A stretch of 64,000 nt of DNA from contig NZ_KI912613.1 of NCBI RefSeq assembly GCF_000519325.1, positions 3,029,432 through 3,093,431 of the forward strand, given 5' to 3'. Position numbers and translations under genes: made by a program. Below the pieces are notes generated by a model that did not search any database, was not told the origin of the DNA, and saw nothing but the letters and a program-made list of their open reading frames with translations. Below, piece after piece: positions 1-64,000 of this stretch. Positions within the stretch are counted from its first letter, which is position 1. Each line of letters begins with the position of its first letter. This DNA comes from Patulibacter minatonensis DSM 18081. GTDB lineage: Bacteria; Actinomycetota; Thermoleophilia; Solirubrobacterales; Solirubrobacteraceae.

Positions 1-2
1 TC

Positions 3-209
3 GCGCAGGCGTGGATCGAGCGGCAGGGCATCCCGAACGCCGAGGAGCAGGGGCGACTGCACGGCTACATGTTCGTCGGCATGGCCGAGAACGCCGCCCG
101 CGCGCTGGTCGCCGAGCCGGACCGCTGGACGCCGCGCCAGCTCGCCGTCCAGATCGCGACGATGATCATGAGCACGTACCGGCAGCTGCCCTCGTCCGGG
201 CGGTCCTAG
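3..209 (+). CDS. C-terminal end of a TetR-like regulator (partial)
   Basis: An open frame enters from the left edge and stops with TAG at 207-209, giving the last 68 residues of a protein. The piece is helical, with GYMFVGMAEN and a final MIMSTYRQLP segment, which resembles the ligand-binding C-terminus of TetR/AcrR regulators. The DNA-binding domain lies outside the window, so the family is a moderate inference from fold character only. The next gene is convergent with it on the minus strand. Confidence 0.5.
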   Translation, partial: AQAWIERQGIPNAEEQGRLHGYMFVGMAENAARALVAEPDRWTPRQLAVQIATMIMSTYRQLPSSGRS

Positions 210-226
210 CCCGGACCGGGCAGCGG

Positions 227-561
227 TCAGGACCGCGGCGGCAGGCGCCGGATCACGCCGAGCCCGCGCTCGATCCAGACCGCGAGACCGTCGTCCGTGG
301 CGACGTCGTCGCCACGCGCCCGCACCCAGTTGTGGGTCGGACGCCCCCGCATCACGACGGTCGACACGCCGGGGAGGTCCAGCAGGGCGTCGGACTCCTC
401 GGGGTCGACGCGCACCATGATCCCGCCCTCTCGACTGGCGGCCAGGCCATGTGTCCGTCCACGAGGAACGCGAGCCCACCGAACATCCGGCGCTCGACGA
501 CGTCGGCCTCGGACGACAGCGCGGTGCGGATCCGGTCGGCGAGGTCCTCGTCGTACGCCAC
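227..561 (-). pseudogene. TfoX/Sxy N-terminal-domain protein, frameshifted
   Basis: Two minus-strand frames together spell one TfoX N-terminal domain protein of about 110 residues. The first frame, from GTG at 561, gives MAYDEDLADRIRTAL and RRMFGGLAFLVDGHMA. The second frame gives GGIMVRVDPEESDALL, then GRPTHNWVRA and a C-terminus ending near the TGA at 227-229. Family members read straight through HMACG into the MVRV segment. Here the frame is lost just after the HMA codons, near 443-450, consistent with the net loss of one base (or 4 or 7). TfoX-domain proteins are small, often standalone, and of uncertain role outside competence. Sequencing error or true decay cannot be told apart here. 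Confidence 0.7.
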
Positions 562-760
562 GGGCGCACCCTAGACCGCGCCGCACGGCCCGGCAACGGC
601 ACGCGACGTGGCGACGACCGGCGACGGCGCCCCACGGCCCGGCGTGCGTCCTCGGGCACCGCGCGGCCGACCGCCGGCGATCGGGGGCGCGGACGCCGTA
701 TGGACGTTCGGTGGAGATCGGCCGCCTGCGGAACCCGCGCCTGCGACCCTGCCCCGGCCC

Positions 761-1813
761 ATGCGCCGCCCACGCCTCCTCGCCCTGCCCGTCACGACCC
801 TCGCGCTGCTCGCGCTCCCGGCGGTCGCCGCCGCCGACGCCGTCGTCCCGGACGACCAGATCGTGCAGGGCAGCGCCTGCGTCGGCCTCGACTGCGTCGA
901 CAACGAGTCGTTCGGCTTCGACACCCTGCGCCTGAAGGAGAACAACACCCAGATCGGCTTCGACGACACGAGCTCGACCCCGGGCTTCCCCGCCAACGAC
1001 TGGCACCTGATCGCGAACGACTCCTCGTCCGGCGGGCGGAACGTCTTCAAGCTCGAGGACACGACGGCGGGACAGGTCCCGTTCGCCGTGATGGCGGGAG
1101 CGGGCACGAACGCCCTGTTCGTCGGAGCGACCGGCAACACGGGCCTCGGGACCGACAGCCCGGCGTCGAAGCTCGACGTCCGCGGCACCGCACGCGCGAG
1201 CGAGAGCCTGCTCCAGGGCGCCGACCCGGCGAAGGCCACGGGGGCTACCGCTGCCGACGGTCAGGCGCTGCTCGCCGGGCTCCGGACGCTGCCGCTGACC
1301 ACGCAGCGGTACACGTCGGACGCCGGGAACCTGCTGCATCTCTGGCCCACCGCCCACGACTTCACCGCCGCGTTCGGCCTCGGCGCCGACGATGGCACGA
1401 TCGCACCCGGCGACATGGCCGGCGTCGCGCTCGCGGCCGTGCAGGAGCTCGACGCCCGCGTGTCGGCCCTCCCCGGCGGGACTCCGGGGGCCGCCGGCGC
1501 GAAGGGCGATACCGGGGCCAAGGGCGACGCCGGGGCGACCGGGGCCCAGGGCGAGGTCGGCGCCGCGGGCGCGGCCGGTGCCGCGGGGACCACGGCGTCC
1601 ACCGCGGTGCTCCTGAAGCGCGTGAAGGCGCTCGAGCACGCGAACGAGCGCCTGACGACGCGCCTGACGGTGCTGCGGCGGAGCGGGAAGCGGACCACCG
1701 CGCGGGCCTCCGCCCGCGTGAAGGTCGTCGAGCGCCGGTCGAGCGCCCGGTACCGGAAGCTCGCCTCCCGGGTCGCGGCCCTCGAGCGCCTCGCCGAGGA
1801 CGCCGCGAAGTAG
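761..1813 (+). CDS. Secreted collagen-like protein with C-terminal coiled coil
   Basis: A 350-residue exported protein. I chose ATG 761 because it opens a clear signal peptide (MRRPRLLALPVTTLALLALP, cleavage near AAADA at 25); an upstream in-frame start at 608 would add a Pro/Arg-rich stretch unlike a coding N-terminus. Residues about 30-235 resemble the repeated beta-rich stalk of phage tail-fibre and endosialidase-like surface proteins (DTLRLKENNTQIGF, SKLDVRGTA). Residues about 241-277 hold twelve Gly-X-Y triplets of collagen type. Residues about 280-345 are Arg/Ala-rich and heptad-like, a probable trimeric coiled coil. Two Cys lie near the N-terminus (SACVGLDC). It probably forms an extended extracellular trimer. 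No partner gene is evident. Confidence 0.75.
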   Translation: MRRPRLLALPVTTLALLALPAVAAADAVVPDDQIVQGSACVGLDCVDNESFGFDTLRLKENNTQIGFDDTSSTPGFPANDWHLIANDSSSGGRNVFKLEDTTAGQVPFAVMAGAGTNALFVGATGNTGLGTDSPASKLDVRGTARASESLLQGADPAKATGATAADGQALLAGLRTLPLTTQRYTSDAGNLLHLWPTAHDFTAAFGLGADDGTIAPGDMAGVALAAVQELDARVSALPGGTPGAAGAKGDTGAKGDAGATGAQGEVGAAGAAGAAGTTASTAVLLKRVKALEHANERLTTRLTVLRRSGKRTTARASARVKVVERRSSARYRKLASRVAALERLAEDAAK

Positions 1814-1883
1814 CGTCCGCCCGGCCGCCGGCCCCGACCCGCGCGTCAGCGAAACGGGCAAGTCGCTATCTTTCTGTGTCCGC

Positions 1884-1957
<74 letters not shown>

Positions 1958-1961
1958 CTCC

Positions 1962-1991
1962 GGAAAAGCGCCTCATTGCAGGCGCTTTTCC
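1962..1991 (+). terminator. Hairpin terminator after tRNA-fMet
   Basis: A perfect 12-bp stem (GGAAAAGCGCCT at 1962-1973 with AGGCGCTTTTCC at 1980-1991) and a 6-base loop start four bases after the tRNA body, followed by TGTTTCT. This is a convincing intrinsic terminator for the tRNA transcript. Confidence 0.85.
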
Positions 1992-2004
1992 TGTTTCTGG
2001 GGTG

Positions 2005-2080
2005 TGAGACGCAGTCTCAACAACTCGGGAGTAGCCAGCGGGAGTAGCCAACTGCTCCCGAAACCTGCAGGGCGTAGCCA
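2005..2080. repeat. Cluster of short direct and inverted repeats downstream of tRNA-fMet
   Basis: GGGAGTAGCCA occurs at 2027-2037 and 2040-2050, with a one-mismatch copy at 2070-2080. The core GGAGTAGC is the reverse complement of the tRNA acceptor end GCTACTCC (1954-1961). TGAGAC-gca-GTCTCA (2005-2019) and CGGGAG/CTCCCG (2039-2060) form small hairpins. The arrangement recalls arm-type integrase sites beside a tRNA attachment site, but no integrase gene is present. Confidence 0.4.
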
Positions 2081-2132
2081 TCACGCGCCCGGAGCGGGCG
2101 GAAGCGCGACAGTCCGAGGCCGAGCGACCACC

Positions 2133-2214
2133 GGTCACTCGACCACGGGCCCGAGTGACCACCGCGGGCGAGCTCATGAGTCCCGGGTGAGCGGGGAGGG
2201 GTCACTTGTGACCC
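2133..2214. promoter_or_regulatory. GGTCAC/GTGACC operator-like repeats before the HTH gene
   Basis: Two inverted repeats share the same half site. GGTCACTCG (2133-2141) pairs with CGAGTGACC (2152-2160), and GGGTCAC (2199-2205) pairs with GTGACCC (2208-2214). They lie 40-120 bases before GTG 2251, a sensible position for binding by the HTH protein encoded there or by another regulator. Confidence 0.5.
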
Positions 2215-2238
2215 TTGGTTTTGTAGGGCCGCCTGGCC

Positions 2239-2244
2239 TAGAAC
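2239..2244 (+). promoter_or_regulatory. -10 box TAGAAC of a leaderless start
   Basis: TAGAAC is followed by six bases and then GTG 2251, with no Shine-Dalgarno sequence. This fits the leaderless pattern seen through the window. Confidence 0.45.
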
Positions 2245-2250
2245 GTCGCT

Positions 2251-2451
2251 GTGGCCGAGCGAAGCCTCACTCGCGACGACGTACTCACCGCCGACGAGGT
2301 TGCGGCCATGCTGCACTGCTCGCGCCGACACGTCTACAACCTCGCCCGCCGTCGTGAACTCCCCGGTGCACGCCAGATCGGCAGGAGCCTCGTGGTCGTC
2401 CGACCCGTTCTGGAGACGTGGCTGCGGACCGGTCGGCGAAGTGATGGCTGA
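2251..2451 (+). CDS. Excisionase/MerR-type helix-turn-helix protein
   Basis: A 66-residue protein made almost wholly of one DNA-binding domain of the HTH_17/excisionase family: LTADEVAAMLHCSRRHVYNL (helix-turn-helix, residues about 12-31), then RRRELPGARQIGRSLVV (wing) and a short C-terminal helix. Such proteins act as phage or plasmid excisionases or as small regulators. GTG 2251 was chosen because a TAGAAC -10 box sits six bases upstream and the domain begins at once. It lies between repeat-rich DNA after a tRNA and a toxin-antitoxin pair, so an origin in an integrated element is plausible. Target sites may be the GGTCAC repeats just upstream. Confidence 0.75.
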   Translation: MAERSLTRDDVLTADEVAAMLHCSRRHVYNLARRRELPGARQIGRSLVVVRPVLETWLRTGRRSDG

Positions 2452-2491
2452 GCCAGGTCGCGGCCTTCGGTGGACGAGACCGTCGGGGTGC

Positions 2492-2505
2492 GCCACAATT
2501 GTGGC
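2492..2505. promoter_or_regulatory. Palindromic operator of the toxin-antitoxin operon
   Basis: GCCACAATTGTGGC is a perfect 14-bp palindrome ending one base before the antitoxin ATG at 2507. Toxin-antitoxin operons are normally repressed by the antitoxin at a palindrome over the promoter or start, so this is the expected autoregulatory site. Confidence 0.65.
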
Positions 2506-2506
2506 C

Positions 2507-2773
2507 ATGAGCACGGAACCACTTCGTAGCGTGCGGGACCACCTCTCGGAGGTCGTCGACCGCGTCGAGCGCCACCACGAGCGCGTCACCATCACCCGCA
2601 ACGGGCATGACGCCGCAGTCATCATCAGCCCGGAGGACCTCGCTCAGCTCGAAGAGACCATCTCGGTCCTCAACGACCCCGAGGCCCTGGCAGACATCCG
2701 CGAGGCCGACGCGGCGTACGAGCGTGGTGACGTCCTACGCGGAGTCGATGCGGTCCGCGCGCTGAAGCGGTGA
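2507..2773 (+). CDS. Type II antitoxin, Phd/YefM family
   Basis: An 88-residue antitoxin. The N-terminal 50 residues show the Phd/YefM fold: SVRDHLSEVVDRVE, then ERVTITRNGHDAAVIISPED, the usual DNA-binding and dimer module. The C-terminal 38 residues are acidic and probably unfolded until they wrap the toxin. The ATG overlaps a palindromic operator and no Shine-Dalgarno is seen, so the message is probably leaderless. Its stop overlaps the toxin start by four bases (GTGA), the typical coupled antitoxin-toxin arrangement. It neutralises the toxin and represses its own operon (family knowledge). Confidence 0.85.
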   Translation: MSTEPLRSVRDHLSEVVDRVERHHERVTITRNGHDAAVIISPEDLAQLEETISVLNDPEALADIREADAAYERGDVLRGVDAVRALKR

Positions 2774-3051
2774 GCGCGGGGGAGGACTACGAGCTCGTCC
2801 TGACGCCGCCCGCACGGCGGGCACTCACCGACGACCTGCCCGAGGCGGTCGCCGCCGCCGTGATCGACCTCCTCACGACCGCGATCGTGCGGGAGCCGCG
2901 CCGGATCGGCAAGCCGCTGCGCGGCCAGCTCGTCGGCGTATGGTCCGCCAGGCGCGGGACGTACCGGATCCTCTATCGCGTGGTCGACGAGGAGCGGGAG
3001 GTCGTCGTGCTGCGGATCGAACACCGACGCGACGTCTACCGGCCGCGCTGA
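2770..3051 (+). CDS. Type II toxin, RelE/ParE superfamily
   Basis: A 93-residue basic protein starting at GTG 2770 and overlapping the antitoxin stop. It shows the RelE pattern: YELVLTPPARRAL at the start, REPRRIGKPLRGQLVGVWSA in the middle, and GTYRILYRVVDEEREVVVLR near the end, closing with HRRDVYRPR. RelE toxins cut mRNA in the ribosomal A site using Arg, Lys and Tyr residues in these same strands, and the C-terminal basic patch is retained. The pair looks intact. It is the last recognisable gene of the possible mobile-element scar that starts at tRNA-fMet. Confidence 0.85.
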   Translation: MSAGEDYELVLTPPARRALTDDLPEAVAAAVIDLLTTAIVREPRRIGKPLRGQLVGVWSARRGTYRILYRVVDEEREVVVLRIEHRRDVYRPR

Positions 3052-3430
3052 AAAGGGTCCGCCTCCCGGGTCGATCGGCTCACAGGTCGACGTCGGCCGG
3101 ACCCGGTGGTCGAAACGCGGGGTGGCGAGACGCTACGCTGCCGACGTCCGGCCATCCTGGTGTGCCGGACGGGACAACGGTCGTGGACCCGGGACGGTCC
3201 ACGACCACACCACACACGCCTGCGAGCGCCTCCGGAATCTCCGGGGGCGTTCGTGGTCCGGGAAGGCCCGAGGATCGGGTCGCCGACGTTCGTCCCCGGC
3301 CTCGACCGGTCTCGGGACCCTCGACCGCGGGTGGTGACCGGTGGGCATCACCTCGCCCGAAGTTTCGGGACAGCCTTCCTCCGCTGGAGCCGCTCGGGCT
3401 CCGGAAGACGAACCCTGGTGCGCGGAAGTC
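3052..3430. other. 379-base non-coding stretch
   Basis: No frame here has a plausible start or family signature. The clearest structure is the inverted repeat at 3179-3206. The stretch separates the toxin gene from a broken alcohol dehydrogenase, so it may be debris of an insertion or deletion event. Confidence 0.5.
3179..3206. repeat. 11-bp inverted repeat
   Basis: GGTCGTGGACC (3179-3189) and GGTCCACGACC (3196-3206) form a perfect 11-bp stem around a 6-base loop. No T tract follows. It may be a terminator for the toxin-antitoxin operon or an operator. Confidence 0.45.
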
Positions 3431-4112
3431 GTGCAGATCAAGGCAGCGGTGGTGCGTGAGGCCGACGGTCCGTTCGTCATCGAGGACGTCGAGCTCGACG
3501 AGCCCGGGCCGGGGGAGGTCCGCGTCGAGATCCACGCAGTCGGCCTCTGCCACACCGACATCGCGATCCAGAAGCAGTGGATGCCCGTCCCGCTCCCGCC
3601 CGTCCTCGGCCACGAGGGCTCGGGGATCGTGGAGTCCGTGGGCGAGGGCGTCACGAAGCCGGCGGTCGGCGACCGGGTCGCCCTGACCTACGGATCGTGC
3701 GGGGCGTGTTCCGCGTGCTCGGCGGACCGTCCTGCCTACTGCTACGAGTTCGCGCCGCGCAACGTGTCGGGCGGCCGGGCCGACGGGACGAACGCGCTGC
3801 ACGGCGTCAACGGGTTCTTCTTCTCCCAGTCCTCGTTCGCCACGTACGCCGTGGCGACGGAGCGCAACACGGTCAAGCTCGACGACGATGACGACCTGCT
3901 GATCGCCGGCCCCCTCGGATGCGGGTTCCAGACGGGCGCGGGAACAGTGCTCAACGAGCTGCGCATGGAGGCGGGCCAGAGCGTGACGGTCTTCGGGGCA
4001 GGCGCCGTGGGCCTGTCGGCGATCATGGCACGATGTACGACTTCGCCGACATCGATCAGGCGGTCCAGGACGCCGAGGAGGGAACGACGATCAAGGCGAT
4101 CCTCCGCGTGAA
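3431..4112 (+). pseudogene. Zn-dependent aryl-type alcohol dehydrogenase, internal deletion
   Basis: GTG 3431 opens a medium-chain zinc alcohol dehydrogenase resembling the benzyl/aryl-alcohol group. Catalytic-zinc segments GLCHTD and GHEGSG are present, followed by the structural-zinc cysteines (CGACSACSADRPAYC) and the start of the NAD fold (FGAGAVGLSAIMA). After about 200 residues the reading breaks near 4030, and a different frame supplies the normal C-terminus (MYDFADIDQAV, then GTTIKAILR). About 140 central residues, holding the rest of the NAD fold, are missing compared with the usual 365-370, and the joint is out of frame. The enzyme cannot work. It lies just before the LysR-led catabolic genes and may once have oxidised an alcohol for that pathway. 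Confidence 0.85.
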
Positions 4113-4273
4113 GTCGTCCTGCGCCCGACGGCTTCGACCGTGCCGCAGGCGGAACGATCCGACCGCGGCACCGGACCCGCCCCGATCCGGCTCCACGTCG
4201 CTCCTGCGGTGGGAATCCACGACGCGAGCGATGCCGATGTGTGATCGGGGTTGCACTCCCTCTGCACGCCGGA

Positions 4274-4279
4274 TCTACT
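4274..4279 (+). promoter_or_regulatory. -10 box TCTACT of the LysR gene
   Basis: TCTACT, six bases, then ATG 4286. No ribosome-binding site is visible, so the start is probably leaderless. Confidence 0.4.
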
Positions 4280-4285
4280 GTCGTC

Positions 4286-5200
4286 ATGGATCTCCGTCAC
4301 CTGCGGTTCTTCCTCGCGGTCGTCGACGAAGGCGGGTTCCGCCGGGCCTCCCACGCGCTCTACGTCGGACAGCCGGCCGTGTCGCGGACCCTGCGGCAGC
4401 TCGAGCACGAGATGGGCGTGTCGCTCTTCAACCGGAGCGCCCGCGGCATCGAGCTGACGGACGCAGGCGTGGAACTCGTCGAGCACGCGCGTCTCGTCGT
4501 GGCGACCGCCGACCTGGCGCGCGACGCGATGCGCAAGCACGCAGCGCGGCGGTCGGTGCTGCGGATCGGGGCAGGTCCGCTCTGCGCGGGTGAACTCACC
4601 GACCCGATCGTCCGGCGGTTCCTCCACAGCCACCCCGATCTCGAGGTGACCGTGGACGGCGTCGCCTTCCGGGACCAGATCGGGGACGTCCTCGCCGGCG
4701 ACACCGACGTCGCGATCGTGCGGGGGCCGATCGTCCACCCGGACCTCGACGTGACCCCGATCGCGACCGAGCCCCGATCCCTGATGGTCGGACTGGACCA
4801 CGACTTCGCCGGCGATGAGGAGGTCGACATCGAGGACGTCCTCCTGCACCCGACGGCCCCGCTCGACGCGCCCGCGGACTGGGCCCCCTTCTGGCAGCTG
4901 GACGAGCGTCGGGGCCGCCCGAACCACCTCCGGGGCGCGGATCCCGCGACGTCCATCCGCGCGTTGCGGCACACCGTCGCGGGGGGATCGAGCGTCATCA
5001 CCGTCCCCGACTCCATGCGGCGCCTCGCACCGAGCCCGCTCACGGCGTACGTCCGTGTCAGGAACCTCGAGCCGTCGACGATCGCGATCGTCCGGCGACG
5101 TCGCGATCGTCGCGACGTCACGACGGAGTTCGTCGACCAGGCCGCCGAGACCGCCGAGCGGCACATCGATCTCCTCAAGGGCGCCGAGGTGGTCCGATGA
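4286..5200 (+). CDS. LysR-family transcriptional regulator
   Basis: A 304-residue LysR regulator. The N-terminal winged helix (MDLRHLRFFLAVVDEGGF; RASHALYVGQPAVSRTLRQL) covers residues 1-60, followed by a linker helix and a two-lobed effector domain (about 90-295). ATG 4286 is chosen because it begins the conserved MDLRHLRFF motif; an in-frame start at 4241 would add 15 unconserved residues. Its stop overlaps the start of the acyl-CoA synthetase (ATGA at 5197-5200), so regulator and enzyme are translationally coupled. That is unusual for LysR genes, which more often face away from their targets. It probably senses a pathway acid or CoA ester. Confidence 0.88.
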   Translation: MDLRHLRFFLAVVDEGGFRRASHALYVGQPAVSRTLRQLEHEMGVSLFNRSARGIELTDAGVELVEHARLVVATADLARDAMRKHAARRSVLRIGAGPLCAGELTDPIVRRFLHSHPDLEVTVDGVAFRDQIGDVLAGDTDVAIVRGPIVHPDLDVTPIATEPRSLMVGLDHDFAGDEEVDIEDVLLHPTAPLDAPADWAPFWQLDERRGRPNHLRGADPATSIRALRHTVAGGSSVITVPDSMRRLAPSPLTAYVRVRNLEPSTIAIVRRRRDRRDVTTEFVDQAAETAERHIDLLKGAEVVR

Positions 5201-6984
5201 GCACCCGCGAATCCACCGCGATCGATCATGCACTGTCGCTCCCGTCGCTCTCCGCGGCATTCGTCGAAAAGGCGCGTTCGAACCCGGACGCGACCGCGCT
5301 CTCGATGTACGGGACGGACGAGCGCCTGACCTGGCGCGAGTGGCACGACCGCGGCGTCGCCGTCGCCGGTGGACTCGCCGCCCTCGGCCTCGAGCGCGGT
5401 GACCGCGTCGGGATCCTGCTCGGGACCCGCCCGGAGTTCAACATCGTCGACGTCGGCGCGCTGCTCCTCGGTGCGATCCCGTTCTCGATCTACACCACGT
5501 CGGCCGTCGGGCAGATGCGGGAGATCATCGACAACGCCGCTCCGCGCGTCCTGATCACGGACGCCTCGCTCGTCGGCAAGGCCCGCGAGATCGTCGCGGC
5601 CGGCGACACCACGATCGAACGCGTGATCGTCGTCGAAGATGACGCCGTGCAGGGCGACGAGCTGTCGCTCGCGGGCCTCGAGCGCCTGGCCACCGGCGAC
5701 TTCGACGTCGAGGCCTCGGTCGCGGCGACGACCCGCGAGGACATCGGCACGCTCGTCTACACCTCCGGCACGACCGGGGCGCCGAAGGGCGTGCAGTTCC
5801 GGCACGGCGGCATGATGGACTGCCTCGACTCGATCCGGCAGCGCTTCTCGACCGACGAGAACGACCGCGCCATCGCCTACCTGCCGATGGCGCACATCGC
5901 CGAGCGGATCTTCGGCCACTACGCCGCGTTCGTGTACGGCTACGAGGTCACGTCGCTCGCCGACCTGACGAAGCTCGGCCCGGCGCTCCACAGCGTTCAG
6001 CCGACCCGCTTCTTCGGCGTCCCGCGCATCTACGAGAAGCTCCTCGCCGCGGTCCACCGCTTCGCCAGCGAGTCCGACGACCGCGAGGTCCTCAAGGCCG
6101 CGTGGGACCGGCGGCTCGCCCGCGTCCGCGAGGGCCACGGATGGATCGCGGTCGACGACGACGACGCGAAGGACCTCGAGACCCTGAAGCCGCTCGCGGC
6201 GCTCACGGGCCTCTCGAACGCGCACTTCCTCGCCGTGGCCGGGGCTCCGAGCTCGCTGAGCATGCTCGAGGAGCTCACCGCGCTCGGCATCGCGATCAAC
6301 GAGTTCTACGGCTCGTCCGAGGCGATCATCGTCTCGTGCAGCCCGCCGGAGGACATCCGCCTGGGCACCGCCGGCAAGGCGCTCGCCGGCGCGACGTTCG
6401 CGCTCGCCGAGGACGGCGAGGTCCTGATCAAGGGCCCGACGATCACCCCCGGGTACTTCCGCGACCCGGAGCGCACGGCCGAGGCGTTCGACGACGACGG
6501 CTGGTTCCTCACCGGCGACATCGCCGAGATCGACGACGACGGCTACATCCGGATCGTCGACCGCAAGAAGGCGCTGATCATCAACAGCGCCGGCAAGAAC
6601 ATGTCGCCCGCGAACATCGAGCAGGCGATCAAGGGCGGCCAGCCCCTGATCTCCCAGATCTTCGCGATCGGCGATCGGCGTCCGTACAACGTCGGGCTGG
6701 TCGTGCTCGATCGCGACGGCCTCGCCGTCTTCGCGAAGGCGAACGGGCTGGACCCCGAGGAGGACTTCACGACGCTCAGCCAGCGCCCCGAGGTCGTCGA
6801 GGCGGTCGAGGCCGCCGTCGAGGCCGGCAACCAGAAGCTGTCGCGGGTCGAGCAGCTGAAGAAGGTCCGGGTCCTCGACCACGACTGGCTTCCCGGCGGA
6901 CCGCAGCTGACGCCGACCAACAAGGTCAAGCGGCGTGAGGTCGCGGAGCAGTACGCCGACATCACCGACGAGCTCTACGCCTGA
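5197..6984 (+). CDS. Long-chain-type acyl-CoA synthetase (AMP-forming)
   Basis: A 595-residue adenylate-forming enzyme that activates a carboxylic acid through an acyl-AMP and then makes the CoA thioester. The P-loop motif YTSGTTGAPKGVQF is at about 187, EFYGSSEA near 370, the GWFLTGD hinge region near 434, and VDRKKALIINSAGKNMSPAN near 451. This resembles the FadD15/long-chain group and its length is normal for it. It follows LysR with a 4-base overlap, with a crotonase and ferredoxin gene downstream. A second synthetase sharing many of the same motifs lies at 8170-9963 on the other strand. The true substrate (fatty, terpenoid or steroid side-chain acid) cannot be read from sequence. Confidence 0.9.
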   Translation: MSTRESTAIDHALSLPSLSAAFVEKARSNPDATALSMYGTDERLTWREWHDRGVAVAGGLAALGLERGDRVGILLGTRPEFNIVDVGALLLGAIPFSIYTTSAVGQMREIIDNAAPRVLITDASLVGKAREIVAAGDTTIERVIVVEDDAVQGDELSLAGLERLATGDFDVEASVAATTREDIGTLVYTSGTTGAPKGVQFRHGGMMDCLDSIRQRFSTDENDRAIAYLPMAHIAERIFGHYAAFVYGYEVTSLADLTKLGPALHSVQPTRFFGVPRIYEKLLAAVHRFASESDDREVLKAAWDRRLARVREGHGWIAVDDDDAKDLETLKPLAALTGLSNAHFLAVAGAPSSLSMLEELTALGIAINEFYGSSEAIIVSCSPPEDIRLGTAGKALAGATFALAEDGEVLIKGPTITPGYFRDPERTAEAFDDDGWFLTGDIAEIDDDGYIRIVDRKKALIINSAGKNMSPANIEQAIKGGQPLISQIFAIGDRRPYNVGLVVLDRDGLAVFAKANGLDPEEDFTTLSQRPEVVEAVEAAVEAGNQKLSRVEQLKKVRVLDHDWLPGGPQLTPTNKVKRREVAEQYADITDELYA

Positions 6985-7046
6985 GTCCCTCGCCCGCCCG
7001 GGCGCCTCGCGGTGCGATGGGCGGGCACCCGAAGTCCCCACCAACC

Positions 7047-7066
7047 GCCCGCGGCGTCCCGCGGGC
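7047..7066 (+). repeat. Hairpin upstream of the crotonase ribosome-binding site
   Basis: GCCCGCGG (7047-7054) and CCGCGGGC (7059-7066) form an 8-bp stem with a 4-base loop, 17 bases before ATG 7084 and just ahead of AGAGAGG. It could be a processing or attenuating structure in the operon mRNA. Confidence 0.35.
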
Positions 7067-7083
7067 AAGAGAGGTCACGTCCG

Positions 7084-7881
7084 ATGCCGAAGGTCATCTA
7101 CGAGAAGCGCGGCGAGATCGCGTACATCACGCTGAACCGCCCCGAGAAGCACAACGCCATCGACACCGAGACCGACGAGCTGCTGCACGAGGCCTGGACG
7201 TCGTTCCGCGACGACGACGAGGTCCGGCTCGCGATCCTCACGGGCTCCGGGGAGAAGACGTTCTGCGCGGGCGCGGACCTCAACGACCACGTCGATGGCT
7301 GGCTCGACCGGGGCCCCGACCTCGCCAAGAGCGTCATGGACAAGGGCTTCGCCGGCGGCATCACCCGCGGGCTGCACCACACGAACAAGCCGATCATCGC
7401 TGCGCTGAACGGCTGGGTCATCGGCGGCGGCATCGAGCTCGCCCTCGCCTGCGACATCCGGGTCGCGGTGGACGACGCCCAGTTCGGCTTCTTCCACGTC
7501 CGTCGTGGCATGCACTTCGCCGACGGTGGCATCGTGCGCCTCGTGAACACCTGCGGCGTCGGTATCGCCATGGAGCTCGAGCTCATGGGCGAGCCGATCT
7601 CCGCCCAGCGGGCGCTGGAGTGCCACCTCGTCAACCGGCTCGTCCCGCGCGATCAGCTGATGGCGACCGTCGAGGAGATGGCGTCGAAGATCCTGCGCAA
7701 CCCACGGATGGCCGTCGAGTCCGCGAAGGAGACGATCCTCGAGGTCGTCGGCCGGCCGCTCGACGACCAGCTGAAGATCGAGTGCTTCAACGGCTACGCG
7801 ACGATGGTCAACCCCGAGATCCACGACCGCAAGGACCAGTTCCTGGCGCGGCAGGACCAGGACCGGGCCACCACGGCCTGA
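7084..7881 (+). CDS. Enoyl-CoA hydratase/isomerase (crotonase) family protein
   Basis: A 265-residue crotonase. Landmarks are LNRPEKHNAID near 20, FCAGADLND near 61 (first oxyanion-hole strand), and NGWVIGGGIELALACDIRVA near 108, whose Glu matches the first catalytic Glu of enoyl-CoA hydratase. The position of the second catalytic Glu reads FFHVRRG, that is His instead of Glu, so the reaction may not be simple hydration. ATG 7084 was chosen from the domain start and the AGAGAGG ahead of it. It sits between the synthetase and a ferredoxin gene on the same strand. Confidence 0.85.
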   Translation: MPKVIYEKRGEIAYITLNRPEKHNAIDTETDELLHEAWTSFRDDDEVRLAILTGSGEKTFCAGADLNDHVDGWLDRGPDLAKSVMDKGFAGGITRGLHHTNKPIIAALNGWVIGGGIELALACDIRVAVDDAQFGFFHVRRGMHFADGGIVRLVNTCGVGIAMELELMGEPISAQRALECHLVNRLVPRDQLMATVEEMASKILRNPRMAVESAKETILEVVGRPLDDQLKIECFNGYATMVNPEIHDRKDQFLARQDQDRATTA

Positions 7882-7890
7882 GGAGGCACC

Positions 7891-8157
7891 GTGGCGTACG
7901 TCATCGCACAGCCGTGCATCGGCACGAAGGACAACTCGTGCACCGAGGTCTGCCCGGTCGACTGCATCCACCCGACGCCGGACGAGCCCGACTACGACAC
8001 GGTCGAGCAGCTCTACATCGATCCTGAGGAGTGCATCGACTGCGACGCGTGCGTCGAGGCGTGCCCGGTCGACGCGGTGTTCGCCGAGGATCAGATCCCG
8101 GACGAGTGGGCGTCGTTCGTCGACAAGGGCGTGCAGTTCTACGCCTCCCGCGACTGA
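7891..8157 (+). CDS. 7Fe/8Fe bacterial-type ferredoxin
   Basis: An 88-residue ferredoxin starting at GTG 7891, nine bases after the crotonase stop and behind a strong GAGGAGG. Cysteines form two sets: PCIGTKDNSCTEVCPVDCI and ECIDCDACVEACPVDAV. The wide first spacing (Cys-x7-Cys-x3-Cys-Pro) is that of [3Fe-4S]/[4Fe-4S] seven-iron ferredoxins of actinobacteria, and the second set is a classic CxxCxxCxxxCP. It could pass electrons to the P450 at 14754-16007 or to an acyl-CoA-linked oxidoreductase. The family call is secure; the partner is inferred from proximity. Confidence 0.92.
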   Translation: MAYVIAQPCIGTKDNSCTEVCPVDCIHPTPDEPDYDTVEQLYIDPEECIDCDACVEACPVDAVFAEDQIPDEWASFVDKGVQFYASRD

Positions 8158-8169
8158 GGTCGGGCCCGC

Positions 8170-9963
8170 TCAGGCGTAGAGCGCCTCGATCTCGGCCGCG
8201 TACCGGGCGACGATCCCGGGGCGCTTGAGCTTCGCGGTCGGGGTCAGCTCGTCGCCGCCCGGCGCCCAGTCGTGGTCGAGCACGTGCCAGCGCTTGAGCT
8301 GCTCGACCCGCGCCAGTCGTGCGTTCCCGGCCTCGACGGCGGCGTCGATCGCGGCCCGGACGGCCGGGTCGCCGGTGAGCTCCTCGAACGAGCGGTCGCC
8401 CAGACCGTGCTCGTGGGCGAAGCCGGCGACGCCGTCGCGGTCCAGCACGACGAGACCCACGACGTAGGACCGGCGGTCCCCGATCGCGACGACCTGCGAG
8501 ATCAAGGGCTGCCCGCCCTTGATCGCCTGCTCGATGTTCGCGGGCGACATGTTCTTGCCCGACGCGTTGATGATCATCGTCTTCTTGCGGTCGACGATCC
8601 GCAGGTAGCCCTCGTCGTCGAGCGTCCCGACGTCGCCGGTGCGGAACCAGTCGTCCTCGTCGAACGCCTCGGCGGTCCGTTCCGGGTCGCGGAAGTACCC
8701 CGGCGTGATCGCCCCGCCCTTCAGGAGGATCTCGCCGTCGCCGGCCAGGCGGAGCTCGACCCCCGGCAGCGGTGTCCCGACGGTCCCGAAGCGCACGCGA
8801 TCCGGCGGACTGCAGCTGATGATGATCGCCTCCGACGCGCCGTAGAACTCGTTGACCGGCAGACCGATCGCCGCGAGCTCCTCGAGCATGTCCGGCGAGC
8901 TCGGGGCCGTGGCGACGGCGGTGAACCGCGTCCGCTCGAGCCCCGTCAGCGACGCGAGGGGACGGAGGGTCTCGAGGTCCACCGCGTCCTGCGGTCCGCC
9001 GTCGACCGCGTCACCGCGCTGCTCCGCACGGACGACCTCGAGCCGGCGTCCGAGCGCGGCACGCAGCGCGTCCCGGTCCGGTGACTCCGCGACGTGGCGG
9101 TGCACGGCGGCGACGAGCTTCTCGTAGATCCGCGGCACGCCGAAGAACCGGGTCGGGCGGACGGCGTGCAGCGCCGCCCCGAGTCGCGACATGTCCGGCA
9201 GTGCCGTGACCTCGTAGCCGTAGATCAGCGCGGCGTAGAGCCCGAAGATCCGCTCCCCGATGTGGGCCATCGGGAGGTACGACACGGCGCGGTCGTCCTC
9301 GGAGACGGGGAACCGCTGCTCCATCCCGGCCAGGTTGTCAAGCATCGAGCCGTGGCGGAACTCGACGCCCTTGGGCGGACCCGTCGTGCCCGAGGTGTAG
9401 ACGATCGTGCAGAGGTCCTCGCGTGCGGTCCCGGCCACCGCCGCGTCGAGGTCGAAGTCCGCGGCGCAGCGCTCCTCGAGCGCGGCGAGGGACAGCTGGC
9501 CGTCGCGGACAGCCTCGGGCTCGACGACGACCAGCGCCTCGATCGACGGGGTCGCGGCGGCGACCTCCCTGGCGCGATCGACCAGTGCCGCCTCGGTGAT
9601 CAGCACACGCGGTTCGGCGTTCGCCGCGATCTCGACGAGCTGGACGGCGGGGGAGGTCGCGTAGAGCGAGAACGGGACCGCGCCAAGGAGCAGCGCCCCG
9701 ATGTCGCAGACGTAGAAGTCCACGCACGTGGTCAGCAGCATGGCGACGCGATCCCCGCGCCGGACCCCGAGCGCCTCGAGGCCCCCGGCGACGCGCCGGG
9801 AGCGATCGAGCCACGCCTCGAACGTCAACGAGACGTCGCGCTCGAACGCGCGGAGCGCGACCCTGTCCGGCGTGCTCGCGGCGCGCGCGACGAACGCCGC
9901 GGCGATCGACGCGTGCTGGGTCGCGGGCGCCGAGGACGGTGAACGTGGCGCGGCGGGAGTCAT
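8170..9963 (-). CDS. Long-chain-type acyl-CoA synthetase (second paralogue)
   Basis: A 597-residue AMP-forming acyl-CoA synthetase read leftward from ATG 9963. It carries YTSGTTGPPKGVEF, NEFYGASEA, DDWFRTGDVG and VDRKKTMIINASGKNMSPAN, and it shares most motif wording with the synthetase at 5197-6984, so the two are recent paralogues. It converges on the ferredoxin gene with only 12 bases between stops. It is divergent from the SDR gene, and the 20-bp palindrome at 10012-10031 lies between them, about 50 bases upstream of this start. A TTGAAT box five bases ahead of the ATG suggests a leaderless message. Confidence 0.9.
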   Translation of the reverse strand: MTPAAPRSPSSAPATQHASIAAAFVARAASTPDRVALRAFERDVSLTFEAWLDRSRRVAGGLEALGVRRGDRVAMLLTTCVDFYVCDIGALLLGAVPFSLYATSPAVQLVEIAANAEPRVLITEAALVDRAREVAAATPSIEALVVVEPEAVRDGQLSLAALEERCAADFDLDAAVAGTAREDLCTIVYTSGTTGPPKGVEFRHGSMLDNLAGMEQRFPVSEDDRAVSYLPMAHIGERIFGLYAALIYGYEVTALPDMSRLGAALHAVRPTRFFGVPRIYEKLVAAVHRHVAESPDRDALRAALGRRLEVVRAEQRGDAVDGGPQDAVDLETLRPLASLTGLERTRFTAVATAPSSPDMLEELAAIGLPVNEFYGASEAIIISCSPPDRVRFGTVGTPLPGVELRLAGDGEILLKGGAITPGYFRDPERTAEAFDEDDWFRTGDVGTLDDEGYLRIVDRKKTMIINASGKNMSPANIEQAIKGGQPLISQVVAIGDRRSYVVGLVVLDRDGVAGFAHEHGLGDRSFEELTGDPAVRAAIDAAVEAGNARLARVEQLKRWHVLDHDWAPGGDELTPTAKLKRPGIVARYAAEIEALYA

Positions 9964-10011
9964 GGCCCATTCAACCGCACGGCGGCCCGGGAAGGGCGCG
10001 CCGGGCGATTC

Positions 10012-10031
10012 CCATTCGTGATCACGAATGG
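10012..10031. promoter_or_regulatory. 20-bp perfect palindrome, shared operator
   Basis: CCATTCGTGATCACGAATGG is a perfect 20-bp palindrome between the divergent synthetase and SDR genes. It ends about 14 bases before the SDR -10 box (TAGAGT), covering the expected -35 region, and is about 50 bases upstream of the synthetase start. It is probably bound by a dimeric repressor (TetR, GntR or MarR type). Confidence 0.7.
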
Positions 10032-10045
10032 AGCGGCCACGTGCA

Positions 10046-10051
10046 TAGAGT
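10046..10051 (+). promoter_or_regulatory. -10 box TAGAGT deciding the SDR start
   Basis: TAGAGT, five bases, then GTG 10057. This favours 10057 over the in-frame GTG at 10018, which lies inside the palindromic operator. Confidence 0.5.
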
Positions 10052-10056
10052 GGACC

Positions 10057-10854
10057 GTGAGCTCCGGTCCCGGCCCTGTCCCCACCGAACCGGGACCCGG
10101 TAGTGTCGTCCTGCTCGGCGGCTCGGCCGGCGTCGGCCTCGAGGCCGCCTGCCAGTTCGCCGAGCGCGGCGCCACAGGGATCGTCCTGATGGGGCGGAGC
10201 GCCGAGCGCGGCGCGGCGGCGTGCGACACCGTGCGGCGGCGCGCACCGGAGGCCGACGTCTCGTTCGTCGCCGTCGACGCCACCGATCCCGTCGCCGTCG
10301 CGGAGGCCGCCGGCCAGGCGGAGGAGCGCCTCGGTGGCGTGGACGTGCTCGTCACGAGCGTCGGGCCGAGCAAGCCTCCGCGGCTCCTGCACACGATCCC
10401 GCTCGACGACGTCGCGCCGACCCTGGACGGGCTGATCCTCCCGCCGCTCCTGATGATGCAGGCGCTCCTGCCCGCGATGCGCGAACGTCGATCGGGAGCG
10501 ATCGTCAACGTGGCGTCGGACGCGGCGAAGACGGCCACGCCGGGCGAGACCCTGATCGGTGCCTCGATGGCGGCGATCCTTATGTACTCGCGGGCGGCGG
10601 CCCTCGAGGTCAAGCGCGAGGGGGTGCGGATCAACGTCGTCACCCCGTCCCTGATCGCCAACACGCCCGGGGCCGACCTCATCGCCGCGGACCCCTTCTC
10701 CAACCGGATGTTCGAGAAGGCGGCGAAGCTGGCGCACCTGGGCGTCGCCGAGCCGGAGGACCTCGCGGACGCGATCCTGTTCCTGGCCGGGCCGGCGGCG
10801 AAGCGCATCACCGGTCAGGCGTTGAGCGTCAACGGCGGGATCAGCGTCGGATGA
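10057..10854 (+). CDS. Short-chain dehydrogenase-like protein lacking the catalytic Tyr/Lys
   Basis: A 265-residue SDR-fold protein. The nucleotide-binding turn reads VVLLGGSAGVGLEAA (about 15-29) rather than TGxxxGxG, and the usual NNAG is VTSVGP. The conserved Ser remains (IVNVASDAA), but the YxxxK motif is replaced: the segment reads PGETLIGASMAA, with Ile and Met where Tyr and Lys belong. The C-terminus is ordinary SDR (INVVTPSLIANTPG; ITGQALSVNGGISVG). It may bind a CoA ester or nucleotide without classical dehydrogenase chemistry, or use other residues. Its stop overlaps the next crotonase start (ATGA), so the two are coupled. Confidence 0.8.
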   Translation: MSSGPGPVPTEPGPGSVVLLGGSAGVGLEAACQFAERGATGIVLMGRSAERGAAACDTVRRRAPEADVSFVAVDATDPVAVAEAAGQAEERLGGVDVLVTSVGPSKPPRLLHTIPLDDVAPTLDGLILPPLLMMQALLPAMRERRSGAIVNVASDAAKTATPGETLIGASMAAILMYSRAAALEVKREGVRINVVTPSLIANTPGADLIAADPFSNRMFEKAAKLAHLGVAEPEDLADAILFLAGPAAKRITGQALSVNGGISVG

Positions 10855-11639
10855 GCGTCGACCCCCCGGTCCGCTTCGAGCTCGAGGACGGTGTCGGGCA
10901 CGTCGTGCTCGCCCGGCCGGACCGACGCAACGCGGTCGACGTCGAGGCCGCCGTCGCCCTGCGCGACGCCCTCGGCGCGTGCGCCGACACCCCCGGCGTG
11001 CGTGCGGTCCTCATCCGCGCGGAGGGCGAGCACTTCTCCGTCGGTGGGGACCTCGCGTTCCTCGCTCGGGACCCCGATCGCCTCGGCGTGGTGGTCCGCG
11101 AGATCCTGCCGCCGGTGCAGGAGGCGTCGGCGCGGGTCGCGGAGCTCCGCGTGCCGGTGGTCTGTGCGGCCCGGGGCGGCGCCGCCGGCGTCGCGCTCGG
11201 GCTCCTCTGGGGTGCGGACGTCGCGATCGTCGCCGACGACGTGCGGATCGCCACGGGCTTCGCCGCGGTCGGCCTCAGCGGCGACGGCGGCAGCTCCTGG
11301 CACCTTCCGCGGCTGTGCGGCCTCCGCCGCGCCCAGGAACTCCTCATGCAGAACCGCCGCATCGGCGCGGAGGAGGCCGTCGAGTGGGGGCTCGTCTCGC
11401 GCGCCGTACCGGCCGCCGACCTGGAGTCGACGGCCCGCGCCGCAGCGCTCGAGCTCGCCGCGGGGCCCACCGTCGCGCTCGGGCGCATGCGCGCGCTCCT
11501 CCGCTCGGGATCGCCGTCCCTCCGCGAGCACCTGGCGGCGGAGTCCGAGGCGATCCTGGCGTGCGCCGCGACCGACGATCTCCCGGCCGCCATCGTGGCC
11601 TTCTCCGGAGGCCGGGCGCCGGTCTTCACCGGCACCTGA
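10851..11639 (+). CDS. Crotonase-family enoyl-CoA hydratase/isomerase
   Basis: A 262-residue crotonase overlapping the SDR stop by four bases. It has LARPDRRNAVDVEAA near 20, FSVGGDLAFLA near 62 and GAAGVALGLLWGADVAIV near 107. Both hydratase Glu positions are non-acidic (Leu and Ala), while the segment VGLSGDGGSSWHLPRLCG carries an Asp, a pattern found in enoyl-CoA isomerases of the PaaG/ECI type. Shift of a double bond, not hydration, is therefore the better guess. The transcript probably ends at the palindrome at 11656-11675. Confidence 0.8.
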   Translation: MSVDPPVRFELEDGVGHVVLARPDRRNAVDVEAAVALRDALGACADTPGVRAVLIRAEGEHFSVGGDLAFLARDPDRLGVVVREILPPVQEASARVAELRVPVVCAARGGAAGVALGLLWGADVAIVADDVRIATGFAAVGLSGDGGSSWHLPRLCGLRRAQELLMQNRRIGAEEAVEWGLVSRAVPAADLESTARAAALELAAGPTVALGRMRALLRSGSPSLREHLAAESEAILACAATDDLPAAIVAFSGGRAPVFTGT

Positions 11640-11655
11640 GCGGCGCCGGCCGGGT

Positions 11656-11675
11656 GGGATGCGGCGCCGCATCCC
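11656..11675. terminator. Bidirectional palindromic terminator
   Basis: GGGATGCGGCGCCGCATCCC is a perfect 20-bp palindrome between convergent stops at 11639 and 11727, with CCGGCC/GGCCGG extending the arms after a small bulge. There is no T tract, as is common in very GC-rich genomes. Confidence 0.6.
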
Positions 11676-11726
11676 GGCCGGACGCAGCCCGGCGGGAACG
11701 GCGATCGTCCGGCCGGCGGCCGCGAC

Positions 11727-13712
11727 CTACGCGATCGCGCCGGGCAGCCGGACGCCGCCGAGGCGCAGCGCGCCGAGCGCCGAGCGGGCCATCAGCTGAT
11801 CCTCGGGGGCCCCGATGATGTCGAGGCCGGTGAGGGTCCGCACCCGTCCGAAGCGGTGCCGGACCGTGTTCTCGTGGACGCCGCACGTCCGTGCCGTGAC
11901 GCGGATGCTGGATCCGGAGACGAAGAACGTCTCGAGGGTCGCGAGCAGGTCGCGGATCGAGGGATCGTCCTCGAGCAGTGGACCGAGGAGGTCCTCGCCC
12001 AGCGCACGGGCGTCCGCGGCGTCGGTGAGGAGGAGGCGGGCCGGGCCGAGCTCGTAGGTCGTGACGGCGGTGATCGGCCGTCGGTCGTCGTCGACGTCCT
12101 GCAGTGCGGCGACCGAGGCCGCGAGCGACCGGGCCTGGGCCAGGCTCCGGCGCAGGGCGTGCAGGTCGCTGCAGGCGGTCGAGACGCCCACGGTCGCGCC
12201 GGCGGCACCGAGCTCCTCGAGGGTCCGGGCGAGCTCGTCGCGCACGGCGGTGGCACCCGCGGGCCCGTTGACGTCGGGGGGCAGGTCGACGAGCACCGCG
12301 ACCGTCCCGTCCTCGAGCTCGGCGCTGGACGCCGGCCACGGCGCCGATGCGGCCGGGAGCTGCGGGTCGGCGTCCGCGGGCAGGCCCGTGATGACGGCCA
12401 CCACGCGTGTCGCGTCGGCGCGGAACCCGGCACGGGCGGCCATCGCGGCGACGTCGTCCGGTGTGGGCCGCGTGCCGAGGAGCGTGGCGACGAGGAGGGT
12501 CTCGGCGTCGGTCCTGCTGGCCATCGCGCTCGGTGCCCGCCGGTCGGCCGCCTCGATCGCGGTCCCGGCGCGCGCGGCGATCAGGTGGTCGACGTGGCCG
12601 AGCTGCGTCGTGGTCTCGAGCAGGACGAGCTGGCACCGCTCGCCGGGCCGGGGCTCGAGGGGCACGACGACGCACCGGTGGGTCAGACCGCTCGCGAGGT
12701 CCGGCTCCAGGAGCCGCGCGCGTCCGACCGCGTCGTTCCGGACGGTCCGGGCGATGTGGCGTGCGGCCTCGCGCCCGAGGGCGACGACGGATCCCGCGTC
12801 CGGCGGTGCGGCCCGCGCCACGGCCGCGCCGGCGACGCCCAGGATCTCGGCCGGCCGACCGGCGACGTCGGCGATGACCGACAGGATCTCGTCGACGGTC
12901 CCGTCCCGGACCTCGCAGATCCGGTCCTCGGCGACGGCGAGACGGGCGAGCGACGCCCGCTCCCGGGCGAGCTCGTCGCGGCAGGCGGCCAGTTGGAGGA
13001 TGCGCAGGGTCCGGTCCATCCAGCCGCCCACGAGGGTGGCGAACGCGACCACGGCCTCCTGCTGCGCCGGCGTGGGCGTCCGGCGCCGGTCCTCGTCGTC
13101 GAGGAACGCGAGACCGAGGACCCGTCCGTCGTGGAGCATCGGGACGGCCAGGATCGACCGGACCCGGAGGTCGCGCACGGCGCTCCGTGCCGTGCGTGGG
13201 TCGCGCGTGACGTCGGGGACCATCACCGGCCCCCGCGTCCGCAGCACGTCGGCCGTCAGCGTGTCCGACGGGCCGCCCATCGTGAGCCTGCGGAGCGGAC
13301 GGTCGAGCGTCCGAGGGTGCCCGAGACGCCCGCGGAAGCGGCCTGTCCGCCGGTCCACGAGGAAGAGGCTGCACCGGCCGACACCGGCCAGGCGGGCCAT
13401 CGCCGCTGCCGCGGGACGCAGCACCGCGTCGAGCTCGGTCGCGCCCGCGGCGGCCGCGAGGACCTCCCCGAACGCGCGGGCGGCGCGGACGTCCGGCCCG
13501 ACGGGCGGGTGCTGGTCGTCCGCGTCCTCCCGCAGCGCGGGGGCGGAACGGTCGGGCCGCCCGGCCCCGGCCTGCGAGGTCGTCGCGGACGGTCGTCGCG
13601 TCCCGTTGCGGCCGGTTCCTCGCGGACGGCCGCCCTCGAGCGTGCCGGACGGCATGCTCGGCACCGCGTTCCCGCCCGCACCCCGAGGGACCGCGGTGTC
13701 GGGCGTCGCCAT
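11727..13712 (-). CDS. GAF-domain regulator with PucR-type C-terminal HTH
   Basis: A 661-residue regulator. After a disordered first 65 residues, a GAF sensor domain spans about 70-235 (GRCSLFLVDRRTGRFRGRLG; RSILAVPMLHDGRVLGLAFL). A second sensor-like region follows, then the PucR C-terminal helix-turn-helix near 610-650 (TARTCGVHENTVRHRFGRV). Such proteins activate catabolic genes in response to a small ligand. It is the last gene of the leftward P450-kinase-regulator operon, and its ATG overlaps the kinase stop (ATGA). It is therefore a candidate controller of this catabolic island. Confidence 0.85.
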   Translation of the reverse strand: MATPDTAVPRGAGGNAVPSMPSGTLEGGRPRGTGRNGTRRPSATTSQAGAGRPDRSAPALREDADDQHPPVGPDVRAARAFGEVLAAAAGATELDAVLRPAAAAMARLAGVGRCSLFLVDRRTGRFRGRLGHPRTLDRPLRRLTMGGPSDTLTADVLRTRGPVMVPDVTRDPRTARSAVRDLRVRSILAVPMLHDGRVLGLAFLDDEDRRRTPTPAQQEAVVAFATLVGGWMDRTLRILQLAACRDELARERASLARLAVAEDRICEVRDGTVDEILSVIADVAGRPAEILGVAGAAVARAAPPDAGSVVALGREAARHIARTVRNDAVGRARLLEPDLASGLTHRCVVVPLEPRPGERCQLVLLETTTQLGHVDHLIAARAGTAIEAADRRAPSAMASRTDAETLLVATLLGTRPTPDDVAAMAARAGFRADATRVVAVITGLPADADPQLPAASAPWPASSAELEDGTVAVLVDLPPDVNGPAGATAVRDELARTLEELGAAGATVGVSTACSDLHALRRSLAQARSLAASVAALQDVDDDRRPITAVTTYELGPARLLLTDAADARALGEDLLGPLLEDDPSIRDLLATLETFFVSGSSIRVTARTCGVHENTVRHRFGRVRTLTGLDIIGAPEDQLMARSALGALRLGGVRLPGAIA

Positions 13713-14746
13713 CAGCCCGCTGTGCGGCCGGAGAGCGCGGCGCGCCCCGCGTCGGTGAACTCGCGGACCATCGACGGGTCCGCGTAGTACGGGTCGCCGT
13801 CGCCGGTCTCGTACCGGCGGCGTCCGTACTCGAAGAGCACGGCGAGGCGCCACAGGGCGAACGCCCCGTACCAGGGCAGCTGCGAGACGTCGCGACCGGT
13901 CTTCTCGGCGTACCGCGCCGCGAGCTCGTCCGGGGACGGCCACCCGTCCTCCGTCGTGACCATGCAGAGCCGGGTCAGCGGATGCACCGGGGCGCCCGGG
14001 AACGCCCAGGTGCCCACGAGGTAGCCGACGTCGGCCAGCGGATCGCCGATCGTGGCCAGCTCCCAATCGAGGATCGCCGCGACGGGCTGCTCCTCGTCGG
14101 GCCGGACCATGAGGTTGCCGATGCGGTAGTCGCCGTGCACGATCGTCGACGGTCCGCTCTCGGGCATGGTCTCGCGCAGCTCGTTCCCGAGCTCCTCGAG
14201 CCCGTCGGGCTGGACGCCGCCGTCGATGAGCTTCCCGAGCCTCCGGAGTTGACGCTCGAGGTAGCCGTCGGCCTTGCCGTAGCCCTCGAGCCCCTGCGCA
14301 CGCCAGTCGACGGCGTGGAGCGCCGCGAGCCCGTCGATGAGACCGTCGGCGACGTGCTTGCGCGTCTTCGGGTTCGCGTACGGCTCGGGGGTGTCGTCGG
14401 TCAGGACGACGCCGCCGACGTGCTCCATGACGTACATCGGCACGTCCGCGACCTCCGGCACGTCGTCGACGCCCAGGACCTTCGCGACGGGAACCCCGGT
14501 GTCCTCCAGCGCCTGCAGGACGCGGGCCTCGCGGAGCACGTCGTGCGCGCCGGGCGGCAGCGGGGGCGGGGGCGGGCGGCGCACGACGACGCGCCTGGTC
14601 CCGTCGCCGACGAGCAGCGTGATGTTCGAGTGACCGTCACCGATGCGATGCAGGTCCTCGATGGCGCCGTCGAGCAGACCGCGGGCGATCAGCCACTGCG
14701 CGAGCGCCTCCTGGTCCACGTCCGTGTTGGTCGGGGAGGCGCTCAC
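13712..14746 (-). CDS. APH-family phosphotransferase, ACAD10/11 N-domain type
   Basis: A 344-residue protein of the aminoglycoside-phosphotransferase/choline-kinase fold. It has the nucleotide loop GDGHSNITLLVGDG near 37, the Brenner motif HGDYRIGNLM near 205 and ILDWELATIGDPLADVGYL near 226 (metal-binding Asp). This subgroup matches the kinase half of mammalian ACAD10/11 and bacterial proteins beside FadE genes. Known work on levulinate and 4-hydroxy-acid degradation shows such kinases phosphorylate 4-hydroxyacyl-CoA before a dehydrogenase-like partner removes phosphate. Antibiotic resistance is unlikely given the context: it is seven bases from the P450 gene and close to two acyl-CoA dehydrogenases. 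Confidence 0.85.
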   Translation of the reverse strand: MSASPTNTDVDQEALAQWLIARGLLDGAIEDLHRIGDGHSNITLLVGDGTRRVVVRRPPPPPLPPGAHDVLREARVLQALEDTGVPVAKVLGVDDVPEVADVPMYVMEHVGGVVLTDDTPEPYANPKTRKHVADGLIDGLAALHAVDWRAQGLEGYGKADGYLERQLRRLGKLIDGGVQPDGLEELGNELRETMPESGPSTIVHGDYRIGNLMVRPDEEQPVAAILDWELATIGDPLADVGYLVGTWAFPGAPVHPLTRLCMVTTEDGWPSPDELAARYAEKTGRDVSQLPWYGAFALWRLAVLFEYGRRRYETGDGDPYYADPSMVREFTDAGRAALSGRTAG

Positions 14747-14753
14747 GAGGACC

Positions 14754-16007
14754 TCAGACCGTCCAGGTGGCCGGCAGGTGGCGCATGTTGTTGAAGAGGT
14801 TCGAGAACCCCTCCATCGGCTCCTGCAGCTCGAAGTCGGGCAGCTGCGTGTAGACCTCGCGCAGCGCGCACTTCAGGAGCTGGCGGCCCAGGGCGTTGCC
14901 GAGGCAGAAGTGCAGGCCGCCGCCGCCGAAGGCGAGGTGCTTGTTCGGCTTGCGGGAGAGGTCGAGCGTGAACGGGTCCTCGAAGACGCCGTCGTCGTAG
15001 TTCGCCGACTCGTACCAGAGCACGACCTTGTCGCCGGCCTTGATGTCGGCCCCGCCGAGCGTGTAGTCCTCGAGCGCCGTGCGGCGGAAGTGGATGATCG
15101 GCGGGCGCCAGCGGAGGAGCTCCTCGACGGCGTTGTCGATGCGGCCCTCGAAGTCCTCGAGCAGCCACGCCTTCTGCTCGGGGTGGCGCTGCAGCTCCAG
15201 CAGGGAGTGGGCGATCGCGTGGCCGGTCGTGTCGTTCGACGCGCCGGAGAGCATCACGAAGAACGACGCGATGTCGGCGTCGGTCATCTTCTCGCCCTCG
15301 AACTCCGTCTGCGTCAGCCACGTGACGACGTCGTCGCCCGGCTCGGTGCGGCGCAGGGCGGCGAGCTCCATGGCGACGGCGCCGAGCGTCTGCGCGGCGA
15401 AGCCGAAGACCTCGATCGGGGCCATCGTCTCGGTGTACTCGGGGTCGTTCCACGAGCCGAGCATGTCCGCGGCGTGGACGGTCTTGTCGCGCATCGCGTC
15501 GTCGGTCACGCCGACGTAGTGCGCGAAGATCAGGCCCGGGAGGACCTTCGCCAGCTGCGGCACCATGTCCGCCTTGCCGTCCGGCTTGATGCCGGCGACG
15601 ACGTCGTGGGCGTGCTGGCGGATCCAGCCCTCGATCTTCTTGATGCGCGCCGGGCTGAACGCGGACTGCACGATGCCGCGCAGCTCGGTGTGGCGGGGCG
15701 GGTCCTCGACGAGGAAGGACAGGGCGCCCTTGATGACCTCGACGGGCATGTCCTCCATGAACACGCCCTTGCCCGACTGGAAGTTCTTGCTGCGCGACGC
15801 CTCGACCACGTCGGCGTGGCGGGTGATGGCCCAGAAGCCGGCGAGGTTGGCCTCGGGCGGCAGCAGGAGGGACTCCGCCGGCGGGTGCCAGGAGACGGGG
15901 TCGTTCTCGCGCAGCCACTTGAACGCGGCGAGGCGCTCGTCACGCGAGCGCTCCCAGAACGCGAAGGTCTCGATGTCGGTGGGGACGGGGCTCTCGGCGG
16001 TACTCAT
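14754..16007 (-). CDS. Cytochrome P450
   Basis: A 417-residue soluble bacterial P450. The I-helix reads LSGASNDTTGH (near 250), the ExxR pair is in EELLRWRPP (E296, R299), and the haem loop is FGGGGLHFCLGNALG with Cys about 368. The C-terminus (NNMRHLPATW) resembles the CYP124/125/142 group that oxidises terpenoid and steroid side chains, but that subgroup call is tentative. It needs ferredoxin and reductase; the seven-iron ferredoxin at 7891 is a candidate. ATG 16007 follows AGGAG. It leads a leftward operon with the kinase and GAF-PucR regulator and is divergent from the F420-type oxidoreductase. Confidence 0.93.
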   Translation of the reverse strand: MSTAESPVPTDIETFAFWERSRDERLAAFKWLRENDPVSWHPPAESLLLPPEANLAGFWAITRHADVVEASRSKNFQSGKGVFMEDMPVEVIKGALSFLVEDPPRHTELRGIVQSAFSPARIKKIEGWIRQHAHDVVAGIKPDGKADMVPQLAKVLPGLIFAHYVGVTDDAMRDKTVHAADMLGSWNDPEYTETMAPIEVFGFAAQTLGAVAMELAALRRTEPGDDVVTWLTQTEFEGEKMTDADIASFFVMLSGASNDTTGHAIAHSLLELQRHPEQKAWLLEDFEGRIDNAVEELLRWRPPIIHFRRTALEDYTLGGADIKAGDKVVLWYESANYDDGVFEDPFTLDLSRKPNKHLAFGGGGLHFCLGNALGRQLLKCALREVYTQLPDFELQEPMEGFSNLFNNMRHLPATWTV

Positions 16008-16103
16008 CTCGGACTCCTGGATCAGGGCGATGGCCCTATTAAGCCCGCTGGAGCGACCGACGGTGATCACAAAGAGGCATCGGCCTCGGAATCCGCGGCG
16101 TCC

Positions 16104-16109
16104 TAGGCT
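16104..16109 (+). promoter_or_regulatory. -10 box TAGGCT, leaderless start
   Basis: TAGGCT, six bases, then GTG 16116. The P450 gene reads the other way from the same 108-base gap. Confidence 0.5.
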
Positions 16110-16115
16110 TGCCCT

Positions 16116-17063
16116 GTGTCCTCGACGTCGCCTGCCCCGCCCGGAATCGGCATCAACATCCTGAGCCCGCGGCTCGCGGACCGGACGCCGGAGGACCGGC
16201 GCGCGGTCCTGCGGTCGATCGGAGAGTCGGGCATCGACCACATCCACATCGGCGACCACGTCAGCTTCCGCAACGGGACGGGCTGGGACGGCCTGATCTC
16301 GGCCGCGATGCACCTGCACCTCCAGGACCTCGTCCCGGTGCACCTCGGGGTGTACCAGCCGGTCCTGCGCCACCCGGTGCTCGTCGCCCGTGAGCTCTCG
16401 ACGCTGATGGAGCTCGTGCCCGGACGCCTCGTGCTCGGCGTCGGCGTCGGCGGGGACGACCCGGCCGAGGTCCGGATGTGCGGCGTCAACCCGAAGACGC
16501 GCGGTCGTCGGATGGACGAGCACCTGCCGATCCTCCGTGCGCTCCTGGCCGGCGAGCGCGTCACGCACGACGGCGAGTTCTTCCAGCTCGACGACGTCTT
16601 CATCGGCCCGCCGCCGGACCCGGCGATCCCGATCCTCATCGGCGGCCGCTCGGACAAGGCGATCCAGCGCACCGGCCGTCTCGGCGAAGGCTGGCAGGGC
16701 ATCTGGGTCTCCGCGGACCGCTTCGCGCAGACGATCGAGCAGGTGGAGCAGGCCGGTGCGGACGCCGGCCGCGGGGACGTCGCCTGGCGGCACCAGATGA
16801 TCATCTGGTGCGGCCTGGGCAAGGACAAGGCGGCGATCCGCGAGTCGGTCGCCCACGAGATGAAGGCGATCTACGGGATCGACTACGAGAAGTTCGAGAA
16901 GTGGTCGCCGGCCGGCACGCCCGAGGACCTCGCGGAGTTCATCGCCCCGTACGTCGAGAAGGGCTGTCAGGACATCAGCCTCATCGCCCACGGCGAAGGC
17001 CTCGAGGAGACCATCGAGAGCGTCGCGCACGTCAAGAGGCTGCTCGCCGGGGTGCATGCATGA
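16116..17063 (+). CDS. LLM-class F420-dependent oxidoreductase
   Basis: A 315-residue TIM-barrel oxidoreductase of the luciferase-like (bacterial luciferase/F420) family. It begins GIGINILSPRLADRTPEDRR and shows HIHIGDHVSF near 45, LVLGVGVGGDDPAEV near 105, and PAIPILIGGRSDKAIQRTG near 170, the usual cofactor-binding region. In actinobacteria these enzymes usually use F420, sometimes FMN, for hydride transfer to ketones, enones or alcohols; the cofactor cannot be fixed from sequence. GTG 16116 has a TAGGCT box six bases upstream. The gene overlaps the following acyl-CoA dehydrogenase by four bases and starts a rightward operon of at least three genes. Confidence 0.88.
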   Translation: MSSTSPAPPGIGINILSPRLADRTPEDRRAVLRSIGESGIDHIHIGDHVSFRNGTGWDGLISAAMHLHLQDLVPVHLGVYQPVLRHPVLVARELSTLMELVPGRLVLGVGVGGDDPAEVRMCGVNPKTRGRRMDEHLPILRALLAGERVTHDGEFFQLDDVFIGPPPDPAIPILIGGRSDKAIQRTGRLGEGWQGIWVSADRFAQTIEQVEQAGADAGRGDVAWRHQMIIWCGLGKDKAAIRESVAHEMKAIYGIDYEKFEKWSPAGTPEDLAEFIAPYVEKGCQDISLIAHGEGLEETIESVAHVKRLLAGVHA

Positions 17064-18271
17064 ACCTCGACTACACGCCCGAGCAGCTCGCGTACCGCGA
17101 GGAGGTCCGGGCCTGGGTGGACGCCAACAGGGCGGACGCGCCGGCGCTGCACGGCCAGTGGACGGACACCGCCTGGATCGCCGGGCGCCGCGCCTGGCAG
17201 GGCGCGCTCGCCGACGGCGGGTACGCCGGGGTCACGTGGCCGCAGGAGTGGGGCGGCCAGGGCCGCAGCCCCGTCGACCAGGTGATCGTCGACGAGGAGC
17301 TCGTCCGCGGCGGCGTGCCGAACATCCTCGACTACATCGGGCTGGGCATGCTCGGGCCGTGCATCATGGCCCACGGCACGAGCGAGCAGAAGCAGCGCTA
17401 CATCGGGCCGATGCTCCACGGCGACGAGATCTGGTGCCAGATGTTCTCGGAGCCCGCCGCCGGCTCCGACCTCGCCGCCCTGCGCACCTCGGCGAAGGCC
17501 CAGGACGACGGCACGTTCGTCCTCGACGGCCAGAAGGTCTGGACCACCAACGCGCAGTTCGCCGAGTTCGGCCTCTGCCTCGCCCGCACGAACCCGGACG
17601 TCGTCAAGCACAAGGGCCTGACGATGTTCGTCGTGCCGATGGACACCCCGGGCGTCTCGGTCGTCGGCCTGGAGCAGATCTCCGGCGACGCCGAGTTCAA
17701 CGAGGTCTTCCTCGACGGTGTCGTCCTCGGCCCCGAGCACGTCGTCGGCGAGGTCGACGGCGGCTGGGCCTGCGCCCTGACCGTGCTCATGAACGAGCGC
17801 CTCTCGATCGGCCGCGACGTCACCGGCTTCCGCATGGACGTCGACCGCTTCCCGCCGCCGATCGCCGCCGACGCCCACGCGCGCCGCGACCCGGAGGTCC
17901 GCCACCGCCTCGGTGACGCGAGCGTCGACCTCCTCGCCGTCCGCTTCAACGGCCTGCGCGCGCTCACCGCGCTCCAGCAGGGCCAGGTGCCCGGTCCCGA
18001 GGCCGGGCTGGCGAAGCTCACGATGGTGGAAGCCGCCACGCGCGCCGCCGACCTCGTCGTCGATGTCCTCGGCCCGTCCGCGCTCGATCCGACGAGCGAG
18101 TGGTACCACGTGGTCTCGTACCTCCCGGGCTTCCGCTCCGCCGGCGGCACGGCCGAGATCGTCCGCAACACCGTCGGGGACCGCGTCCTCGGCCTGCCCC
18201 CCGAGCCGCGCTCGGACAAGGGCGTCCCGTTCTCCCAGACCCGCTCCGACGGTGCGGTGGAGGCCCGATGA
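17060..18271 (+). CDS. Acyl-CoA dehydrogenase (first of a pair)
   Basis: A 403-residue FAD acyl-CoA dehydrogenase starting MNLDYTPEQLAYREEVRAWV. FAD/substrate motifs are MFSEPAAGSDLAALRT (near 130), KVWTTNAQFAEFGLCLART and the C-terminal FRSAGGTAEIVRNTVGDRVL. It overlaps the genes on both sides by four bases (17060-17063 and 18268-18271). Two adjacent, unequal dehydrogenase genes like this often form alpha2beta2 complexes in mycobacterial steroid side-chain degradation (FadE28-FadE29 type). A heteromer with the next gene product is the best inference. Confidence 0.9.
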   Translation: MNLDYTPEQLAYREEVRAWVDANRADAPALHGQWTDTAWIAGRRAWQGALADGGYAGVTWPQEWGGQGRSPVDQVIVDEELVRGGVPNILDYIGLGMLGPCIMAHGTSEQKQRYIGPMLHGDEIWCQMFSEPAAGSDLAALRTSAKAQDDGTFVLDGQKVWTTNAQFAEFGLCLARTNPDVVKHKGLTMFVVPMDTPGVSVVGLEQISGDAEFNEVFLDGVVLGPEHVVGEVDGGWACALTVLMNERLSIGRDVTGFRMDVDRFPPPIAADAHARRDPEVRHRLGDASVDLLAVRFNGLRALTALQQGQVPGPEAGLAKLTMVEAATRAADLVVDVLGPSALDPTSEWYHVVSYLPGFRSAGGTAEIVRNTVGDRVLGLPPEPRSDKGVPFSQTRSDGAVEAR

Positions 18272-19386
18272 ATCTCGATCTGACCGACGAGCAGCGCCTC
18301 CTGCGCGGCTCCGCCCGCGACCTCCTGGCCGGGCGCGGGACGATCGCCGCGGCCCGCGAGGCGATCACGGACCCGACGAAGCTCCCCGATCTCTGGTCCG
18401 TCGCCGGGGAGATGGGCTGGGCCGGCCTGCTCGTGTCCGAGGACCACGACGGCGTCGGGCTCTCGGCCTTCGACGCGATGCTCGTGTTCACCGAGCTCGG
18501 CCGGGTCCTGGCCTCGGTCCCGCTGCTCGGTCATCTGACCGCGTCGGTGCTCGCCGACCGCGCGGACGGTGCGCTGGCCGCCGTGCTCGCGGACGGCACG
18601 CGTCGCGCTGCCTTCGTGGCGGCCCGTCCGCCCGGCGACGTCGTGGACGGCTGGACCGTGGAGCGCGAGACCGGCACCGGGCGCGTCCCGGCCCCGGTGC
18701 TGGCCGCCGACGGCACCCTCACCGGCGCCACCGCCTGGGTCCCCGACGCTCCCGGGGCCGACGTCCTGATCGTCGCCGCCACGCGCGAGGACGGCAGCCC
18801 CGTCGTCGTGGTCGTCGAGGCCGGCGACGCGTCGGTCCGCGAGGAGCGCACCTACGACGCGACCCGCAGCGTCGGGCACTTGACCTTCGACCACAGCTCG
18901 GCGCGCGAGCTCGACGGCCTCGGTGCCGGAGACCTCGCCGGCGCCTGGTACCTCGCGCAGTCGCTGCTGGCCGCAGAGGCGCTCGGCGCCGTGGAGACCG
19001 CGCTCGAGATGGCGGTGACGTATGCGAAGGACCGCATGACGTTCGGCCGGCAGATCGGCTCGTACCAGGCGGTCAAGCACCAGCTCGTCGACGTGCTGAA
19101 GGCGCGCGAGAACGCCTACTCGCTGATCGTCTACGCCGGTCTCGCGCACCAGGATCTCCCGGAGGAGCTGGCGCTGGCCGCCAGCGCCGCCCGCGCCGGG
19201 GCCGGCAAGGCGCTCGACCTGGCGTCGCGCACCTGCATCGCCGTCCACGGCGGGATCGGCGCGACCTGGGAGCACGACGCCCCGCTGATCTTCCGCCGGG
19301 CCCAGATCAGCCGCCGCCTGCTGGGCGGGACCGACGACGCGACCGACCGCGTCGCCGAGCGCGTCCTCGCCGGCGCCACGACGTAG
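18268..19386 (+). CDS. Acyl-CoA dehydrogenase (second of a pair)
   Basis: A 372-residue dehydrogenase, shorter and less conserved in its middle domain than its neighbour. It opens MNLDLTDEQRLLRGSARDLL. The C-terminal helical domain is strong: TYAKDRMTFGRQIGSYQAVK, then CIAVHGGIGATWEHD, the usual ending of the partner subunit in heteromeric FadE pairs. The central flavin-shielding segment is reduced. It is coupled to the upstream gene by ATGA and followed after 28 bases by an aldehyde dehydrogenase. Confidence 0.88.
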   Translation: MNLDLTDEQRLLRGSARDLLAGRGTIAAAREAITDPTKLPDLWSVAGEMGWAGLLVSEDHDGVGLSAFDAMLVFTELGRVLASVPLLGHLTASVLADRADGALAAVLADGTRRAAFVAARPPGDVVDGWTVERETGTGRVPAPVLAADGTLTGATAWVPDAPGADVLIVAATREDGSPVVVVVEAGDASVREERTYDATRSVGHLTFDHSSARELDGLGAGDLAGAWYLAQSLLAAEALGAVETALEMAVTYAKDRMTFGRQIGSYQAVKHQLVDVLKARENAYSLIVYAGLAHQDLPEELALAASAARAGAGKALDLASRTCIAVHGGIGATWEHDAPLIFRRAQISRRLLGGTDDATDRVAERVLAGATT

Positions 19387-19414
19387 CCCCGACCACCGAC
19401 ACCGAGGACCACCG

Positions 19415-20887
19415 ATGAGCACCGCCACCGAACTCGACCTGACCTACGACACGCTCTACATCGGCGGCGAGTGGGTCGCACCGTCCGGGAACGACCGGAT
19501 CACCGTCACGTCGCCGTCGACCCTGCAGACGATCGGCGTCGTGCCGGACGGGACGACGGCGGACATCGACCGCGCGGTCGCCGCCGCGCGCGCCGCGTTC
19601 GACGACCGCACGGGCTGGTCCTCGTGGGAGCCCGAGGAGCGGCAGGTCGTCCTCAACCGGTTCGCCGACGAGATGGACGCGCGGCTGGAGGACACGGCGG
19701 TCCGCACCTCGTCGCAGAACGGCATGCCGATCGCGATCGCCCGCCAGCTCGAGGGCGGCTTCCCCGGGATGCTCCTGCGCTACTACGCCGACGTCGCGGT
19801 GAAGCAGGAGCGCGAGGAGCACCGTCCCGGGCTTCTGGGCGGCACGTCCGTCGTCCGTCGCACACCGCTGGGTGTGGTCGGCGCGATCGTGCCATGGAAC
19901 TTCCCGCAGGCCCTGACGTTCCTGAAGTTCGGTCCGTTGCTGGCCGCGGGCTGCACCGTCGTGCTGAAGCCGTCGCCCGAGACGGTCCTCGACGCCTACA
20001 CGATCGCCGAGGCCGCCGAGGCCGCCGGCGTCCCCGCCGGCGTCGTGAACATCGTGCAGGGCGGCCGGGAGGTCGGTGCCTACCTCGTCGAGCATCCCGG
20101 CGTCCAGAAGGTCGCCTTCACCGGCTCGACGGTCGCCGGCCGCAAGATCGGTGAGGTCTGTGGGCGCCTGCTGAAGCCGGTCACCCTCGAGCTCGGCGGC
20201 AAGTCCGCCGCGATCGTTCTGGACGACGCCTCCCTCACGGACAAGATGGAGCAGCTCTTCGGCTGCATGCTCATCAACAACGGCCAGACCTGCTGGCTCA
20301 ACAGCCGGATCCTGGCGCCGAAGTCGCGGTACGACGAGGTCGTGGACACGCTGTCCGCCCTCGCGAACGGCGTCACGATCGGGAACCCGCTGGACGACGG
20401 CACCCAGATCGGGCCGGTCGTGTCGCAGGTCCAGCGCGACAAGATCGAGGGCTACATCCAGAAGGGCAAGGACGGCGGCGCACGCGTCGCCGCCGGTGGT
20501 GGCCGTCCGGAGGGGCTCGACGGGTACTACGTCCAGCCGACCGTCTTCGCCGACGTCGACCCGAACTCGGTCATCGCACAGGAGGAGATCTTCGGGCCGG
20601 TCCTCTCCGTGATCCCGTACGACACCGTCGACGACGCCGTCGAGATCGCCAACGGCACGGAGTTCGGGCTCGGCGGAACCGTCTGGACCGAGGACAAGGA
20701 ACGTGGTCTGGCGGTCGCCCGCCGGGTCCAGACGGGCACGATCGGGATCAACTTCTACGTCAACGACCCGGGCTCGCCGTTCGGGGGCGTGAAGGCCAGC
20801 GGCCTCGGCCGCGAGATGGGTCCGGAGGCCCTCGGGTACTACCAGGCGATCCAGACCGTCTACCTGGATCCGCCGAGCCTCGGATGA
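19415..20887 (+). CDS. NAD(P)-dependent aldehyde dehydrogenase
   Basis: A 490-residue aldehyde dehydrogenase of normal length. It shows VPWNFPQALTFLKFGPLLAA near 163, FTGSTVAGRKIG near 230, the general-base Glu in VTLELGGKS near 258, and the nucleophile Cys in NNGQTCWLNSR near 292. EIFGPVLSVIPYD and PFGGVKASGLGREMG complete the signature. It oxidises an aldehyde to the acid that the nearby CoA synthetases could activate. An ATG after CCGAGGACCACCG is used. It probably belongs to the LLM-FadE operon. Confidence 0.93.
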   Translation: MSTATELDLTYDTLYIGGEWVAPSGNDRITVTSPSTLQTIGVVPDGTTADIDRAVAAARAAFDDRTGWSSWEPEERQVVLNRFADEMDARLEDTAVRTSSQNGMPIAIARQLEGGFPGMLLRYYADVAVKQEREEHRPGLLGGTSVVRRTPLGVVGAIVPWNFPQALTFLKFGPLLAAGCTVVLKPSPETVLDAYTIAEAAEAAGVPAGVVNIVQGGREVGAYLVEHPGVQKVAFTGSTVAGRKIGEVCGRLLKPVTLELGGKSAAIVLDDASLTDKMEQLFGCMLINNGQTCWLNSRILAPKSRYDEVVDTLSALANGVTIGNPLDDGTQIGPVVSQVQRDKIEGYIQKGKDGGARVAAGGGRPEGLDGYYVQPTVFADVDPNSVIAQEEIFGPVLSVIPYDTVDDAVEIANGTEFGLGGTVWTEDKERGLAVARRVQTGTIGINFYVNDPGSPFGGVKASGLGREMGPEALGYYQAIQTVYLDPPSLG

Positions 20888-20911
20888 TCATCGGTCGCCG
20901 CCCGGTCGTCC

Positions 20912-21943
20912 GTGGCTGATCCCCGCCCGGGCCGGACCGCCTCGCCCGCGGAGATGCTCGGCGGGCTGCTGGTGGACGGGTTCGGTCGGGTGGTGCGGGA
21001 TCTGCGGGTGTCGGTGACGGACGTGTGCAACCTGCGGTGCACGTACTGCCTGCCGGAGTCGGGGATCTCGTGGCTGCCGAAGGACGAGCGCCTGGACGAC
21101 GACGAGACGGTCCGCCTGGTCGAGGTGCTCGCGGGTCTGGGGGTCCGGACGGTCCGGATCACGGGTGGTGAGCCGCTGGCGCGGGCGCACCTGCCGGCCC
21201 TGGTCGAGCGGCTGGACGCGGTCGACGGGATCGAGGAGCTCTCGATGACCACCAACGGCGTGCTGCTGGCGCGGCACGCCGACGCGCTGGTGGCGGCGGG
21301 GGTGTCGCGGTTCAACGTGTCGATCGACTCCGTCGACCAGCGGCGGTTCGCCGAGCTGACGCGTCGCGACCGGCTGCCGGCGGTGCTGGAGGGCATCGCG
21401 GCGCTGGACCGTCACGACGTGCTCGTGAAGCTCAACGCGGTGGCGTTGAAGGGGATCACGGAGCACGAGTGCGTCGACCTCGTCGCGTTCGCCCGCGCGC
21501 GGGGCCTGCAGCTGCGGTTCATCGAGGTGATGCCGCTGGACGCCGACGGTGCGTGGACGGAGGACCACGTGTTGACGGGTGAGGAGGTCCGGGCGCTGAT
21601 CCACGAGCGCTGGCCCGTCGACGCGCTCGAGCGCGAGCCCTCGTCGACGGCGCGGGTGTTCCGGTTCCGGGACGGTGGTGGCGAGGTCGGGTTCGTGTCG
21701 TCGGTGACGCAGTCGTTCTGTGGTGACTGCGACCGGTTGCGGTTGACGGCGGACGGGCAGCTCAGGACCTGTCTGTTCTCGCACGACGAGACGGACCTGC
21801 GCGGGGCGCTGCGGTCGGGGGCGTCGGACGCGGAGCTGGTGGCGATGATCCGGCGTGCGGTGGCGGGGAAGCAGTGGGGGCACGAGATGCACAAGCCGGG
21901 GTTCCGGCCGCCGGACCGCCCGATGAGCGCCATCGGCGGCTGA
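20912..21943 (+). CDS. moaA: GTP 3',8-cyclase (molybdenum cofactor biosynthesis)
   Basis: A 343-residue radical-SAM enzyme that rearranges GTP to the first intermediate of molybdopterin synthesis. The N-terminal cluster motif is DVCNLRCTYC (CxxxCxxC). VRITGGEPLARAHLPALVER lies near 84, the C-terminal second cluster is FCGDCDRLRL then RTCLFS, and the protein ends with the required Gly-Gly (SAIGG). No other moa genes are nearby, but the next gene encodes a molybdopterin enzyme, so supply and demand are linked. GTG 20912 lies 24 bases after the aldehyde dehydrogenase stop. Confidence 0.95.
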   Translation: MADPRPGRTASPAEMLGGLLVDGFGRVVRDLRVSVTDVCNLRCTYCLPESGISWLPKDERLDDDETVRLVEVLAGLGVRTVRITGGEPLARAHLPALVERLDAVDGIEELSMTTNGVLLARHADALVAAGVSRFNVSIDSVDQRRFAELTRRDRLPAVLEGIAALDRHDVLVKLNAVALKGITEHECVDLVAFARARGLQLRFIEVMPLDADGAWTEDHVLTGEEVRALIHERWPVDALEREPSSTARVFRFRDGGGEVGFVSSVTQSFCGDCDRLRLTADGQLRTCLFSHDETDLRGALRSGASDAELVAMIRRAVAGKQWGHEMHKPGFRPPDRPMSAIGG

Positions 21944-22044
21944 CACGCACTGCGGAGAACCCGAGACCCGCGGAGCGCGTCCTGCGTCCATCCGCCGACC
22001 GATGCCGATCCGTGATCACCCTTGCGTGCCTCGTACGCGAGGCG

Positions 22045-22050
22045 TAGAAC
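22045..22050 (+). promoter_or_regulatory. -10 box TAGAAC of the molybdoenzyme gene
   Basis: TAGAAC, five bases, then ATG 22056. This supports a leaderless start and a promoter separate from moaA. Confidence 0.5.
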
Positions 22051-22055
22051 AGCCC

Positions 22056-24281
22056 ATGGTCGAGAAGCGCGTGTGGTGCGGCATCTGCGAGGCGTCCTGC
22101 GGTCTGGTCGCCACCGTCGAGAACGACGAGATCGTGAAGATGCGGCCCGACCCGGACCACCCGCAGTCCAAGGGCTTCGCGTGTCCGAAGGGCATCCTCT
22201 TCCCCGAGGTCCTCAAGGATCCCGACCGCCTGCGCGACCCGATGAAGCGCCAGCCGGACGGCACGTTCGAGAAGGTCGGCTGGGACGAGGCGCTCGACGA
22301 CATCGGCCGGCGACTGAAGACGATCATCGACGAGCACGGCACCGAGTCCGTCGGCTGCGGCCTGGGCAACGCCAACGCCTGGAACTACGGCGCGTTCCTG
22401 ACGCTCTTCGGCATGGCCACGGCGCTGAAGACGAAGCACTACTACACGGCCTCGTCGATCGATATCAACGGCTACTGGGTCGTCAGCCAGCTGCTCTACG
22501 GCAACAACCTCACCAACCCGTTCCCCGACTTCGCACGCACCGACTTCGCGCTCGTCGTCGGCGCCAACCCCGTCGTCTCGCACGGCTCGATGGCGACGAT
22601 CGGCAAGATCCGCGAGGCGATGCTCGACATCACCGAGCGCGGGGGCCGGGTCGTCGTGGTCGACCCGCGGCGGACCGAGACCGCGCGGCTCTTCGAGCAC
22701 CAGCCGATCCTCCCGGAGGGCGACGTCTGGCTCATGCTCGGCCTGCTCCACACCATCGTCGACGAAGGGCTCGAGGACCGCGCGCGCATGACCGAGCAGG
22801 CCTCCGGGGTCGCGTTCGCCCTCGACCTGGTCCGCGACGTCGACATGGACCGCGTCGCCGCCGAGACCGGGATCGCGGCCGACGACGTCCGGCAGCTCGC
22901 CCGCGACTTCGCCGGTGCGCGGTCCGCCAACCTCTACGGTCGCTGCGGCGCGTCGCTCGGGCGCTTCGCCTCGCTGACGAAGTACCTGATGGACGTCATC
23001 AACGTCGCGACCGGGAACCTCGACCGGCCCGGCGGGATGGTCTTCGGCCGGCCGATGGTCGACCTCGAGTTCATGACGAAGATCCTCGGCGCCAGCGGCT
23101 ACGACCGCTGGCGCACCCGCGTCGACGGCATCCCCGAGGTCATCGGCAGCTCCCCGTGGGCCACGTTCCCACGGGAGGTCGCGACGCCCGGGAAGGGCCA
23201 GTGCCGCGCGATGTTCTGCGTCGCGACGAACGCCGCGATGACCTCGCCCGACACGGAGGCGATGGAGGCCGCGTTCGAGAGCCTCGACCTCTTCGTCTCG
23301 CTCGACCCGTACATCACCGAGACGAACAAGCACGCGGACTACGTGCTGCCGCCGAAGATGCTCTACGAGCGCGAGGGCTTCCCCGTCTTCACCCAGTCCC
23401 ACAACGCGGTCCCGCACGCGCAGTGGACCGAGGCGATCGTGTCCGGTCCACCGAACGTCCGCGACGACTGGCGGACCCTCGACGACATCTGCAAGCGCGT
23501 CGGGATCGTGCCGTCCGGCGCACCGGGTGCGCAGCTGATGGGCAAGATCGGCATCCGGCTCCCGCCTAGTCTGGGCGTCGACCTGTTCATGCGGATCGGC
23601 CCCGACGGCGACCTCTTCGGTCTCCGTCGCCGGGGGATCAGCCGCAAGAAGCTGATCGAGCGGGGTGGTCCGATCACGTTCTCCGACCACTGCCCGACCG
23701 GCGTGATCAGGAAGAAGATCCACCACAAGGACAAGCTCGTCCACCTCGAGCAGCCCATGTTCGCTGGCGAGCTCGAGCGGCTGAAGGCGATGCGGACCGC
23801 CGACCCCGAGCACCCGCTCCGGATCTTCTCGATCCGCGAGCTGCGGTCGCAGAACTCGTGGCTGCACAACGTCGACAAGCTCATGACGGGAAAGCGCTCC
23901 TGCCGCCTGCGGATGAACCCCGCCGACGCCGACGAGCGCGGGCTGCAGGACGGCGCCGAGGTCCGCATCACCTCGCGCTGGGGCGCGATCGAGGTGCCGG
24001 TCGAGGTCACCGACGAGGTCATGGCCGGCTCGGTCGGACTCAACCAGCACTGGGGCCACAAGGGTGGCTGGCGGCGCGCCAACGCCGCCGGCGGCGCCCG
24101 CTACAACGACCTCGTCCCGAACGATCCCGCGCTGATCGACAAGGTCTCCGGCAATGCCTGGATCAACGGGATCGGTGTCAGCGTCGTTCGCGCCCCGGCG
24201 GCGCCCGACGCGGCCGAGGCCGGGGGAGAGGTCGACGTCGTGCAGGTTCCGGCGAGCGTCGGGCAGGGCACCACGACCTGA
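22056..24281 (+). CDS. Molybdopterin oxidoreductase (DMSO-reductase superfamily)
   Basis: A 741-residue catalytic subunit. The N-terminal four-iron cluster motif CGICEASCGLVATVEND with a later Cys (GFACPKG) is followed by three molybdopterin-binding regions (about 55-560) and a C-terminal dinucleotide-binding beta-barrel (about 610-720: RIFSIRELRSQNSW). There is no Tat signal, so it is cytoplasmic. No small iron-sulfur or membrane subunit lies next to it, unlike formate dehydrogenase or nitrate reductase operons. The motif after the dehydrogenase-like core does not fix the metal ligand. It is most likely a soluble oxidoreductase fed by another electron carrier; the substrate is unknown. Confidence 0.88.
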   Translation: MVEKRVWCGICEASCGLVATVENDEIVKMRPDPDHPQSKGFACPKGILFPEVLKDPDRLRDPMKRQPDGTFEKVGWDEALDDIGRRLKTIIDEHGTESVGCGLGNANAWNYGAFLTLFGMATALKTKHYYTASSIDINGYWVVSQLLYGNNLTNPFPDFARTDFALVVGANPVVSHGSMATIGKIREAMLDITERGGRVVVVDPRRTETARLFEHQPILPEGDVWLMLGLLHTIVDEGLEDRARMTEQASGVAFALDLVRDVDMDRVAAETGIAADDVRQLARDFAGARSANLYGRCGASLGRFASLTKYLMDVINVATGNLDRPGGMVFGRPMVDLEFMTKILGASGYDRWRTRVDGIPEVIGSSPWATFPREVATPGKGQCRAMFCVATNAAMTSPDTEAMEAAFESLDLFVSLDPYITETNKHADYVLPPKMLYEREGFPVFTQSHNAVPHAQWTEAIVSGPPNVRDDWRTLDDICKRVGIVPSGAPGAQLMGKIGIRLPPSLGVDLFMRIGPDGDLFGLRRRGISRKKLIERGGPITFSDHCPTGVIRKKIHHKDKLVHLEQPMFAGELERLKAMRTADPEHPLRIFSIRELRSQNSWLHNVDKLMTGKRSCRLRMNPADADERGLQDGAEVRITSRWGAIEVPVEVTDEVMAGSVGLNQHWGHKGGWRRANAAGGARYNDLVPNDPALIDKVSGNAWINGIGVSVVRAPAAPDAAEAGGEVDVVQVPASVGQGTTT

Positions 24282-24289
24282 GCGGACTC

Positions 24290-24314
24290 CGCGGACGGCG
24301 GTGAGCCGTCCGCG
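24290..24314 (+). terminator. Hairpin terminator after the molybdoenzyme
   Basis: CGCGGACGGC (24290-24299) and GCCGTCCGCG (24305-24314) form a 10-bp stem with loop GGTGA, nine bases after the stop codon. Confidence 0.65.
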
Positions 24315-24341
24315 TCCTGGCATCCTTCGAACAGGACTGCC

Positions 24342-25661
24342 ATGAACCTCGAGGATCTCCGCAAGCGCGCGAAGGACCGTCTGCGCGAAACCCGCAGGAC
24401 CGACCCCGGTACGCGGCTGTCGCAGGCGCAGCGCGAGATCGCCCGGGAGCAGGGGTTCTCGAGCTGGCCGCGGATGAAGGCGTACGTCGACCGGCTGGCC
24501 GCGAACCCCGAGGTGCTCGAGCTCGCGTACCACGACGAGCCGGACTACTACGCCGAGCGCGCCGAAGGGCTCCTCGCCTCCGCGCTGGACGCCACGCCGC
24601 GCGCCGTCGCGGCGTTCGACCGGGCACGGATGCCCCTGAGCGTCGACGGTGCGCGAGCGGTCGTCGCACGGGCGCACGGATTCCCCAGCTGGCCGGCGCT
24701 GCGCCGCCACGTCCGCGGGCTGCGGACGTCGGGCGAGCCGTTCCACCGGGCGTGGGTCGCGATCGAGTCCCACGATCCGGACGGACTCCGGAGCGTGCTG
24801 GAGCGCTGGCCCGACGTCGCCCGCGCCGAGGGCACCAACGGCAACGACCTGGTGGCCATGGCGACCTCGACCTGCGACGAGCGCACGGTCGGGCTGCTGC
24901 TGGAGGCCGGGGCGGACCCGTCGCACCAGAACGCCCACGGCTGGACGGCGATGCACCAGGTCGGCTCCTCCAACGCGGTCCACCTCCTGCAGCTGCTCCT
25001 CGACGCGGGCGCCCGGACGGACCTCTCCGGTCGCGGCGACGGCGGGACCCCGTTGGTCGCGGCGCTGTTCTGGGGGCACCGCGAGATCGCCGACGCCGTG
25101 GTCGCCGCGCGGGGTGTCGAACCGGTCAACCTCCGCGCCGCCGCCGGAGCCGGCGATCTGGCCCTGGTGGAGCACCTTCTCGGGACGCCGGCGGCGGGCG
25201 AGCACCGGGGCTTCTACCGGCCGCACTCGGGATTCCCGGCCTGGCGACCGACGAACGACCCGCAGGAGGTCCTGGACGAGGCGCTGGCCTACGCCGCGCG
25301 CAGCGGCCGCGATCACGTGCTCGAGCCGCTGGTCGACGCCGGCGCCCGGGTCGACGCCGACGTCTATCGCGGCACCCCGCTGATCTGGGCCGCGTCGTGC
25401 GGGCGCGCCGGCGCCGTCCGCCGGCTCCTCGACCTCGGGGCGGACCCCATGGGCCTCGGGAGCTACGGCGGTGAGCGCCACGGCCGGGACGTCACGCCGC
25501 TGCACCTCGCCGGCGCCGGGGGCGACGAGGAGACCGTCCGCGTGCTGCTCGACGCCGGCGCACGGACGGACGTGCTGGACGGCCACGGGTACGGCACGCC
25601 CGCGAGCTGGGCGCGCCACGACGGACACGCGCAGCTCGCCGAGCTGATCGAGAGCGCCTGA
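24342..25661 (+). CDS. Ankyrin-repeat protein
   Basis: A 439-residue protein with a solenoid of ankyrin repeats. Typical cores are DDGLRSVLERWPDVAR-like segments near 145, VGLLLEAGADPSHQNAHGWT near 185, LLQLLLDAGARTDLSGRGDG near 215, VRRLLDLGADPMG near 355 and VRVLLDAGARTDVLDGHGYG near 400. The first 130 residues carry two copies of a basic FPSWPxL/FSSWPRMKAYV motif, seen in a group of actinobacterial ankyrin proteins. No signal peptide or catalytic domain is present, so it is probably a cytoplasmic protein-binding scaffold. Neighbours do not suggest a partner. Confidence 0.85.
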   Translation: MNLEDLRKRAKDRLRETRRTDPGTRLSQAQREIAREQGFSSWPRMKAYVDRLAANPEVLELAYHDEPDYYAERAEGLLASALDATPRAVAAFDRARMPLSVDGARAVVARAHGFPSWPALRRHVRGLRTSGEPFHRAWVAIESHDPDGLRSVLERWPDVARAEGTNGNDLVAMATSTCDERTVGLLLEAGADPSHQNAHGWTAMHQVGSSNAVHLLQLLLDAGARTDLSGRGDGGTPLVAALFWGHREIADAVVAARGVEPVNLRAAAGAGDLALVEHLLGTPAAGEHRGFYRPHSGFPAWRPTNDPQEVLDEALAYAARSGRDHVLEPLVDAGARVDADVYRGTPLIWAASCGRAGAVRRLLDLGADPMGLGSYGGERHGRDVTPLHLAGAGGDEETVRVLLDAGARTDVLDGHGYGTPASWARHDGHAQLAELIESA

Positions 25662-25701
25662 CGGATCGCGCGCCGAGACCGGGCGGTCCGGCGCCGAACG
25701 G

Positions 25702-26055
25702 TCAGCCGAGCCAGGCGGAGAGCTCGTCGAGCGCCTCGGGGAGGACGTAGTAGTAGGCCCAGAGGCCCTGGCGCTCGCTGTCGACGATGCCGGCGGCGCG
25801 GAGCCTCTTGAGGTGATGGGAGAGCGTCGGCTGCGCGATGTCGAAGAGCGGGACGAGCTCGCAGACGCAGACCTTGCCGGCGTGCCGGCGCAGGACGTCG
25901 ACGAGCTGCATCCGGATCGGGTCGCCGAGCGCCTTGGCGACCTCGGCCAGGCGCGCGGCCTGCTCGCGGTCGATGTCCGGGAGCACGACGGGCTCGCAGC
26001 AGCGCTCGCCGGCGGCGCGCTTGGTCTTCGGTGCGAGCTGCAGATCGACCGTCAT
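25702..26055 (-). CDS. arsR: ArsR/SmtB-family metalloregulator
   Basis: A 117-residue winged-helix repressor. The DNA-binding region is QPTLSHHLKRLRAAGIVDS. Just before it sits VCVCELVPLF, the Cys-x-Cys of the ELCVCDL arsenic/antimony site, and a further Cys pair lies at the N-terminus (GERCCEP), which could complete a three-Cys As(III) site. Arsenite binding would release it from the two boxes in the divergent gap and switch on arsC and arsB. A TAGCGT box lies nine bases before the ATG. Confidence 0.93.
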   Translation of the reverse strand: MTVDLQLAPKTKRAAGERCCEPVVLPDIDREQAARLAEVAKALGDPIRMQLVDVLRRHAGKVCVCELVPLFDIAQPTLSHHLKRLRAAGIVDSERQGLWAYYYVLPEALDELSAWLG

Positions 26056-26078
26056 CGAGCCGACACGCTACCCGAAAG

Positions 26079-26113
26079 ATCGACGAACATCGATTGCATA
26101 GATGCTCGTCGAT
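26079..26113. promoter_or_regulatory. Twin ArsR boxes between arsR and arsC
   Basis: ATCGA-N6-TCGAT at 26079-26094 is a perfect dyad of the ArsR/SmtB type. ATAGA-N6-TCGAT at 26098-26113 is a second copy with one mismatch. Viewed together they also make a larger imperfect inverted repeat. They sit between the two divergent -10 boxes. Confidence 0.75.
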
Positions 26114-26131
26114 GGATACGGTGCGCGGCCC

Positions 26132-26524
26132 ATGAGCAACGTTCTCTTCGTCTGCCTCCAGAACGCCGGTCGCTCCCAGATGAGTCAGTCGCTCTTCGAG
26201 CGCGCCGCCGACGGCGCCCACGAGGGCCGGTCGGCCGGCACCACGCCGGCGGACCACGTCCATCCCGAGGTCGTCGAGGTCATGGGCGAGCTCGGCATCG
26301 ATCTCCGCGACCGCACCCCGCAGCTGCTCACCCGCGAGACGGCCGAGTGGGCCGACGTCGTCGTCACGATGGGCTGCGGCGACGCGTGCCCGTTCGTGCC
26401 CGCAGTCCGCTACATCGACTGGGAGCTGCAGGACCCCTCGGGGCAGGACGTCGACCGCGTCCGGCGGACCCGCGACGAGATCGATCGGCGGGTCCGCGCC
26501 CTCCTCGACGAGCTCGACGCATGA
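26132..26524 (+). CDS. arsC: Arsenate reductase, LMW-phosphatase type
   Basis: A 130-residue arsenate reductase of the low-molecular-weight tyrosine-phosphatase fold. The active-site loop [13 protein letters not shown] gives nucleophile Cys8 and Arg14 (C-x5-R). Two more Cys occur in [13 protein letters not shown] (about 82 and 86), placed like the redox Cys pair of the thioredoxin-coupled staphylococcal enzyme although the spacing is shorter. It reduces arsenate to arsenite for export by ArsB downstream. The start is ATG 26132, nine bases after a TACGGT box. Confidence 0.93.
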
Positions 26525-26594
26525 GGTCGAGCGGCGGCGTCCCCACGACGCGACCCCGGCGACCAGCCGTCCGCCGAGGCGCGGAGACCCGCTG

Positions 26595-26595
<1 letters not shown>
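26521..26595 (+). CDS. Possible 24-codon coupling peptide between arsC and arsB
   Basis: ATG 26521 overlaps the arsC stop (ATGA), and its own TGA ends at 26595, the first base of the arsB ATG (TGATG). It would encode a basic 24-residue peptide ([20 protein letters not shown] then AETR). The exact fit between both neighbours suggests ribosomes could pass from arsC through it to arsB. The peptide itself looks functionless. It may equally be chance in GC-rich DNA. Confidence 0.3.
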
Positions 26596-28007
<1,412 letters not shown>

Positions 28008-28083
28008 CCGACGGGCCGTCTTCTGCCTGCGCGGGCCGTCCCGGTGGGCGGCGGACGGTGGCGGCGGAGCCCTTCACACGATC

Positions 28084-28130
28084 TTGATGGCGGCGCGCGC
28101 GTCCCCACACGGGGTTGACGGCGGCGGGCG
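28084..28130 (+). promoter_or_regulatory. Direct repeats upstream of the kdp operon
   Basis: TTGATGGCGGCG (from 28084) and TTGACGGCGGCG (from 28115) are near-identical and start 31 bases apart, three helical turns. The second holds a TTGAC -35-like element. They are candidate regulator sites for potassium-responsive control. Confidence 0.4.
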
Positions 28131-28142
28131 CACCGTGGATGA

Positions 28143-28223
28143 ATGGATCTCCTCGCCGTCGGCATCGCAGTGGCGTTCTTCGCCGCGATGCTGCTCCTCA
28201 TCGAAGGGCTGGACCACGCATGA
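28143..28223 (+). CDS. Small single-helix membrane protein upstream of kdpF
   Basis: A 26-residue peptide (MDLLAVGIAVAFFAAMLLLI then EGLDHA): one membrane helix and a short charged tail. It overlaps the kdpF start by four bases (ATGA at 28220-28223). Similar tiny membrane proteins precede kdpF in other actinobacteria as far as I recall. A role as an extra small subunit or a coupling peptide is inferred. It is too short for most gene finders. Confidence 0.6.
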   Translation: MDLLAVGIAVAFFAAMLLLIEGLDHA

Positions 28224-28309
28224 GCGGTTCAGCCGTCCTCGGCCTCGTGGCGGCCGTGATCGTCGGGGCGTACCTGCTGTACGCCCTGCTGCGCGGGGAG
28301 GAGCTCTAG
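28220..28309 (+). CDS. kdpF: KdpF, small subunit of the potassium ATPase
   Basis: A 29-residue single-pass membrane peptide (LGLVAAVIVGAYLLYALLRG) ending in charged residues. Length, helix and position directly before kdpA (its TAG is adjacent to the kdpA ATG) are those of KdpF, which stabilises the KdpFABC complex. Overlap with the preceding small gene ensures equal translation. Confidence 0.85.
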   Translation: MSGSAVLGLVAAVIVGAYLLYALLRGEEL

Positions 28310-30088
28310 ATGGCCTGGGTGCAGCTCGCGCTGCTCCTCGCCGTCGTCATCGCCATCACGCCGCTCCTGGGCGGCTACATGGCGAAGGTCTTCGCCGGCG
28401 ACCGGGTCGTCCTCAGCCCGGTCCTCGGGCCGCTCGAGCGCACGCTGCTGCGGCTCATCAGGGTGCGTCGGGACGAGGACGGCCCGATCGGCCAGGACTG
28501 GAAGGCGTACGCGAAGAGCGTGCTCCTCTTCTCGCTCGGGTCGTGGCTCGTCCTCTACCTGCTCCTGCGCCTGCAGGGCTCGCTGCCGGCGAACGAGACG
28601 GACCTCGGCGCCGCGCCCTGGGACGTGTCGTTCAACACCGTCTCGTCGTTCGTGACCAACACGAACTGGCAGTACTACGCGGGGGAGACGACGCTGTCGA
28701 ACCTCTCGCAGATGGTCGGGCTGACCGTCCAGAACTTCGTCTCGGCCGCCGTCGGCATCGTCGTCCTGATCGCCGTGGTCCGCGGCATCGCGGCTCGCTC
28801 CACCGATCCGGCGGACCGGCGCGCCGGCAGCCTCGGCAACTTCTGGGTCGACCTCGTGCGTGCCGTGGTCTACGTGCTGCTGCCGATCTCGATCGTGGGC
28901 GCGCTCGTCTTCGTCACCCAGGGCGCGCTGCAGACGCTCGGCGGGCCGACCGAGCTGGCGAACGTGACCGGCGGGACGCAGACGCTGTTCCGCGGCCCGG
29001 TCGCGTCGCAGGAGGCCATCAAGCTCCTGGGCACCAACGGCGGCGGCTTCTTCAACGTGAACTCCGCGATGCCGTTCGAGAACCCGACGGCCTTCGCGAA
29101 CTTCTTCTCGATGGTCCTCGTGCTCGCGATCCCCGCGGCCCTGACCTCGACCTACGGGCGGATGGTCGGCAACCGCCGGCAGGGCTGGGCCGTGTTCGGC
29201 GCGATGGCGCTGATGTTCGTCGTCCTCGCCGTCGTCATCACCGTCGCCGAGCAGCACGGCTCCCCGGCGCAGCACGCCGCCGGGCTCGTGACGTCGTCGG
29301 GCGACGGGACGACCGGTGGCAACCTCGTCGGCAAGGAGCAGCGCTTCGGGATCGGCGGCTCCGGACTGTTCAACACCGTCACGACGGCGACGTCCACCGG
29401 GGCGGTGAACAGCTCGATGGAGTCGCTGACCGGGCTCGGCGGGCTCGTGCCGATGATCGGGATGGGGACCTCCGAGGTCATCTTCGGCGGGGTCGGCTCC
29501 GGCCTCTACGGGATGCTCCTCTTCATCATCCTCGCCGTCTTCATCGGCGGGCTGATGGTCGGTCGCACCCCCGAGCTCCACGGCAAGAAGATCGAGGCCC
29601 GCGAGATCAAGCTCGCGATGCTCGGCGCCCTCTACATGCCGTTCACGGTCCTCGTGACGACCGCGCTCGCGGTCGGGACGGACCACGGGAAGGTGTCGAA
29701 CTACAACGGCGGTCCCCAGGGGTTCTCCGAGTCGTTCTACGCCTACCTCTCGCAGGGCAACAACAACGGCTCCGCGTTCGCCGGCTACACGGGCTACGTC
29801 CAACCGAACGGTGATCCGGACGGGTCGTTCGGCATCACGTTCGCCGACCTCCTCGGCGGCCTGGCGATGCTCTTCAACCGGTTCTTCCCGATCCTCGTCG
29901 TCCTCGCGATCGCCGGGTCGCTGGCCCGGAAGAAGGCCGCCCCGGCCGGCCCCGGCACCCTGCGCACCGACAGCCCGACCTTCGTGGTCCTCCTGATCGG
30001 CGTGATCGTCCTCGTCGGCGCCCTGACGTTCTTCCCGGCCTTCCTGCTCGGCCCCGTCGTGCAGTCGCTGACCGGCCACCTCTACTGA
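28310..30088 (+). CDS. kdpA: Potassium-transporting ATPase channel subunit A
   Basis: A 592-residue channel-like subunit of KdpFABC. Selectivity-filter regions typical of the family can be seen: TNTNWQYYAGE near 117, GTNGGGFFNVNSAMPFENPT near 241, GLGGLVPMIGMG near 373, and SQGNNNGSAFAGYTG near 480. About ten membrane helices are evident. It takes up potassium with high affinity when external potassium is scarce, driven by KdpB. It follows kdpF directly. Confidence 0.97.
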   Translation: MAWVQLALLLAVVIAITPLLGGYMAKVFAGDRVVLSPVLGPLERTLLRLIRVRRDEDGPIGQDWKAYAKSVLLFSLGSWLVLYLLLRLQGSLPANETDLGAAPWDVSFNTVSSFVTNTNWQYYAGETTLSNLSQMVGLTVQNFVSAAVGIVVLIAVVRGIAARSTDPADRRAGSLGNFWVDLVRAVVYVLLPISIVGALVFVTQGALQTLGGPTELANVTGGTQTLFRGPVASQEAIKLLGTNGGGFFNVNSAMPFENPTAFANFFSMVLVLAIPAALTSTYGRMVGNRRQGWAVFGAMALMFVVLAVVITVAEQHGSPAQHAAGLVTSSGDGTTGGNLVGKEQRFGIGGSGLFNTVTTATSTGAVNSSMESLTGLGGLVPMIGMGTSEVIFGGVGSGLYGMLLFIILAVFIGGLMVGRTPELHGKKIEAREIKLAMLGALYMPFTVLVTTALAVGTDHGKVSNYNGGPQGFSESFYAYLSQGNNNGSAFAGYTGYVQPNGDPDGSFGITFADLLGGLAMLFNRFFPILVVLAIAGSLARKKAAPAGPGTLRTDSPTFVVLLIGVIVLVGALTFFPAFLLGPVVQSLTGHLY

Positions 30089-30133
30089 TGCCGTCCCTGC
30101 CGCCCACCCCCAACCACCAGGAGCCCTGACCGC

Positions 30134-30838
30134 ATGCGCAAGGACGCCATCACCTCCCTCCTCGCCGTCGTGGTCCTCACGGTCCTCCTCGGCGTGCTCT
30201 ACCCCCTCGCCGTCACCGGGATCAGCCAGGTGACGATGAAGGACCGCGCCGACGGGTCCGTCCTCCACCGGGACGGCCGGGCCGTCGGCTCCACGCTCAT
30301 CGGCCAGGACTTCCGCCGGCCGGCGAAGGACCCCGACGGCTCCGCGAGGAAGGACGCCGACGGCGAGCCCGTGCTCGTCGCCGACCCGCGGTACTTCCAG
30401 TCGCGCCCGTCGGTCACCGGGTACAAGCCGAACGCGACGGCCTTCTCCAACCGCGGCCCCAACGGGAAGGACACCAAGGAGGCCATCGACGTCAACGTCG
30501 CGGCGTACCTCGCGCTGGAGCGCCCGTACGACGCGGGCCTGACCGTGGCCCGGATCCCGGTCGACGCGGTCACCGACTCCGCATCGGGCGTCGACCCCCA
30601 CATCTCGCAGGCCAACGCCCGCATCCAGGCGCGCCGCGTCGCGAAGGTCCGCGGCCTGCCGCTGCACCGCGTCCTCGACGCCGTCGACGACCACACCGCC
30701 GGCCGAGGGCTGGGCGTCCTCGGCGAGCCCGGGGTGAACGTCCTGGAGCTGAACCTCGCCCTGGACGGCCTGCGCGGCACCGCCGCCCGCGCCGGCGGCA
30801 CCTCATCCAGCACGACCACCACCGAGGGCACCCGATGA
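30134..30838 (+). CDS. kdpC: Potassium-transporting ATPase subunit C
   Basis: A 234-residue KdpC: one N-terminal membrane helix ([20 protein letters not shown]), then [22 protein letters not shown], the hallmark [20 protein letters not shown] near 155, and a C-terminal [12 protein letters not shown]. It lies between kdpA and kdpB, whereas the usual order is A-B-C. The kdpB ATG overlaps its stop. It is slightly longer than most KdpC, owing to an insert near 60 ([15 protein letters not shown]). Confidence 0.95.
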
Positions 30839-32943
30839 CCGAGCGCCGTGACCGCTCCCTGCTCGACCCGAGCATCCTCCGACCCGCACTGGTCCAGAGC
30901 CTCGTCAAGCTCGATCCGCGGGTGCAGGTCCGCAATCCCGTGATGTTCGTCGTCGAGCTGGGCGCCGTCGTCACGACGGCGATCTGGATCGGGCAGGCCA
31001 CGGGGATCTCGGCGAACGACGGCGGCGCGGGGGCGGGGGGCGGGAACGGGGCCCAGCCCGCCTGGTTCGCGTTCGTCGTCGCGCTCTGGCTGTGGCTCAC
31101 CGTCGTCTTCGCCAACGTCGCGGAGGCGCTGGCCGAGGGCCGCGGGAAGGCCCAGGCCGACGCCCTGCGCGCCATGCGCACCGAGACGAGCGCCCGCATG
31201 CGCGACGGCTCGGAGAAGGCGGCGGCGGACCTGCGCCCCGGCGACGTCGTGGTCGTCGAGGCGGGCGACGTGATCCCCGGCGACGGCACCGTGGTCGAGG
31301 GCATCGCGTCGGTCGACGAGTCGGCGATCACCGGCGAGTCCGCGCCGGTGATCCGGGAGGCCGGCGGCGACCGCAGCGCGGTGACCGGCGGCACGCGCGT
31401 CCTCTCCGACCGCATCCTCGTCGAGATCACGCAGGAGCCCGGCGGGTCCTTCCTCGACCGCATGATCGCGCTCGTCGAGGGTGCCGCACGGCGCAAGACG
31501 CCGAACGAGGTCGCCCTCGGGATCCTGCTCGCCGGTCTCTCGATCGTCTTCCTCATCGTCGTCGTGACGCTCCGGCCGTTCGTGACCTTCTCCGGCTCGA
31601 CCGTGTCGGCGACGACCCTGATCGCCCTGCTCGTGGCGCTGATCCCGACGACGATCGGCGCGCTCCTGTCGGCCATCGGCATCGCCGGCATGGACCGCCT
31701 GGTCCGCCGCAACGTCCTCGCGCTGTCGGGCCGTGCGGTCGAGGCCTCCGGCGACGTCGACGTCCTCCTCCTCGACAAGACCGGCACGATCACGCTCGGC
31801 AACCGCCAGGCGACGGCGTTCCTGGCGATGCCGGGGGTGGGCATCGACGACCTGGCCGCCGCGGCACGCCTGGCGTCGCTGTCCGACGAGACCCCCGAGG
31901 GACGATCGATCGTCGTCCTCGCCGAGGAGCAGCACGGCCTCGCCGACGCGCCGTACCCGGACGGGACCATGGAGTTCGTGCCGTTCACGGCGCAGACCCG
32001 CATGAGCGGCGTCGACGTCGAGGCGCTCGACGGCGCGGTCCGGTCCCTGCGCAAGGGGGCCGGCGACGCCCTCGTCCGCTGGGTGGAGGACGCCGGCGGC
32101 GCCGTCCCGGACGACCTGCGGTCCACGCTCGACCACGTCTCGGGCGAGGGCGGCACCCCGCTGGCCGTGGCGGAGGGCGACCGCGTCCTGGGCGTCATCT
32201 ACCTGAAGGACGTCGTCAAGCCGGGCATGCGCGAGCGCTTCGACCGCCTGCGGGCGATGGGCATCCGCACGATCATGGTCACGGGCGACAACCGCCTGAC
32301 GGCGGCGAAGATCGGCGAGGAGGCCGGCGTCGACGACGTCCTCGCCGAGGCGACACCGGAGCGCAAGCTCGACCTCATCAAGGAGCAGCAGGCGGGGGGT
32401 CGGCTCGTCGCGATGACCGGCGACGGCACGAACGACGCCCCGGCGCTCGCCCAGGCCGACGTCGGGGTCGCGATGAACACGGGCACCCAGGCGGCCCGCG
32501 AGGCCGGGAACATGGTCGACCTCGACTCGAACCCGACGAAGCTCATCGAGATCGTCGAGGTCGGCAAGCAGCTCCTGATCACCCGTGGCGCGCTGACGAC
32601 GTTCTCGATCGCCAACGACATCGCGAAGTACTTCGCGATCCTCCCGGCGATCTTCGCGGGCGTGTGGCTCGCGAACCCCGGTGACGGCGAGGGGCCGCTC
32701 GCGAAGCTCAACATCATGGACCTCGGGACCCCGGAGTCGGCGATCATCTCCGCGATCGTCTTCAACGCCGTGGTGATCCCCCTGCTGGTGCCGATCGCGC
32801 TGCGCGGCGTCCAGTACCGGCCGGTCGGGGCCAACGCGCTGCTGCGCCGCAACATGCTGGTCTACGGGCTCGGCGGCATCGTCGCCCCGTTCATCGGCAT
32901 CAAGCTCATCGACCTCGTCGTCCACGGGCTGCTCGGCGCGTAG
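30835..32943 (+). CDS. kdpB: Potassium-transporting P-type ATPase subunit B
   Basis: A 702-residue P-type ATPase. The actuator-domain TGES is near 166, the phosphorylated Asp lies in [14 protein letters not shown] (about 314), and [20 protein letters not shown] gives the hinge near 525. It has the KdpB seven-helix layout. It hydrolyses ATP and works with KdpA to import potassium. A Ser that is phosphorylated for inhibition in the enteric enzyme lies in TGES (TGESAPVI), and it is present here. Confidence 0.97.
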
Positions 32944-32945
32944 GC

Positions 32946-34232
32946 ATGCGACCCCCGGACGAGCACGGCGGCGTCGGGCCCGGGGACCCGGGGGCCCGCA
33001 CGTCCTCGTCCGGGTCCGGCCCGGACGCCGACCGGGGACGGCACACCGTCCTCCTCGGCATGGCGCCGGGCGTCGGGAAGACCTACCGCGCGCTGCAGGA
33101 CCTGCGTCGTGCCCGGGACGCCGGCCGCGACGCGATCGTCGCGGTCGTCGAGACCCACGGCCGCGCCGAGACCGCGCTCCAGGTCGAGGGCCTCGAGGTC
33201 CTGCCCCGGCGCACGATCGAGCACCGCGGCATCGTCCAGCACGAGCTCGACCTCCCCGGACTCCTCGCCCGGGCCGCCGGCGGTCGGCTCCTCGCGCTCG
33301 TCGACGAGCTCGCGCACACCAACGCGCCGGGGACCGAGCACGCCAAGCGGTGGCAGGACGTCGACGACGCACTGGCCGCCGGGATCGACGTCGTCTCGAC
33401 GGTGAACGTCCAGCACCTGGAGTCGCTGAACGACCAGATCATGGAGCTCACGGGCGTCCGGGTCCGGGAGACGGTCCCCGACCGCGTCCTCGTCGACGCG
33501 GACGACGTCGTCGTCGTCGACCTCCCGCCGGAGGCCCTGCTGCAGCGCCTCCGCGACGGGCAGATCTACCCCGTCGAGCGCGTCCCCGCGGCGCTGAACA
33601 ACTTCTTCCGCGTCGAGCGGCTGACCGCGCTCCGCGAGACCGCGCTGCTGCAGGTCGCGGAGGAGGTCGGCGCCCGGCGGCTCTCCGCCCGGCCGGCCCG
33701 CGTCCGCGACGACGGCACGGGACCCGTCGGGACGCGGCACGACCACGCCGACCAGCAACGGCTGGGGGACGACGTCGTCGACGCGGTCCGGGAGCGCGTG
33801 CTCGTCCTGGTGTCGGCCAACGGCAGCGGGCAGCGCGTCCTCCGACGGGCGTGGCGCTCCGCGCGGCGCCTGCGCGCCCACGTGGACGTCCTCCACGTGC
33901 AGCGCCCGGGACGGGTTCCGACCGCCGCCGAGAAGGACCGGCTGAAGGGGCTGCGCAGCCTCTGCGGCCTGCTGGGCCTCGAGCTCCTCGTCGTCGAGGA
34001 CGACGACATCGACGTCGCGGCGGCGCGCGTCGCCCGGGAGCGGGGGACCACCTACATCTTCGTCGGCGTCCCCCGCCCGCCCAGCGGCCTCCGCCGCGCG
34101 GCGGGCCTGCTGCCCCCGGCGTTGACGCGCACCGCCGATCCGCTGCCCGTCCGGCTCTGGCAGCGGCTCCCGGGCGTCGACGTCCGCATCGTCGCCGACC
34201 GCCGCGACCGACCCGAACACCCCGAACGGTGA
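32946..34232 (+). CDS. kdpD: Short KdpD: N-terminal sensor and Usp domains only
   Basis: A 428-residue protein covering only the N-terminal half of KdpD. The Walker A loop GMAPGVGKTYRAL is at 38-50, VDELAHTNAPG near 119 and VNVQHLESLNDQI near 156, followed by a Usp-like domain (about 275-415). The four membrane helices, GAF and histidine-kinase domains of full KdpD (about 890 residues) are absent, and there is no kdpE nearby. Free-standing short KdpD is known from some cyanobacteria and Gram-positives. It follows kdpB after two bases. It may sense ATP, potassium or cyclic di-AMP and act on the pump or an unlinked kinase. Confidence 0.88.
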   Translation: MRPPDEHGGVGPGDPGARTSSSGSGPDADRGRHTVLLGMAPGVGKTYRALQDLRRARDAGRDAIVAVVETHGRAETALQVEGLEVLPRRTIEHRGIVQHELDLPGLLARAAGGRLLALVDELAHTNAPGTEHAKRWQDVDDALAAGIDVVSTVNVQHLESLNDQIMELTGVRVRETVPDRVLVDADDVVVVDLPPEALLQRLRDGQIYPVERVPAALNNFFRVERLTALRETALLQVAEEVGARRLSARPARVRDDGTGPVGTRHDHADQQRLGDDVVDAVRERVLVLVSANGSGQRVLRRAWRSARRLRAHVDVLHVQRPGRVPTAAEKDRLKGLRSLCGLLGLELLVVEDDDIDVAAARVARERGTTYIFVGVPRPPSGLRRAAGLLPPALTRTADPLPVRLWQRLPGVDVRIVADRRDRPEHPER

Positions 34233-34240
34233 CCACGACC

Positions 34241-34882
34241 ATGGACCTCCTCGCGTTCTCCTTCCTCTCCCTGCCGCCGCTCGCCGAGGCGGGCGCCGTC
34301 CTCGCGACCCTCGTGCTCGGCGGGGCCGTCGGCGCAGGCGTCGTCGCCTGGCTGACGCGCCGCCGCCGGGCGCGGGGCACCACCCCGCCGGGGCGGATCC
34401 TCCTGGCGCTCACCGGCGACGGGCTCCCGTGCGCCGCGATCGACGCCGCCGCCCGCCTGGCCAGGGCCGACCACGCCGTGGTCGTGCCCGCCGTCCTGCT
34501 GCCGACCCCCTACGGGCTCGCGCTCGACCGGCCGTCCCCGGACTCCGGCTCCGACGCCATGGATCTGCTCGAGGCCGTCGAGCGCCGTCTGACCAGCGCG
34601 GGGGTGCAGGTCGACGGGCGCGTCGTCCAGGGACGGACCCGCCGGCACGCCATCCGGCGGCTCGTCGAGCAGGAGCGCCACGACCGCCTGGTCGTCCCTG
34701 CCGGCGGGGCCGACGACGGAGGCCTGTCGGCCGACGACGTCGGATGGCTGCTCGGCCACGTCGACGGCGAGGTCCTGGTCCTCCGCGCCGACGCGCAGCA
34801 CACCATGCCGGCGGCGATCTCACCGGCGCCGGTCGCCCGGCGCGGGCGGTCCGCCGCGACCTCCCGGCGGGCCCCGGCGTAG
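34241..34882 (+). CDS. Membrane-anchored universal-stress-like protein
   Basis: A 213-residue protein. One N-terminal membrane helix (ATLVLGGAVGAGVVAWL) is followed by a short Arg-rich loop and a Usp-like alpha/beta domain (RILLALTGDGLPCAAIDAAA near 48; RHDRLVVPAGGADDGG near 145; DGEVLVLRAD near 180). The glycine-rich ATP loop is not clear. It starts eight bases after the short kdpD and shares its Usp theme, so it is probably the last gene of the kdp operon and a candidate partner of KdpD. The exact role is unknown. Confidence 0.7.
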   Translation: MDLLAFSFLSLPPLAEAGAVLATLVLGGAVGAGVVAWLTRRRRARGTTPPGRILLALTGDGLPCAAIDAAARLARADHAVVVPAVLLPTPYGLALDRPSPDSGSDAMDLLEAVERRLTSAGVQVDGRVVQGRTRRHAIRRLVEQERHDRLVVPAGGADDGGLSADDVGWLLGHVDGEVLVLRADAQHTMPAAISPAPVARRGRSAATSRRAPA

Positions 34883-34886
34883 TGCC

Positions 34887-34907
34887 GTCGGCCGGGAGCC
34901 GGCCGAC
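34887..34907. terminator. Hairpin terminator after the kdp operon
   Basis: GTCGGCCGG (34887-34895) and CCGGCCGAC (34899-34907) form a 9-bp stem with a GAG loop. It lies between convergent stops at 34882 and 34922 and may serve both strands. Confidence 0.65.
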
Positions 34908-34921
34908 GAGCTCCCGGGTGC

Positions 34922-35344
34922 TCAGTGGAAGGGCGTGATCATGCCCAGGGCCGCGCACGCCGCGTCGGCGGCGTCGTGCATCGTCCGCTCCGTCGTGCCG
35001 CAGTACGCGCCGATCGCGTCGTCCGAGACGATCCGGGTGACGAGCCGCTCTCCGCGGCGGAGCACGGGGATGCCGGAGCGCAGGACGTTCTCGATGTCGG
35101 TCAGGCGGCCGGCCGCGGCGCGGATCTGCATCTTGTGGGCGCGCTGCGGGGCGGTGTCGCAGTGGCGCAGGTGATCGGCGTCGAGCAGGAGCGCGTGGAT
35201 CCGGTCGGCGAGTGCGATCCGCTGGCGCGGGTCGAGCTCGCCGGGGACGCGGTCGACGGCCTGCACCCGCGGGCGGGGCTGCGTGAGCAGCAGGCGCTCG
35301 AGCGCGTCGTCGTCGTCGATGAGGAGCGGGGCGGTCGTGCTCAT
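34922..35344 (-). CDS. Hypothetical protein
   Basis: A 140-residue soluble protein I do not recognise. It is mainly helical, with Arg/Leu-rich stretches (VPGELDPRQRIALADRIHAL; GRLTDIENVLRSGIPVLRRG) and a C-terminal DAIGAYCGTTERTMHDAADA segment that has some helix-turn-helix character. ATG 35344 is favoured over an upstream in-frame start at 35371 because a CATCCT box lies six bases ahead. No signal peptide or membrane segment is present. It stands alone between the kdp operon and the haemoglobin gene. Confidence 0.6.
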   Translation of the reverse strand: MSTTAPLLIDDDDALERLLLTQPRPRVQAVDRVPGELDPRQRIALADRIHALLLDADHLRHCDTAPQRAHKMQIRAAAGRLTDIENVLRSGIPVLRRGERLVTRIVSDDAIGAYCGTTERTMHDAADAACAALGMITPFH

Positions 35345-35432
35345 GGACCGAGGATGCGCCGGGGGTCGCACGGACCGGGTCGAGATCGGGCCGGTCGCTG
35401 TGAAGGACCCGTCAAGAGCGGTTCGGCCCGCC

Positions 35433-35448
35433 CCGGCACGCGTGCCGG
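35433..35448. terminator. 16-bp palindrome after the haemoglobin gene
   Basis: CCGGCACGCGTGCCGG is a perfect palindrome ten bases past the haemoglobin stop on the minus strand. It probably ends the leftward haemoglobin operon. Confidence 0.5.
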
Positions 35449-35458
35449 CCCCGGAGCC

Positions 35459-36028
35459 TCAGTCGCCGGGCACGTACGGAGGCGCCTCGCCCCAGCCCCA
35501 CCGCGGCACCGGGGCCTCCGGCGGCGGGGTCGCGCCGGGCCGGGAGTTCTGGACGGCGAGGCGCGAGCCCCACTCGACGTAGGCGAGGAAGGCCGAGCGG
35601 AACTCGGGGTCGTCGGGCAGGCCGGCGGCGTCGGCGGCCTGCCCGATCGCCTGGACCCAGCGGGCGCGCTGCGTCTCGGTGAGCCCGAGGCCCAGGTGCT
35701 TGCCGAGCATGTGCGGATAGCCGCCGTGGTGCTCGGTGTAGACCGGAGGGCCGCCGAAGACCTCGCCCAGCCACGCGGCGACGTGCCGGGCGTGGTGGGC
35801 GTCCATCCCGCGGAAGACGGGTTCGAGGATCGGGTCCGGATCGCCGAGGATGCGGTCGTAGAAGACCGTCGTCAGCCGCTCGAGCGCCTCGGCTCCGCCG
35901 GCCCAGGCGTACAACGTCGGCGGGGCGTCCATCGCCGCATCGTGGCGGCCGGTGGCCCGGGGCGCAACCACCTCGTCGAGGACCGTCCCCGCGCGGGCCG
36001 ACGGCGGGCGCGGGAGGACCCGCGTCAC
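35459..36028 (-). CDS. Group II truncated haemoglobin
   Basis: A globin whose core starts TLYAWAGGAEALERLTTVFY. The B10 Tyr lies in TVFYDRIL, a His-rich region HHARHVAAWLGEVFGG holds the proximal-side helix, and ARWVQAIGQA gives the Trp G8 typical of group II. These proteins bind oxygen and detoxify nitric oxide or peroxides. From ATG 36028 the protein has 189 residues and its start overlaps the upstream stop (ATGA). From the inner ATG at 35932 it would have 157, nearer the family size. The first 32 residues are unconserved. Confidence 0.88.
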   Translation of the reverse strand: MTRVLPRPPSARAGTVLDEVVAPRATGRHDAAMDAPPTLYAWAGGAEALERLTTVFYDRILGDPDPILEPVFRGMDAHHARHVAAWLGEVFGGPPVYTEHHGGYPHMLGKHLGLGLTETQRARWVQAIGQAADAAGLPDDPEFRSAFLAYVEWGSRLAVQNSRPGATPPPEAPVPRWGWGEAPPYVPGD

Positions 36029-37074
36029 CCTGCGGGGGCGCAGCGGGCGAACAGTCGCGCGACCTGCTCGGCGTCCGGTCCGACGTCGCCGGGCAGCGGC
36101 CGCCGGGCCAGGAACGTCCCGGCGGCCGGGCCGTCGAACGAGAAGGCGGAGAGGAAGAGGGTCGCGGCCCCGCCCCCGCCGGCGGGCGCCACCTCGACGC
36201 CGGGCACCCCGACCGACGTCGCGGTCGGGACGTCGTCACCACCGCAGACGGTGACCGGGTCCGCGCGCGGCGCCGGGCCGCGATCGAGGAGCACGAGGCG
36301 CCAGGTCGAGAAGTCGCCCTTGCGTCGCTGGGCCTCGATCAGCATCCACTCGCGTCCGCCGGCGCGGAACGAGGTGCGCCTGCCGTGGCTCGCGGGGAAC
36401 CCTGCGTCGGTCAGGGTCGCGTCGAGCGCCTCGTCCGGCTCCGCCGTCCAGCGGCGGAACGCCCGCAGGGTGCCGACGCCCTGCCGGTCGATGCCCTTCG
36501 CCCCCGCGTTGAAGTGGAAGCGGAGCGTGATCGTCGAGGCGTCGGGCGAGCCCGCCCAGTCGACGTCCTCGATCGACGGGGTCCCCTCGTTGTTGGCCGA
36601 GAGCGTCGCCGGCAGCACCCGCTGGGTCGACCAGGTGTTGCTCAGGAGCCGCGCCCGGTCGGCGTAGGCACGCACGCGGATCCTGCTGATCGCGTTGCCC
36701 TTCACCACGCGGAGGTAGTCCTCGTAGGCCAGCAGGAACCCGCCGTCCGGTGTGCGCCGGAGGACCGGCATGTTGCCGCCGTCGGCGTCGAGCTGGGCGA
36801 CGTTCCTCCAGTGCAGCAGGTCCTTCGAGGTCGCCACGCCGACCGCGAAGTCCGCGGGGCCCTTCCCGGTCTGCCAGTGGTAGACGCCGAGCCACCCGTC
36901 GCCCTCGGGGTCCGGGACGACGGAGAGGCCGGTCAGCTGGTGCCCCAGCTGGTCGGTGGCGTGGGTCCGGGTGCGCCTGCCGTCGTCCGACCCGCGGGGG
37001 AGCAGTACGACGACGAGGAGGACGATCGCGAGGAGCGCGACCGCACCGGCCGCGAGGAGCCGGGGGCGCGCCAC
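36025..37074 (-). CDS. Membrane-anchored beta-propeller-like protein
   Basis: A 349-residue protein with one N-terminal membrane helix (LLAAGAVALLAIVLLVVVLL) and an extracytoplasmic domain. Repeated motifs such as DGWLGVYHWQTGKGPADFAV, LLHWRNVAQLDADGGNMPVL and PDGGFLLAYEDYL look like blades of a five-bladed propeller as in glycoside hydrolase family 43/62-like proteins. Clear catalytic carboxylates cannot be assigned by eye, so a sugar-binding role is equally possible. GTG 37074 is the start. It is translationally coupled to the downstream haemoglobin gene, an odd pairing. Confidence 0.6.
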   Translation of the reverse strand: MARPRLLAAGAVALLAIVLLVVVLLPRGSDDGRRTRTHATDQLGHQLTGLSVVPDPEGDGWLGVYHWQTGKGPADFAVGVATSKDLLHWRNVAQLDADGGNMPVLRRTPDGGFLLAYEDYLRVVKGNAISRIRVRAYADRARLLSNTWSTQRVLPATLSANNEGTPSIEDVDWAGSPDASTITLRFHFNAGAKGIDRQGVGTLRAFRRWTAEPDEALDATLTDAGFPASHGRRTSFRAGGREWMLIEAQRRKGDFSTWRLVLLDRGPAPRADPVTVCGGDDVPTATSVGVPGVEVAPAGGGGAATLFLSAFSFDGPAAGTFLARRPLPGDVGPDAEQVARLFARCAPAG

Positions 37075-37210
37075 GGCGGAGGACGATGACCGGTGGGGCG
37101 GACGTGGTCAACCGGGCCACGCCGATCGCCCCGGATCCGTCCCGCGGGCCGTCCGGGCACGTCCCGGCGCCCCGATCCCCCCGCAGCGCCTGCCGGCCAC
37201 GCCGCCCGGG

Positions 37211-37216
37211 TACTGT
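37211..37216 (+). promoter_or_regulatory. -10 box TACTGT of the ABC operon
   Basis: TACTGT, six bases, then GTG 37223. Leaderless-type start. Confidence 0.5.
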
Positions 37217-37222
37217 GCGCCC

Positions 37223-38230
37223 GTGGCAAGAACGTCGACCTCATCGCACCCAGCCGTCGCCGTCCGCGGGCTCGAGCGGGCGTTCAAGGGCGGCATCAAG
37301 GCCGTCGACGGGCTCGACCTCGAGGTGCGGGAGGGGGAGATCTACGGGTTCCTCGGACCGAACGGCGCCGGCAAGACGACGACCGTCCGGATGCTCGTGA
37401 CGCTCCTGCGACCGACGGCCGGGCAGGCCCTCGTCGCCGGCCACGACGTGGTCACCGAGGCCGACGCCGTGCGCCGGAACATCGGCGTGGCGCTCCAGGA
37501 GGCCGCGATCGACCCTCTGATGACCGGCCGCGAGCTGCTCCGCATGCAGGGGGCGCTCCACGGGATGCGCGGCGGCGAGGCCCGCCGACGCTCGGAGGAC
37601 CTGCTCGAGCGGGTCGGCCTGACCGACGCCGGCGACCGTCGGGTCGGCCAGTACTCGGGCGGGATGCGCCGGCGGCTCGACCTGGCGATGGCGCTCGTCC
37701 ACCGCCCCAAGGTGCTGTTCCTCGACGAGCCGACCACCGGCCTCGACCCGACGAGCCGGAACGCGCTGTGGCGCGAGGTCCGCGGCCTCAACGCCGACGG
37801 GACCACCGTCTTCCTGACGACGCAGTACCTGGAGGAGGCCGAGCAGCTCGCCGACCGCGTCGGCATCATCGCCGGCGGGTCGCTCGTCGCCGAGGGCACG
37901 CCCGGGGAGCTCAAGGCCCGCGTCGGCGAGCCCACGCTCAACGTCCACCTCGCGGAGGGCGCGGACGTCCCGGCCGCCCGCGAGGCGCTCGCCGCCGTCG
38001 GGCCGCTGGTCGAGAACCAGGACGGCGGGTGCGTCGCCATCCGGGCCGCCCGCGGGCAGGCCACCGTGCCGGTCGCCGTCCGCGTGCTCGACGACGCCGG
38101 GATCGCAGTCGAGTCGCTCGAGGTCGTCAGCCCGACGCTCGACGACGTCTTCGCCGCGGTCACCGGCTCGACGCTCGAGGGCGCCGCGCAGTCGCGCGAT
38201 CCCGACGCGTCCGCGGAGGCCGTCGCGTGA
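37223..38230 (+). CDS. ABC exporter ATP-binding protein, DrrA type
   Basis: A 335-residue ABC ATPase. Walker A GPNGAGKTTTVRM is at about 46, the signature YSGGMRRRLDLAMAL near 144 and Walker B VLFLDEPTTGLDP near 163, and the C-terminal extension is typical of daunorubicin-resistance-type (DrrA/CcmA) exporters. Two ABC-2 permease genes follow, so it powers an efflux pump for a lipid or hydrophobic compound. The gene is divergent from the propeller-haemoglobin operon. Confidence 0.92.
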   Translation: MARTSTSSHPAVAVRGLERAFKGGIKAVDGLDLEVREGEIYGFLGPNGAGKTTTVRMLVTLLRPTAGQALVAGHDVVTEADAVRRNIGVALQEAAIDPLMTGRELLRMQGALHGMRGGEARRRSEDLLERVGLTDAGDRRVGQYSGGMRRRLDLAMALVHRPKVLFLDEPTTGLDPTSRNALWREVRGLNADGTTVFLTTQYLEEAEQLADRVGIIAGGSLVAEGTPGELKARVGEPTLNVHLAEGADVPAAREALAAVGPLVENQDGGCVAIRAARGQATVPVAVRVLDDAGIAVESLEVVSPTLDDVFAAVTGSTLEGAAQSRDPDASAEAVA

Positions 38231-38246
38231 GCGCCCGATCGAGCCG

Positions 38247-39065
38247 GTGTCCACGGCGCTCCATGGCGGTGTCCTCGTGATCGCGGTCGCGGCACGGGAG
38301 GCACGGGTCGTCGCCGCCCTCGGCCGACGGGCGCTGAGCGTCCAGTTCCGCCGCGCGCAGCTCCTGATGCCGACCTTCGTCCTGCCGCTCCTGCTGCTCG
38401 CGGTGATCGCCTCGGGCACCAGCGCCGGACGCAACCTGAAGGACTTCCCGGACGTCTCCTCCTACCTCGGCTTCGTCGTCGCGGGCACGCTGCTGCAGGG
38501 CGCGCTGCTCGCGGGGCTGACGGCCGGGATCGCCCTGGCGTCCGACATCGAGGGCGGGTTCTTCGACCGGCTGCTCGCGGCGCCGGTGCGCCGGTCGAGC
38601 CTCGTCTTCGGGCGGCTCGCGGGCACGCTCGGACTGGCGGTGCTGCAGATGACGTGGTTCCTGCTGGTCGCCCTCCTGTTCGGTGCCTCCTACCCCGGCG
38701 GGGTCCTCGGCGCGGCCGGGGCCGCGGTGCTCGCCGCGCTGACCGCCGTCGGCATCGGCGGCCTCGCGTGCGCGATCGCGATCCGCACCGGCTCGATGAA
38801 CCTCATGCAGTCGATCTTCCCGCTCGTGTTCGTCCTCCTCTTCACGGCGCCGGCGTTCTTCCCGCGCGACCTCCTGACCCCGACGCTGCACGACCTCTCG
38901 GCGTACAACCCGCTGACGTACGTCGTCGAGGGTGCGCGCGGGCTGCTGCAGGACGACGCGGGCCTCGGCGACCCGTGGCTCGGGCTCGCGGCCGCGGTCG
39001 GGCTCGCGATCTTCTCGACGGCGCTCGCCACCCTCGCCCTCCGCGACCGGGCACGGCGCACGTGA
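38247..39065 (+). CDS. ABC-2 type permease (first)
   Basis: A 272-residue membrane protein with six helices of the ABC2_membrane family, for example MPTFVLPLLLLAVIA near 41 and GSMNLMQSIFPLVFVLLFTA near 185. The conserved motif FDRLLAAPVRRSSLVFGRL lies near 110 and the C-terminal YNPLTYVVEGARGLL near 222. GTG 38247 is used; GTG 38277 is an alternative. It starts 16 bases after the ATPase and overlaps the second permease by four bases. The two permeases probably form the heterodimeric channel. Confidence 0.9.
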   Translation: MSTALHGGVLVIAVAAREARVVAALGRRALSVQFRRAQLLMPTFVLPLLLLAVIASGTSAGRNLKDFPDVSSYLGFVVAGTLLQGALLAGLTAGIALASDIEGGFFDRLLAAPVRRSSLVFGRLAGTLGLAVLQMTWFLLVALLFGASYPGGVLGAAGAAVLAALTAVGIGGLACAIAIRTGSMNLMQSIFPLVFVLLFTAPAFFPRDLLTPTLHDLSAYNPLTYVVEGARGLLQDDAGLGDPWLGLAAAVGLAIFSTALATLALRDRARRT

Positions 39066-39850
39066 GCTCCCGCACGAACTCGCCGGCCGGGCCGGTCGCG
39101 TGGGCGTTCTGGATGCGGTCCTTGGGCGAGGTCACGCGCGTGCGGGGCGCGCTGATCGGCACGTCCATCGCGCCGCTGATCTTCCTGCTCGGCACCAGCG
39201 GCCAGTTCGGCAAGCTCGTCGGGCTCCCGGGGTTCCCGACCGACTCCTACCTGTCGTGGATCGTCCCGCTGTGCTGCCTGCAGGGCGCAGGGTTCGCCGG
39301 GGCCGCCGCGGGCGCCAACCTCGCACGCGACATCGAGCAGGGGTGGTTCGACCGCCTGCTGGTCGCCCCGGTCGCCCGGCCGCTCCTGGTGCTCGGGCCG
39401 GTGCTCGGCGCGATCACCCGCTCGATGATCCCGGTGACGCTCGTGCTCGTCGTCGGGGTGCTGATCGGGGCCGACGTCACCGGCGGCGTCGGCGGCATCG
39501 TCGCGCTCTACGCGGCGTCGGCCGGATTCTGCACCGTCGCGGCGCTCTGGGGGATCGCGATGGCCGTGCACTTCCGCACGCAGCAGGCCGGTCCGCTGAT
39601 GCAGATGGGCGTCTTCCTGGGGGTCTTCCTCTCGACCGCCTACACGCCGCAGCCCCTGCTCAAGGGGTGGCTGGAGGACGTCGCGCGGATCAACCCGGTC
39701 TCGCACGTCCTCGAGCTCGGCCGCCAGGCGACCGTCTCGGGGATCGACGCGAGCCTCGCCCACACGTGGCCCGGCCTCGCCTCGCTCGCGGGGATGGGCC
39801 TGGTCTTCGGCGCGCTCGCGCTCTTCGGGCTTCGCCGGATGGGTCGCTGA
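39062..39850 (+). CDS. ABC-2 type permease (second)
   Basis: A 262-residue six-helix permease, a homologue of its upstream neighbour: FDRLLVAPVARPLLVLGPVL near 98, and INPVSHVLELGRQ in the C-terminal third. GTG 39062 overlaps the previous stop (GTGA). Together with the ATPase it completes a DrrAB-like exporter with two distinct membrane halves. The substrate is not evident. Confidence 0.9.
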   Translation: MSSRTNSPAGPVAWAFWMRSLGEVTRVRGALIGTSIAPLIFLLGTSGQFGKLVGLPGFPTDSYLSWIVPLCCLQGAGFAGAAAGANLARDIEQGWFDRLLVAPVARPLLVLGPVLGAITRSMIPVTLVLVVGVLIGADVTGGVGGIVALYAASAGFCTVAALWGIAMAVHFRTQQAGPLMQMGVFLGVFLSTAYTPQPLLKGWLEDVARINPVSHVLELGRQATVSGIDASLAHTWPGLASLAGMGLVFGALALFGLRRMGR

Positions 39851-39966
39851 CGGTCCGGGACATCGATCCCCACCCGAGGGCGTACGGTGGTAGCCTCCAT
39901 GCGCTAACAGTGTGAGCCAGTTCGGCGACGAGGCCCCGTCGTCGCCGGGACGTGTGAGGAGTACCG

Positions 39967-40326
39967 ATGAACCACCATCTGACCGGGGCGATGGTCCGCG
40001 CCCGCCACGACGATCTCGACCGGGCGGCGGACGCGAGGCTGCGCCGCACGGAGGCGCGGGAGGTCCGCGGGGCGGCGCCGCCGTCCGCCGTCCCGCGGGC
40101 CGGCGTCGCCGACCGTCCGGGCGTGCTGGAGCGCCTGCGGCTCCGCCGTCGTCGGGCGACGGACCCGGTCCGCGGCGCGGGGGTGGCCGCCGCGGGGGCG
40201 GTCTCGAGCGCGGTCGCCGCGGTGGGGGACGCCGCGGGCGCCGTGCCCGACGCGGTCGAGGGCGTCGTGGCGACCGTCTCCGCGGCGGTCGACGGCGCCG
40301 AGCGGGCGCCCGACGTCGCGACGTAG
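39967..40326 (+). CDS. Hypothetical small basic-to-alanine-rich protein
   Basis: A 119-residue protein with a good ribosome-binding site (GAGGAG, seven bases before ATG 39967). The first half is Arg-rich (VRARHDDLDRAADARLRRTE), the second is Ala/Val-rich and low in complexity (GAVSSAVAAVGDAAGAVPDA). I do not recognise a family. Actinobacterial proteins starting MNxxLxxxMxRxRxxDLxRxA are often small, single and of unknown role. A TACGGT box lies about 80 bases upstream. Confidence 0.55.
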   Translation: MNHHLTGAMVRARHDDLDRAADARLRRTEAREVRGAAPPSAVPRAGVADRPGVLERLRLRRRRATDPVRGAGVAAAGAVSSAVAAVGDAAGAVPDAVEGVVATVSAAVDGAERAPDVAT

Positions 40327-40407
40327 CGCGGCCGGCCTGGTGCCGCCGGAGGCGGCGTCCGCCCGGACGCGGTCTCCGGTCGGTCGCCCGCGGGCGGCGG
40401 CCTCCGG

Positions 40408-41322
40408 TCAGGCGCCCGTGCCCGCGAAGTAGTGCCCCGCGCCGAGGTCCGCGAGCAGCCCCGGCCCGGTCGGGTGCCAGTCGAGCAGGTCCTGCGTGCG
40501 GGAGGCGGAGACGACGTTGTCCATGCCGACGAACGGCGCGAGGAAGCCGAAGTGCCCGGCGTCCTCGGGGGCGATTCCCGCCGTCGGCAGGTCGAGCCCC
40601 CGCCCGATCGCCTCCGCGATCTCGCGGGTCGGGACCCCGGTGTCGTCGACCGCGTGCAGCCGGGTGCCGGCGGGGGCGGACTCGAGCGCCAGGCGGTAGA
40701 TCCGCGCGGCGTCGAGGGTGTGGACGGCGGGCCAGCGGTTGGCGCCGTCCCCGAGGTACCCGGCCACGCCGGTGTCGCGGGCGATCCCGGTCAGCGTCGG
40801 GAGGAAGCCGTGGAGGTCGAGGTCGCTGTGGACGAGCGGCGGCAGCCGGACGACCGACGAGCGCACGCCGCGATCGGCCAGCGCCACCACGGCGTTCTCC
40901 GCATCGATCCGCGGTCCCGCCTCGCCCGCGTCCTCCTCGGTCCCGGCTCGGCCCGTGATCCCGGCGAACGCCAGCATCAGCGTCCCCGAGGTGCTGACGA
41001 ACGGCTTGCCGGAACCCTCGAGCGCGTCGCCGACCGCGAGGATCGCCCGGAGGTCGGAGGCGACGGCGCCCTCGAAGTCGCCGGACTGCATCGCGTCGTG
41101 GCGGAACGCGAGGTGCAGCACGCCGTCAGCGGACGCGGCGGCGCCGCGCAGCCCGTCGAGATCGTCGAGGTCGCCGCGCAGCGCCGTGGCGCCGGCGGCG
41201 TCGAGCCGGGCGGCGGACGCGTCCGAGCGGGCGAGCCCGACGACCTCGTGGCCGGCGGCGAGCAGCTCGGGGACGACGGCGGAGCCGATGTGGCCGGACG
41301 CACCGGTGATGAAGACGCGCAT
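40408..41322 (-). CDS. NAD-dependent epimerase/dehydratase family protein
   Basis: A 304-residue extended-SDR protein starting MRVFITGASGHIGSAVVPEL behind a strong AGGAGG. The Rossmann motif TGASGHIG is complete, DLDDLDGL follows near 53, and a later VRLPPLVHSDLDLHGFLP is the usual substrate domain. The classical YxxxK is not obvious: the segment after TSGTLMLAFAG has none. It may be an NmrA/atypical-SDR sensor or a divergent epimerase. It is divergent from a TetR gene, and twin operators between them make it the likely regulated target. Confidence 0.82.
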   Translation of the reverse strand: MRVFITGASGHIGSAVVPELLAAGHEVVGLARSDASAARLDAAGATALRGDLDDLDGLRGAAASADGVLHLAFRHDAMQSGDFEGAVASDLRAILAVGDALEGSGKPFVSTSGTLMLAFAGITGRAGTEEDAGEAGPRIDAENAVVALADRGVRSSVVRLPPLVHSDLDLHGFLPTLTGIARDTGVAGYLGDGANRWPAVHTLDAARIYRLALESAPAGTRLHAVDDTGVPTREIAEAIGRGLDLPTAGIAPEDAGHFGFLAPFVGMDNVVSASRTQDLLDWHPTGPGLLADLGAGHYFAGTGA

Positions 41323-41374
41323 GGGAGACCTCCTGGGGAACGGGAGCCGGTCGTGCTGTGGCCGACGGACCCGT

Positions 41375-41423
41375 GATGGCACTTGGTGTCATCACCGTAG
41401 CACCGATGGCACTCGGTGTCATC
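41375..41423. promoter_or_regulatory. Twin TetR-type operators
   Basis: GATGGCACTTGGTGTCATC (41375-41393) and GATGGCACTCGGTGTCATC (41405-41423) differ at one base and start 30 bases apart. Each is a near-perfect dyad (GATGnCAC...GTGnCATC). They cover the gap between the epimerase and TetR genes, next to the TetR -10 box. Confidence 0.8.
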
Positions 41424-41426
41424 GGG

Positions 41427-41432
41427 TAGGCT
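41427..41432 (+). promoter_or_regulatory. -10 box TAGGCT of the TetR gene
   Basis: TAGGCT, six bases, then GTG 41439; the box lies four bases after the second operator, so bound repressor would block it. Confidence 0.55.
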
Positions 41433-41438
41433 CGCCGG

Positions 41439-41999
41439 GTGGCGCGATGGCAGCCAGACGCCTGCGGGCGGATCCAGGAGGCCGCGTACGCGCTCTACGC
41501 GGAGCGCGGCTACGACGCGACGACGATCAGCGACATCGCCGAGCGCGCCGGGCTGACGAAGCGCACGTACTTCCGGCACTTCCCGGACAAGCGCGAGGTC
41601 CTCTTCTGGGGGTCCGAGGCCCTGGAGGAGCTGTTCGTCGGCGGGGTGACGGACGCGCCGCCGTCGGCCTCGCCGCTCGCGGCGATCGGCATCGCGCTCG
41701 ACGCGGTGGGGGAGATGTTCGCGGAGCGCCGCGAGTTCGCCACGGTGCGGCACGGGATCATCCAGGCGACGCCGGAGCTGCAGGAGCGCGAGCGGATCAA
41801 ACTCGCCCGCCTGGCGGAGTCCGTGGCCGTCGCCCTCCGCGGCCGCGGGGTCGGCGACCCCGCGGCGATCCTCGCGGCCGAGGCCGGGATGGCCGTGTTC
41901 CACGTCGCCTTCGCGCGCTGGATCGCGGACGCCGACCGGTCGCTGCAGGACCTCGCGCGCGAGGCGCTGGCGGAGCTGCGGGCGATCGCGTCGGCCTGA
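41439..41999 (+). CDS. TetR/AcrR-family repressor
   Basis: A 186-residue regulator. The N-terminal HTH is classical: RIQEAAYALYAERGYDATTI, then SDIAERAGLTKRTYFRHFPD and KREVLFWGSEALEE. The C-terminal domain is helical and ligand-binding. It probably binds the twin operators upstream and controls both itself and the divergent epimerase-like gene. GTG 41439 has a TAGGCT box six bases ahead and no ribosome-binding site. Confidence 0.9.
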   Translation: MARWQPDACGRIQEAAYALYAERGYDATTISDIAERAGLTKRTYFRHFPDKREVLFWGSEALEELFVGGVTDAPPSASPLAAIGIALDAVGEMFAERREFATVRHGIIQATPELQERERIKLARLAESVAVALRGRGVGDPAAILAAEAGMAVFHVAFARWIADADRSLQDLAREALAELRAIASA

Positions 42000-42074
42000 G
42001 TCCGCGGCCCCCGGGACGGCCCGGGCCCGGCGCGGTGCCGCCGGCACCGGGCCGCCGGCACCGCGCCGGATCGC

Positions 42075-43736
42075 TCAGTCCGCGGCCCCCGCCGCGATCG
42101 GCGCGTCGGCCTTCGGGGACCGCGAGCCCGGTCGCCGGCGGGCCGGCGTCGTCGTCGCCGCGGCCGCCGCGTGGTCGGCGACGTCGACGGGATCGGCGGG
42201 GTCGGGCTCGCGGACCGGGAGCCGCAGCAGGTGGAAGCCCGCGCAGACGACGGCCAGGAACACGTAACCCAGGACGGCGTCGCCGTTCGTGAACACGTGG
42301 ACCTTCTCCCCGTGGATCAGGCCGATCGACGACATCAGCGCGCCGAACAGCGCGTAGCCGGCGGCCCAGAGGAACTTCCGGTCGATGAGGAACACGGCGA
42401 CGGCGCCGAGGATCATGCCCGCGAGGACGGCTCCCTCGCCGAGCGTCTTCAGCCCGTCGTAGACCAACCCGGCACCGGCGAGCGCCTGCGGGCCGACGTC
42501 GCCGGCGCTCGTTCCTGCCGCGGCCAGGGCGTTGTCGATCTGCCCGGCGCCCCAGGCCGCGATGTTCGGCACGAGCGCCAGGACGACGGCGGCGTAGTGC
42601 GCCTTCGGGACCTCGCGGAAGCTCTGCGCGCCGATCACGAGGCCGATGTAGAGGAGGACCGGGACGATCGCCGGCACCGGCAGGATCGCGTCGAGCAGCG
42701 GGAACAGCCCGAGCAGGCAGAACAGGAAGATCGCCACGCCCGTGACCAGGGAGTACGAGATTCGCCCGCCGGCCTGCTTCCACCCGGGCTGCCCGACGTA
42801 GACAGCGGGCGGGAACGGGCACCCGAGCGCCGAGCCGACGATCGCGCCGCTGCCGTCCGCGACCAGGATCGCGCGCAGGTTGTAGTCGTCGCCGGCGGTC
42901 GCCGCGCTCTCGACGTTGCTCATCGCCTCGGTGAAGTTGTAGATCCCGAGCGGGATCGCGGTGGCGAGCAGCGGCGAGATGTCCTTCAGCCCGTCGAACA
43001 GCCGGTCGAAGTTCAGCGACGGCAGGCCGACGGCGATCGAGCTCGCGGCGTCGGAGACCTTCGCGGTGTCCATGAAGCCGCCGGTCCACGCGATCGCGGA
43101 GCCGACGAGCAGCGCGGCCAGGCCGATCGGCATGTTGCCCGGCAACCGGACGCCCGAGACGAAGCCGACGAAGATGATCGCGAAGACCGGGAGCGCGACC
43201 CACAGGGTGCTCCACATGTTCGCCGCGGGGTTCATCGCGATGAACGTCACGGAGATCCCGGCGAGCGTCCCGAGCAGCGCGGCGCGCGGGGTGTACTTCC
43301 GCACGGCCGGCCCGACGAACGCCCCGATCAGGATGATGATCCCGATGATGAAGGCCCACGCGAGCCCGGCGGACCACGCCGCGATCGGGTCCTTCGTCGC
43401 GAGGTACGTCGGCAGCATCACGACGAACGTGACGATGAACATGTGGGGCACGCTCGGCCCGTAGGGCATCGCGGTCACGTCGTCGCGCCCGCTCTGCATC
43501 GCCATCCGGCGGGCGAGCCAGAAGTAGAACACGTTGCCGACGAGGAGGCCGATGCCGAGTCCCGGCAGGATCGTGCCGAAGACGTCGTCGGCCGGGATCT
43601 TCACGACGCCGGCGGCCAGGCCCGAGAGGACCAGGACGTTGACGAGCATGTTGATGCCGAACCCGAACGAGGCGTTCAGATCGCCGCGGGTCCAGAAGGG
43701 TGGCGCGGCGGAGGCCGCGGTGCTCGGGGTGCTCAT
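42075..43736 (-). CDS. NCS2-family nucleobase permease
   Basis: A 553-residue transporter with about 12-14 membrane segments of the xanthine/uracil permease superfamily. It starts FWTRGDLNASFGFGINMLVN (akin to the QSxGxN-type N-terminal motif region) and contains NFTEAMSNVESAATAGDDYN near 275, which matches the substrate-site helix. The last 45 residues are a polar Ala/Arg-rich cytoplasmic tail. It starts two bases after the stop of the amidohydrolase gene upstream, so it is in that operon and probably imports a purine, purine breakdown product or related ring compound. Confidence 0.85.
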   Translation of the reverse strand: MSTPSTAASAAPPFWTRGDLNASFGFGINMLVNVLVLSGLAAGVVKIPADDVFGTILPGLGIGLLVGNVFYFWLARRMAMQSGRDDVTAMPYGPSVPHMFIVTFVVMLPTYLATKDPIAAWSAGLAWAFIIGIIILIGAFVGPAVRKYTPRAALLGTLAGISVTFIAMNPAANMWSTLWVALPVFAIIFVGFVSGVRLPGNMPIGLAALLVGSAIAWTGGFMDTAKVSDAASSIAVGLPSLNFDRLFDGLKDISPLLATAIPLGIYNFTEAMSNVESAATAGDDYNLRAILVADGSGAIVGSALGCPFPPAVYVGQPGWKQAGGRISYSLVTGVAIFLFCLLGLFPLLDAILPVPAIVPVLLYIGLVIGAQSFREVPKAHYAAVVLALVPNIAAWGAGQIDNALAAAGTSAGDVGPQALAGAGLVYDGLKTLGEGAVLAGMILGAVAVFLIDRKFLWAAGYALFGALMSSIGLIHGEKVHVFTNGDAVLGYVFLAVVCAGFHLLRLPVREPDPADPVDVADHAAAAATTTPARRRPGSRSPKADAPIAAGAAD

Positions 43737-43738
43737 GG

Positions 43739-44521
43739 TCAGACCTCGGTGGTGACGGGTTCGGGGCGGGCGGCCGACGGGGCGGACGCGGTGGCGGCGG
43801 CGTCCTGCGGGAGGGCGCCCGGGTCGATCGCAGGCAGGAGCTCGGCTGAGGTCGCCGTCCAGCCGAAGATCCCGTTCTGCGCGGCGATCATCCGGAGCGC
43901 GGTCTCGTGGAACTCGGGGACGTAGGAGCCGCAGCCGTCCTCGACGACGAGGCACTCGAAGCCGCGGTCGTTCGCCTCGCGCACGGTGGTGTGCACGCAG
44001 ACCTCGGTGGTCACGCCGCAGACGAGCAGGTGCGTGATCCCCGCGGTGCGCAGCAGCAGCTCGAAGTCGGTGGCGTAGAACGCCCCCTTCCCGGGCTTGT
44101 CGAGGACCGGCTCCCCGGGGATCGGCGCGAGCGCGTCGACGAGGTCGTGGCCCTCCTCGCCGCGCACGAGGACGCGACCACGGGGTCCCTCGTCGCCGAT
44201 CCTGAGCGTCGGGTTGCCGCGCAAGCGCTTCGACGCGGGCAGGTCGCCCAGGTCGGGGCGGTGCCCCTCGCGGGTGTGCACGACCGTCATCCCGGTGCGG
44301 CGTGCGGCGTGCAGCAGGGTCCGGACGGGGGCGACGACGCGGGTCAGCAGCGACACGTCGTTGCCGAGCGACTCCCCGAACCCGCCGGGCTCCAGGAAGT
44401 CCCGTTGCATGTCGATGATCACGAGGGCCGTCGAGGCCGGCGCGAAGCGGTAGGGGTACGGGCGGGCGTCGACCTCGCGGGTCGCGTCCGTCACCGTCGG
44501 TGTGTGGGAACCCGGGTCCAT
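43739..44521 (-). CDS. Isochorismatase-family cysteine amidohydrolase
   Basis: A 260-residue cysteine hydrolase. The catalytic triad is visible: Asp in [18 protein letters not shown] (D37), Lys in [15 protein letters not shown] and Cys in [20 protein letters not shown]. This pattern fits the biuret/ureidoacrylate amidohydrolase group, which releases ammonia or carbamate from ureide-type compounds. The last 30 residues are a disordered Ala/Pro tail. It is the first gene of a leftward pair with the NCS2 permease and is divergent from the DUF1116 gene. Confidence 0.85.
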
Positions 44522-44539
44522 GCTGTGCCGTCCGTCCGT

Positions 44540-44551
44540 TGTATGCAATGC
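44540..44551. promoter_or_regulatory. GntR-type site, left copy
   Basis: TGTATGCAATGC lies 19 bases before the amidohydrolase start codon and overlaps its likely -10 (CATACAA on the minus strand). TTGTATGCAA within it is close to the FCD-GntR consensus dyad. The exact inverse occurs at 44735-44746. Confidence 0.65.
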
Positions 44552-44712
44552 GGTCGACCGGACCGCAGCCGACGCCGTCAAGGTACTTCGGGTCCGGCGG
44601 GGTGATCGTTGGCCCGATGTCCCCAGAATCACCGGCGTGGACTGCCAGATGTCCAAGTGCTCGCATTGGATGTCTGACCGACGGGCCACCGGTCGGTGGT
44701 TGCACGCGGCGG

Positions 44713-44718
44713 TACGGT
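44713..44718 (+). promoter_or_regulatory. -10 box TACGGT of the DUF1116 gene
   Basis: TACGGT, seven bases, then ATG 44726; probable leaderless start. Confidence 0.5.
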
Positions 44719-44725
44719 GGTCCGC

Positions 44726-45961
44726 ATGTACACGGCATTGCATACACCTGACCCTGCGGTCCGCCGGCTCGCCGCCGCCCGACCGCTGCTCGTCGACGTC
44801 GTCCCCGCGCGCGAGCTCGTCCCGCACCTGGCCGCCGGCGGCGTCTCCCACGCCGGTCCGCCCATCGCGAGCACCGACATGTGCGCCCCGATGCGACGGG
44901 CCGTGGGCGTCGCGCTCGCGATCGAGGGCGTGGCCGCGACCCCGGAGGAGGCGCTCGAGCTCGTCGATGCCGGGCGGATCCCGCTGCGGACGAACCACGA
45001 CCTCGGCGGGGTCGGCCCCATGAGCGGCGTCGTCACCGGGTCGATGCCGCTCCTCGTCGCGCGCGACGAGGCGACGGGCACGGTCGCCTGGTGCCCGCTG
45101 AACGAGGGCTCCGGCGCGGTCCTGCGGTACGGCGCCGACGGCGAGGAGGTCGTGCGGCGCCTGGAGTGGATGCGCGACGAGCTCGGTCCGGCGCTCGCGG
45201 CGGCCCTGCGCGCGCACGGCCCGCTCGACCTCGTCGACCTGCAGGAGCGCGCGCTCCTGCTCGGCGACGAGTGCCACCACCGCACCGACGCCGGGACGGC
45301 CCTGGTCGCCGACCTGCTCGGCCCGCATCTGCCGGAGGACGCCCGGGCGTTCGTCGCCGGCAACTCCCAGTTCTTCCTGAACCTCGCGATGGTCGCGGCG
45401 AAGCTGGCGACCGTGTGCGCCGAGGGTGTCCCCGGATCCGCGCTCGTCACCGCGATCGCCCGCAACGGCGTCGAGGTCGGCATCCGCCTCTCGGGCACGG
45501 GCGACGCGTGGTTCGTCGGGCCGGCGGCGCTGCCCGACCCCGCCCGGCTCGAGCCGGGCCACGGGCCGGCCGACATGAACCCGGACCTCGGGGACTCGGC
45601 GATCGTCGAGGTGTACGGGCTGGGGGCGCTGGCGATCGCGAGCTCGCCGCTGTCGGCACCGTCGGTCGGGCTGGACCCGGGGGAGATCGACGCGATCGAC
45701 GCGCGGCTGCGCGGCATCGCGGCGGCGGACCATCCGCTGCTGCAGCTGCGGCGCACCGACGGCACCTCCGCACCGGCGATCCTCGGGGTCGACGCGCGCG
45801 CGGTCGTCGAGCTCGGGATCCGGCCGCCCGTCCACACGGGGATCGCGCACCGCCGCCCCGGCGTGGGGCAGATCGGTGGCGGCGTCACCCATCCGCCGGA
45901 GAACGCGTTCCACGCGGCGGTCGCGGCCCTCGACGGGGCGTCCGTGCCGGCGGCGACGTGA
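44726..45961 (+). CDS. DUF1116 family protein (AllG/YlbE-like)
   Basis: A 411-residue protein of the DUF1116 family. Recognisable parts are [20 protein letters not shown] near 24, [20 protein letters not shown] near 90, [19 protein letters not shown] near 180, [16 protein letters not shown] near 213 and [20 protein letters not shown] near 243. In Escherichia coli the DUF1116 protein YlbE (AllG) sits with FdrA and YlbF, reported to form oxamate carbamoyltransferase in allantoin degradation. Neither partner is in this window. The gene is divergent from the amidohydrolase-permease pair, followed by a GntR gene, and carries a copy of the regulator site inside its first codons. Confidence 0.85.
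44735..44746. promoter_or_regulatory. GntR-type site, right copy
   Basis: GCATTGCATACA is the exact reverse complement of the left copy and lies 9-20 bases into the DUF1116 coding sequence. A regulator bound here would block a leaderless transcript at its start. Two sites 183 bases apart could also be looped together. Confidence 0.6.
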
Positions 45962-46013
45962 CCCCGGAGCTCGGGAGATCCGGGCGCGGGATGGACTAGA
46001 CTCGCCGCCGCAC

Positions 46014-46751
46014 GTGGACGACGAGACGCCAGACCACGCAGGTCCGCGGCGGAGCTCCGGCCGCGGCACCGGCACGTCGGCGCCCCCGCACGCCGAGCGC
46101 GTCTACGAGGCCCTCCGCGACGAGCTCCTCCGCGGCGCGCGTCCGGCTGGCGAGCGCCTCGTCGAGCAACGGCTCGCGGAGCAGTACGAGACGAGTCGCA
46201 CACCGGTGCGCGAGGCCCTCCGCCGGCTCGAGGGCGACGGGCACCTCGTGCGGGACCCCTCCGGCGGCCTGCGCCCGCGGGTGCCCGACGTCCGGTCGAT
46301 GCAGGAGCTCTACGACGTGCGGCTCGCGCTCGAGGACCTGGTCGTCCGTCGCGCGACGACCGCCGGCGACCCCGCGGTCCTCGCGCGGCTGCGCGGGGAG
46401 TGGGAGGCCCTGCGGGACGAGCGGACCGCCGACCCGTCCGTCCCCCCGACGTCGTTCGTCGGGGCCGACGAGGCGTTCCACGCCGGGGTCGCCGAGGCCG
46501 GCGGCAACCGCCAGGCCCAGCGCTTCCTCGCCGAGATCACGGCCCGGATCCACGTCCTGCGCGTCCAGGGGTTCACCACCGAGGAGCGCGTCGACACCAC
46601 GATCGCCGAGCACCTCGAGATCCTGGACGCGATCGACGCGGGCGACCCCGACGTCGCGGCGGCGTTCATGCGCTCGCACATCCAGCGCTACGGCCGCGTC
46701 GTCCGCCAGCAGGTGGGCGAGGCCCTGGCGCGGATGTTCGAGGCGCCCTGA
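46014..46751 (+). CDS. GntR-family regulator, FCD subgroup
   Basis: A 245-residue regulator. After about 25 unstructured residues comes the winged helix ([40 protein letters not shown]), then an all-helical FCD ligand domain with the usual metal residues ([30 protein letters not shown]). FCD regulators answer to organic acids or ureides. GTG 46014 is preferred, eleven bases after a TAGACT box. It stands 52 bases downstream of the DUF1116 gene and is the natural candidate to bind the TGTATGCAATGC sites. Confidence 0.88.
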
Positions 46752-46768
46752 GCGGACGCGCGCCACCA

Positions 46769-46802
46769 CCCCGCACGACGGCGCCGGCGCCGTCGTGCGG
46801 GG
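46769..46802. terminator. 34-bp perfect palindrome, terminator after the GntR gene
   Basis: Arms of 17 bases (46769-46785 and 46786-46802; core GACGGCGCCGGCGCCGTC) match perfectly. It begins 17 bases after the GntR stop. No T tract follows. Confidence 0.65.
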
Positions 46803-46830
46803 GTCGATCCACCCCCGGGTGATCCTTTCC

Positions 46831-46866
46831 CCCCCCTATTCGTGACCAAATCCCCATCTAGGGGGG
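46831..46866. repeat. CCCCCCTA/TAGGGGGG inverted repeat
   Basis: CCCCCCTA (46831-46838) and TAGGGGGG (46859-46866) flank a 20-base AT-richer core (TTCGTGACCAAATCCCCATC), about 110-145 bases before the SCP2 gene. It may be a regulator site upstream of a TACGGT -10 box at about 46889. Confidence 0.4.
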
Positions 46867-46977
46867 AGGTCGGGCGACGGCCGCCGCCATACGGTCTCCT
46901 CACAGTCGAATCGGTACGGACACGCCTCGCCCACGCGGGGCGCCGTCGGTGCCGGGAGCCAACGGAGAGGGACAGCT

Positions 46978-47400
46978 GTGAGCGACGAGAACGCGTTCAA
47001 GGACGCCGACGAGGTCTACAAGTACATCGGCGGCATGTTCGAGACGGCGACCAAGACCCCGGCGTTCATCGAGGAGACGCAGGGCGGGAACCTGGTCATC
47101 CTGATCAAGCAGACCAAGCCCGATGCGGCGATCCTCGTCGACTTCCCGAACCAGACCGTCGTCACCGGCGACGAGGCGCTCGCCGGCAAGTCGACCGTGC
47201 AGCTCCGGATGTCCTCGGACAACGCGAACAAGTTCTGGCAGGGCAAGCTGAACTTCACGCTCGCCATGGCGCAGCGCAAGGTGAAGCTCGACGGCAAGCG
47301 CTCCGTCGCGCTCAAGCTGCTGCCGCTCACCGAGGGCCTCTTCGACTCCTACAAGCAGACGCTGAAGGACGACGGCCGCGAGGACCTGCTCGTCGCCTGA
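46978..47400 (+). CDS. SCP2 sterol-transfer-domain protein
   Basis: A 140-residue single-domain protein of the SCP2 fold, which binds lipids or acyl-CoA in a hydrophobic tunnel. Typical parts are GNLVILIKQTKPDAAILVDF near 37, STVQLRMSSDNANKFWQGKL near 72, and FTLAMAQRKVKLDG near 93. GTG 46978 follows GGAGAGGGACAGCT. Lys use is higher than in the neighbours, as expected for an abundant protein. It precedes an acyl-CoA dehydrogenase by 105 bases, suggesting a carrier role in lipid breakdown. Confidence 0.88.
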   Translation: MSDENAFKDADEVYKYIGGMFETATKTPAFIEETQGGNLVILIKQTKPDAAILVDFPNQTVVTGDEALAGKSTVQLRMSSDNANKFWQGKLNFTLAMAQRKVKLDGKRSVALKLLPLTEGLFDSYKQTLKDDGREDLLVA

Positions 47401-47435
47401 CGTCCGCGGCCGCCACCGCGGCCGTACCCCTGATC

Positions 47436-47457
47436 GTCCGTGCCCCACGTCACGGAC
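47436..47457 (+). repeat. Small hairpin between the SCP2 and dehydrogenase genes
   Basis: GTCCGTG (47436-47442) and CACGGAC (47451-47457) form a 7-bp stem with an 8-base loop. It may lower read-through or protect the upstream mRNA. Confidence 0.35.
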
Positions 47458-47505
47458 GGTGTACCCACCCGCACCCGCACCCGCATCGACGAAGGACCAC
47501 GAACC

Positions 47506-48798
47506 ATGGCCTCCACCCAGACCGACGACTACCAGGCACCGACCTCCGACAAGTCCTTCGACGCCGCGCTGAGCGACGAGGACTTCGACACGCTCTTCGA
47601 GCAGGCCGAGGAGCTCTCCGAGTACTTCCGCGAGATCGGCCCGGAGTACGACAAGAAGAACACCTTCGCGTTCCCGACGATCGAGAAGTACAAGGCGACG
47701 GACCTCCTCGCGCTCTCGATCCCGAAGAAGTTCGGTGGCCACGGCGGCAGCCTCCTGCAGACGTCGAAGGTCGTCTCCGAGCTCTCCAAGGGCGACTCGG
47801 CGATCACCCTCGCGTACAACATGCACTACATCATGGTCGGCATCGCCGGCGGCCTGATGAGCGACGAGCAGAACGAGTACTGGCTCGGGCGCGTCGTGAA
47901 GAACAAGGAGATCATGTTCGGGCCGTTCTCCGAGAAGCGCGCCGGCTTCTCGGGCCTGGCGGACATGAAGGCCATCCCGCAGGAGGGTGGTGGCTGGAAG
48001 ATCTACGGCACCAAGACGTGGGGCACGCTCTGCGACGCCGCGTCGATCATCACGACCAACGCGACGATCACGGACAAGGACGGCAACCTGCCGGACACGT
48101 TCGAGGAGCGCGTCGCCGCGGAGTCGTTCTTCATCGCCGACTTCGAGTTCGACAAGGACACGCTGCAGGGCGACGGCTTCCACGTCGAGCGCACCTGGGA
48201 CTCCCTGGGCATGCACGCCACGGGCACGCACACGATCGTGTTCGACGGCTTCTTCGTCCCGGAGTCGGGCTTCATCTGCGAGTGGCGCTCGGGCGCCTTC
48301 GGCGTCCTCGAGTGGGCGTCCCTGATGTTCGCCTCGATCTACCTGGGCATGCAGTCGCGCGTCCTCGAGGAGTCGATCAAGGTCCTCTCGAAGAAGACCC
48401 TCGGCGCGGTCTTCGGCGCGACAGTCGCCTCCGACGTCAAGGTCTCCGGCGTCGGCCACATCATCGACGGCGTCGGTGACATGGCCTCCCGCTACGAGAT
48501 CTGTCGCAGGACGCTCTACCGCACCTGCGAGGAGGTCACGCTCGGCCTCGACGACAACTGGCCGATGGAGCTCCGCTTCCCGTACATCGGGCTGGCCAAG
48601 ACCTTCATCGCCGAGAACGTCATGGAGATGACGAAGCACGCGATGTCGATGGTCGGCGGCATGTCGTTCCGCCGCGGCATGATCTTCGAGCGCCTGTACC
48701 GCGACTCGGCCGCGTCGCTGTTCCAGCCGCTCAACGGCGACCAGGGCCGCACCTACATCGGCGAGTACCTGCTCGCTCCGGAGGAGCTCGAGGACTGA
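47506..48798 (+). CDS. Acyl-CoA dehydrogenase family protein
   Basis: A 430-residue flavoprotein of the acyl-CoA dehydrogenase superfamily. It shows IPKKFGGHGGSLLQTSKVV near 70, GPFSEKRAGFSGLADMKAIP near 140 (FAD region), WKIYGTKTWGTLCDAA near 164 and RTWDSLGMHATGTHTIVFDG near 228. The C-terminal third lacks the usual GGxxEIxRN ending and reads NVMEMTKHAMSMVGGMSFRR, so it is a divergent clade whose reaction is uncertain. The codon choice is strongly biased, which suggests high expression. ATG 47506 is used. It ends at a strong bidirectional hairpin. Confidence 0.85.
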   Translation: MASTQTDDYQAPTSDKSFDAALSDEDFDTLFEQAEELSEYFREIGPEYDKKNTFAFPTIEKYKATDLLALSIPKKFGGHGGSLLQTSKVVSELSKGDSAITLAYNMHYIMVGIAGGLMSDEQNEYWLGRVVKNKEIMFGPFSEKRAGFSGLADMKAIPQEGGGWKIYGTKTWGTLCDAASIITTNATITDKDGNLPDTFEERVAAESFFIADFEFDKDTLQGDGFHVERTWDSLGMHATGTHTIVFDGFFVPESGFICEWRSGAFGVLEWASLMFASIYLGMQSRVLEESIKVLSKKTLGAVFGATVASDVKVSGVGHIIDGVGDMASRYEICRRTLYRTCEEVTLGLDDNWPMELRFPYIGLAKTFIAENVMEMTKHAMSMVGGMSFRRGMIFERLYRDSAASLFQPLNGDQGRTYIGEYLLAPEELED

Positions 48799-48829
48799 GC
48801 CCCGCCGCTCCGGCGGCACCGCAGGGCCC

Positions 48830-48863
48830 GACGGCCCCGTCCTCCTCGGAGGGCGGGGCCGTC
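48830..48863. terminator. Bidirectional hairpin terminator
   Basis: GACGGCCCCG (48830-48839) and CGGGGCCGTC (48854-48863) pair. The inner CCTCC/GGAGG extends the stem to about 16 bp with one G-T wobble. GTCGTTCCTC follows. It lies between convergent dehydrogenase and amt genes. Confidence 0.75.
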
Positions 48864-48942
48864 GTCGTTCCTCAGCGGACCGTCACCGTGGCGCCGGAGG
48901 AACCCGGGGCACGCACCGCGGGTGCGGCGCGCGCCCCGTGGG

Positions 48943-50217
48943 TCAGACGCGGGGGCTGCGCCCGACGCCGGAGCCCACGCCGATGAGGATCGCGCCCTCG
49001 CCCGAGGCGTAGGCCTCCTCGCCGTGGTGCGTGAGGTCCATGCCGAGGGCCTCCTCGGACTCCGGCCCGCGGAGGGCCATGACGAGGCCGAGGCCCTTCA
49101 GCAGGAGGAACGTCACGCCGAACGCGTACGCCGGGCCGGCGAGGACGGCGACGACCTGCGACCAGAGCTGGCCCGCGTCGCCGTAGAGGAGGCCGTTGCC
49201 GGCACCGTCGTTCCAGCTCTGCTGCGCGACGAAGCCGATCGCGAGCGTGCCGGTCAGGCCGGCGACGCCGTGGGCGCTCAGCACGTCGAGGGTCTCGTCG
49301 ACCCGCGTGCGGGGCCGCCAGAGGATCGCGAAGTAGCACGGGAACGCGGCGACGGCGCCGACCGCGAGGGCCCAGCCCGGGCTGACGTACCCGCCGGCGG
49401 GGGTGATCGCGACGCATCCGACGACGACCGCGGTGGCCGCGCCGATCGCCGTCGCCTGGCGTCCACGGACGAGGTCGATGAGGATCCAGACCACGAGCGT
49501 CGCGGCCGGCGCGAGCAGCGTGTTGACGAACGCCAGGACCCCGGGCTTGCCGATGCCGAAGCCGCTGCCGCCGTTGAAGCCGAACCAGCCGAACCACAGC
49601 AGGCCGGCGCCGACGAGCACGTACATGGCGTTGTGGGGGACGAGCGCCTGCCGGCCGTAGTCCTTGCGGGCGCGGACGACCAGCGCGGCCGCCAGCGCCG
49701 AGAACCCGGAGCCCATCTCGACGGCCACGCCGCCGGCGAAGTCGAGCGTCCCCTGCTGCATGAGCCAGCCGCCGCCGAACGCCCAGTGCGCGAGCACCGC
49801 GTAGACGAGGACGGACCACACGGCGGAGAAGAGCAGGAACGGCACGAACCGCATGCGCTCGACGACGGCACCGGCGACGAGGGCCACGGTGATGATGCAG
49901 AATGTCGCCTGGAAGGCGAAGAAGACGATCTCCGGGATCTTCGTGCCGGGGTGCGGTTCGAACGTGATGCCGCGCATGAACGCGTGGTCGAGTCCGCCGA
50001 GGAACTTGGCGGTGCCGTCGAACGCCAGCGAGTAGCCGACGACCGCCCAGGTGACCATCGCGACGCCGATCGCCGCGAGGCACATCATGAACGTGTTCAG
50101 CGTGTTCTTCTCGCGGACGAGGCCCGCGTAGAAGAGCCCCAGCGCCGGCGTCATCAGGAGGACGAGCGCCGTCGCGACGAGCATCCAGGCGGTGTCGCCC
50201 GTGTCGATGCCGGGCAT
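48943..50217 (-). CDS. amt: Ammonium transporter, Amt/Mep family
   Basis: A 424-residue ammonium channel with about 11 membrane helices. Signatures include ALGLFYAGLVREKNTLNTFM near 26, FAFQATFCIITVALVAGAVV near 100, GGVAVEMGSGFSALAAALVV near 163 and FGWFGFNGGSGFG near 211. The twin-His pore pair of AmtB is altered: the first His is replaced by Glu (VAVEMGSG for VVHINA), while the second His remains (SAHGVAGLTGTL). The same Glu substitution is known in some fungal Mep proteins with changed transport properties. It overlaps the PII gene stop (ATGA). Confidence 0.94.
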   Translation of the reverse strand: MPGIDTGDTAWMLVATALVLLMTPALGLFYAGLVREKNTLNTFMMCLAAIGVAMVTWAVVGYSLAFDGTAKFLGGLDHAFMRGITFEPHPGTKIPEIVFFAFQATFCIITVALVAGAVVERMRFVPFLLFSAVWSVLVYAVLAHWAFGGGWLMQQGTLDFAGGVAVEMGSGFSALAAALVVRARKDYGRQALVPHNAMYVLVGAGLLWFGWFGFNGGSGFGIGKPGVLAFVNTLLAPAATLVVWILIDLVRGRQATAIGAATAVVVGCVAITPAGGYVSPGWALAVGAVAAFPCYFAILWRPRTRVDETLDVLSAHGVAGLTGTLAIGFVAQQSWNDGAGNGLLYGDAGQLWSQVVAVLAGPAYAFGVTFLLLKGLGLVMALRGPESEEALGMDLTHHGEEAYASGEGAILIGVGSGVGRSPRV

Positions 50218-50567
50218 CAGGTCGTCGGGCTCACGGCGTTGACGTCCCGCTCGCCGGTGCGGATGCGGACCGCCTCGGCGAGGTCGTGGACGAAGACCTT
50301 GCCGTCGCCGACCTCGCCGGTCCGCGCGGCGGCGCAGATCGCCTCGATCGTGCGCTCCACCGCGTCGTCGGAGACGGCGACCTCGAAGCGGACCTTGTCC
50401 TCGAGGCCCATCTTGACCTGGGTGCCCCGGTAGGTCTCGACGCGGTCGAGCTCTCCTCCGTGGCCCTGGATCCGGCTGATCGAGACGCCCCGGATCTCGG
50501 CGCGGTACAGCGCCTCGAGCACGTCGTTGGTCTTCTCCGGCCGGACGATGCCGATCACGAGTTTCAC
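50217..50567 (-). CDS. glnK: PII signal-transduction protein
   Basis: A 116-residue PII protein starting MKLVIGIVRPEKTNDVLEAL. The C-terminal ATP-loop segment TGEVGDGKVFVHDLAEAVRI is typical. The T-loop reads ETYRGTQVKMGLEDKVRF: the modifiable Tyr51 of GlnB/GlnK (RGAEY) is Val here, and a four-residue insert precedes it (GGELDRV). Uridylylation or adenylylation at Tyr51 is therefore impossible; control would rest on nucleotide and 2-oxoglutarate binding. GTG 50567 has a TAGTGT box seven bases upstream. It is first in the glnK-amt operon and should gate Amt. Confidence 0.94.
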   Translation of the reverse strand: MKLVIGIVRPEKTNDVLEALYRAEIRGVSISRIQGHGGELDRVETYRGTQVKMGLEDKVRFEVAVSDDAVERTIEAICAAARTGEVGDGKVFVHDLAEAVRIRTGERDVNAVSPTT

Positions 50568-50574
50568 GCGCGGG

Positions 50575-50580
50575 ACACTA
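50575..50580 (-). promoter_or_regulatory. -10 box TAGTGT of the glnK-amt operon
   Basis: TAGTGT on the minus strand, seven bases, then GTG 50567. Leaderless-type start. Confidence 0.5.
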
Positions 50581-50655
50581 GCTCCCGAGCGCGGCGTCCG
50601 GCGGTCCGGCGTCGGCTCCGGCGGACGGCGTCGACCCGGTCGTGGCGCGTCGCCG

Positions 50656-51291
50656 CTACTCGCCGGTCGTGACGCTCGGGGCCAGCAGAGGGGTGGACAC
50701 CAGGAGCTCCTTGAGCTGCGCGACGTGCCGGTCGAGCATCGGGCCGTCGCCCTGGATCACCCACTTCAGCAGCATCCCCCGCAGGATCGCGAAGACGAAC
50801 TCGGAGGCCGTGTCGAGGTCGACGTCCGAGAGCTCCCGCGCCTGCGGGTGGTGGTCGAGGAGGAAGTTCCGGATCAGGCTGACGTACAGGGCGTCGAGCT
50901 CGTCGAGGGCCTCGCTCGTGGCGGCGACGCGCTGTCCGCCGGTCAGCGCGAAGTACGCGGGGACGAGCGCCGGCTCCGCGGTCACGGCGGTCCAGAGGGC
51001 GTCGACCCACGCGGACGCCGCGTCCTCGGGCGACGCGTCGTCGTCGGCGGCCTCGGTCAGGTTGCGGGCGATCCGCTCGCCGATGCGCTGGACGACGCGC
51101 GTCAGCAGGCCGTCCCGCGACCCGAAGTAGTAGGCGATCATCCGCTTGGCCATCCCGGCCTCGTCGGCGATGCGGCCCACGGACGCGCGCCCCACGCCGT
51201 CCCGCGCGAGGACCCGCGTGGCGGCCTCGAGGAGCCGGGCGGCGCCGGCCTCGCCCTTGGTCGTCGAGCCGGGTGATGCGTGGACGGGCAC
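50656..51291 (-). CDS. TetR/AcrR-family regulator
   Basis: A 211-residue regulator. The HTH region is AATRVLARDGVGRASVGRIA then DEAGMAKRMIAYYFGSRDGL (residues about 22-60), and the C-terminal domain is helical. GTG 51291 has a TAGGCT box seven bases upstream. It is divergent from a small SH3-like protein gene, with about 110 bases between them, and is a candidate regulator of that gene. No effector can be inferred. Confidence 0.88.
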   Translation of the reverse strand: MPVHASPGSTTKGEAGAARLLEAATRVLARDGVGRASVGRIADEAGMAKRMIAYYFGSRDGLLTRVVQRIGERIARNLTEAADDDASPEDAASAWVDALWTAVTAEPALVPAYFALTGGQRVAATSEALDELDALYVSLIRNFLLDHHPQARELSDVDLDTASEFVFAILRGMLLKWVIQGDGPMLDRHVAQLKELLVSTPLLAPSVTTGE

Positions 51292-51298
51292 GGGCGCC

Positions 51299-51304
51299 AG
51301 CCTA
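51299..51304 (-). promoter_or_regulatory. -10 box TAGGCT of the TetR gene
   Basis: TAGGCT on the minus strand, seven bases before GTG 51291. Confidence 0.5.
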
Positions 51305-51391
51305 GATCATCCGTCCCGCGCCCTAGCGGCCTGATGCGGCGCGGCGCGTCCGTGACCGCGGACACGGAGGATCCGTCCGCACCGCGATCTA

Positions 51392-51405
51392 CATTGCACG
51401 CAATG
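51392..51405. promoter_or_regulatory. CATTGC-AC-GCAATG dyad over a start codon
   Basis: Six-base arms with a 2-base centre cover the ATG at 51403 and the end of its -10 box (TACATT, 51390-51395). The half site GCAATG also occurs in the GntR sites near 44545 and 44735. A repressor bound here would block the small gene fully. Confidence 0.5.
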
Positions 51406-51660
51406 CGCAGGAACGGCGAACGACTCCGCGTCGGCGACCGCGTCCACCTCCCGCACCGGGAGGTCCACGGCGTCGTGGTCGAGGACCTCGGCCGGCAGGT
51501 CGCCCGCATGTTCCGCGACGGCGTGCTCGAGGTCCACGAGGTCGCGCGCTTCTGCGTGCGGCTCGACTGCGGCCGACGGGTCGTCGTCAACGACCGCGCG
51601 GGGCAGGTCGTGCGGGTGCCGCAGCCGCGTCCGCTGGGGACGCCCGCCCCGGCGCGCTGA
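51403..51660 (+). CDS. Small SH3-like hypothetical protein
   Basis: An 85-residue basic protein. The pattern LRVGDRVHLPHREVHGVVVE followed by FCVRLDCGRRVVVNDRAGQV suggests a small beta-barrel of SH3/KOW type, with the tail PQPRPLGTPAPAR. I do not recognise a family. ATG 51403 is chosen because TACATT sits seven bases upstream and a dyad covers the start; the longer frame from 51280 has no support. Confidence 0.55.
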   Translation: MRRNGERLRVGDRVHLPHREVHGVVVEDLGRQVARMFRDGVLEVHEVARFCVRLDCGRRVVVNDRAGQVVRVPQPRPLGTPAPAR

Positions 51661-51681
51661 CGGTCCGCGTCCGGGCGCGGT

Positions 51682-51795
51682 TCAGCCGAGCACGCCCGCG
51701 ACGTGCAGGACGACGGCGGCGACCACGACCAGCCAGCCGGCGCCCATGCCGACGGTGACGCGCTCGATCGGCGTCCACTTCCGCGGGTGTCTCAT
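51682..51795 (-). CDS. Small single-pass membrane protein
   Basis: A 37-residue peptide: basic N-terminus (MRHPRKWTPIERVTVG), one membrane helix (GWLVVVAAVVLHVAGVLG) and no tail. A TATCCC box lies five bases before the ATG. It sits between two convergent or leftward genes and has no recognisable family. The charge pattern predicts the N-terminus in the cytoplasm. Confidence 0.45.
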   Translation of the reverse strand: MRHPRKWTPIERVTVGMGAGWLVVVAAVVLHVAGVLG

Positions 51796-51845
51796 GCGAG
51801 GGGATACGACGCGGGGGCCGCAGGAGACGCCCACGACCCCGCCGC

Positions 51846-53438
51846 TCACCGCGGGATCTCGGCGTAGAGGTCCGCGTGGGCGTCGCGGACGACGTGCTTC
51901 TGGACCTTGCCCGTGGACGTCTTCGGCAGGGCGTCGACGACGACCACGGCCTTCGGCACCTTGTAGGCGTCCAGGTGCTCGCGCATCGCCGTCCGGATCG
52001 CCTCGGGGTCGAGCTCGGCGCCGGGCGACGGGACGACGAACGCGGTGATCGCCTCGCTCCAGTGCGCGTGGGGGAGCCCGACGACCACGGCCTCCGACAC
52101 CCCGGGTTCCGCGGCGTAGAGCGCCTTCTCGACCTCGATCGACGCCACGTTCTCGCCGCCGGACTTGATGACGTCCTTCGAGCGGTCCGTGAACCACAGG
52201 AGGCCCTCGTCGTCGAGGCGCCCGACGTCGCCGGAGTGGAACCAGCCGTGCGCGAACGCGGCCTCGGTGGCCTCCGCGTTGCCGAGGTAGCCGGTCATCG
52301 TGTGCGGGCCGCGGTAGACGATCTCGCCGGTCTCCCCCCGCGGGAGGATCGTGCCGTCCTCGCCCATGATCTCGACGTGGACGTTGGCGACCGGCGTGCC
52401 CGCCGCGCCGGGGTGCGAGAGCTGGTGCTCCGGGCGGAAGATCGTGGTGGTCGGGCTCATCTCGGTCTGCCCGAAGAGGAGGTAGAAGCCGCAGCCGAAG
52501 ACGTCGAGGCAGCGCCTCAGCGTCTCCTGCGGCATCGGCGCCATCGCGTAGAGCGCGCGGCGCAGCGTCGAGAGGTCGCGGTCCCCGACCGTCGGGTGGT
52601 CGAGCATCGCCCGGTACATCATCGGCAGGCCGAAGATCTGCGTCAGGCCCTCCGCCTCGATCAGCCCGAGGAGGACCTCGGCGTCGAAGCCGCGCAGGAC
52701 GTGCAGCGACGCGCCGACCATCACCGCCGTCGTGCAGTGGCAGTTCAGCTGCGCCGTGTGGAACATCGGCATCATCGCGGCGAAGCGGTCGTCGCCCCGG
52801 AACTGGCCCTCGATCGCCATCGTCATCGACTCGAGGTACACCGCGGCGTGGTTGCCGATCACGCCCTTCGGGGCCGAGGTCGTCCCGCTCGTGTAGAGGT
52901 AGGTCAGCGGGTCGCGGTCGCCGATCAGGTGCTCGGGCTCGGCCGCGTCGTCGTGCGCGGCGAGCGCCGTGAAGGGCTCGGTCGGGCGCTCCGCCACGTC
53001 GCCGGCGTGGTCCCCGACGACGACCACGCGGGTGACGTCGTCGGCGTCCGCGAGCGACGGGGCGATCACGTCGATGAGCCCGGCCTCGACGACGAGCGCC
53101 TTCGCCGCCGAGTCCGCGAGGACGTGGGCGACCTCGTGCGGCCGCCAGCCGAGGTTGATCGGCACGCAGACCAGGCCGGTCTTCGCGCACGCGTAGTAGG
53201 TGACGAGGAACTCGGTGCTGTTGCCCGACGCCAGCGCGACCGCGTCGCCGTGCTCCAGGCCGCGCGCCGACAGGGCGTTGGCCACGCGGTTGACGAGCGC
53301 GTTGAGCTCCACGTACGTCAGGCGTCGGTCGCCCTCGACGACGGCCTCGGCGGACGGGGTCCGCGACGCGCTGCGGGTGAGGCTGTCCCCGACGTTGATG
53401 CGGTGGATCAGGTTGTCGGTCAGCGGGTCGACGGGCAT
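51846..53438 (-). CDS. Acyl-CoA synthetase, AMP-binding (third in window)
   Basis: A 530-residue adenylate-forming enzyme of the medium/long-chain FadD group. It has YLYTSGTTSAPKGVIGNHAA (P-loop) near 184, LLFGQTEMSPTTTIF near 318, the hinge GWFHSGDVGRLDDEGLLWFT near 405, and LPKTSTGKVQKHVVRD with the catalytic Lys near 510. It differs in length and motifs from the two paralogues at 5197 and 8170. ATG 53438 follows CCGGAGTGCCCC. It is divergent from the FKBP gene. The substrate is unknown. Confidence 0.9.
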   Translation of the reverse strand: MPVDPLTDNLIHRINVGDSLTRSASRTPSAEAVVEGDRRLTYVELNALVNRVANALSARGLEHGDAVALASGNSTEFLVTYYACAKTGLVCVPINLGWRPHEVAHVLADSAAKALVVEAGLIDVIAPSLADADDVTRVVVVGDHAGDVAERPTEPFTALAAHDDAAEPEHLIGDRDPLTYLYTSGTTSAPKGVIGNHAAVYLESMTMAIEGQFRGDDRFAAMMPMFHTAQLNCHCTTAVMVGASLHVLRGFDAEVLLGLIEAEGLTQIFGLPMMYRAMLDHPTVGDRDLSTLRRALYAMAPMPQETLRRCLDVFGCGFYLLFGQTEMSPTTTIFRPEHQLSHPGAAGTPVANVHVEIMGEDGTILPRGETGEIVYRGPHTMTGYLGNAEATEAAFAHGWFHSGDVGRLDDEGLLWFTDRSKDVIKSGGENVASIEVEKALYAAEPGVSEAVVVGLPHAHWSEAITAFVVPSPGAELDPEAIRTAMREHLDAYKVPKAVVVVDALPKTSTGKVQKHVVRDAHADLYAEIPR

Positions 53439-53512
53439 GGGGCACTCCGGGACGGGGGTCGGACCGATCATAGGCAGGGCGGCGCGCCACGCGGGACCGG
53501 TGCGAGCGCCGG

Positions 53513-53518
53513 TAGCGT
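53513..53518 (+). promoter_or_regulatory. -10 box TAGCGT of the FKBP gene
   Basis: TAGCGT, seven bases, then ATG 53526. Leaderless-type start. Confidence 0.5.
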
Positions 53519-53525
53519 CCGGGGC

Positions 53526-53903
53526 ATGAGCACCTCCGAGAAGCCCGTCGTCGAGATCCCCGACGGCTCCCCGTCCTTCCAGCTCGAGCTCGAGGACCTC
53601 GTCGTCGGCGACGGCGCCGAGGCCCAGGCCGGCCACACCGTCGAGGTCCACTACGTGGGCGTCGCGTGGTCCGACAAGCAGCAGTTCGACGCGTCCTGGG
53701 ACCGCGGGCAGACCTTCAAGTTCGGCCTCGGCAAGGGCATGGTCATCCAGGGCTGGGACCAGGGCGTCGCCGGCATGAAGATCGGCGGCCGCCGCCGCAT
53801 CACGATCCCGCCGATGCTCGGCTACGGCAAGCGTGGCGCGCCGGGCGCGATCAAGCCCGACGAGACGCTGGTCTTCGTCGTGGATCTCATCGGCGTCCGT
53901 TAG
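53526..53903 (+). CDS. FKBP-type peptidyl-prolyl isomerase
   Basis: A 125-residue single-domain FKBP. It shows AGHTVEVHYVGVAWSDKQQF near 35, FDASWDRGQTFKFGLGKGMV near 54, IQGWDQGVAGMKIGGRRRIT near 74 and PPMLGYGKRGAPGAIKPDET near 95, which hold the Tyr, Asp, Phe, Trp and Val/Ile pocket residues of the family. There is no signal peptide, so it helps protein folding in the cytoplasm. It is transcribed alone, with a terminator hairpin at its stop. Confidence 0.95.
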   Translation: MSTSEKPVVEIPDGSPSFQLELEDLVVGDGAEAQAGHTVEVHYVGVAWSDKQQFDASWDRGQTFKFGLGKGMVIQGWDQGVAGMKIGGRRRITIPPMLGYGKRGAPGAIKPDETLVFVVDLIGVR

Positions 53904-53924
53904 GGAGGGGGCCGGGCCCCTCCC
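53903..53924 (+). terminator. Hairpin terminator after the FKBP gene
   Basis: GGGAGGGG (53903-53910) and CCCCTCCC (53917-53924) form an 8-bp GC stem with a 6-base loop that starts within the TAG stop codon. Confidence 0.6.
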
Positions 53925-54165
53925 CGAGCGTTCCGGGGCCGGAGCGTGTCGGACTTCGGCGGGGCTCGGGGCACCCGGAGGGGGCCGGGCCACAGATGCG
54001 GCCCATTATCGGCAGCTGCGGACCGGACCATGAGTCTCGCCCGGCCTCTTCGTCGCCGGGTGCGAGCGGCCGTCCGACATGCGTCCACCGACCGCAGCGG
54101 GGACGCCCTCCGAGCGGTTACGGTGCACACCCCGCGTCGCCTCGCGGGCGAGAACGAGGAGCACC

Positions 54166-55131
54166 ATGCGCAGAGGTTTGTTCGTCGCGGGCGTCACGGC
54201 CGGCGTCCTGGGGGCCGGTGGAGCAGCGACCGCTTCCGCGACCCCGTTGCCGATCACGGTGGACTTCACGGCCGGCACCGTGAAGGTGGGCGATCTCGCG
54301 AAGACCACCCAGACGGAGACGTCGCACCTCGTCGGGACGATCGAGACCGACACGCTCGTCGCGACCTTCCCGGCCTCGGGCGTCACGTTCGGGAAGACGA
54401 CGGTGGGCACTCTGAGCGTCACGCCGAAGGCCACCGGGACGATCACGGGCCGCCCGAACGCCGCCACAGGCACGCTGGACCTCAGCGGCACCGTCTCGTA
54501 CGCGATCCAGGGCGACCTCGGGGCGTGCACGATCGCGCCGACGGCGCCGATCACCCTTGCCGGGTCGGGCATCAAGCCGGCCGACGGTGCCTACGGTGCC
54601 GCCGGCTCGGGCTCGAACGCGGTCGTCGGGATCCCGAGCGCCGGATGCGTGCCGTACCTCGCGTCGGCCGGCCCGCTGACGTCCACCGCGTTGTCCTATT
54701 CCGGCAAGCTCGCGATCCCGGGCGTCATCCCAACGCCGAGCTCGGTCGCCGTGATCACCCCGCCGTCGACCCCGTCGACCCCCGCCACGCCGACGACGCC
54801 CACCCCGGCGGCGAAGGGCGCGCTGAGCCTCACCGTCTCCAAGCCCGCCACCGTCAGGCGCGGGAAGAGCACCGTCACGAAGGTCGTGCTCACGAACACC
54901 GGTGCGGGGACCGCTCGCTCGGTGACGGTGAAGCTCGCCGCCTCCGGCAAGGGCGTGACGCCGCGCTCGAAGACCGCCACGTACGCGACGATTGCTGCGG
55001 GCAAGTCCCGCACGATCAACGTCCGCCTGCGGACCACGAAGAAGACGGCGAAGAGCTCGGCGATCAACGTCACGGCGAAGGGCGCCGGTGGGCTGTCTGC
55101 CTCGAAGTCCACCACGCTGCGCCTGCGCTGA
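54166..55131 (+). CDS. Secreted protein with CARDB-like C-terminal domain
   Basis: A 321-residue exported protein. The signal peptide is MRRGLFVAGVTAGVLGAGGA (cleavage near ATASA at 25). Residues 30-185 form a beta-rich Thr/Gly domain with a probable disulphide pair (GACTIAP and SAGCVPYL). A Pro/Thr linker follows (TPPSTPSTPATPTTPTPAA). Residues about 220-321 look like a CARDB/DUF11-type Ig-like fold (SLTVSKPATVRRGKSTVTKV; LTNTGAGTARSVTVKL). ATG 54166 is preceded by GAGGAG. It is likely loosely wall-associated; the function is unknown. Confidence 0.78.
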   Translation: MRRGLFVAGVTAGVLGAGGAATASATPLPITVDFTAGTVKVGDLAKTTQTETSHLVGTIETDTLVATFPASGVTFGKTTVGTLSVTPKATGTITGRPNAATGTLDLSGTVSYAIQGDLGACTIAPTAPITLAGSGIKPADGAYGAAGSGSNAVVGIPSAGCVPYLASAGPLTSTALSYSGKLAIPGVIPTPSSVAVITPPSTPSTPATPTTPTPAAKGALSLTVSKPATVRRGKSTVTKVVLTNTGAGTARSVTVKLAASGKGVTPRSKTATYATIAAGKSRTINVRLRTTKKTAKSSAINVTAKGAGGLSASKSTTLRLR

Positions 55132-55302
55132 GCGGTCTCCGACGGGCCGGCGAATGTCGTCCCGCATGCCCCGTGCGCCGGCGGACGTCGCCCGTCGCAG
55201 AGGAGCCCACCCCGTCCGAGGTGATCCGGCAGGGCTCGTCGCGAGGGCCCCGATGTGGAACACGTCGTCCCGCATCGAGCAACCGGTCGGTCGGTCTCGA
55301 CG

Positions 55303-55308
55303 TATCAC
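55303..55308 (+). promoter_or_regulatory. -10 box TATCAC of the methyltransferase-dioxygenase operon
   Basis: TATCAC, five bases, then ATG 55314. No ribosome-binding site is seen. Confidence 0.45.
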
Positions 55309-55313
55309 CGTGG

Positions 55314-56213
55314 ATGCCCCCGAACCAGGCCCCCGCCGACACCGCCGCCCGCAGCCTCGCCCACTGGAGCGAGGACGGCCGGCGCACCATGGAGGCCTTC
55401 TACGCCCTGGCGCGACTCGACTACCGCCTGCTGGCCGCCGAGCTCGACTACCCGGCGCTGCTCCGCGGTGTCGCCGACCGGGCCGGCGACCGCCCCCTAA
55501 CGCTCCTGGACGTCGCCTGCGGCTCGGGCAAGTTCCCCGAGACCCTGCTGTCCGACACCGGTGTCGCGTCGCTCGCCGACGAGGGCCTGCGGATCGACTA
55601 CGACCTGCTCGACCCCGCGCCCTTCTCGATCGTGGAGGCGGCCGCCGTCCTGCGCCCGCCGTTCCAAGAAGCCGCCCGGCACGAGGTGACGCTCGAGGGC
55701 CTCGACCCCGCCGTCGGCCCGTTCGACGTCGTCTGGGCCACCCACGCGCTCTACGCCCTCGAGCCCGCGCGCATCGAGGATGCCGCCCGGCGCTTCGTCG
55801 CCGCCCTCGCGCCCCACGGCGTCGGGCTGCTCGCCCAGGGCACCCACGACGGCCACTACCTCGCGTTCTACCGCGCCTTCCTCGAGGGCGTCCGGGGAGG
55901 GCAGGGCACGGAGTACGTCTCGTGCGAGCGGTTCACCGACGCGCTGCGCGAGGCCGGCGCGGGGGCCACCCACGAGGTCGACGTCCGCCGGCTCTCCTAC
56001 GAGCACGTCGTGGCCGACGACGACCGCGACGTCCTCGAGGGGTTCCTTCAGCGCTGCGCCTTCGACGACACCGTCTCGCTCGAGGAGATGCGCGCCGCGC
56101 CGGTCCTCGGCGACTACCTCGCCTCCTGCCACGACGCCGACGCCGGCGTCCACCGCTTCCGCCAGGAGGTCGACCTCGTCCTCCTCACCCCGAACGACGG
56201 GACGTCCGCATGA
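55314..56213 (+). CDS. SAM-dependent methyltransferase-like protein
   Basis: A 299-residue class I methyltransferase fold. Motif I is LTLLDVACGSGKFPETLL (about 62-79), an acidic residue region LRIDYDLLDPAPFSIVEAAA follows near 93, motif IV-like VGPFDVVWATHALYALEP is near 137, and post-motif LLAQGTHDGHYLAFYRAFLE is near 175. N-terminal helices (ARSLAHWSEDGRRTMEAFYA) form a substrate lid. The subgroup is not recognised. It is the first gene of a tight three-gene operon and overlaps the dioxygenase gene by four bases. Confidence 0.8.
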   Translation: MPPNQAPADTAARSLAHWSEDGRRTMEAFYALARLDYRLLAAELDYPALLRGVADRAGDRPLTLLDVACGSGKFPETLLSDTGVASLADEGLRIDYDLLDPAPFSIVEAAAVLRPPFQEAARHEVTLEGLDPAVGPFDVVWATHALYALEPARIEDAARRFVAALAPHGVGLLAQGTHDGHYLAFYRAFLEGVRGGQGTEYVSCERFTDALREAGAGATHEVDVRRLSYEHVVADDDRDVLEGFLQRCAFDDTVSLEEMRAAPVLGDYLASCHDADAGVHRFRQEVDLVLLTPNDGTSA

Positions 56214-57184
56214 GCACGCAGGACAGCCGCATCCTCACCGCCGAGCACGCCCGCGAGTCCGGGGTCGACAAGCCCTGGGAGGAGAGCAACGGCGCCTGGT
56301 GGGACTGGTACCTGTCGCTCGCCGCCGACGACGGCACGCCGCAGGAGCTCGTCGAGGTTGACCCGCCCGCGGCCGTCGACCCGCTGCCGCTCGCCGAGCT
56401 CGAGGAGGAGCTCCGGACGCCCTACGCCCTGACGGACGCGCAGCGCGACGGGTTCCGCCGGAACGGCTACGCGAAGCTCCAGCGGGTCCTCAGCCCGGGA
56501 GCGCTGGCGGCCGGCCGGCTCGAGGTCGAGCGGCTCGCCGCCGCGGGCGACGGCCCCGGCGCCTCGGGCTTCCTGAGCCTCGACATGATGTGGCAGGGCG
56601 ACTCCGAGGTGCTTCGCCTGTTCGCGCTCTCGCCGCGTCTCGGCCGCCTCGCCGCCGACCTGCTCGGCGTCGACGACGCCCGGATCTACCACGACAACGT
56701 CCTGTCGAAGCAGCCCGGCTGTGGACGGACGCCGTGGCACTTCGATGCCCACCACTTCCCGATCGCGTCGAAGGACATCGTCACGAGCTGGATCCCGCTG
56801 CAGGCGATCCCGGCCCCGATGGGCCCCTTGGCGTTCGCCGCCGGCGCGGAGACCTGGCGGGTCGCGGAGGGCGTCGACTTCGACAGCGCCGGCGACTCCT
56901 ACGACCGCGGCGTGGCCGAGGCGTTCGCCGCCGAGGGCGTCGAGGTCGACGACACGCCCTTCGAGCTCGGCGAGGTCTCCTTCCACCACGCCTGGTGCTT
57001 CCACTTCGCACGCGGCAACCGCACGACCCAGCCGCGCCAGGTGATGGCGACGACGTACTTCGCCGACGGCGCGAAGCTCGTCGACCAGCCGACGATGGTC
57101 TCCGGCGACTACGAGCAGTTCCTCCCCGGCGCACGTCCCGGTGAGCGGATCGACACGCCGCTGAACCCGATCGTGTCGCGGTGA
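56210..57184 (+). CDS. PhyH-family Fe(II)/2-oxoglutarate dioxygenase
   Basis: A 324-residue member of the phytanoyl-CoA dioxygenase superfamily. The iron-binding HxD is in TPWHFDAHHFPIASKDIVTS (His177, Asp179), the distal His lies in EVSFHHAWCFHFARGNRTT (about 262), and the following Arg probably holds 2-oxoglutarate. The N-terminal 75 residues carry a distinct GAWWDWYLSLAADDGTPQEL segment. It hydroxylates a small molecule. Overlaps of four bases with both neighbouring methyltransferase genes imply one pathway and perhaps one complex. Confidence 0.88.
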   Translation: MSTQDSRILTAEHARESGVDKPWEESNGAWWDWYLSLAADDGTPQELVEVDPPAAVDPLPLAELEEELRTPYALTDAQRDGFRRNGYAKLQRVLSPGALAAGRLEVERLAAAGDGPGASGFLSLDMMWQGDSEVLRLFALSPRLGRLAADLLGVDDARIYHDNVLSKQPGCGRTPWHFDAHHFPIASKDIVTSWIPLQAIPAPMGPLAFAAGAETWRVAEGVDFDSAGDSYDRGVAEAFAAEGVEVDDTPFELGEVSFHHAWCFHFARGNRTTQPRQVMATTYFADGAKLVDQPTMVSGDYEQFLPGARPGERIDTPLNPIVSR

Positions 57185-57891
57185 CCCCGGTGGCGGACGG
57201 CACGGACGGGGTCTCCCCGTCCCCGCAAGCCGGCACGGGGACGACCGCCGTGGCCACCGCCGCGGCGGGCGGCACGCCGGTGGCGGAGCCCGGCGTCGCC
57301 TACTGGCGCGACCGGGCACGCGAGCTCGGCGCCCGCGCCGTCGTCAACCTCGACCACCCCGCCGAGGACGACCTCGACGCCGTCTCCGCCGGGCACCGCG
57401 CGGCGCTCTACCCGCTGTTCTCGAAAGCCCTCCACGGCTCGGAGCGCTCCGTCCTCGACCTCGGCTGCGGCGTCGGGCGGTTCACGTCCGACCTCGCGGC
57501 GCTGGTCGGCGGCCGTGCGATCGGGGTGGACCCGGTGGCCGAGCTCCTCGCGATGGCGCCCGCCGACGAGCGCGTCGACTATCGCCTGCTGGAGGGCGAC
57601 ACCCTCCCGCTGGCCGACGACGAGGTCGACGTGGTCTTCACGTCGCTCGTCCTCGGCGGGATCCCGGGGGAGGCGCTGACGCGGACGGTCGCCGAGCTGC
57701 ACCGGGTGCTGCGGCCCGGCGGTCTCGTGTTCCTGTCGGAGTCGGTGGCCGACCGTCCCGAGCCCGGGCACTGGGCGGCCCGGACGCCGGCCGACTACGT
57801 GGTGCTGGTGCCGTGGGCGGGGCTCCGCGAGATCGGGCGCTTCGACGACGCGGGCGACGGGATCGCCGTGCTGGCGGGGCGCGCGGAGTGA
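57181..57891 (+). CDS. Class I SAM-dependent methyltransferase
   Basis: A 236-residue methyltransferase. After a disordered first 35 residues comes VAYWRDRARELGARAVVNL and then motif I SVLDLGCGVGRFTSDLAAL (about 90-108), the acidic IGVDPVAELLAMAP, and DEVDVVFTSLVLGGIPGEAL and LRPGGLVFLSES. This is the Methyltransf_11 type that acts on small molecules. GTG 57181 overlaps the dioxygenase stop. It is the last gene of the operon. Its short length suggests no separate substrate domain. Confidence 0.88.
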   Translation: MTPVADGTDGVSPSPQAGTGTTAVATAAAGGTPVAEPGVAYWRDRARELGARAVVNLDHPAEDDLDAVSAGHRAALYPLFSKALHGSERSVLDLGCGVGRFTSDLAALVGGRAIGVDPVAELLAMAPADERVDYRLLEGDTLPLADDEVDVVFTSLVLGGIPGEALTRTVAELHRVLRPGGLVFLSESVADRPEPGHWAARTPADYVVLVPWAGLREIGRFDDAGDGIAVLAGRAE

Positions 57892-58188
57892 CGTCGCGGC
57901 CGGGGGCGTAGGGCTTCGACGCGGGACCCGTCGGTCACGGCGGCCGCGTCCGTCGCCCGTGCCGCGGCAGGGCCGTCCGGTTCTGCCTGCCGCGCACACA
58001 TGGTCCCACGGGCGTCTGTCACAGTCCTAATTCGCCGCGCTGCGTCGCGGTCCGTGATCGGAGCCACCGGCTCCCGTCGTACCCAAGGTTTCGACCTCCG
58101 TGGGACAGGGCATCACCCGGAGCGCCACAACGCGCCTCCGAAAATGCCGGATCTTCGTGGACGAGACCGCTCTTCCCCGAAGGACCAC
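57892..58188 (+). promoter_or_regulatory. Promoter and long leader of the RNA helicase gene
   Basis: About 297 bases without a gene. CCTAAT near 58025 after CTGTCA near 58017 is a possible promoter core. It would leave a leader of about 150 bases with several short inverted repeats before GAAGGACCACATG. Long structured leaders are common on cold-shock helicase genes. Confidence 0.4.
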
Positions 58189-60252
58189 ATGAGCGCATCC
58201 GCTCCGGACGGCCAGGCCGTCACCGCTGCACCCACGACCGAGGTCACGGTCGACCCGACCGACGCCGTCGTCGCCCCGGAGTCGTCCGTGGCCGTCGCCG
58301 AGCGCGACGAGGACACCACCGTCGCCGTCGACGACGCGGCCACCGTCGCCGCCGACCCGACGGCCGACGCCGCCGACCACGTCGCCGACACCGCGGTCGC
58401 CGCGCCCGTCGCCGACGCCGCCCCGGCCGAGGCGACCCCCGTCGCCGTGTCGGAGCCCACCCCCGAGTCGGCGGCCGCCGACGCCCAGGAGCCGCTCACC
58501 ACCGGCTCGAAGCCCGATCCGCGGACGCGCGATCGCCCGAAGCAGGAGACGCCCGTGAGCACCGACGAGACCACCGTCACCTTCGCCGACCTCGAGCTGC
58601 ACCCGGAGCTCCTGAAGGCCCTGACCGGCCTGGGGTACGAGGAGCCGACCCCGATCCAGCGCGAGACGATCCGTCCGCTGATCGAGGGCAAGGACGTCCT
58701 CGGTCAGGCCGCGACCGGCACCGGCAAGACCGCCGCGTTCGCGCTGCCGATGCTCCACACGTTCGGGCACTCCAGCCAGAGCAAGGCCCCGCGCGGCCTC
58801 GTCCTCGTCCCGACCCGCGAGCTCGCCACCCAGGTCGCCGAGGCCTTCTGGTCCTACGGCAAGGGCCTCGGCATCAAGGTCCTCGCGGTCTACGGCGGCG
58901 AGCCGATCGTCAAGCAGCTGAAGACGCTGCACCGCGGCGTCGACGTCGTCGTCGCGACCCCGGGCCGCGCGAAGGACCTCATCGACCGCGGGGCCCTTCA
59001 GCTCGGCGAGATCCGGATGGTCGTCCTCGACGAGGCCGACGAGATGCTCGACATGGGCTTCCAGGACGACATCGAGACGATCCTCGGCGCCACGCCGAAC
59101 GAGCGCCAGACCGTCCTCTTCTCCGCCACGATGCCCTCGCGCATCGACCGCCTCGCGCGAAAGCACCAGAACGGCGCCGTCCGCATCCAGGTCGCACGCG
59201 AGACCACGCCCGACGGCGAGGCCCCGAAGGTCCGCCAGGCCGCCTACGTCGTCGCGCGGCACCACAAGGCCACGGCCCTCTGCCGCGTGCTGGACCAGGA
59301 GCAGCCGAAGGCGGCCATCGTCTTCTGCCGCACGCGCGCCGAGGTCGACGAGGTCGCCCAGACGCTGAACGGCCGCGGCTACACCGCCGAGGCCCTGCAC
59401 GGCGGCATGGACCAGACCCAGCGCTCGCGCACGATCGACCGCCTGAAGAACGGCTCGACGCAGCTGATCGTCGCCACCGACGTCGCGGCCCGCGGCCTCG
59501 ACATCGACAACCTCACGCACGTCGTCAACTACGACGTCCCGTCCGCCCCCGAGGCGTACGTCCACCGGATCGGCCGCGTCGGCCGTGCGGGCCGCGAGGG
59601 CGTCGCGATCACGTTTGCCCAGCCGCGCGAGCACCGCAACCTGAAGAACATCGAGCGGCTCACGCGCCAGCAGATCACCATCGCGCACGTGCCGACGGTC
59701 GCCGACCTCCGGGCCAAGCGGCTCGACGAGACGAAGACGGCGCTGCGCGAGAGCCTCGCCCAGCCCGGCGACCTCACCGAGCTGCGAGCCGTGATCGACT
59801 CGCTGTCCGGCGAGTTCGACGTCGCCGACGTCGCCGCCGCCGCCCTGAAGCTCGCCCACGCCGCGCTCAGCGGCCCCGTGGACGAGGAGGACATCCCGCA
59901 GGTCGCCGCCGGCAGGTCGAAGGAGCACCGCGGCAGCGGGTTCCGCGAGGGCTCGCGTCGCGACCCGCGCGGAGAGGGGGGCTCGGGCAACCGCCGCGAG
60001 CGCCGCGGCTCCGGCGTCGGCACGACGCGCATCTTCGTCGGCGCCGGCCGCGAGGCCCGCATGCGCCCGCAGGACCTCGTGGGCGCGATCGCCGGCGAGT
60101 CGCAGCTCTCGGGCCGCGACATCGGCGCGATCCAGATCAACGAGCGGTTCTCGCTCGTCGAGGTCCCGGACGCCGCCGCCGATGGCGTCATCGAGGCGCT
60201 CCGCGCGACGACGATCAAGGGCCGCAAGCCCAAGATCCGCCGCGAGGTCTGA
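58189..60252 (+). CDS. DEAD-box ATP-dependent RNA helicase (DeaD/CsdA type)
   Basis: A 687-residue helicase. The first about 125 residues are an acidic Ala/Val/Asp-rich low-complexity tail. Then come the Q motif (GYEEPTPIQRETI), motif I ATGTGKTAAF near 173, DEAD in MVVLDEADEMLDMGF near 279, SAT in LFSATMPSRIDRL, and HRIGRVGRAGREG near 460. The C-terminus has a Gly/Arg-rich basic region and a DbpA-type RNA-binding domain (about 605-687: TTRIFVGAGREARMRPQDLV). It unwinds RNA in ribosome assembly and cold adaptation. ATG 58189 follows GAAGGACC. An inner in-frame GTG near 58556 would skip the tail. Confidence 0.94.
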   Translation: MSASAPDGQAVTAAPTTEVTVDPTDAVVAPESSVAVAERDEDTTVAVDDAATVAADPTADAADHVADTAVAAPVADAAPAEATPVAVSEPTPESAAADAQEPLTTGSKPDPRTRDRPKQETPVSTDETTVTFADLELHPELLKALTGLGYEEPTPIQRETIRPLIEGKDVLGQAATGTGKTAAFALPMLHTFGHSSQSKAPRGLVLVPTRELATQVAEAFWSYGKGLGIKVLAVYGGEPIVKQLKTLHRGVDVVVATPGRAKDLIDRGALQLGEIRMVVLDEADEMLDMGFQDDIETILGATPNERQTVLFSATMPSRIDRLARKHQNGAVRIQVARETTPDGEAPKVRQAAYVVARHHKATALCRVLDQEQPKAAIVFCRTRAEVDEVAQTLNGRGYTAEALHGGMDQTQRSRTIDRLKNGSTQLIVATDVAARGLDIDNLTHVVNYDVPSAPEAYVHRIGRVGRAGREGVAITFAQPREHRNLKNIERLTRQQITIAHVPTVADLRAKRLDETKTALRESLAQPGDLTELRAVIDSLSGEFDVADVAAAALKLAHAALSGPVDEEDIPQVAAGRSKEHRGSGFREGSRRDPRGEGGSGNRRERRGSGVGTTRIFVGAGREARMRPQDLVGAIAGESQLSGRDIGAIQINERFSLVEVPDAAADGVIEALRATTIKGRKPKIRREV

Positions 60253-60413
60253 TCGGCCGGCGGGCCACGCGGGCCGCCCCCGCGTGGTCCGCCGAGGGTC
60301 AAGACGGTTGGTGCGTACAATCGATCGGCGGGGTCTGGCGACCGGCCGGTCCTGTGCCTTTCCACGGGGGACGGTGCCGCAGGCGACGTCGCCGATCGGT
60401 GAGGATCACCACC

Positions 60414-60449
60414 ATGCGCGTGTCCATCGTCCCATCACCACGTCCCTGA
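60414..60449 (+). CDS. Possible 11-residue leader peptide
   Basis: ATG 60414, behind GGTGAGGATCACCACC, opens an 11-codon frame (MRVSIVPSPRP) whose TGA ends one base before GTG 60451. It could couple or attenuate translation of the next gene; Pro-rich nascent ends slow ribosomes. Chance is a serious alternative. Confidence 0.25.
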   Translation: MRVSIVPSPRP

Positions 60450-60450
60450 A

Positions 60451-61761
60451 GTGCGTCGTATCGTCCGAGACTCCTGGGCGTGGCGCGGCGGCCTCGCCGC
60501 CGACGAGGTGACCTACGAGCCGGTGCTCGCCGACGCGACGGCCGGACCGCTGACCGGGCCGCCCGTCGAGCACTGGCCGGTGCTCACGTCCCAGCTCGAG
60601 GCGGCGTGGAGCATCCCCGACGCCGAGCGGCTCGGGATCCACACGCTCGCCGGCCCGGCGGCCGCGCACCTCGCGCTGACGGCCCGGACGGGCGGCGTCC
60701 ACGCGACGCTCCCCGCGCGGCTGCCGGAGCTCGTCCCGGTCTTCGAGGAGATCCGTGGGGGCGACGACGCGGTCCCCGTGTGGGACGAGGCGCTGGACCT
60801 GCTCGAGGCCGGCGGGGTGATCGAGCGCACCGCGACGCGACTGGCGCTGCTGCGCCCACCCGCGCCGTCGGTCGAGCGGATGGTCCTGATGCGCGACGTC
60901 CTGGACGACCACGAGCACCGGCATCCCGACGATCCGGTGACGAACCGCCTGCTCCGGGCGGTCTGGAAGCAGACCTACGCCGGCATCGGGGTCGCCGGGT
61001 TCCGCGGCCTCTCCGCGGCCGGGCGCCTGCGGGTCGTGGTCCGCGAGCCCGCCGCGGACGAGCCCCCGCCGGACCCGTTCTTCGAGGTCGGGCAGGCGTC
61101 CCTGCCGGAGTTCCGCAACGAGCCCGGCGCCGTCCTCGACCACGGCTTCCCCGAGCGGTCGTGGGTCGCGCTCGCCCAGATCGTCCCGGGGCCGCAGGGC
61201 ACCTCCTCGCCGCTCTGGGGCACCGCCCCGGAGGTCCTCGCCGTCCTGCTCGGCGCCGGCCGCGGGTTCAACGCGGTCCGGCGGGCCCTGCGGGGCACGG
61301 TCGTCTGGCTGCTGCTCGCGCGGTGGTCCGGCGGACGCACGGGGCTCGTCGAGACGTCGACCTCGACGGTGGCCCGCGCACTGGCCGAGGTGCTCGGGCT
61401 GAAGACCGACGCCGACCACCGCAAGCTCTCTCGGGCGCTGCTCGCGGATCTCGAGCGCACCGGGCTCGCGCGGTCGGTCGACGGGCCGGTGCAGGGCGTC
61501 GAGCTGCTGTCGGTGCCCGCACCGGACCGCGCGACGGTCCGCCACGCGCTGGCGCAATGGATGGCGTGGCGGGTCTCGGCGGCGTCCGAGGAGCCGCTCG
61601 AGGGCACGCTGCGGATCTCGGCCGAGCACCGCGAGCGGTTCGTCCGCGGTCCGTGGGCCGAGGCCTTCACGGAGCGCCGGATCTCGGCGCTCGTCGTGCC
61701 GGGCGACCCGGAGCATGGCGGGCCGTCGCCGGCGCGTCCGCTCGCCGCCGGCGTCGGCTGA
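60451..61761 (+). CDS. Hypothetical 436-residue protein with winged-helix-like segment
   Basis: A soluble protein I do not recognise. The region TSTSTVARALAEVLGLKTDA followed by DHRKLSRALLADLERTGLAR (about 307-346) has winged-helix character. The rest mixes helices with Pro-containing loops (VREPAADEPPPDPFFEVGQA). No membrane segment, signal peptide or catalytic motif is visible. GTG 60451 is the first sensible start and directly follows a tiny frame. TACAAT at 60314-60319 is a possible -10 box giving a leader of about 130 bases. A DNA- or RNA-binding role is possible. Confidence 0.6.
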   Translation: MRRIVRDSWAWRGGLAADEVTYEPVLADATAGPLTGPPVEHWPVLTSQLEAAWSIPDAERLGIHTLAGPAAAHLALTARTGGVHATLPARLPELVPVFEEIRGGDDAVPVWDEALDLLEAGGVIERTATRLALLRPPAPSVERMVLMRDVLDDHEHRHPDDPVTNRLLRAVWKQTYAGIGVAGFRGLSAAGRLRVVVREPAADEPPPDPFFEVGQASLPEFRNEPGAVLDHGFPERSWVALAQIVPGPQGTSSPLWGTAPEVLAVLLGAGRGFNAVRRALRGTVVWLLLARWSGGRTGLVETSTSTVARALAEVLGLKTDADHRKLSRALLADLERTGLARSVDGPVQGVELLSVPAPDRATVRHALAQWMAWRVSAASEEPLEGTLRISAEHRERFVRGPWAEAFTERRISALVVPGDPEHGGPSPARPLAAGVG

Positions 61762-61768
61762 TCGGCGG

Positions 61769-62503
61769 CTACCCGCCGCGCCCGAGTCGCTCGCGGTCCC
61801 GTCGTTCGAGCTCCCGGCGCTCCCGCCGGGACCGCTTCGGCCCCCGCTCGACGTTGGAGCCGCCCATGACGGACACGAGGTGCAGGTGCAGCGTCGGGCC
61901 GCCCGGGTCCGGCTGCGCGTGCCCGACCCGGACGTCGTTGCCGCCCATGAACCCGAAGTCGGAGACGACGACGTTCATGTGCTCCGGCACCCGGATCTCG
62001 GCGCCGCCCATGACGCAGACGACGCGCAGGTGCACGTCCTGGTCGTCGAACTCCACGTGCGTGAGGTCGAGCTCGCTGCCGCCCATGAGCGAGAGCGAGG
62101 TGCAGCGCCGGCCCAGGCGCCACACGCCGGCGCGCTCGACCCCGCTCATGATCGCCACCAGCCAGCGGGAACCCCCGTCGCCGCCGCGGACGGCGACGCG
62201 GCCCGGAGCGGGGTCCGCGCCCGCGGCGACGCTGTGCGTCCCGGCCGGGACGAGGTCGGCGACCAGCGCGTCGAGGTCGTCGCGCGTGACCGCGGCGTAG
62301 GCGGCGTCGAGGCGCCCGTCGAGCTCGTCGACGGTCAGCCGCCCGTCGCCGCCGGCGTCGCGCAGCACGGTGGCCGTGCGTTCGCGGTCCGCGTCCGACG
62401 CCCGGAGGGCCGGGGACGACCGGTGCGCGGGCGGGGTGGGGGCGCCGGGGGTCTCCCGGTCCTCCGGGGGAGCGGGGGCGGGGTCCGGCTCGGGGGCGGC
62501 CAT
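61769..62503 (-). CDS. DUF1707 protein with LiaF-like C-terminal domain
   Basis: A 244-residue protein. After a Pro-rich first 30 residues comes a DUF1707 domain (LRASDADRERTATVLRDAGG; GRLTVDELDGRLDAAYAAVT), a linker, and then repeated MGGSELDLTHVEFDD, MGGAEIRVPEHMNVVV and MGGNDVRVG strands, the right-handed beta stack found in LiaF/DUF2154 cell-wall-stress proteins. The tail is highly basic (KRSRRERRELERRDRERLG). It may sense or bind at the membrane, although no membrane helix is present. ATG 62503 is fixed by a TAGCGT box seven bases upstream. Confidence 0.85.
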   Translation of the reverse strand: MAAPEPDPAPAPPEDRETPGAPTPPAHRSSPALRASDADRERTATVLRDAGGDGRLTVDELDGRLDAAYAAVTRDDLDALVADLVPAGTHSVAAGADPAPGRVAVRGGDGGSRWLVAIMSGVERAGVWRLGRRCTSLSLMGGSELDLTHVEFDDQDVHLRVVCVMGGAEIRVPEHMNVVVSDFGFMGGNDVRVGHAQPDPGGPTLHLHLVSVMGGSNVERGPKRSRRERRELERRDRERLGRGG

Positions 62504-62510
62504 GCGCAGG

Positions 62511-62516
62511 ACGCTA
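62511..62516 (-). promoter_or_regulatory. -10 box TAGCGT of the DUF1707 gene
   Basis: TAGCGT on the minus strand, seven bases before ATG 62503. This sets the start against longer in-frame options up to 62689. Confidence 0.55.
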
Positions 62517-62658
62517 CCGCCGGGCGGTCCCCGGATCGACCGCGGGTCCGGCCGGGGCGCATCGTCCCCCGCCGGTCCTCGGCCACGGTCCGCCCGGTCC
62601 TGCGGCGCGTGTGCCGTGCGTCCGGTTCTGGACATCGGGCACGATCCTGCCCACGCGA

Positions 62659-62715
62659 TGGACACATGCGCTATGTTCTGTCCAAGCACTTGACATCCAG
62701 TGCGTCGTTGTACAA
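62659..62715 (+). promoter_or_regulatory. Regulatory dyads before alkB
   Basis: TGGACACAT (62659-62667) and ATGT-TC-TGTCCA (62673-62684) form an interrupted dyad. TTGACA (62690-62695) is a -35-like element, and TTGTACAA (62708-62715) is an 8-bp palindrome touching the ribosome-binding site. One or both dyads may bind an alkane-responsive repressor. Confidence 0.45.
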
Positions 62716-62727
62716 AGGAGGAGCACG

Positions 62728-64000
62728 ATGGGTACCGCAGCGATCCCCGGACCCCACGGCGCCGCAGGCGACGGGGCCGACGACCACCACGACCACGGGC
62801 ACAGCCATGGGGGCGGCGACGCTCCCGAGGTCACGCCCGCGTCCTGGACCGACGGCAAGCGCTACGCGTGGCTGCTCGGGCTGATCGTCCCGATCTCGCC
62901 GTTCATCGCCTACGGGCTCGTCGAGGCCACCGGTCTCGGCGTCCTCTGGTGGCTCGGGCCGCTCCTCGTGTTCGCGCTGATGCCGGTCCTCGACACCCTG
63001 ATCGGCACCGACGCCGAGAACCCGCCGGACCGCGTCCTGGCCTGGCTGGAGCAGGACCGCTACTACCGCTGGTGCACGTACCTCTACGTGCCGCTCCAGT
63101 ACGCCTCGCTCGTGTTCGCGTGCGTCATGTGGGCGTCGGGCGACCTCTCCGTCGTCGAGTCGATCGGCCTGGCCGCGACCGTCGGCTGCGTCTCGGGCTT
63201 CGCGATCAATGCCGCCCACGAGCTCGGGCACAAGCGCGACGCCGCCGAGAAGTGGCTGTCGAAGATCGCCCTGGCGCAGACCGGCTACGGCCACTTCTTC
63301 GTCGAGCACAACCGCGGCCACCACGTCCGCGTCGCCACGCCGGAGGACCCCGCCAGCTCGCGCCTCGGTCAGAGCTTCTGGGTCTTCCTCCCGCGCACCG
63401 TCTACGGCAGCGCGACGTCGTCCTGGCACCTCGAGCGCGAGCGGTTCCGCCGGCTCGGCACGAGTCCGTGGACGTTCCGGAACGACCTGCTCAACGCCTG
63501 GGCGATGACCGTCGTCGGCTTCGTCGTGCTCGTCGCCGCGTTCGGCGTCGACGTCGTGCCGTACCTGCTGCTGCAGGGCGTCATCGGGTTCTCGCTGCTC
63601 GAGATCGTCAACTACCTCGAGCACTACGGGCTCGTCCGACAGCAGAAGGAGGACGGCCGGTACGAGCGCACGCGTCCCGAGCACTCGTGGAACAGCAACA
63701 ACGTCGCCTCGAACGTCTTCCTCTTCCACCTCCAGCGCCACAGCGACCACCACGCGCACCCGACCCGCCGCTACCAGGCATTGCGCCACTTCGAGGAGGC
63801 CCCGCAGCTGCCCTCCGGCTACGCGACGATGATCCTGCTGGCGCTCTTCCCGCCGATCTGGCGCCGCGTCATGGACCACCGCGTCCTCGCGCACTACGGC
63901 GGCGACGTCACCCGCGCGAACATCCACCCGCGCCGCCGGGGGCACGTCCTCGCGAAGTACGGCCCCGGCACGAAGCCGGCCGAGGAGGGCGCCCGCGTCT
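62728..64000 (+). CDS. alkB: Alkane 1-monooxygenase (partial, runs off the window)
   Basis: 424 residues of an AlkB membrane di-iron hydroxylase, open at the right edge. All His boxes are present: NAAHELGHKRD, EHNRGHHVRVATPEDPASSR, LEIVNYLEHYGLVRQ and FHLQRHSDHHAHPTRRYQAL. Six membrane helices fit between them. It oxidises n-alkanes to 1-alkanols using rubredoxin electrons. The N-terminus holds an unusual His-rich stretch (DDHHDHGHSHGGGD, residues about 18-31). ATG 62728 follows AAAGGAGGAG, the best ribosome-binding site in the window. A rubredoxin gene or fusion may lie beyond the end. Confidence 0.96.
   Translation, partial: MGTAAIPGPHGAAGDGADDHHDHGHSHGGGDAPEVTPASWTDGKRYAWLLGLIVPISPFIAYGLVEATGLGVLWWLGPLLVFALMPVLDTLIGTDAENPPDRVLAWLEQDRYYRWCTYLYVPLQYASLVFACVMWASGDLSVVESIGLAATVGCVSGFAINAAHELGHKRDAAEKWLSKIALAQTGYGHFFVEHNRGHHVRVATPEDPASSRLGQSFWVFLPRTVYGSATSSWHLERERFRRLGTSPWTFRNDLLNAWAMTVVGFVVLVAAFGVDVVPYLLLQGVIGFSLLEIVNYLEHYGLVRQQKEDGRYERTRPEHSWNSNNVASNVFLFHLQRHSDHHAHPTRRYQALRHFEEAPQLPSGYATMILLALFPPIWRRVMDHRVLAHYGGDVTRANIHPRRRGHVLAKYGPGTKPAEEGARV

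What the first reader, a model, noticed from the sequence alone, without database searches (positions are those of the whole stretch)
55314..57891. Methyltransferase-dioxygenase-methyltransferase operon of unknown product
Three genes overlap by four bases at both junctions: a class I methyltransferase of unrecognised subgroup, a PhyH-type Fe(II)/2-oxoglutarate enzyme with intact HxD...H, and a small-molecule methyltransferase. The compactness implies equal production of three tailoring enzymes, but no scaffold-forming enzyme is beside them. They may modify a primary metabolite, lipid head group or osmolyte. This is the best candidate here for an undescribed small pathway.
Basis: partly seen in the sequence, partly recalled or inferred. 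Interest (0 to 1): 0.65.

Follow-up and report, generated by a model that had tools for sequence, protein, structure and literature searches.

The report
Two-methyltransferase, one-dioxygenase metabolite cassette
Three tightly packed genes encode two methyl-transferring enzymes and one oxygen-inserting enzyme that stay together across distant actinobacteria, with one methyltransferase swapped for an unrelated one in some lineages, so they look like a complete but undescribed small-molecule pathway whose product is still unknown.

Summary
At 55314-57891 three genes overlap by exactly four bases at both joints: a class I methyltransferase (MT1), a PhyH-type Fe(II)/2-oxoglutarate dioxygenase with intact HxD...H, and a second methyltransferase (MT2). 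It is not a chance neighbourhood. MT1 and PhyH are adjacent on one strand in all 33 genomes examined (Patulibacter and other Solirubrobacterales, Pseudonocardia, Mycobacterium, one further family), mostly with the same 4-base overlap. The 'unrecognised' MT1 has the fold of histamine N-methyltransferase (HNMT; Z 20.2, best PDB match). The third gene is exchangeable: 10 of 10 Solirubrobacterales carry MT2. In 22 of 23 other genomes MT2 is missing and a divergent gene, MT3, itself an HNMT relative, stands beside MT1. MT2 orthologues and MT3 were found only in genomes with the MT1-PhyH pair. No other neighbour is conserved across lineages. This fits a self-contained pathway: two methylations and one 2-oxoglutarate-driven oxidation of a common small metabolite. 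The substrate is not shown; N-methylation of an amine, imidazole or amino acid is my best guess, with sugar-type chemistry the main rival. No described pathway matched. The enzyme folds are known; I found no description of the cassette.

The parts
55314..56213 (+). MT1: class I SAM methyltransferase with the fold of histamine N-methyltransferase; 299 aa
   Evidence: ORF; Methyltransf_12; AF2 model pLDDT 87, best PDB matches HNMT; orthologue beside PhyH in 33/33 genomes
56210..57184 (+). PhyH-type Fe(II)/2-oxoglutarate dioxygenase, 324 aa, H177xD179...H265, R276; carries an N-terminal NxxWWDWYxSLA extension not seen in the nearest plasmid relatives
   Evidence: PF05721; conserved residues; structure search SnoK/SnoN Z about 23; extension compared
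57181..57891 (+). MT2: second SAM methyltransferase (Methyltransf_11/UbiE-like), 236 aa; replaced by MT3 in other lineages
   Evidence: Pfam; orthologues only in genomes that carry the trio
56210..56213 (+). ATGA overlap of MT1 stop and PhyH start; a 4-base overlap recurs in Patulibacter 4/4, Pseudonocardia 7/9, Mycobacterium 12/12
57181..57184 (+). GTGA overlap of PhyH stop and MT2 start
56285..56323 (+). codons of the conserved N-terminal extension motif of PhyH (residues 26-38, SNGAWWDWYLSLA)
   Evidence: alignment of 14 relatives; absent from Streptomyces, Emticicia and Priestia relatives

Best explanation
A self-contained three-enzyme pathway acting on one small, widely available metabolite. 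MT1 (HNMT fold) methylates the substrate, the PhyH enzyme oxidises it (most simply a C-H hydroxylation driven by 2-oxoglutarate and O2), and a second methyltransferase adds another methyl group. MT1 and PhyH are the fixed core. The second methylation is done by MT2 in Solirubrobacterales and by the different, HNMT-type MT3 elsewhere. Shown: gene anatomy, co-inheritance, exchange of the third enzyme, folds and catalytic residues. Inferred: that all three act on the same molecule, that MT2 and MT3 do equivalent jobs, and the order (methylation before hydroxylation, by analogy with thioamitides). Most likely chemistry, weaker: N-methylation of an amine, imidazole or amino acid, giving a hydroxylated betaine-like compound (about 0.35 within this explanation).
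For: MT1 and PhyH adjacent, same strand, in 33/33 genomes of four actinobacterial groups; their distance matrices correlate (r 0.94), and the MT1 tree sets the MT2-type carriers apart as one clade (100/100). MT3 at E<=1e-10 occurs in 2 of 396 phylum genomes, precisely the two carriers of MT1-PhyH outside Solirubrobacterales in that sample; MT3 is absent from four MT2-type genomes; MT2 orthologues are absent from 11 genomes of the other arrangement and from 15 relatives without the trio, bar one partial match at E 5.6e-16. MT1: HNMT top by Foldseek (E 2.6e-12) and VIA (Z 20.2, rmsd 3.3, 256 aligned; next family 17.9). MT3: HNMT profile match E 1.4e-5, nothing else credible. No other neighbour conserved across lineages.
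Against: No substrate, product or expression data. Folds near HNMT also occur in carboxyl O- and S-methyltransferases (JHAMT, GtmA). MT1 and HNMT share only 13% identity. The nearest PhyH relatives outside the cassette lie beside sugar- and alcohol-oxidation genes. One Pseudonocardia genome (G662) has MT1-PhyH with neither MT2 nor MT3 nearby, so a third enzyme may be dispensable or elsewhere.
Confidence: 0.6

Rival explanations
1. The cassette acts on a sugar or sugar-like polyol: two O-methylations plus a 2-oxoglutarate-driven oxidation or epimerisation, making or editing a rare methylated sugar.
For: Closest solved structures of PhyH are SnoK/SnoN, which act on the aminosugar part of nogalamycin, and orthosomycin and kanamycin oxygenases rank in the lists. 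Plasmid relatives of PhyH lie beside GMC oxidoreductase, sugar transporters, trehalase-like genes and alcohol dehydrogenases. In Pseudonocardia the cassette sits between a GH57 branching-type enzyme and a GT4 glycosyltransferase, near another methyltransferase, an arrangement that I recall as like the methylglucose lipopolysaccharide locus. MT2 matches D-glucose O-methyltransferase at E 8.5e-6.
Against: MysH and proline hydroxylase H11 score nearly as well as SnoK/SnoN. In Mycobacterium, Solirubrobacterales and the fourth family no sugar genes were seen beside it. MT1 and MT3 look like HNMT rather than like sugar methyltransferases.
Confidence: 0.2
2. A tailoring cassette for a natural product whose scaffold is made by genes elsewhere in the genome.
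For: Methyltransferase plus PhyH pairs occur in natural-product clusters, for example thioamitides (PMC8153245).
Against: No scaffold gene was seen beside it in any lineage read; the cassette is found in different neighbourhoods as a small unit, which would strand it from a scaffold locus.
Confidence: 0.15
3. PhyH is a demethylase that reverses or edits the methylation made by the partner enzymes, or disposes of a methylated compound.
For: PHYHD1 and related enzymes demethylate 2'-O-methyl nucleosides (PMC12709175); one plasmid relative is followed by a class III alcohol dehydrogenase-like gene and an esterase, which would suit formaldehyde disposal.
Against: Coupling two methyltransferases to a demethylase of the same groups would be a futile cycle; no formaldehyde-handling gene travels with the cassette.
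Confidence: 0.08
4. The enzymes modify a macromolecule (protein N terminus, RNA or cell-wall polymer) rather than a free metabolite.
For: MT1 profile has weak matches to N-terminal protein methyltransferases (E 0.0036, core only); MT2 matches a phage family called tRNA methyltransferase (E 5e-10, core only).
Against: HNMT is a clearly better structural match for MT1 (Z 20.2 against about 14.5); the patchy presence among relatives suits accessory metabolism.
Confidence: 0.05

Closest known systems
Histamine N-methyltransferase (HNMT, PDB 1jqe/1jqd)
   Same: Fold of MT1 over 256 residues (Z 20.2); sequence profile of MT3 (E 1.4e-5), including the LYYV motif.
   Different: 13% identity; the residue aligned with HNMT Gln143 is an invariant His in both MT1 (H144) and MT3 (H145); bacterial, beside a dioxygenase; substrate unknown.
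SnoK / SnoN, nogalamycin carbocyclase and epimerase (PDB 5epa, 5ep9)
   Same: Closest solved relatives of PhyH by profile (E 6e-17, 3e-17) and structure (Z about 23).
   Different: About 23% identity, no polyketide or aminosugar genes here, and an N-terminal extension precedes the aligned domain; MysH and proline hydroxylases are almost as close.
Thioamitide histidine tailoring, TsaG methyltransferase plus TsaJ PhyH hydroxylase (PMC8153245)
   Same: Works alike in outline: methyltransferase and PhyH oxygenase on one substrate, methylation first.
   Different: Acts on a ribosomal peptide; TsaG is pfam06325, which MT1 and MT2 do not match; no precursor peptide gene here; ThoJ is a weak match (profile E 0.027, Z 17.3).
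Welwitindolinone clusters with WelM3, annotated histamine N-methyltransferase (PMC4236562)
   Same: An HNMT-annotated gene in a bacterial biosynthetic cluster that also holds oxygenases.
   Different: Large alkaloid clusters with scaffold genes; role of WelM3 unknown; sequence not compared here.
Glycine betaine synthesis by GSMT and SDMT (e.g. PMC3176816)
   Same: Small methyltransferase gene cluster turning a primary metabolite into a methylated solute.
   Different: No dioxygenase; different methyltransferases.

Membership tests
Histamine N-methyltransferase family (MT1) | HNMT fold along the whole chain | tested here: met
   HNMT top of Foldseek and VIA, Z 20.2, 256 of 299 residues
Histamine N-methyltransferase family (MT1) | Detectable sequence homology to HNMT | tested here: not met
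   Profile of 14 MT1 does not list HNMT at E<=1; so HNMT-like in fold, not filed as an HNMT
Histamine N-methyltransferase family (MT1) | HNMT substrate residue Gln143 (role from my own knowledge) | tested here: not met
   Aligned position is invariant His in MT1 and MT3
Histamine N-methyltransferase family (MT3) | Sequence homology over most of the chain | tested here: met
   E 1.4e-5 over profile positions 33-244 of 282
PhyH (PF05721) Fe(II)/2-oxoglutarate dioxygenases | Pfam profile above gathering score | tested here: met
   65 bits against cut-off 22
PhyH (PF05721) Fe(II)/2-oxoglutarate dioxygenases | HxD...H metal triad and 2-oxoglutarate Arg, with Asp kept (not a halogenase) | tested here: met
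   H177, D179, H265, R276 invariant
PhyH (PF05721) Fe(II)/2-oxoglutarate dioxygenases | 2-oxoglutarate-dependent turnover | not testable with these tools
   needs purified enzyme
Methylphosphonate hydroxylase / 1-deoxypentalenate hydroxylase (NCBIfam) | Score above the curated cut-off | tested here: not met
   27.9 of 500 bits and 20.1 of 550 bits
Thioamitide-type RiPP tailoring | Precursor peptide and thioamidation genes in the cluster | tested here: inconclusive
   None recognised among the neighbours read, and the three overlapping genes leave no room for a peptide gene between them; short ORFs under 80 codons were not searched systematically
Glycine betaine GSMT/SDMT pathway | GSMT and SDMT orthologues | tested here: inconclusive
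   Only generic methyltransferase matches in NCBIfam; a putative SDMT appears well down MT1's fold list

The most novel reading that the evidence does not exclude
An undescribed actinobacterial metabolite class, doubly methylated and hydroxylated, made from a primary metabolite by a mobile three-gene cassette in which one methyltransferase was exchanged for a different one that does the same step, giving bacterial HNMT-like enzymes a biosynthetic role.
Probability: 0.4. Interest if true: 0.7.

Novelty: new variant of a known kind. Interest (0 to 1): 0.5.

Why it matters
If right, it is a minimal, complete pathway that can be expressed as three genes and read out by metabolomics, in culturable species (Patulibacter americanus, Pseudonocardia, environmental Mycobacterium). 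It would give bacterial HNMT-like enzymes a function, add a metabolite shared by distant actinobacteria, and offer a clean natural example of one step of a pathway being taken over by a different enzyme.

Tried and rejected
Chance gene adjacency: rejected by 33/33 conservation. Recent insertion with foreign composition: gene GC 73-77% and GC3 about 97% are in line with a window GC of 73%. Halogenase: Asp of HxD kept. Known NCBIfam equivalogs: scores far below cut-offs. Plasmid or phage carriage: no plasmid match for MT1, no phage match for PhyH. Promoter, terminator and Rfam scans near the trio gave nothing, uninformative for a 73% GC genome. N-terminal extension of PhyH against PDB: no credible match. 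A link to methylglucose polysaccharide rests on location in Pseudonocardia only and was not kept as the main explanation. Paper searches for the gene combination found no match; the library lacks most subscription journals.

Full report
Observation. Pfam assigns MT1 to Methyltransf_12, the middle gene to PhyH and the third to Methyltransf_11. The window lies in a 5.52 Mb single-contig genome. A genome of the same genus (G069) has its match on a contig of 186,014 bases, the length of the named Patulibacter americanus record behind L005, so the window is most likely Patulibacter. The genome has one copy of MT1 and of PhyH.

Conservation. A scan of named genomes with the PhyH protein gave 14 relatives: Patulibacter and other Solirubrobacterales, Pseudonocardia and Mycobacterium. 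Every one has MT1 directly upstream. Wider searches gave 10 carriers among 232 genomes of the order, 10 of 62 genomes of Pseudonocardia, 11 of 248 sampled genomes of the Mycobacterium genus and 2 of 35 in an unnamed family of another class. In all 33 genomes whose junctions were measured, MT1 and PhyH are adjacent on one strand; the four-base overlap recurs in Patulibacter 4/4, Pseudonocardia 7/9 and Mycobacterium 12/12. MT1 and PhyH distances correlate at r 0.94, and dN/dS is 0.05-0.49 for the gene pairs tested. In the phylum sample the MT1 profile gave three strong matches, all with PhyH beside them.

The third gene is exchangeable. All 10 Solirubrobacterales carry MT2 downstream. In Pseudonocardia, Mycobacterium and the fourth family MT2 is missing, and a gene read in the opposite direction, MT3, stands upstream of MT1 in 22 of 23 genomes. 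The exception, Pseudonocardia G662, has neither nearby. MT3 is absent from four Solirubrobacterales carriers. In a 396-genome phylum sample MT3 occurs only in G418 and G289, the two carriers of MT1-PhyH there outside the order. MT2 orthologues (E below 1e-90) occur in the three trio genomes tested and in none of 15 relatives without the trio or 11 genomes of the other arrangement, apart from one partial match at E 5.6e-16. The MT1 tree sets the MT2-type carriers apart (100/100), and Mycobacterium nests among Pseudonocardia, suggesting transfer between these genera. Reciprocal, dedicated replacement of one methyltransferase by another is the best evidence that the three enzymes serve one pathway.

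What the enzymes are. The MT1 model (pLDDT 87) matches human HNMT best by Foldseek and VIA (Z 20.2, rmsd 3.3, 256 residues, 13% identity); juvenile hormone acid methyltransferase follows at 17.9. By sequence alone MT1 does not reach HNMT, so it is HNMT-like in fold, not a proven family member. MT3 does reach HNMT by profile (E 1.4e-5). MT1 and MT3 align with each other over 150 columns. In both, an invariant His stands where HNMT has Gln143, which I recall as a substrate contact. MT2 is a generic Methyltransf_11/UbiE-like enzyme; its best solved match is a phosphomethylethanolamine N-methyltransferase (E 9e-10). PhyH keeps H177, D179, H265 and R276 in all aligned relatives. Its nearest solved structures are SnoK and SnoN (E 6e-17 and 3e-17; Z about 23), with MysH and a proline hydroxylase close behind, so the structure does not name the substrate.

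A marker of the cassette. The aligned cassette PhyH proteins carry an N-terminal extension with an NxxWWDWYxSLA motif. The nearest plasmid-borne relatives, from Streptomyces (47% over the core), Emticicia (38%) and Priestia (31%), lack it, and no MT1 is annotated beside them; they lie beside GMC oxidoreductase, alcohol dehydrogenase, esterase and sugar-use genes. This is a lead towards sugar or alcohol chemistry in the wider clade, and the reason I keep a sugar-type substrate as the main rival.

Context. Neighbours differ between genera. Among Patulibacter loci the gene order downstream looks shared, but not elsewhere. In Pseudonocardia loci the cassette mostly sits between a GH57 branching-type enzyme and a GT4 glycosyltransferase; in two Mycobacterium loci it lies beside an amino acid permease; in the fourth family beside a rhodopsin-like gene in one genome. 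No additional partner conserved across lineages was found, which argues for a three-gene pathway on a ready-made substrate.

Mechanism. Most likely two SAM-dependent methylations and one 2-oxoglutarate-driven oxidation act on the same small molecule. In thioamitides methylation must precede PhyH hydroxylation (PMC8153245), and I assume the same order here. The HNMT-type folds of MT1 and MT3 and the phosphoethanolamine-methyltransferase match of MT2 favour N-methylation, but only weakly. Steps shown: anatomy, conservation, replacement, folds, catalytic residues. Steps inferred: shared substrate, equivalence of MT2 and MT3, order, N-methylation, hydroxylation rather than demethylation or epimerisation.

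Verdict. Real, conserved, undescribed as far as the libraries and papers here show, made of known enzyme folds, with product unknown. A good, inexpensive target; moderately interesting until a metabolite is found.

Noticed in passing
L009:1897-8313, L095, L096, L097: In Pseudonocardia the MT3/MT1/PhyH unit sits between a GH57 branching-type enzyme and a GT4 glycosyltransferase, with another methyltransferase gene alongside, resembling (from memory) the methylglucose lipopolysaccharide locus of mycobacteria.
   Followed up: partly
L103:7737-12337 (Streptomyces sp. NBC_01001 linear plasmid): A PhyH relative, 47% identical over the core but without the WWDWYxSLA extension, lies in a run with alpha/beta hydrolases and a GMC oxidoreductase; function unknown.
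   Followed up: partly
L104:7980-10790 (Emticicia plasmid): A PhyH relative is followed by a class III alcohol dehydrogenase-like gene and an esterase, an arrangement that would suit oxidative demethylation and formaldehyde disposal.
   Followed up: partly
L082 (Pseudonocardia G636), PhyH near 1284-2178: The PhyH match is split between two frames near residue 96, so this copy may be a pseudogene or a sequencing error.
   Followed up: no
L006:1005-1763 (Solirubrobacteraceae MAG): MT1 is shorter (252 codons) with a poorly matching middle; deletion, frameshift pair or assembly fault.
   Followed up: no
L061:2914-3876 (G289): A rhodopsin-like membrane protein gene follows the cassette directly in one genome.
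   Followed up: no
L094:9203-10081 (Pseudonocardia G662): An Oxygenase-NA family (PF09859) gene lies just after an MT1-PhyH pair that has no third methyltransferase nearby.
   Followed up: partly
54079-55131: Upstream of the trio is a secreted-looking Ala/Thr-rich protein; a similar C-terminal gene fragment precedes the trio in L002.
   Followed up: no
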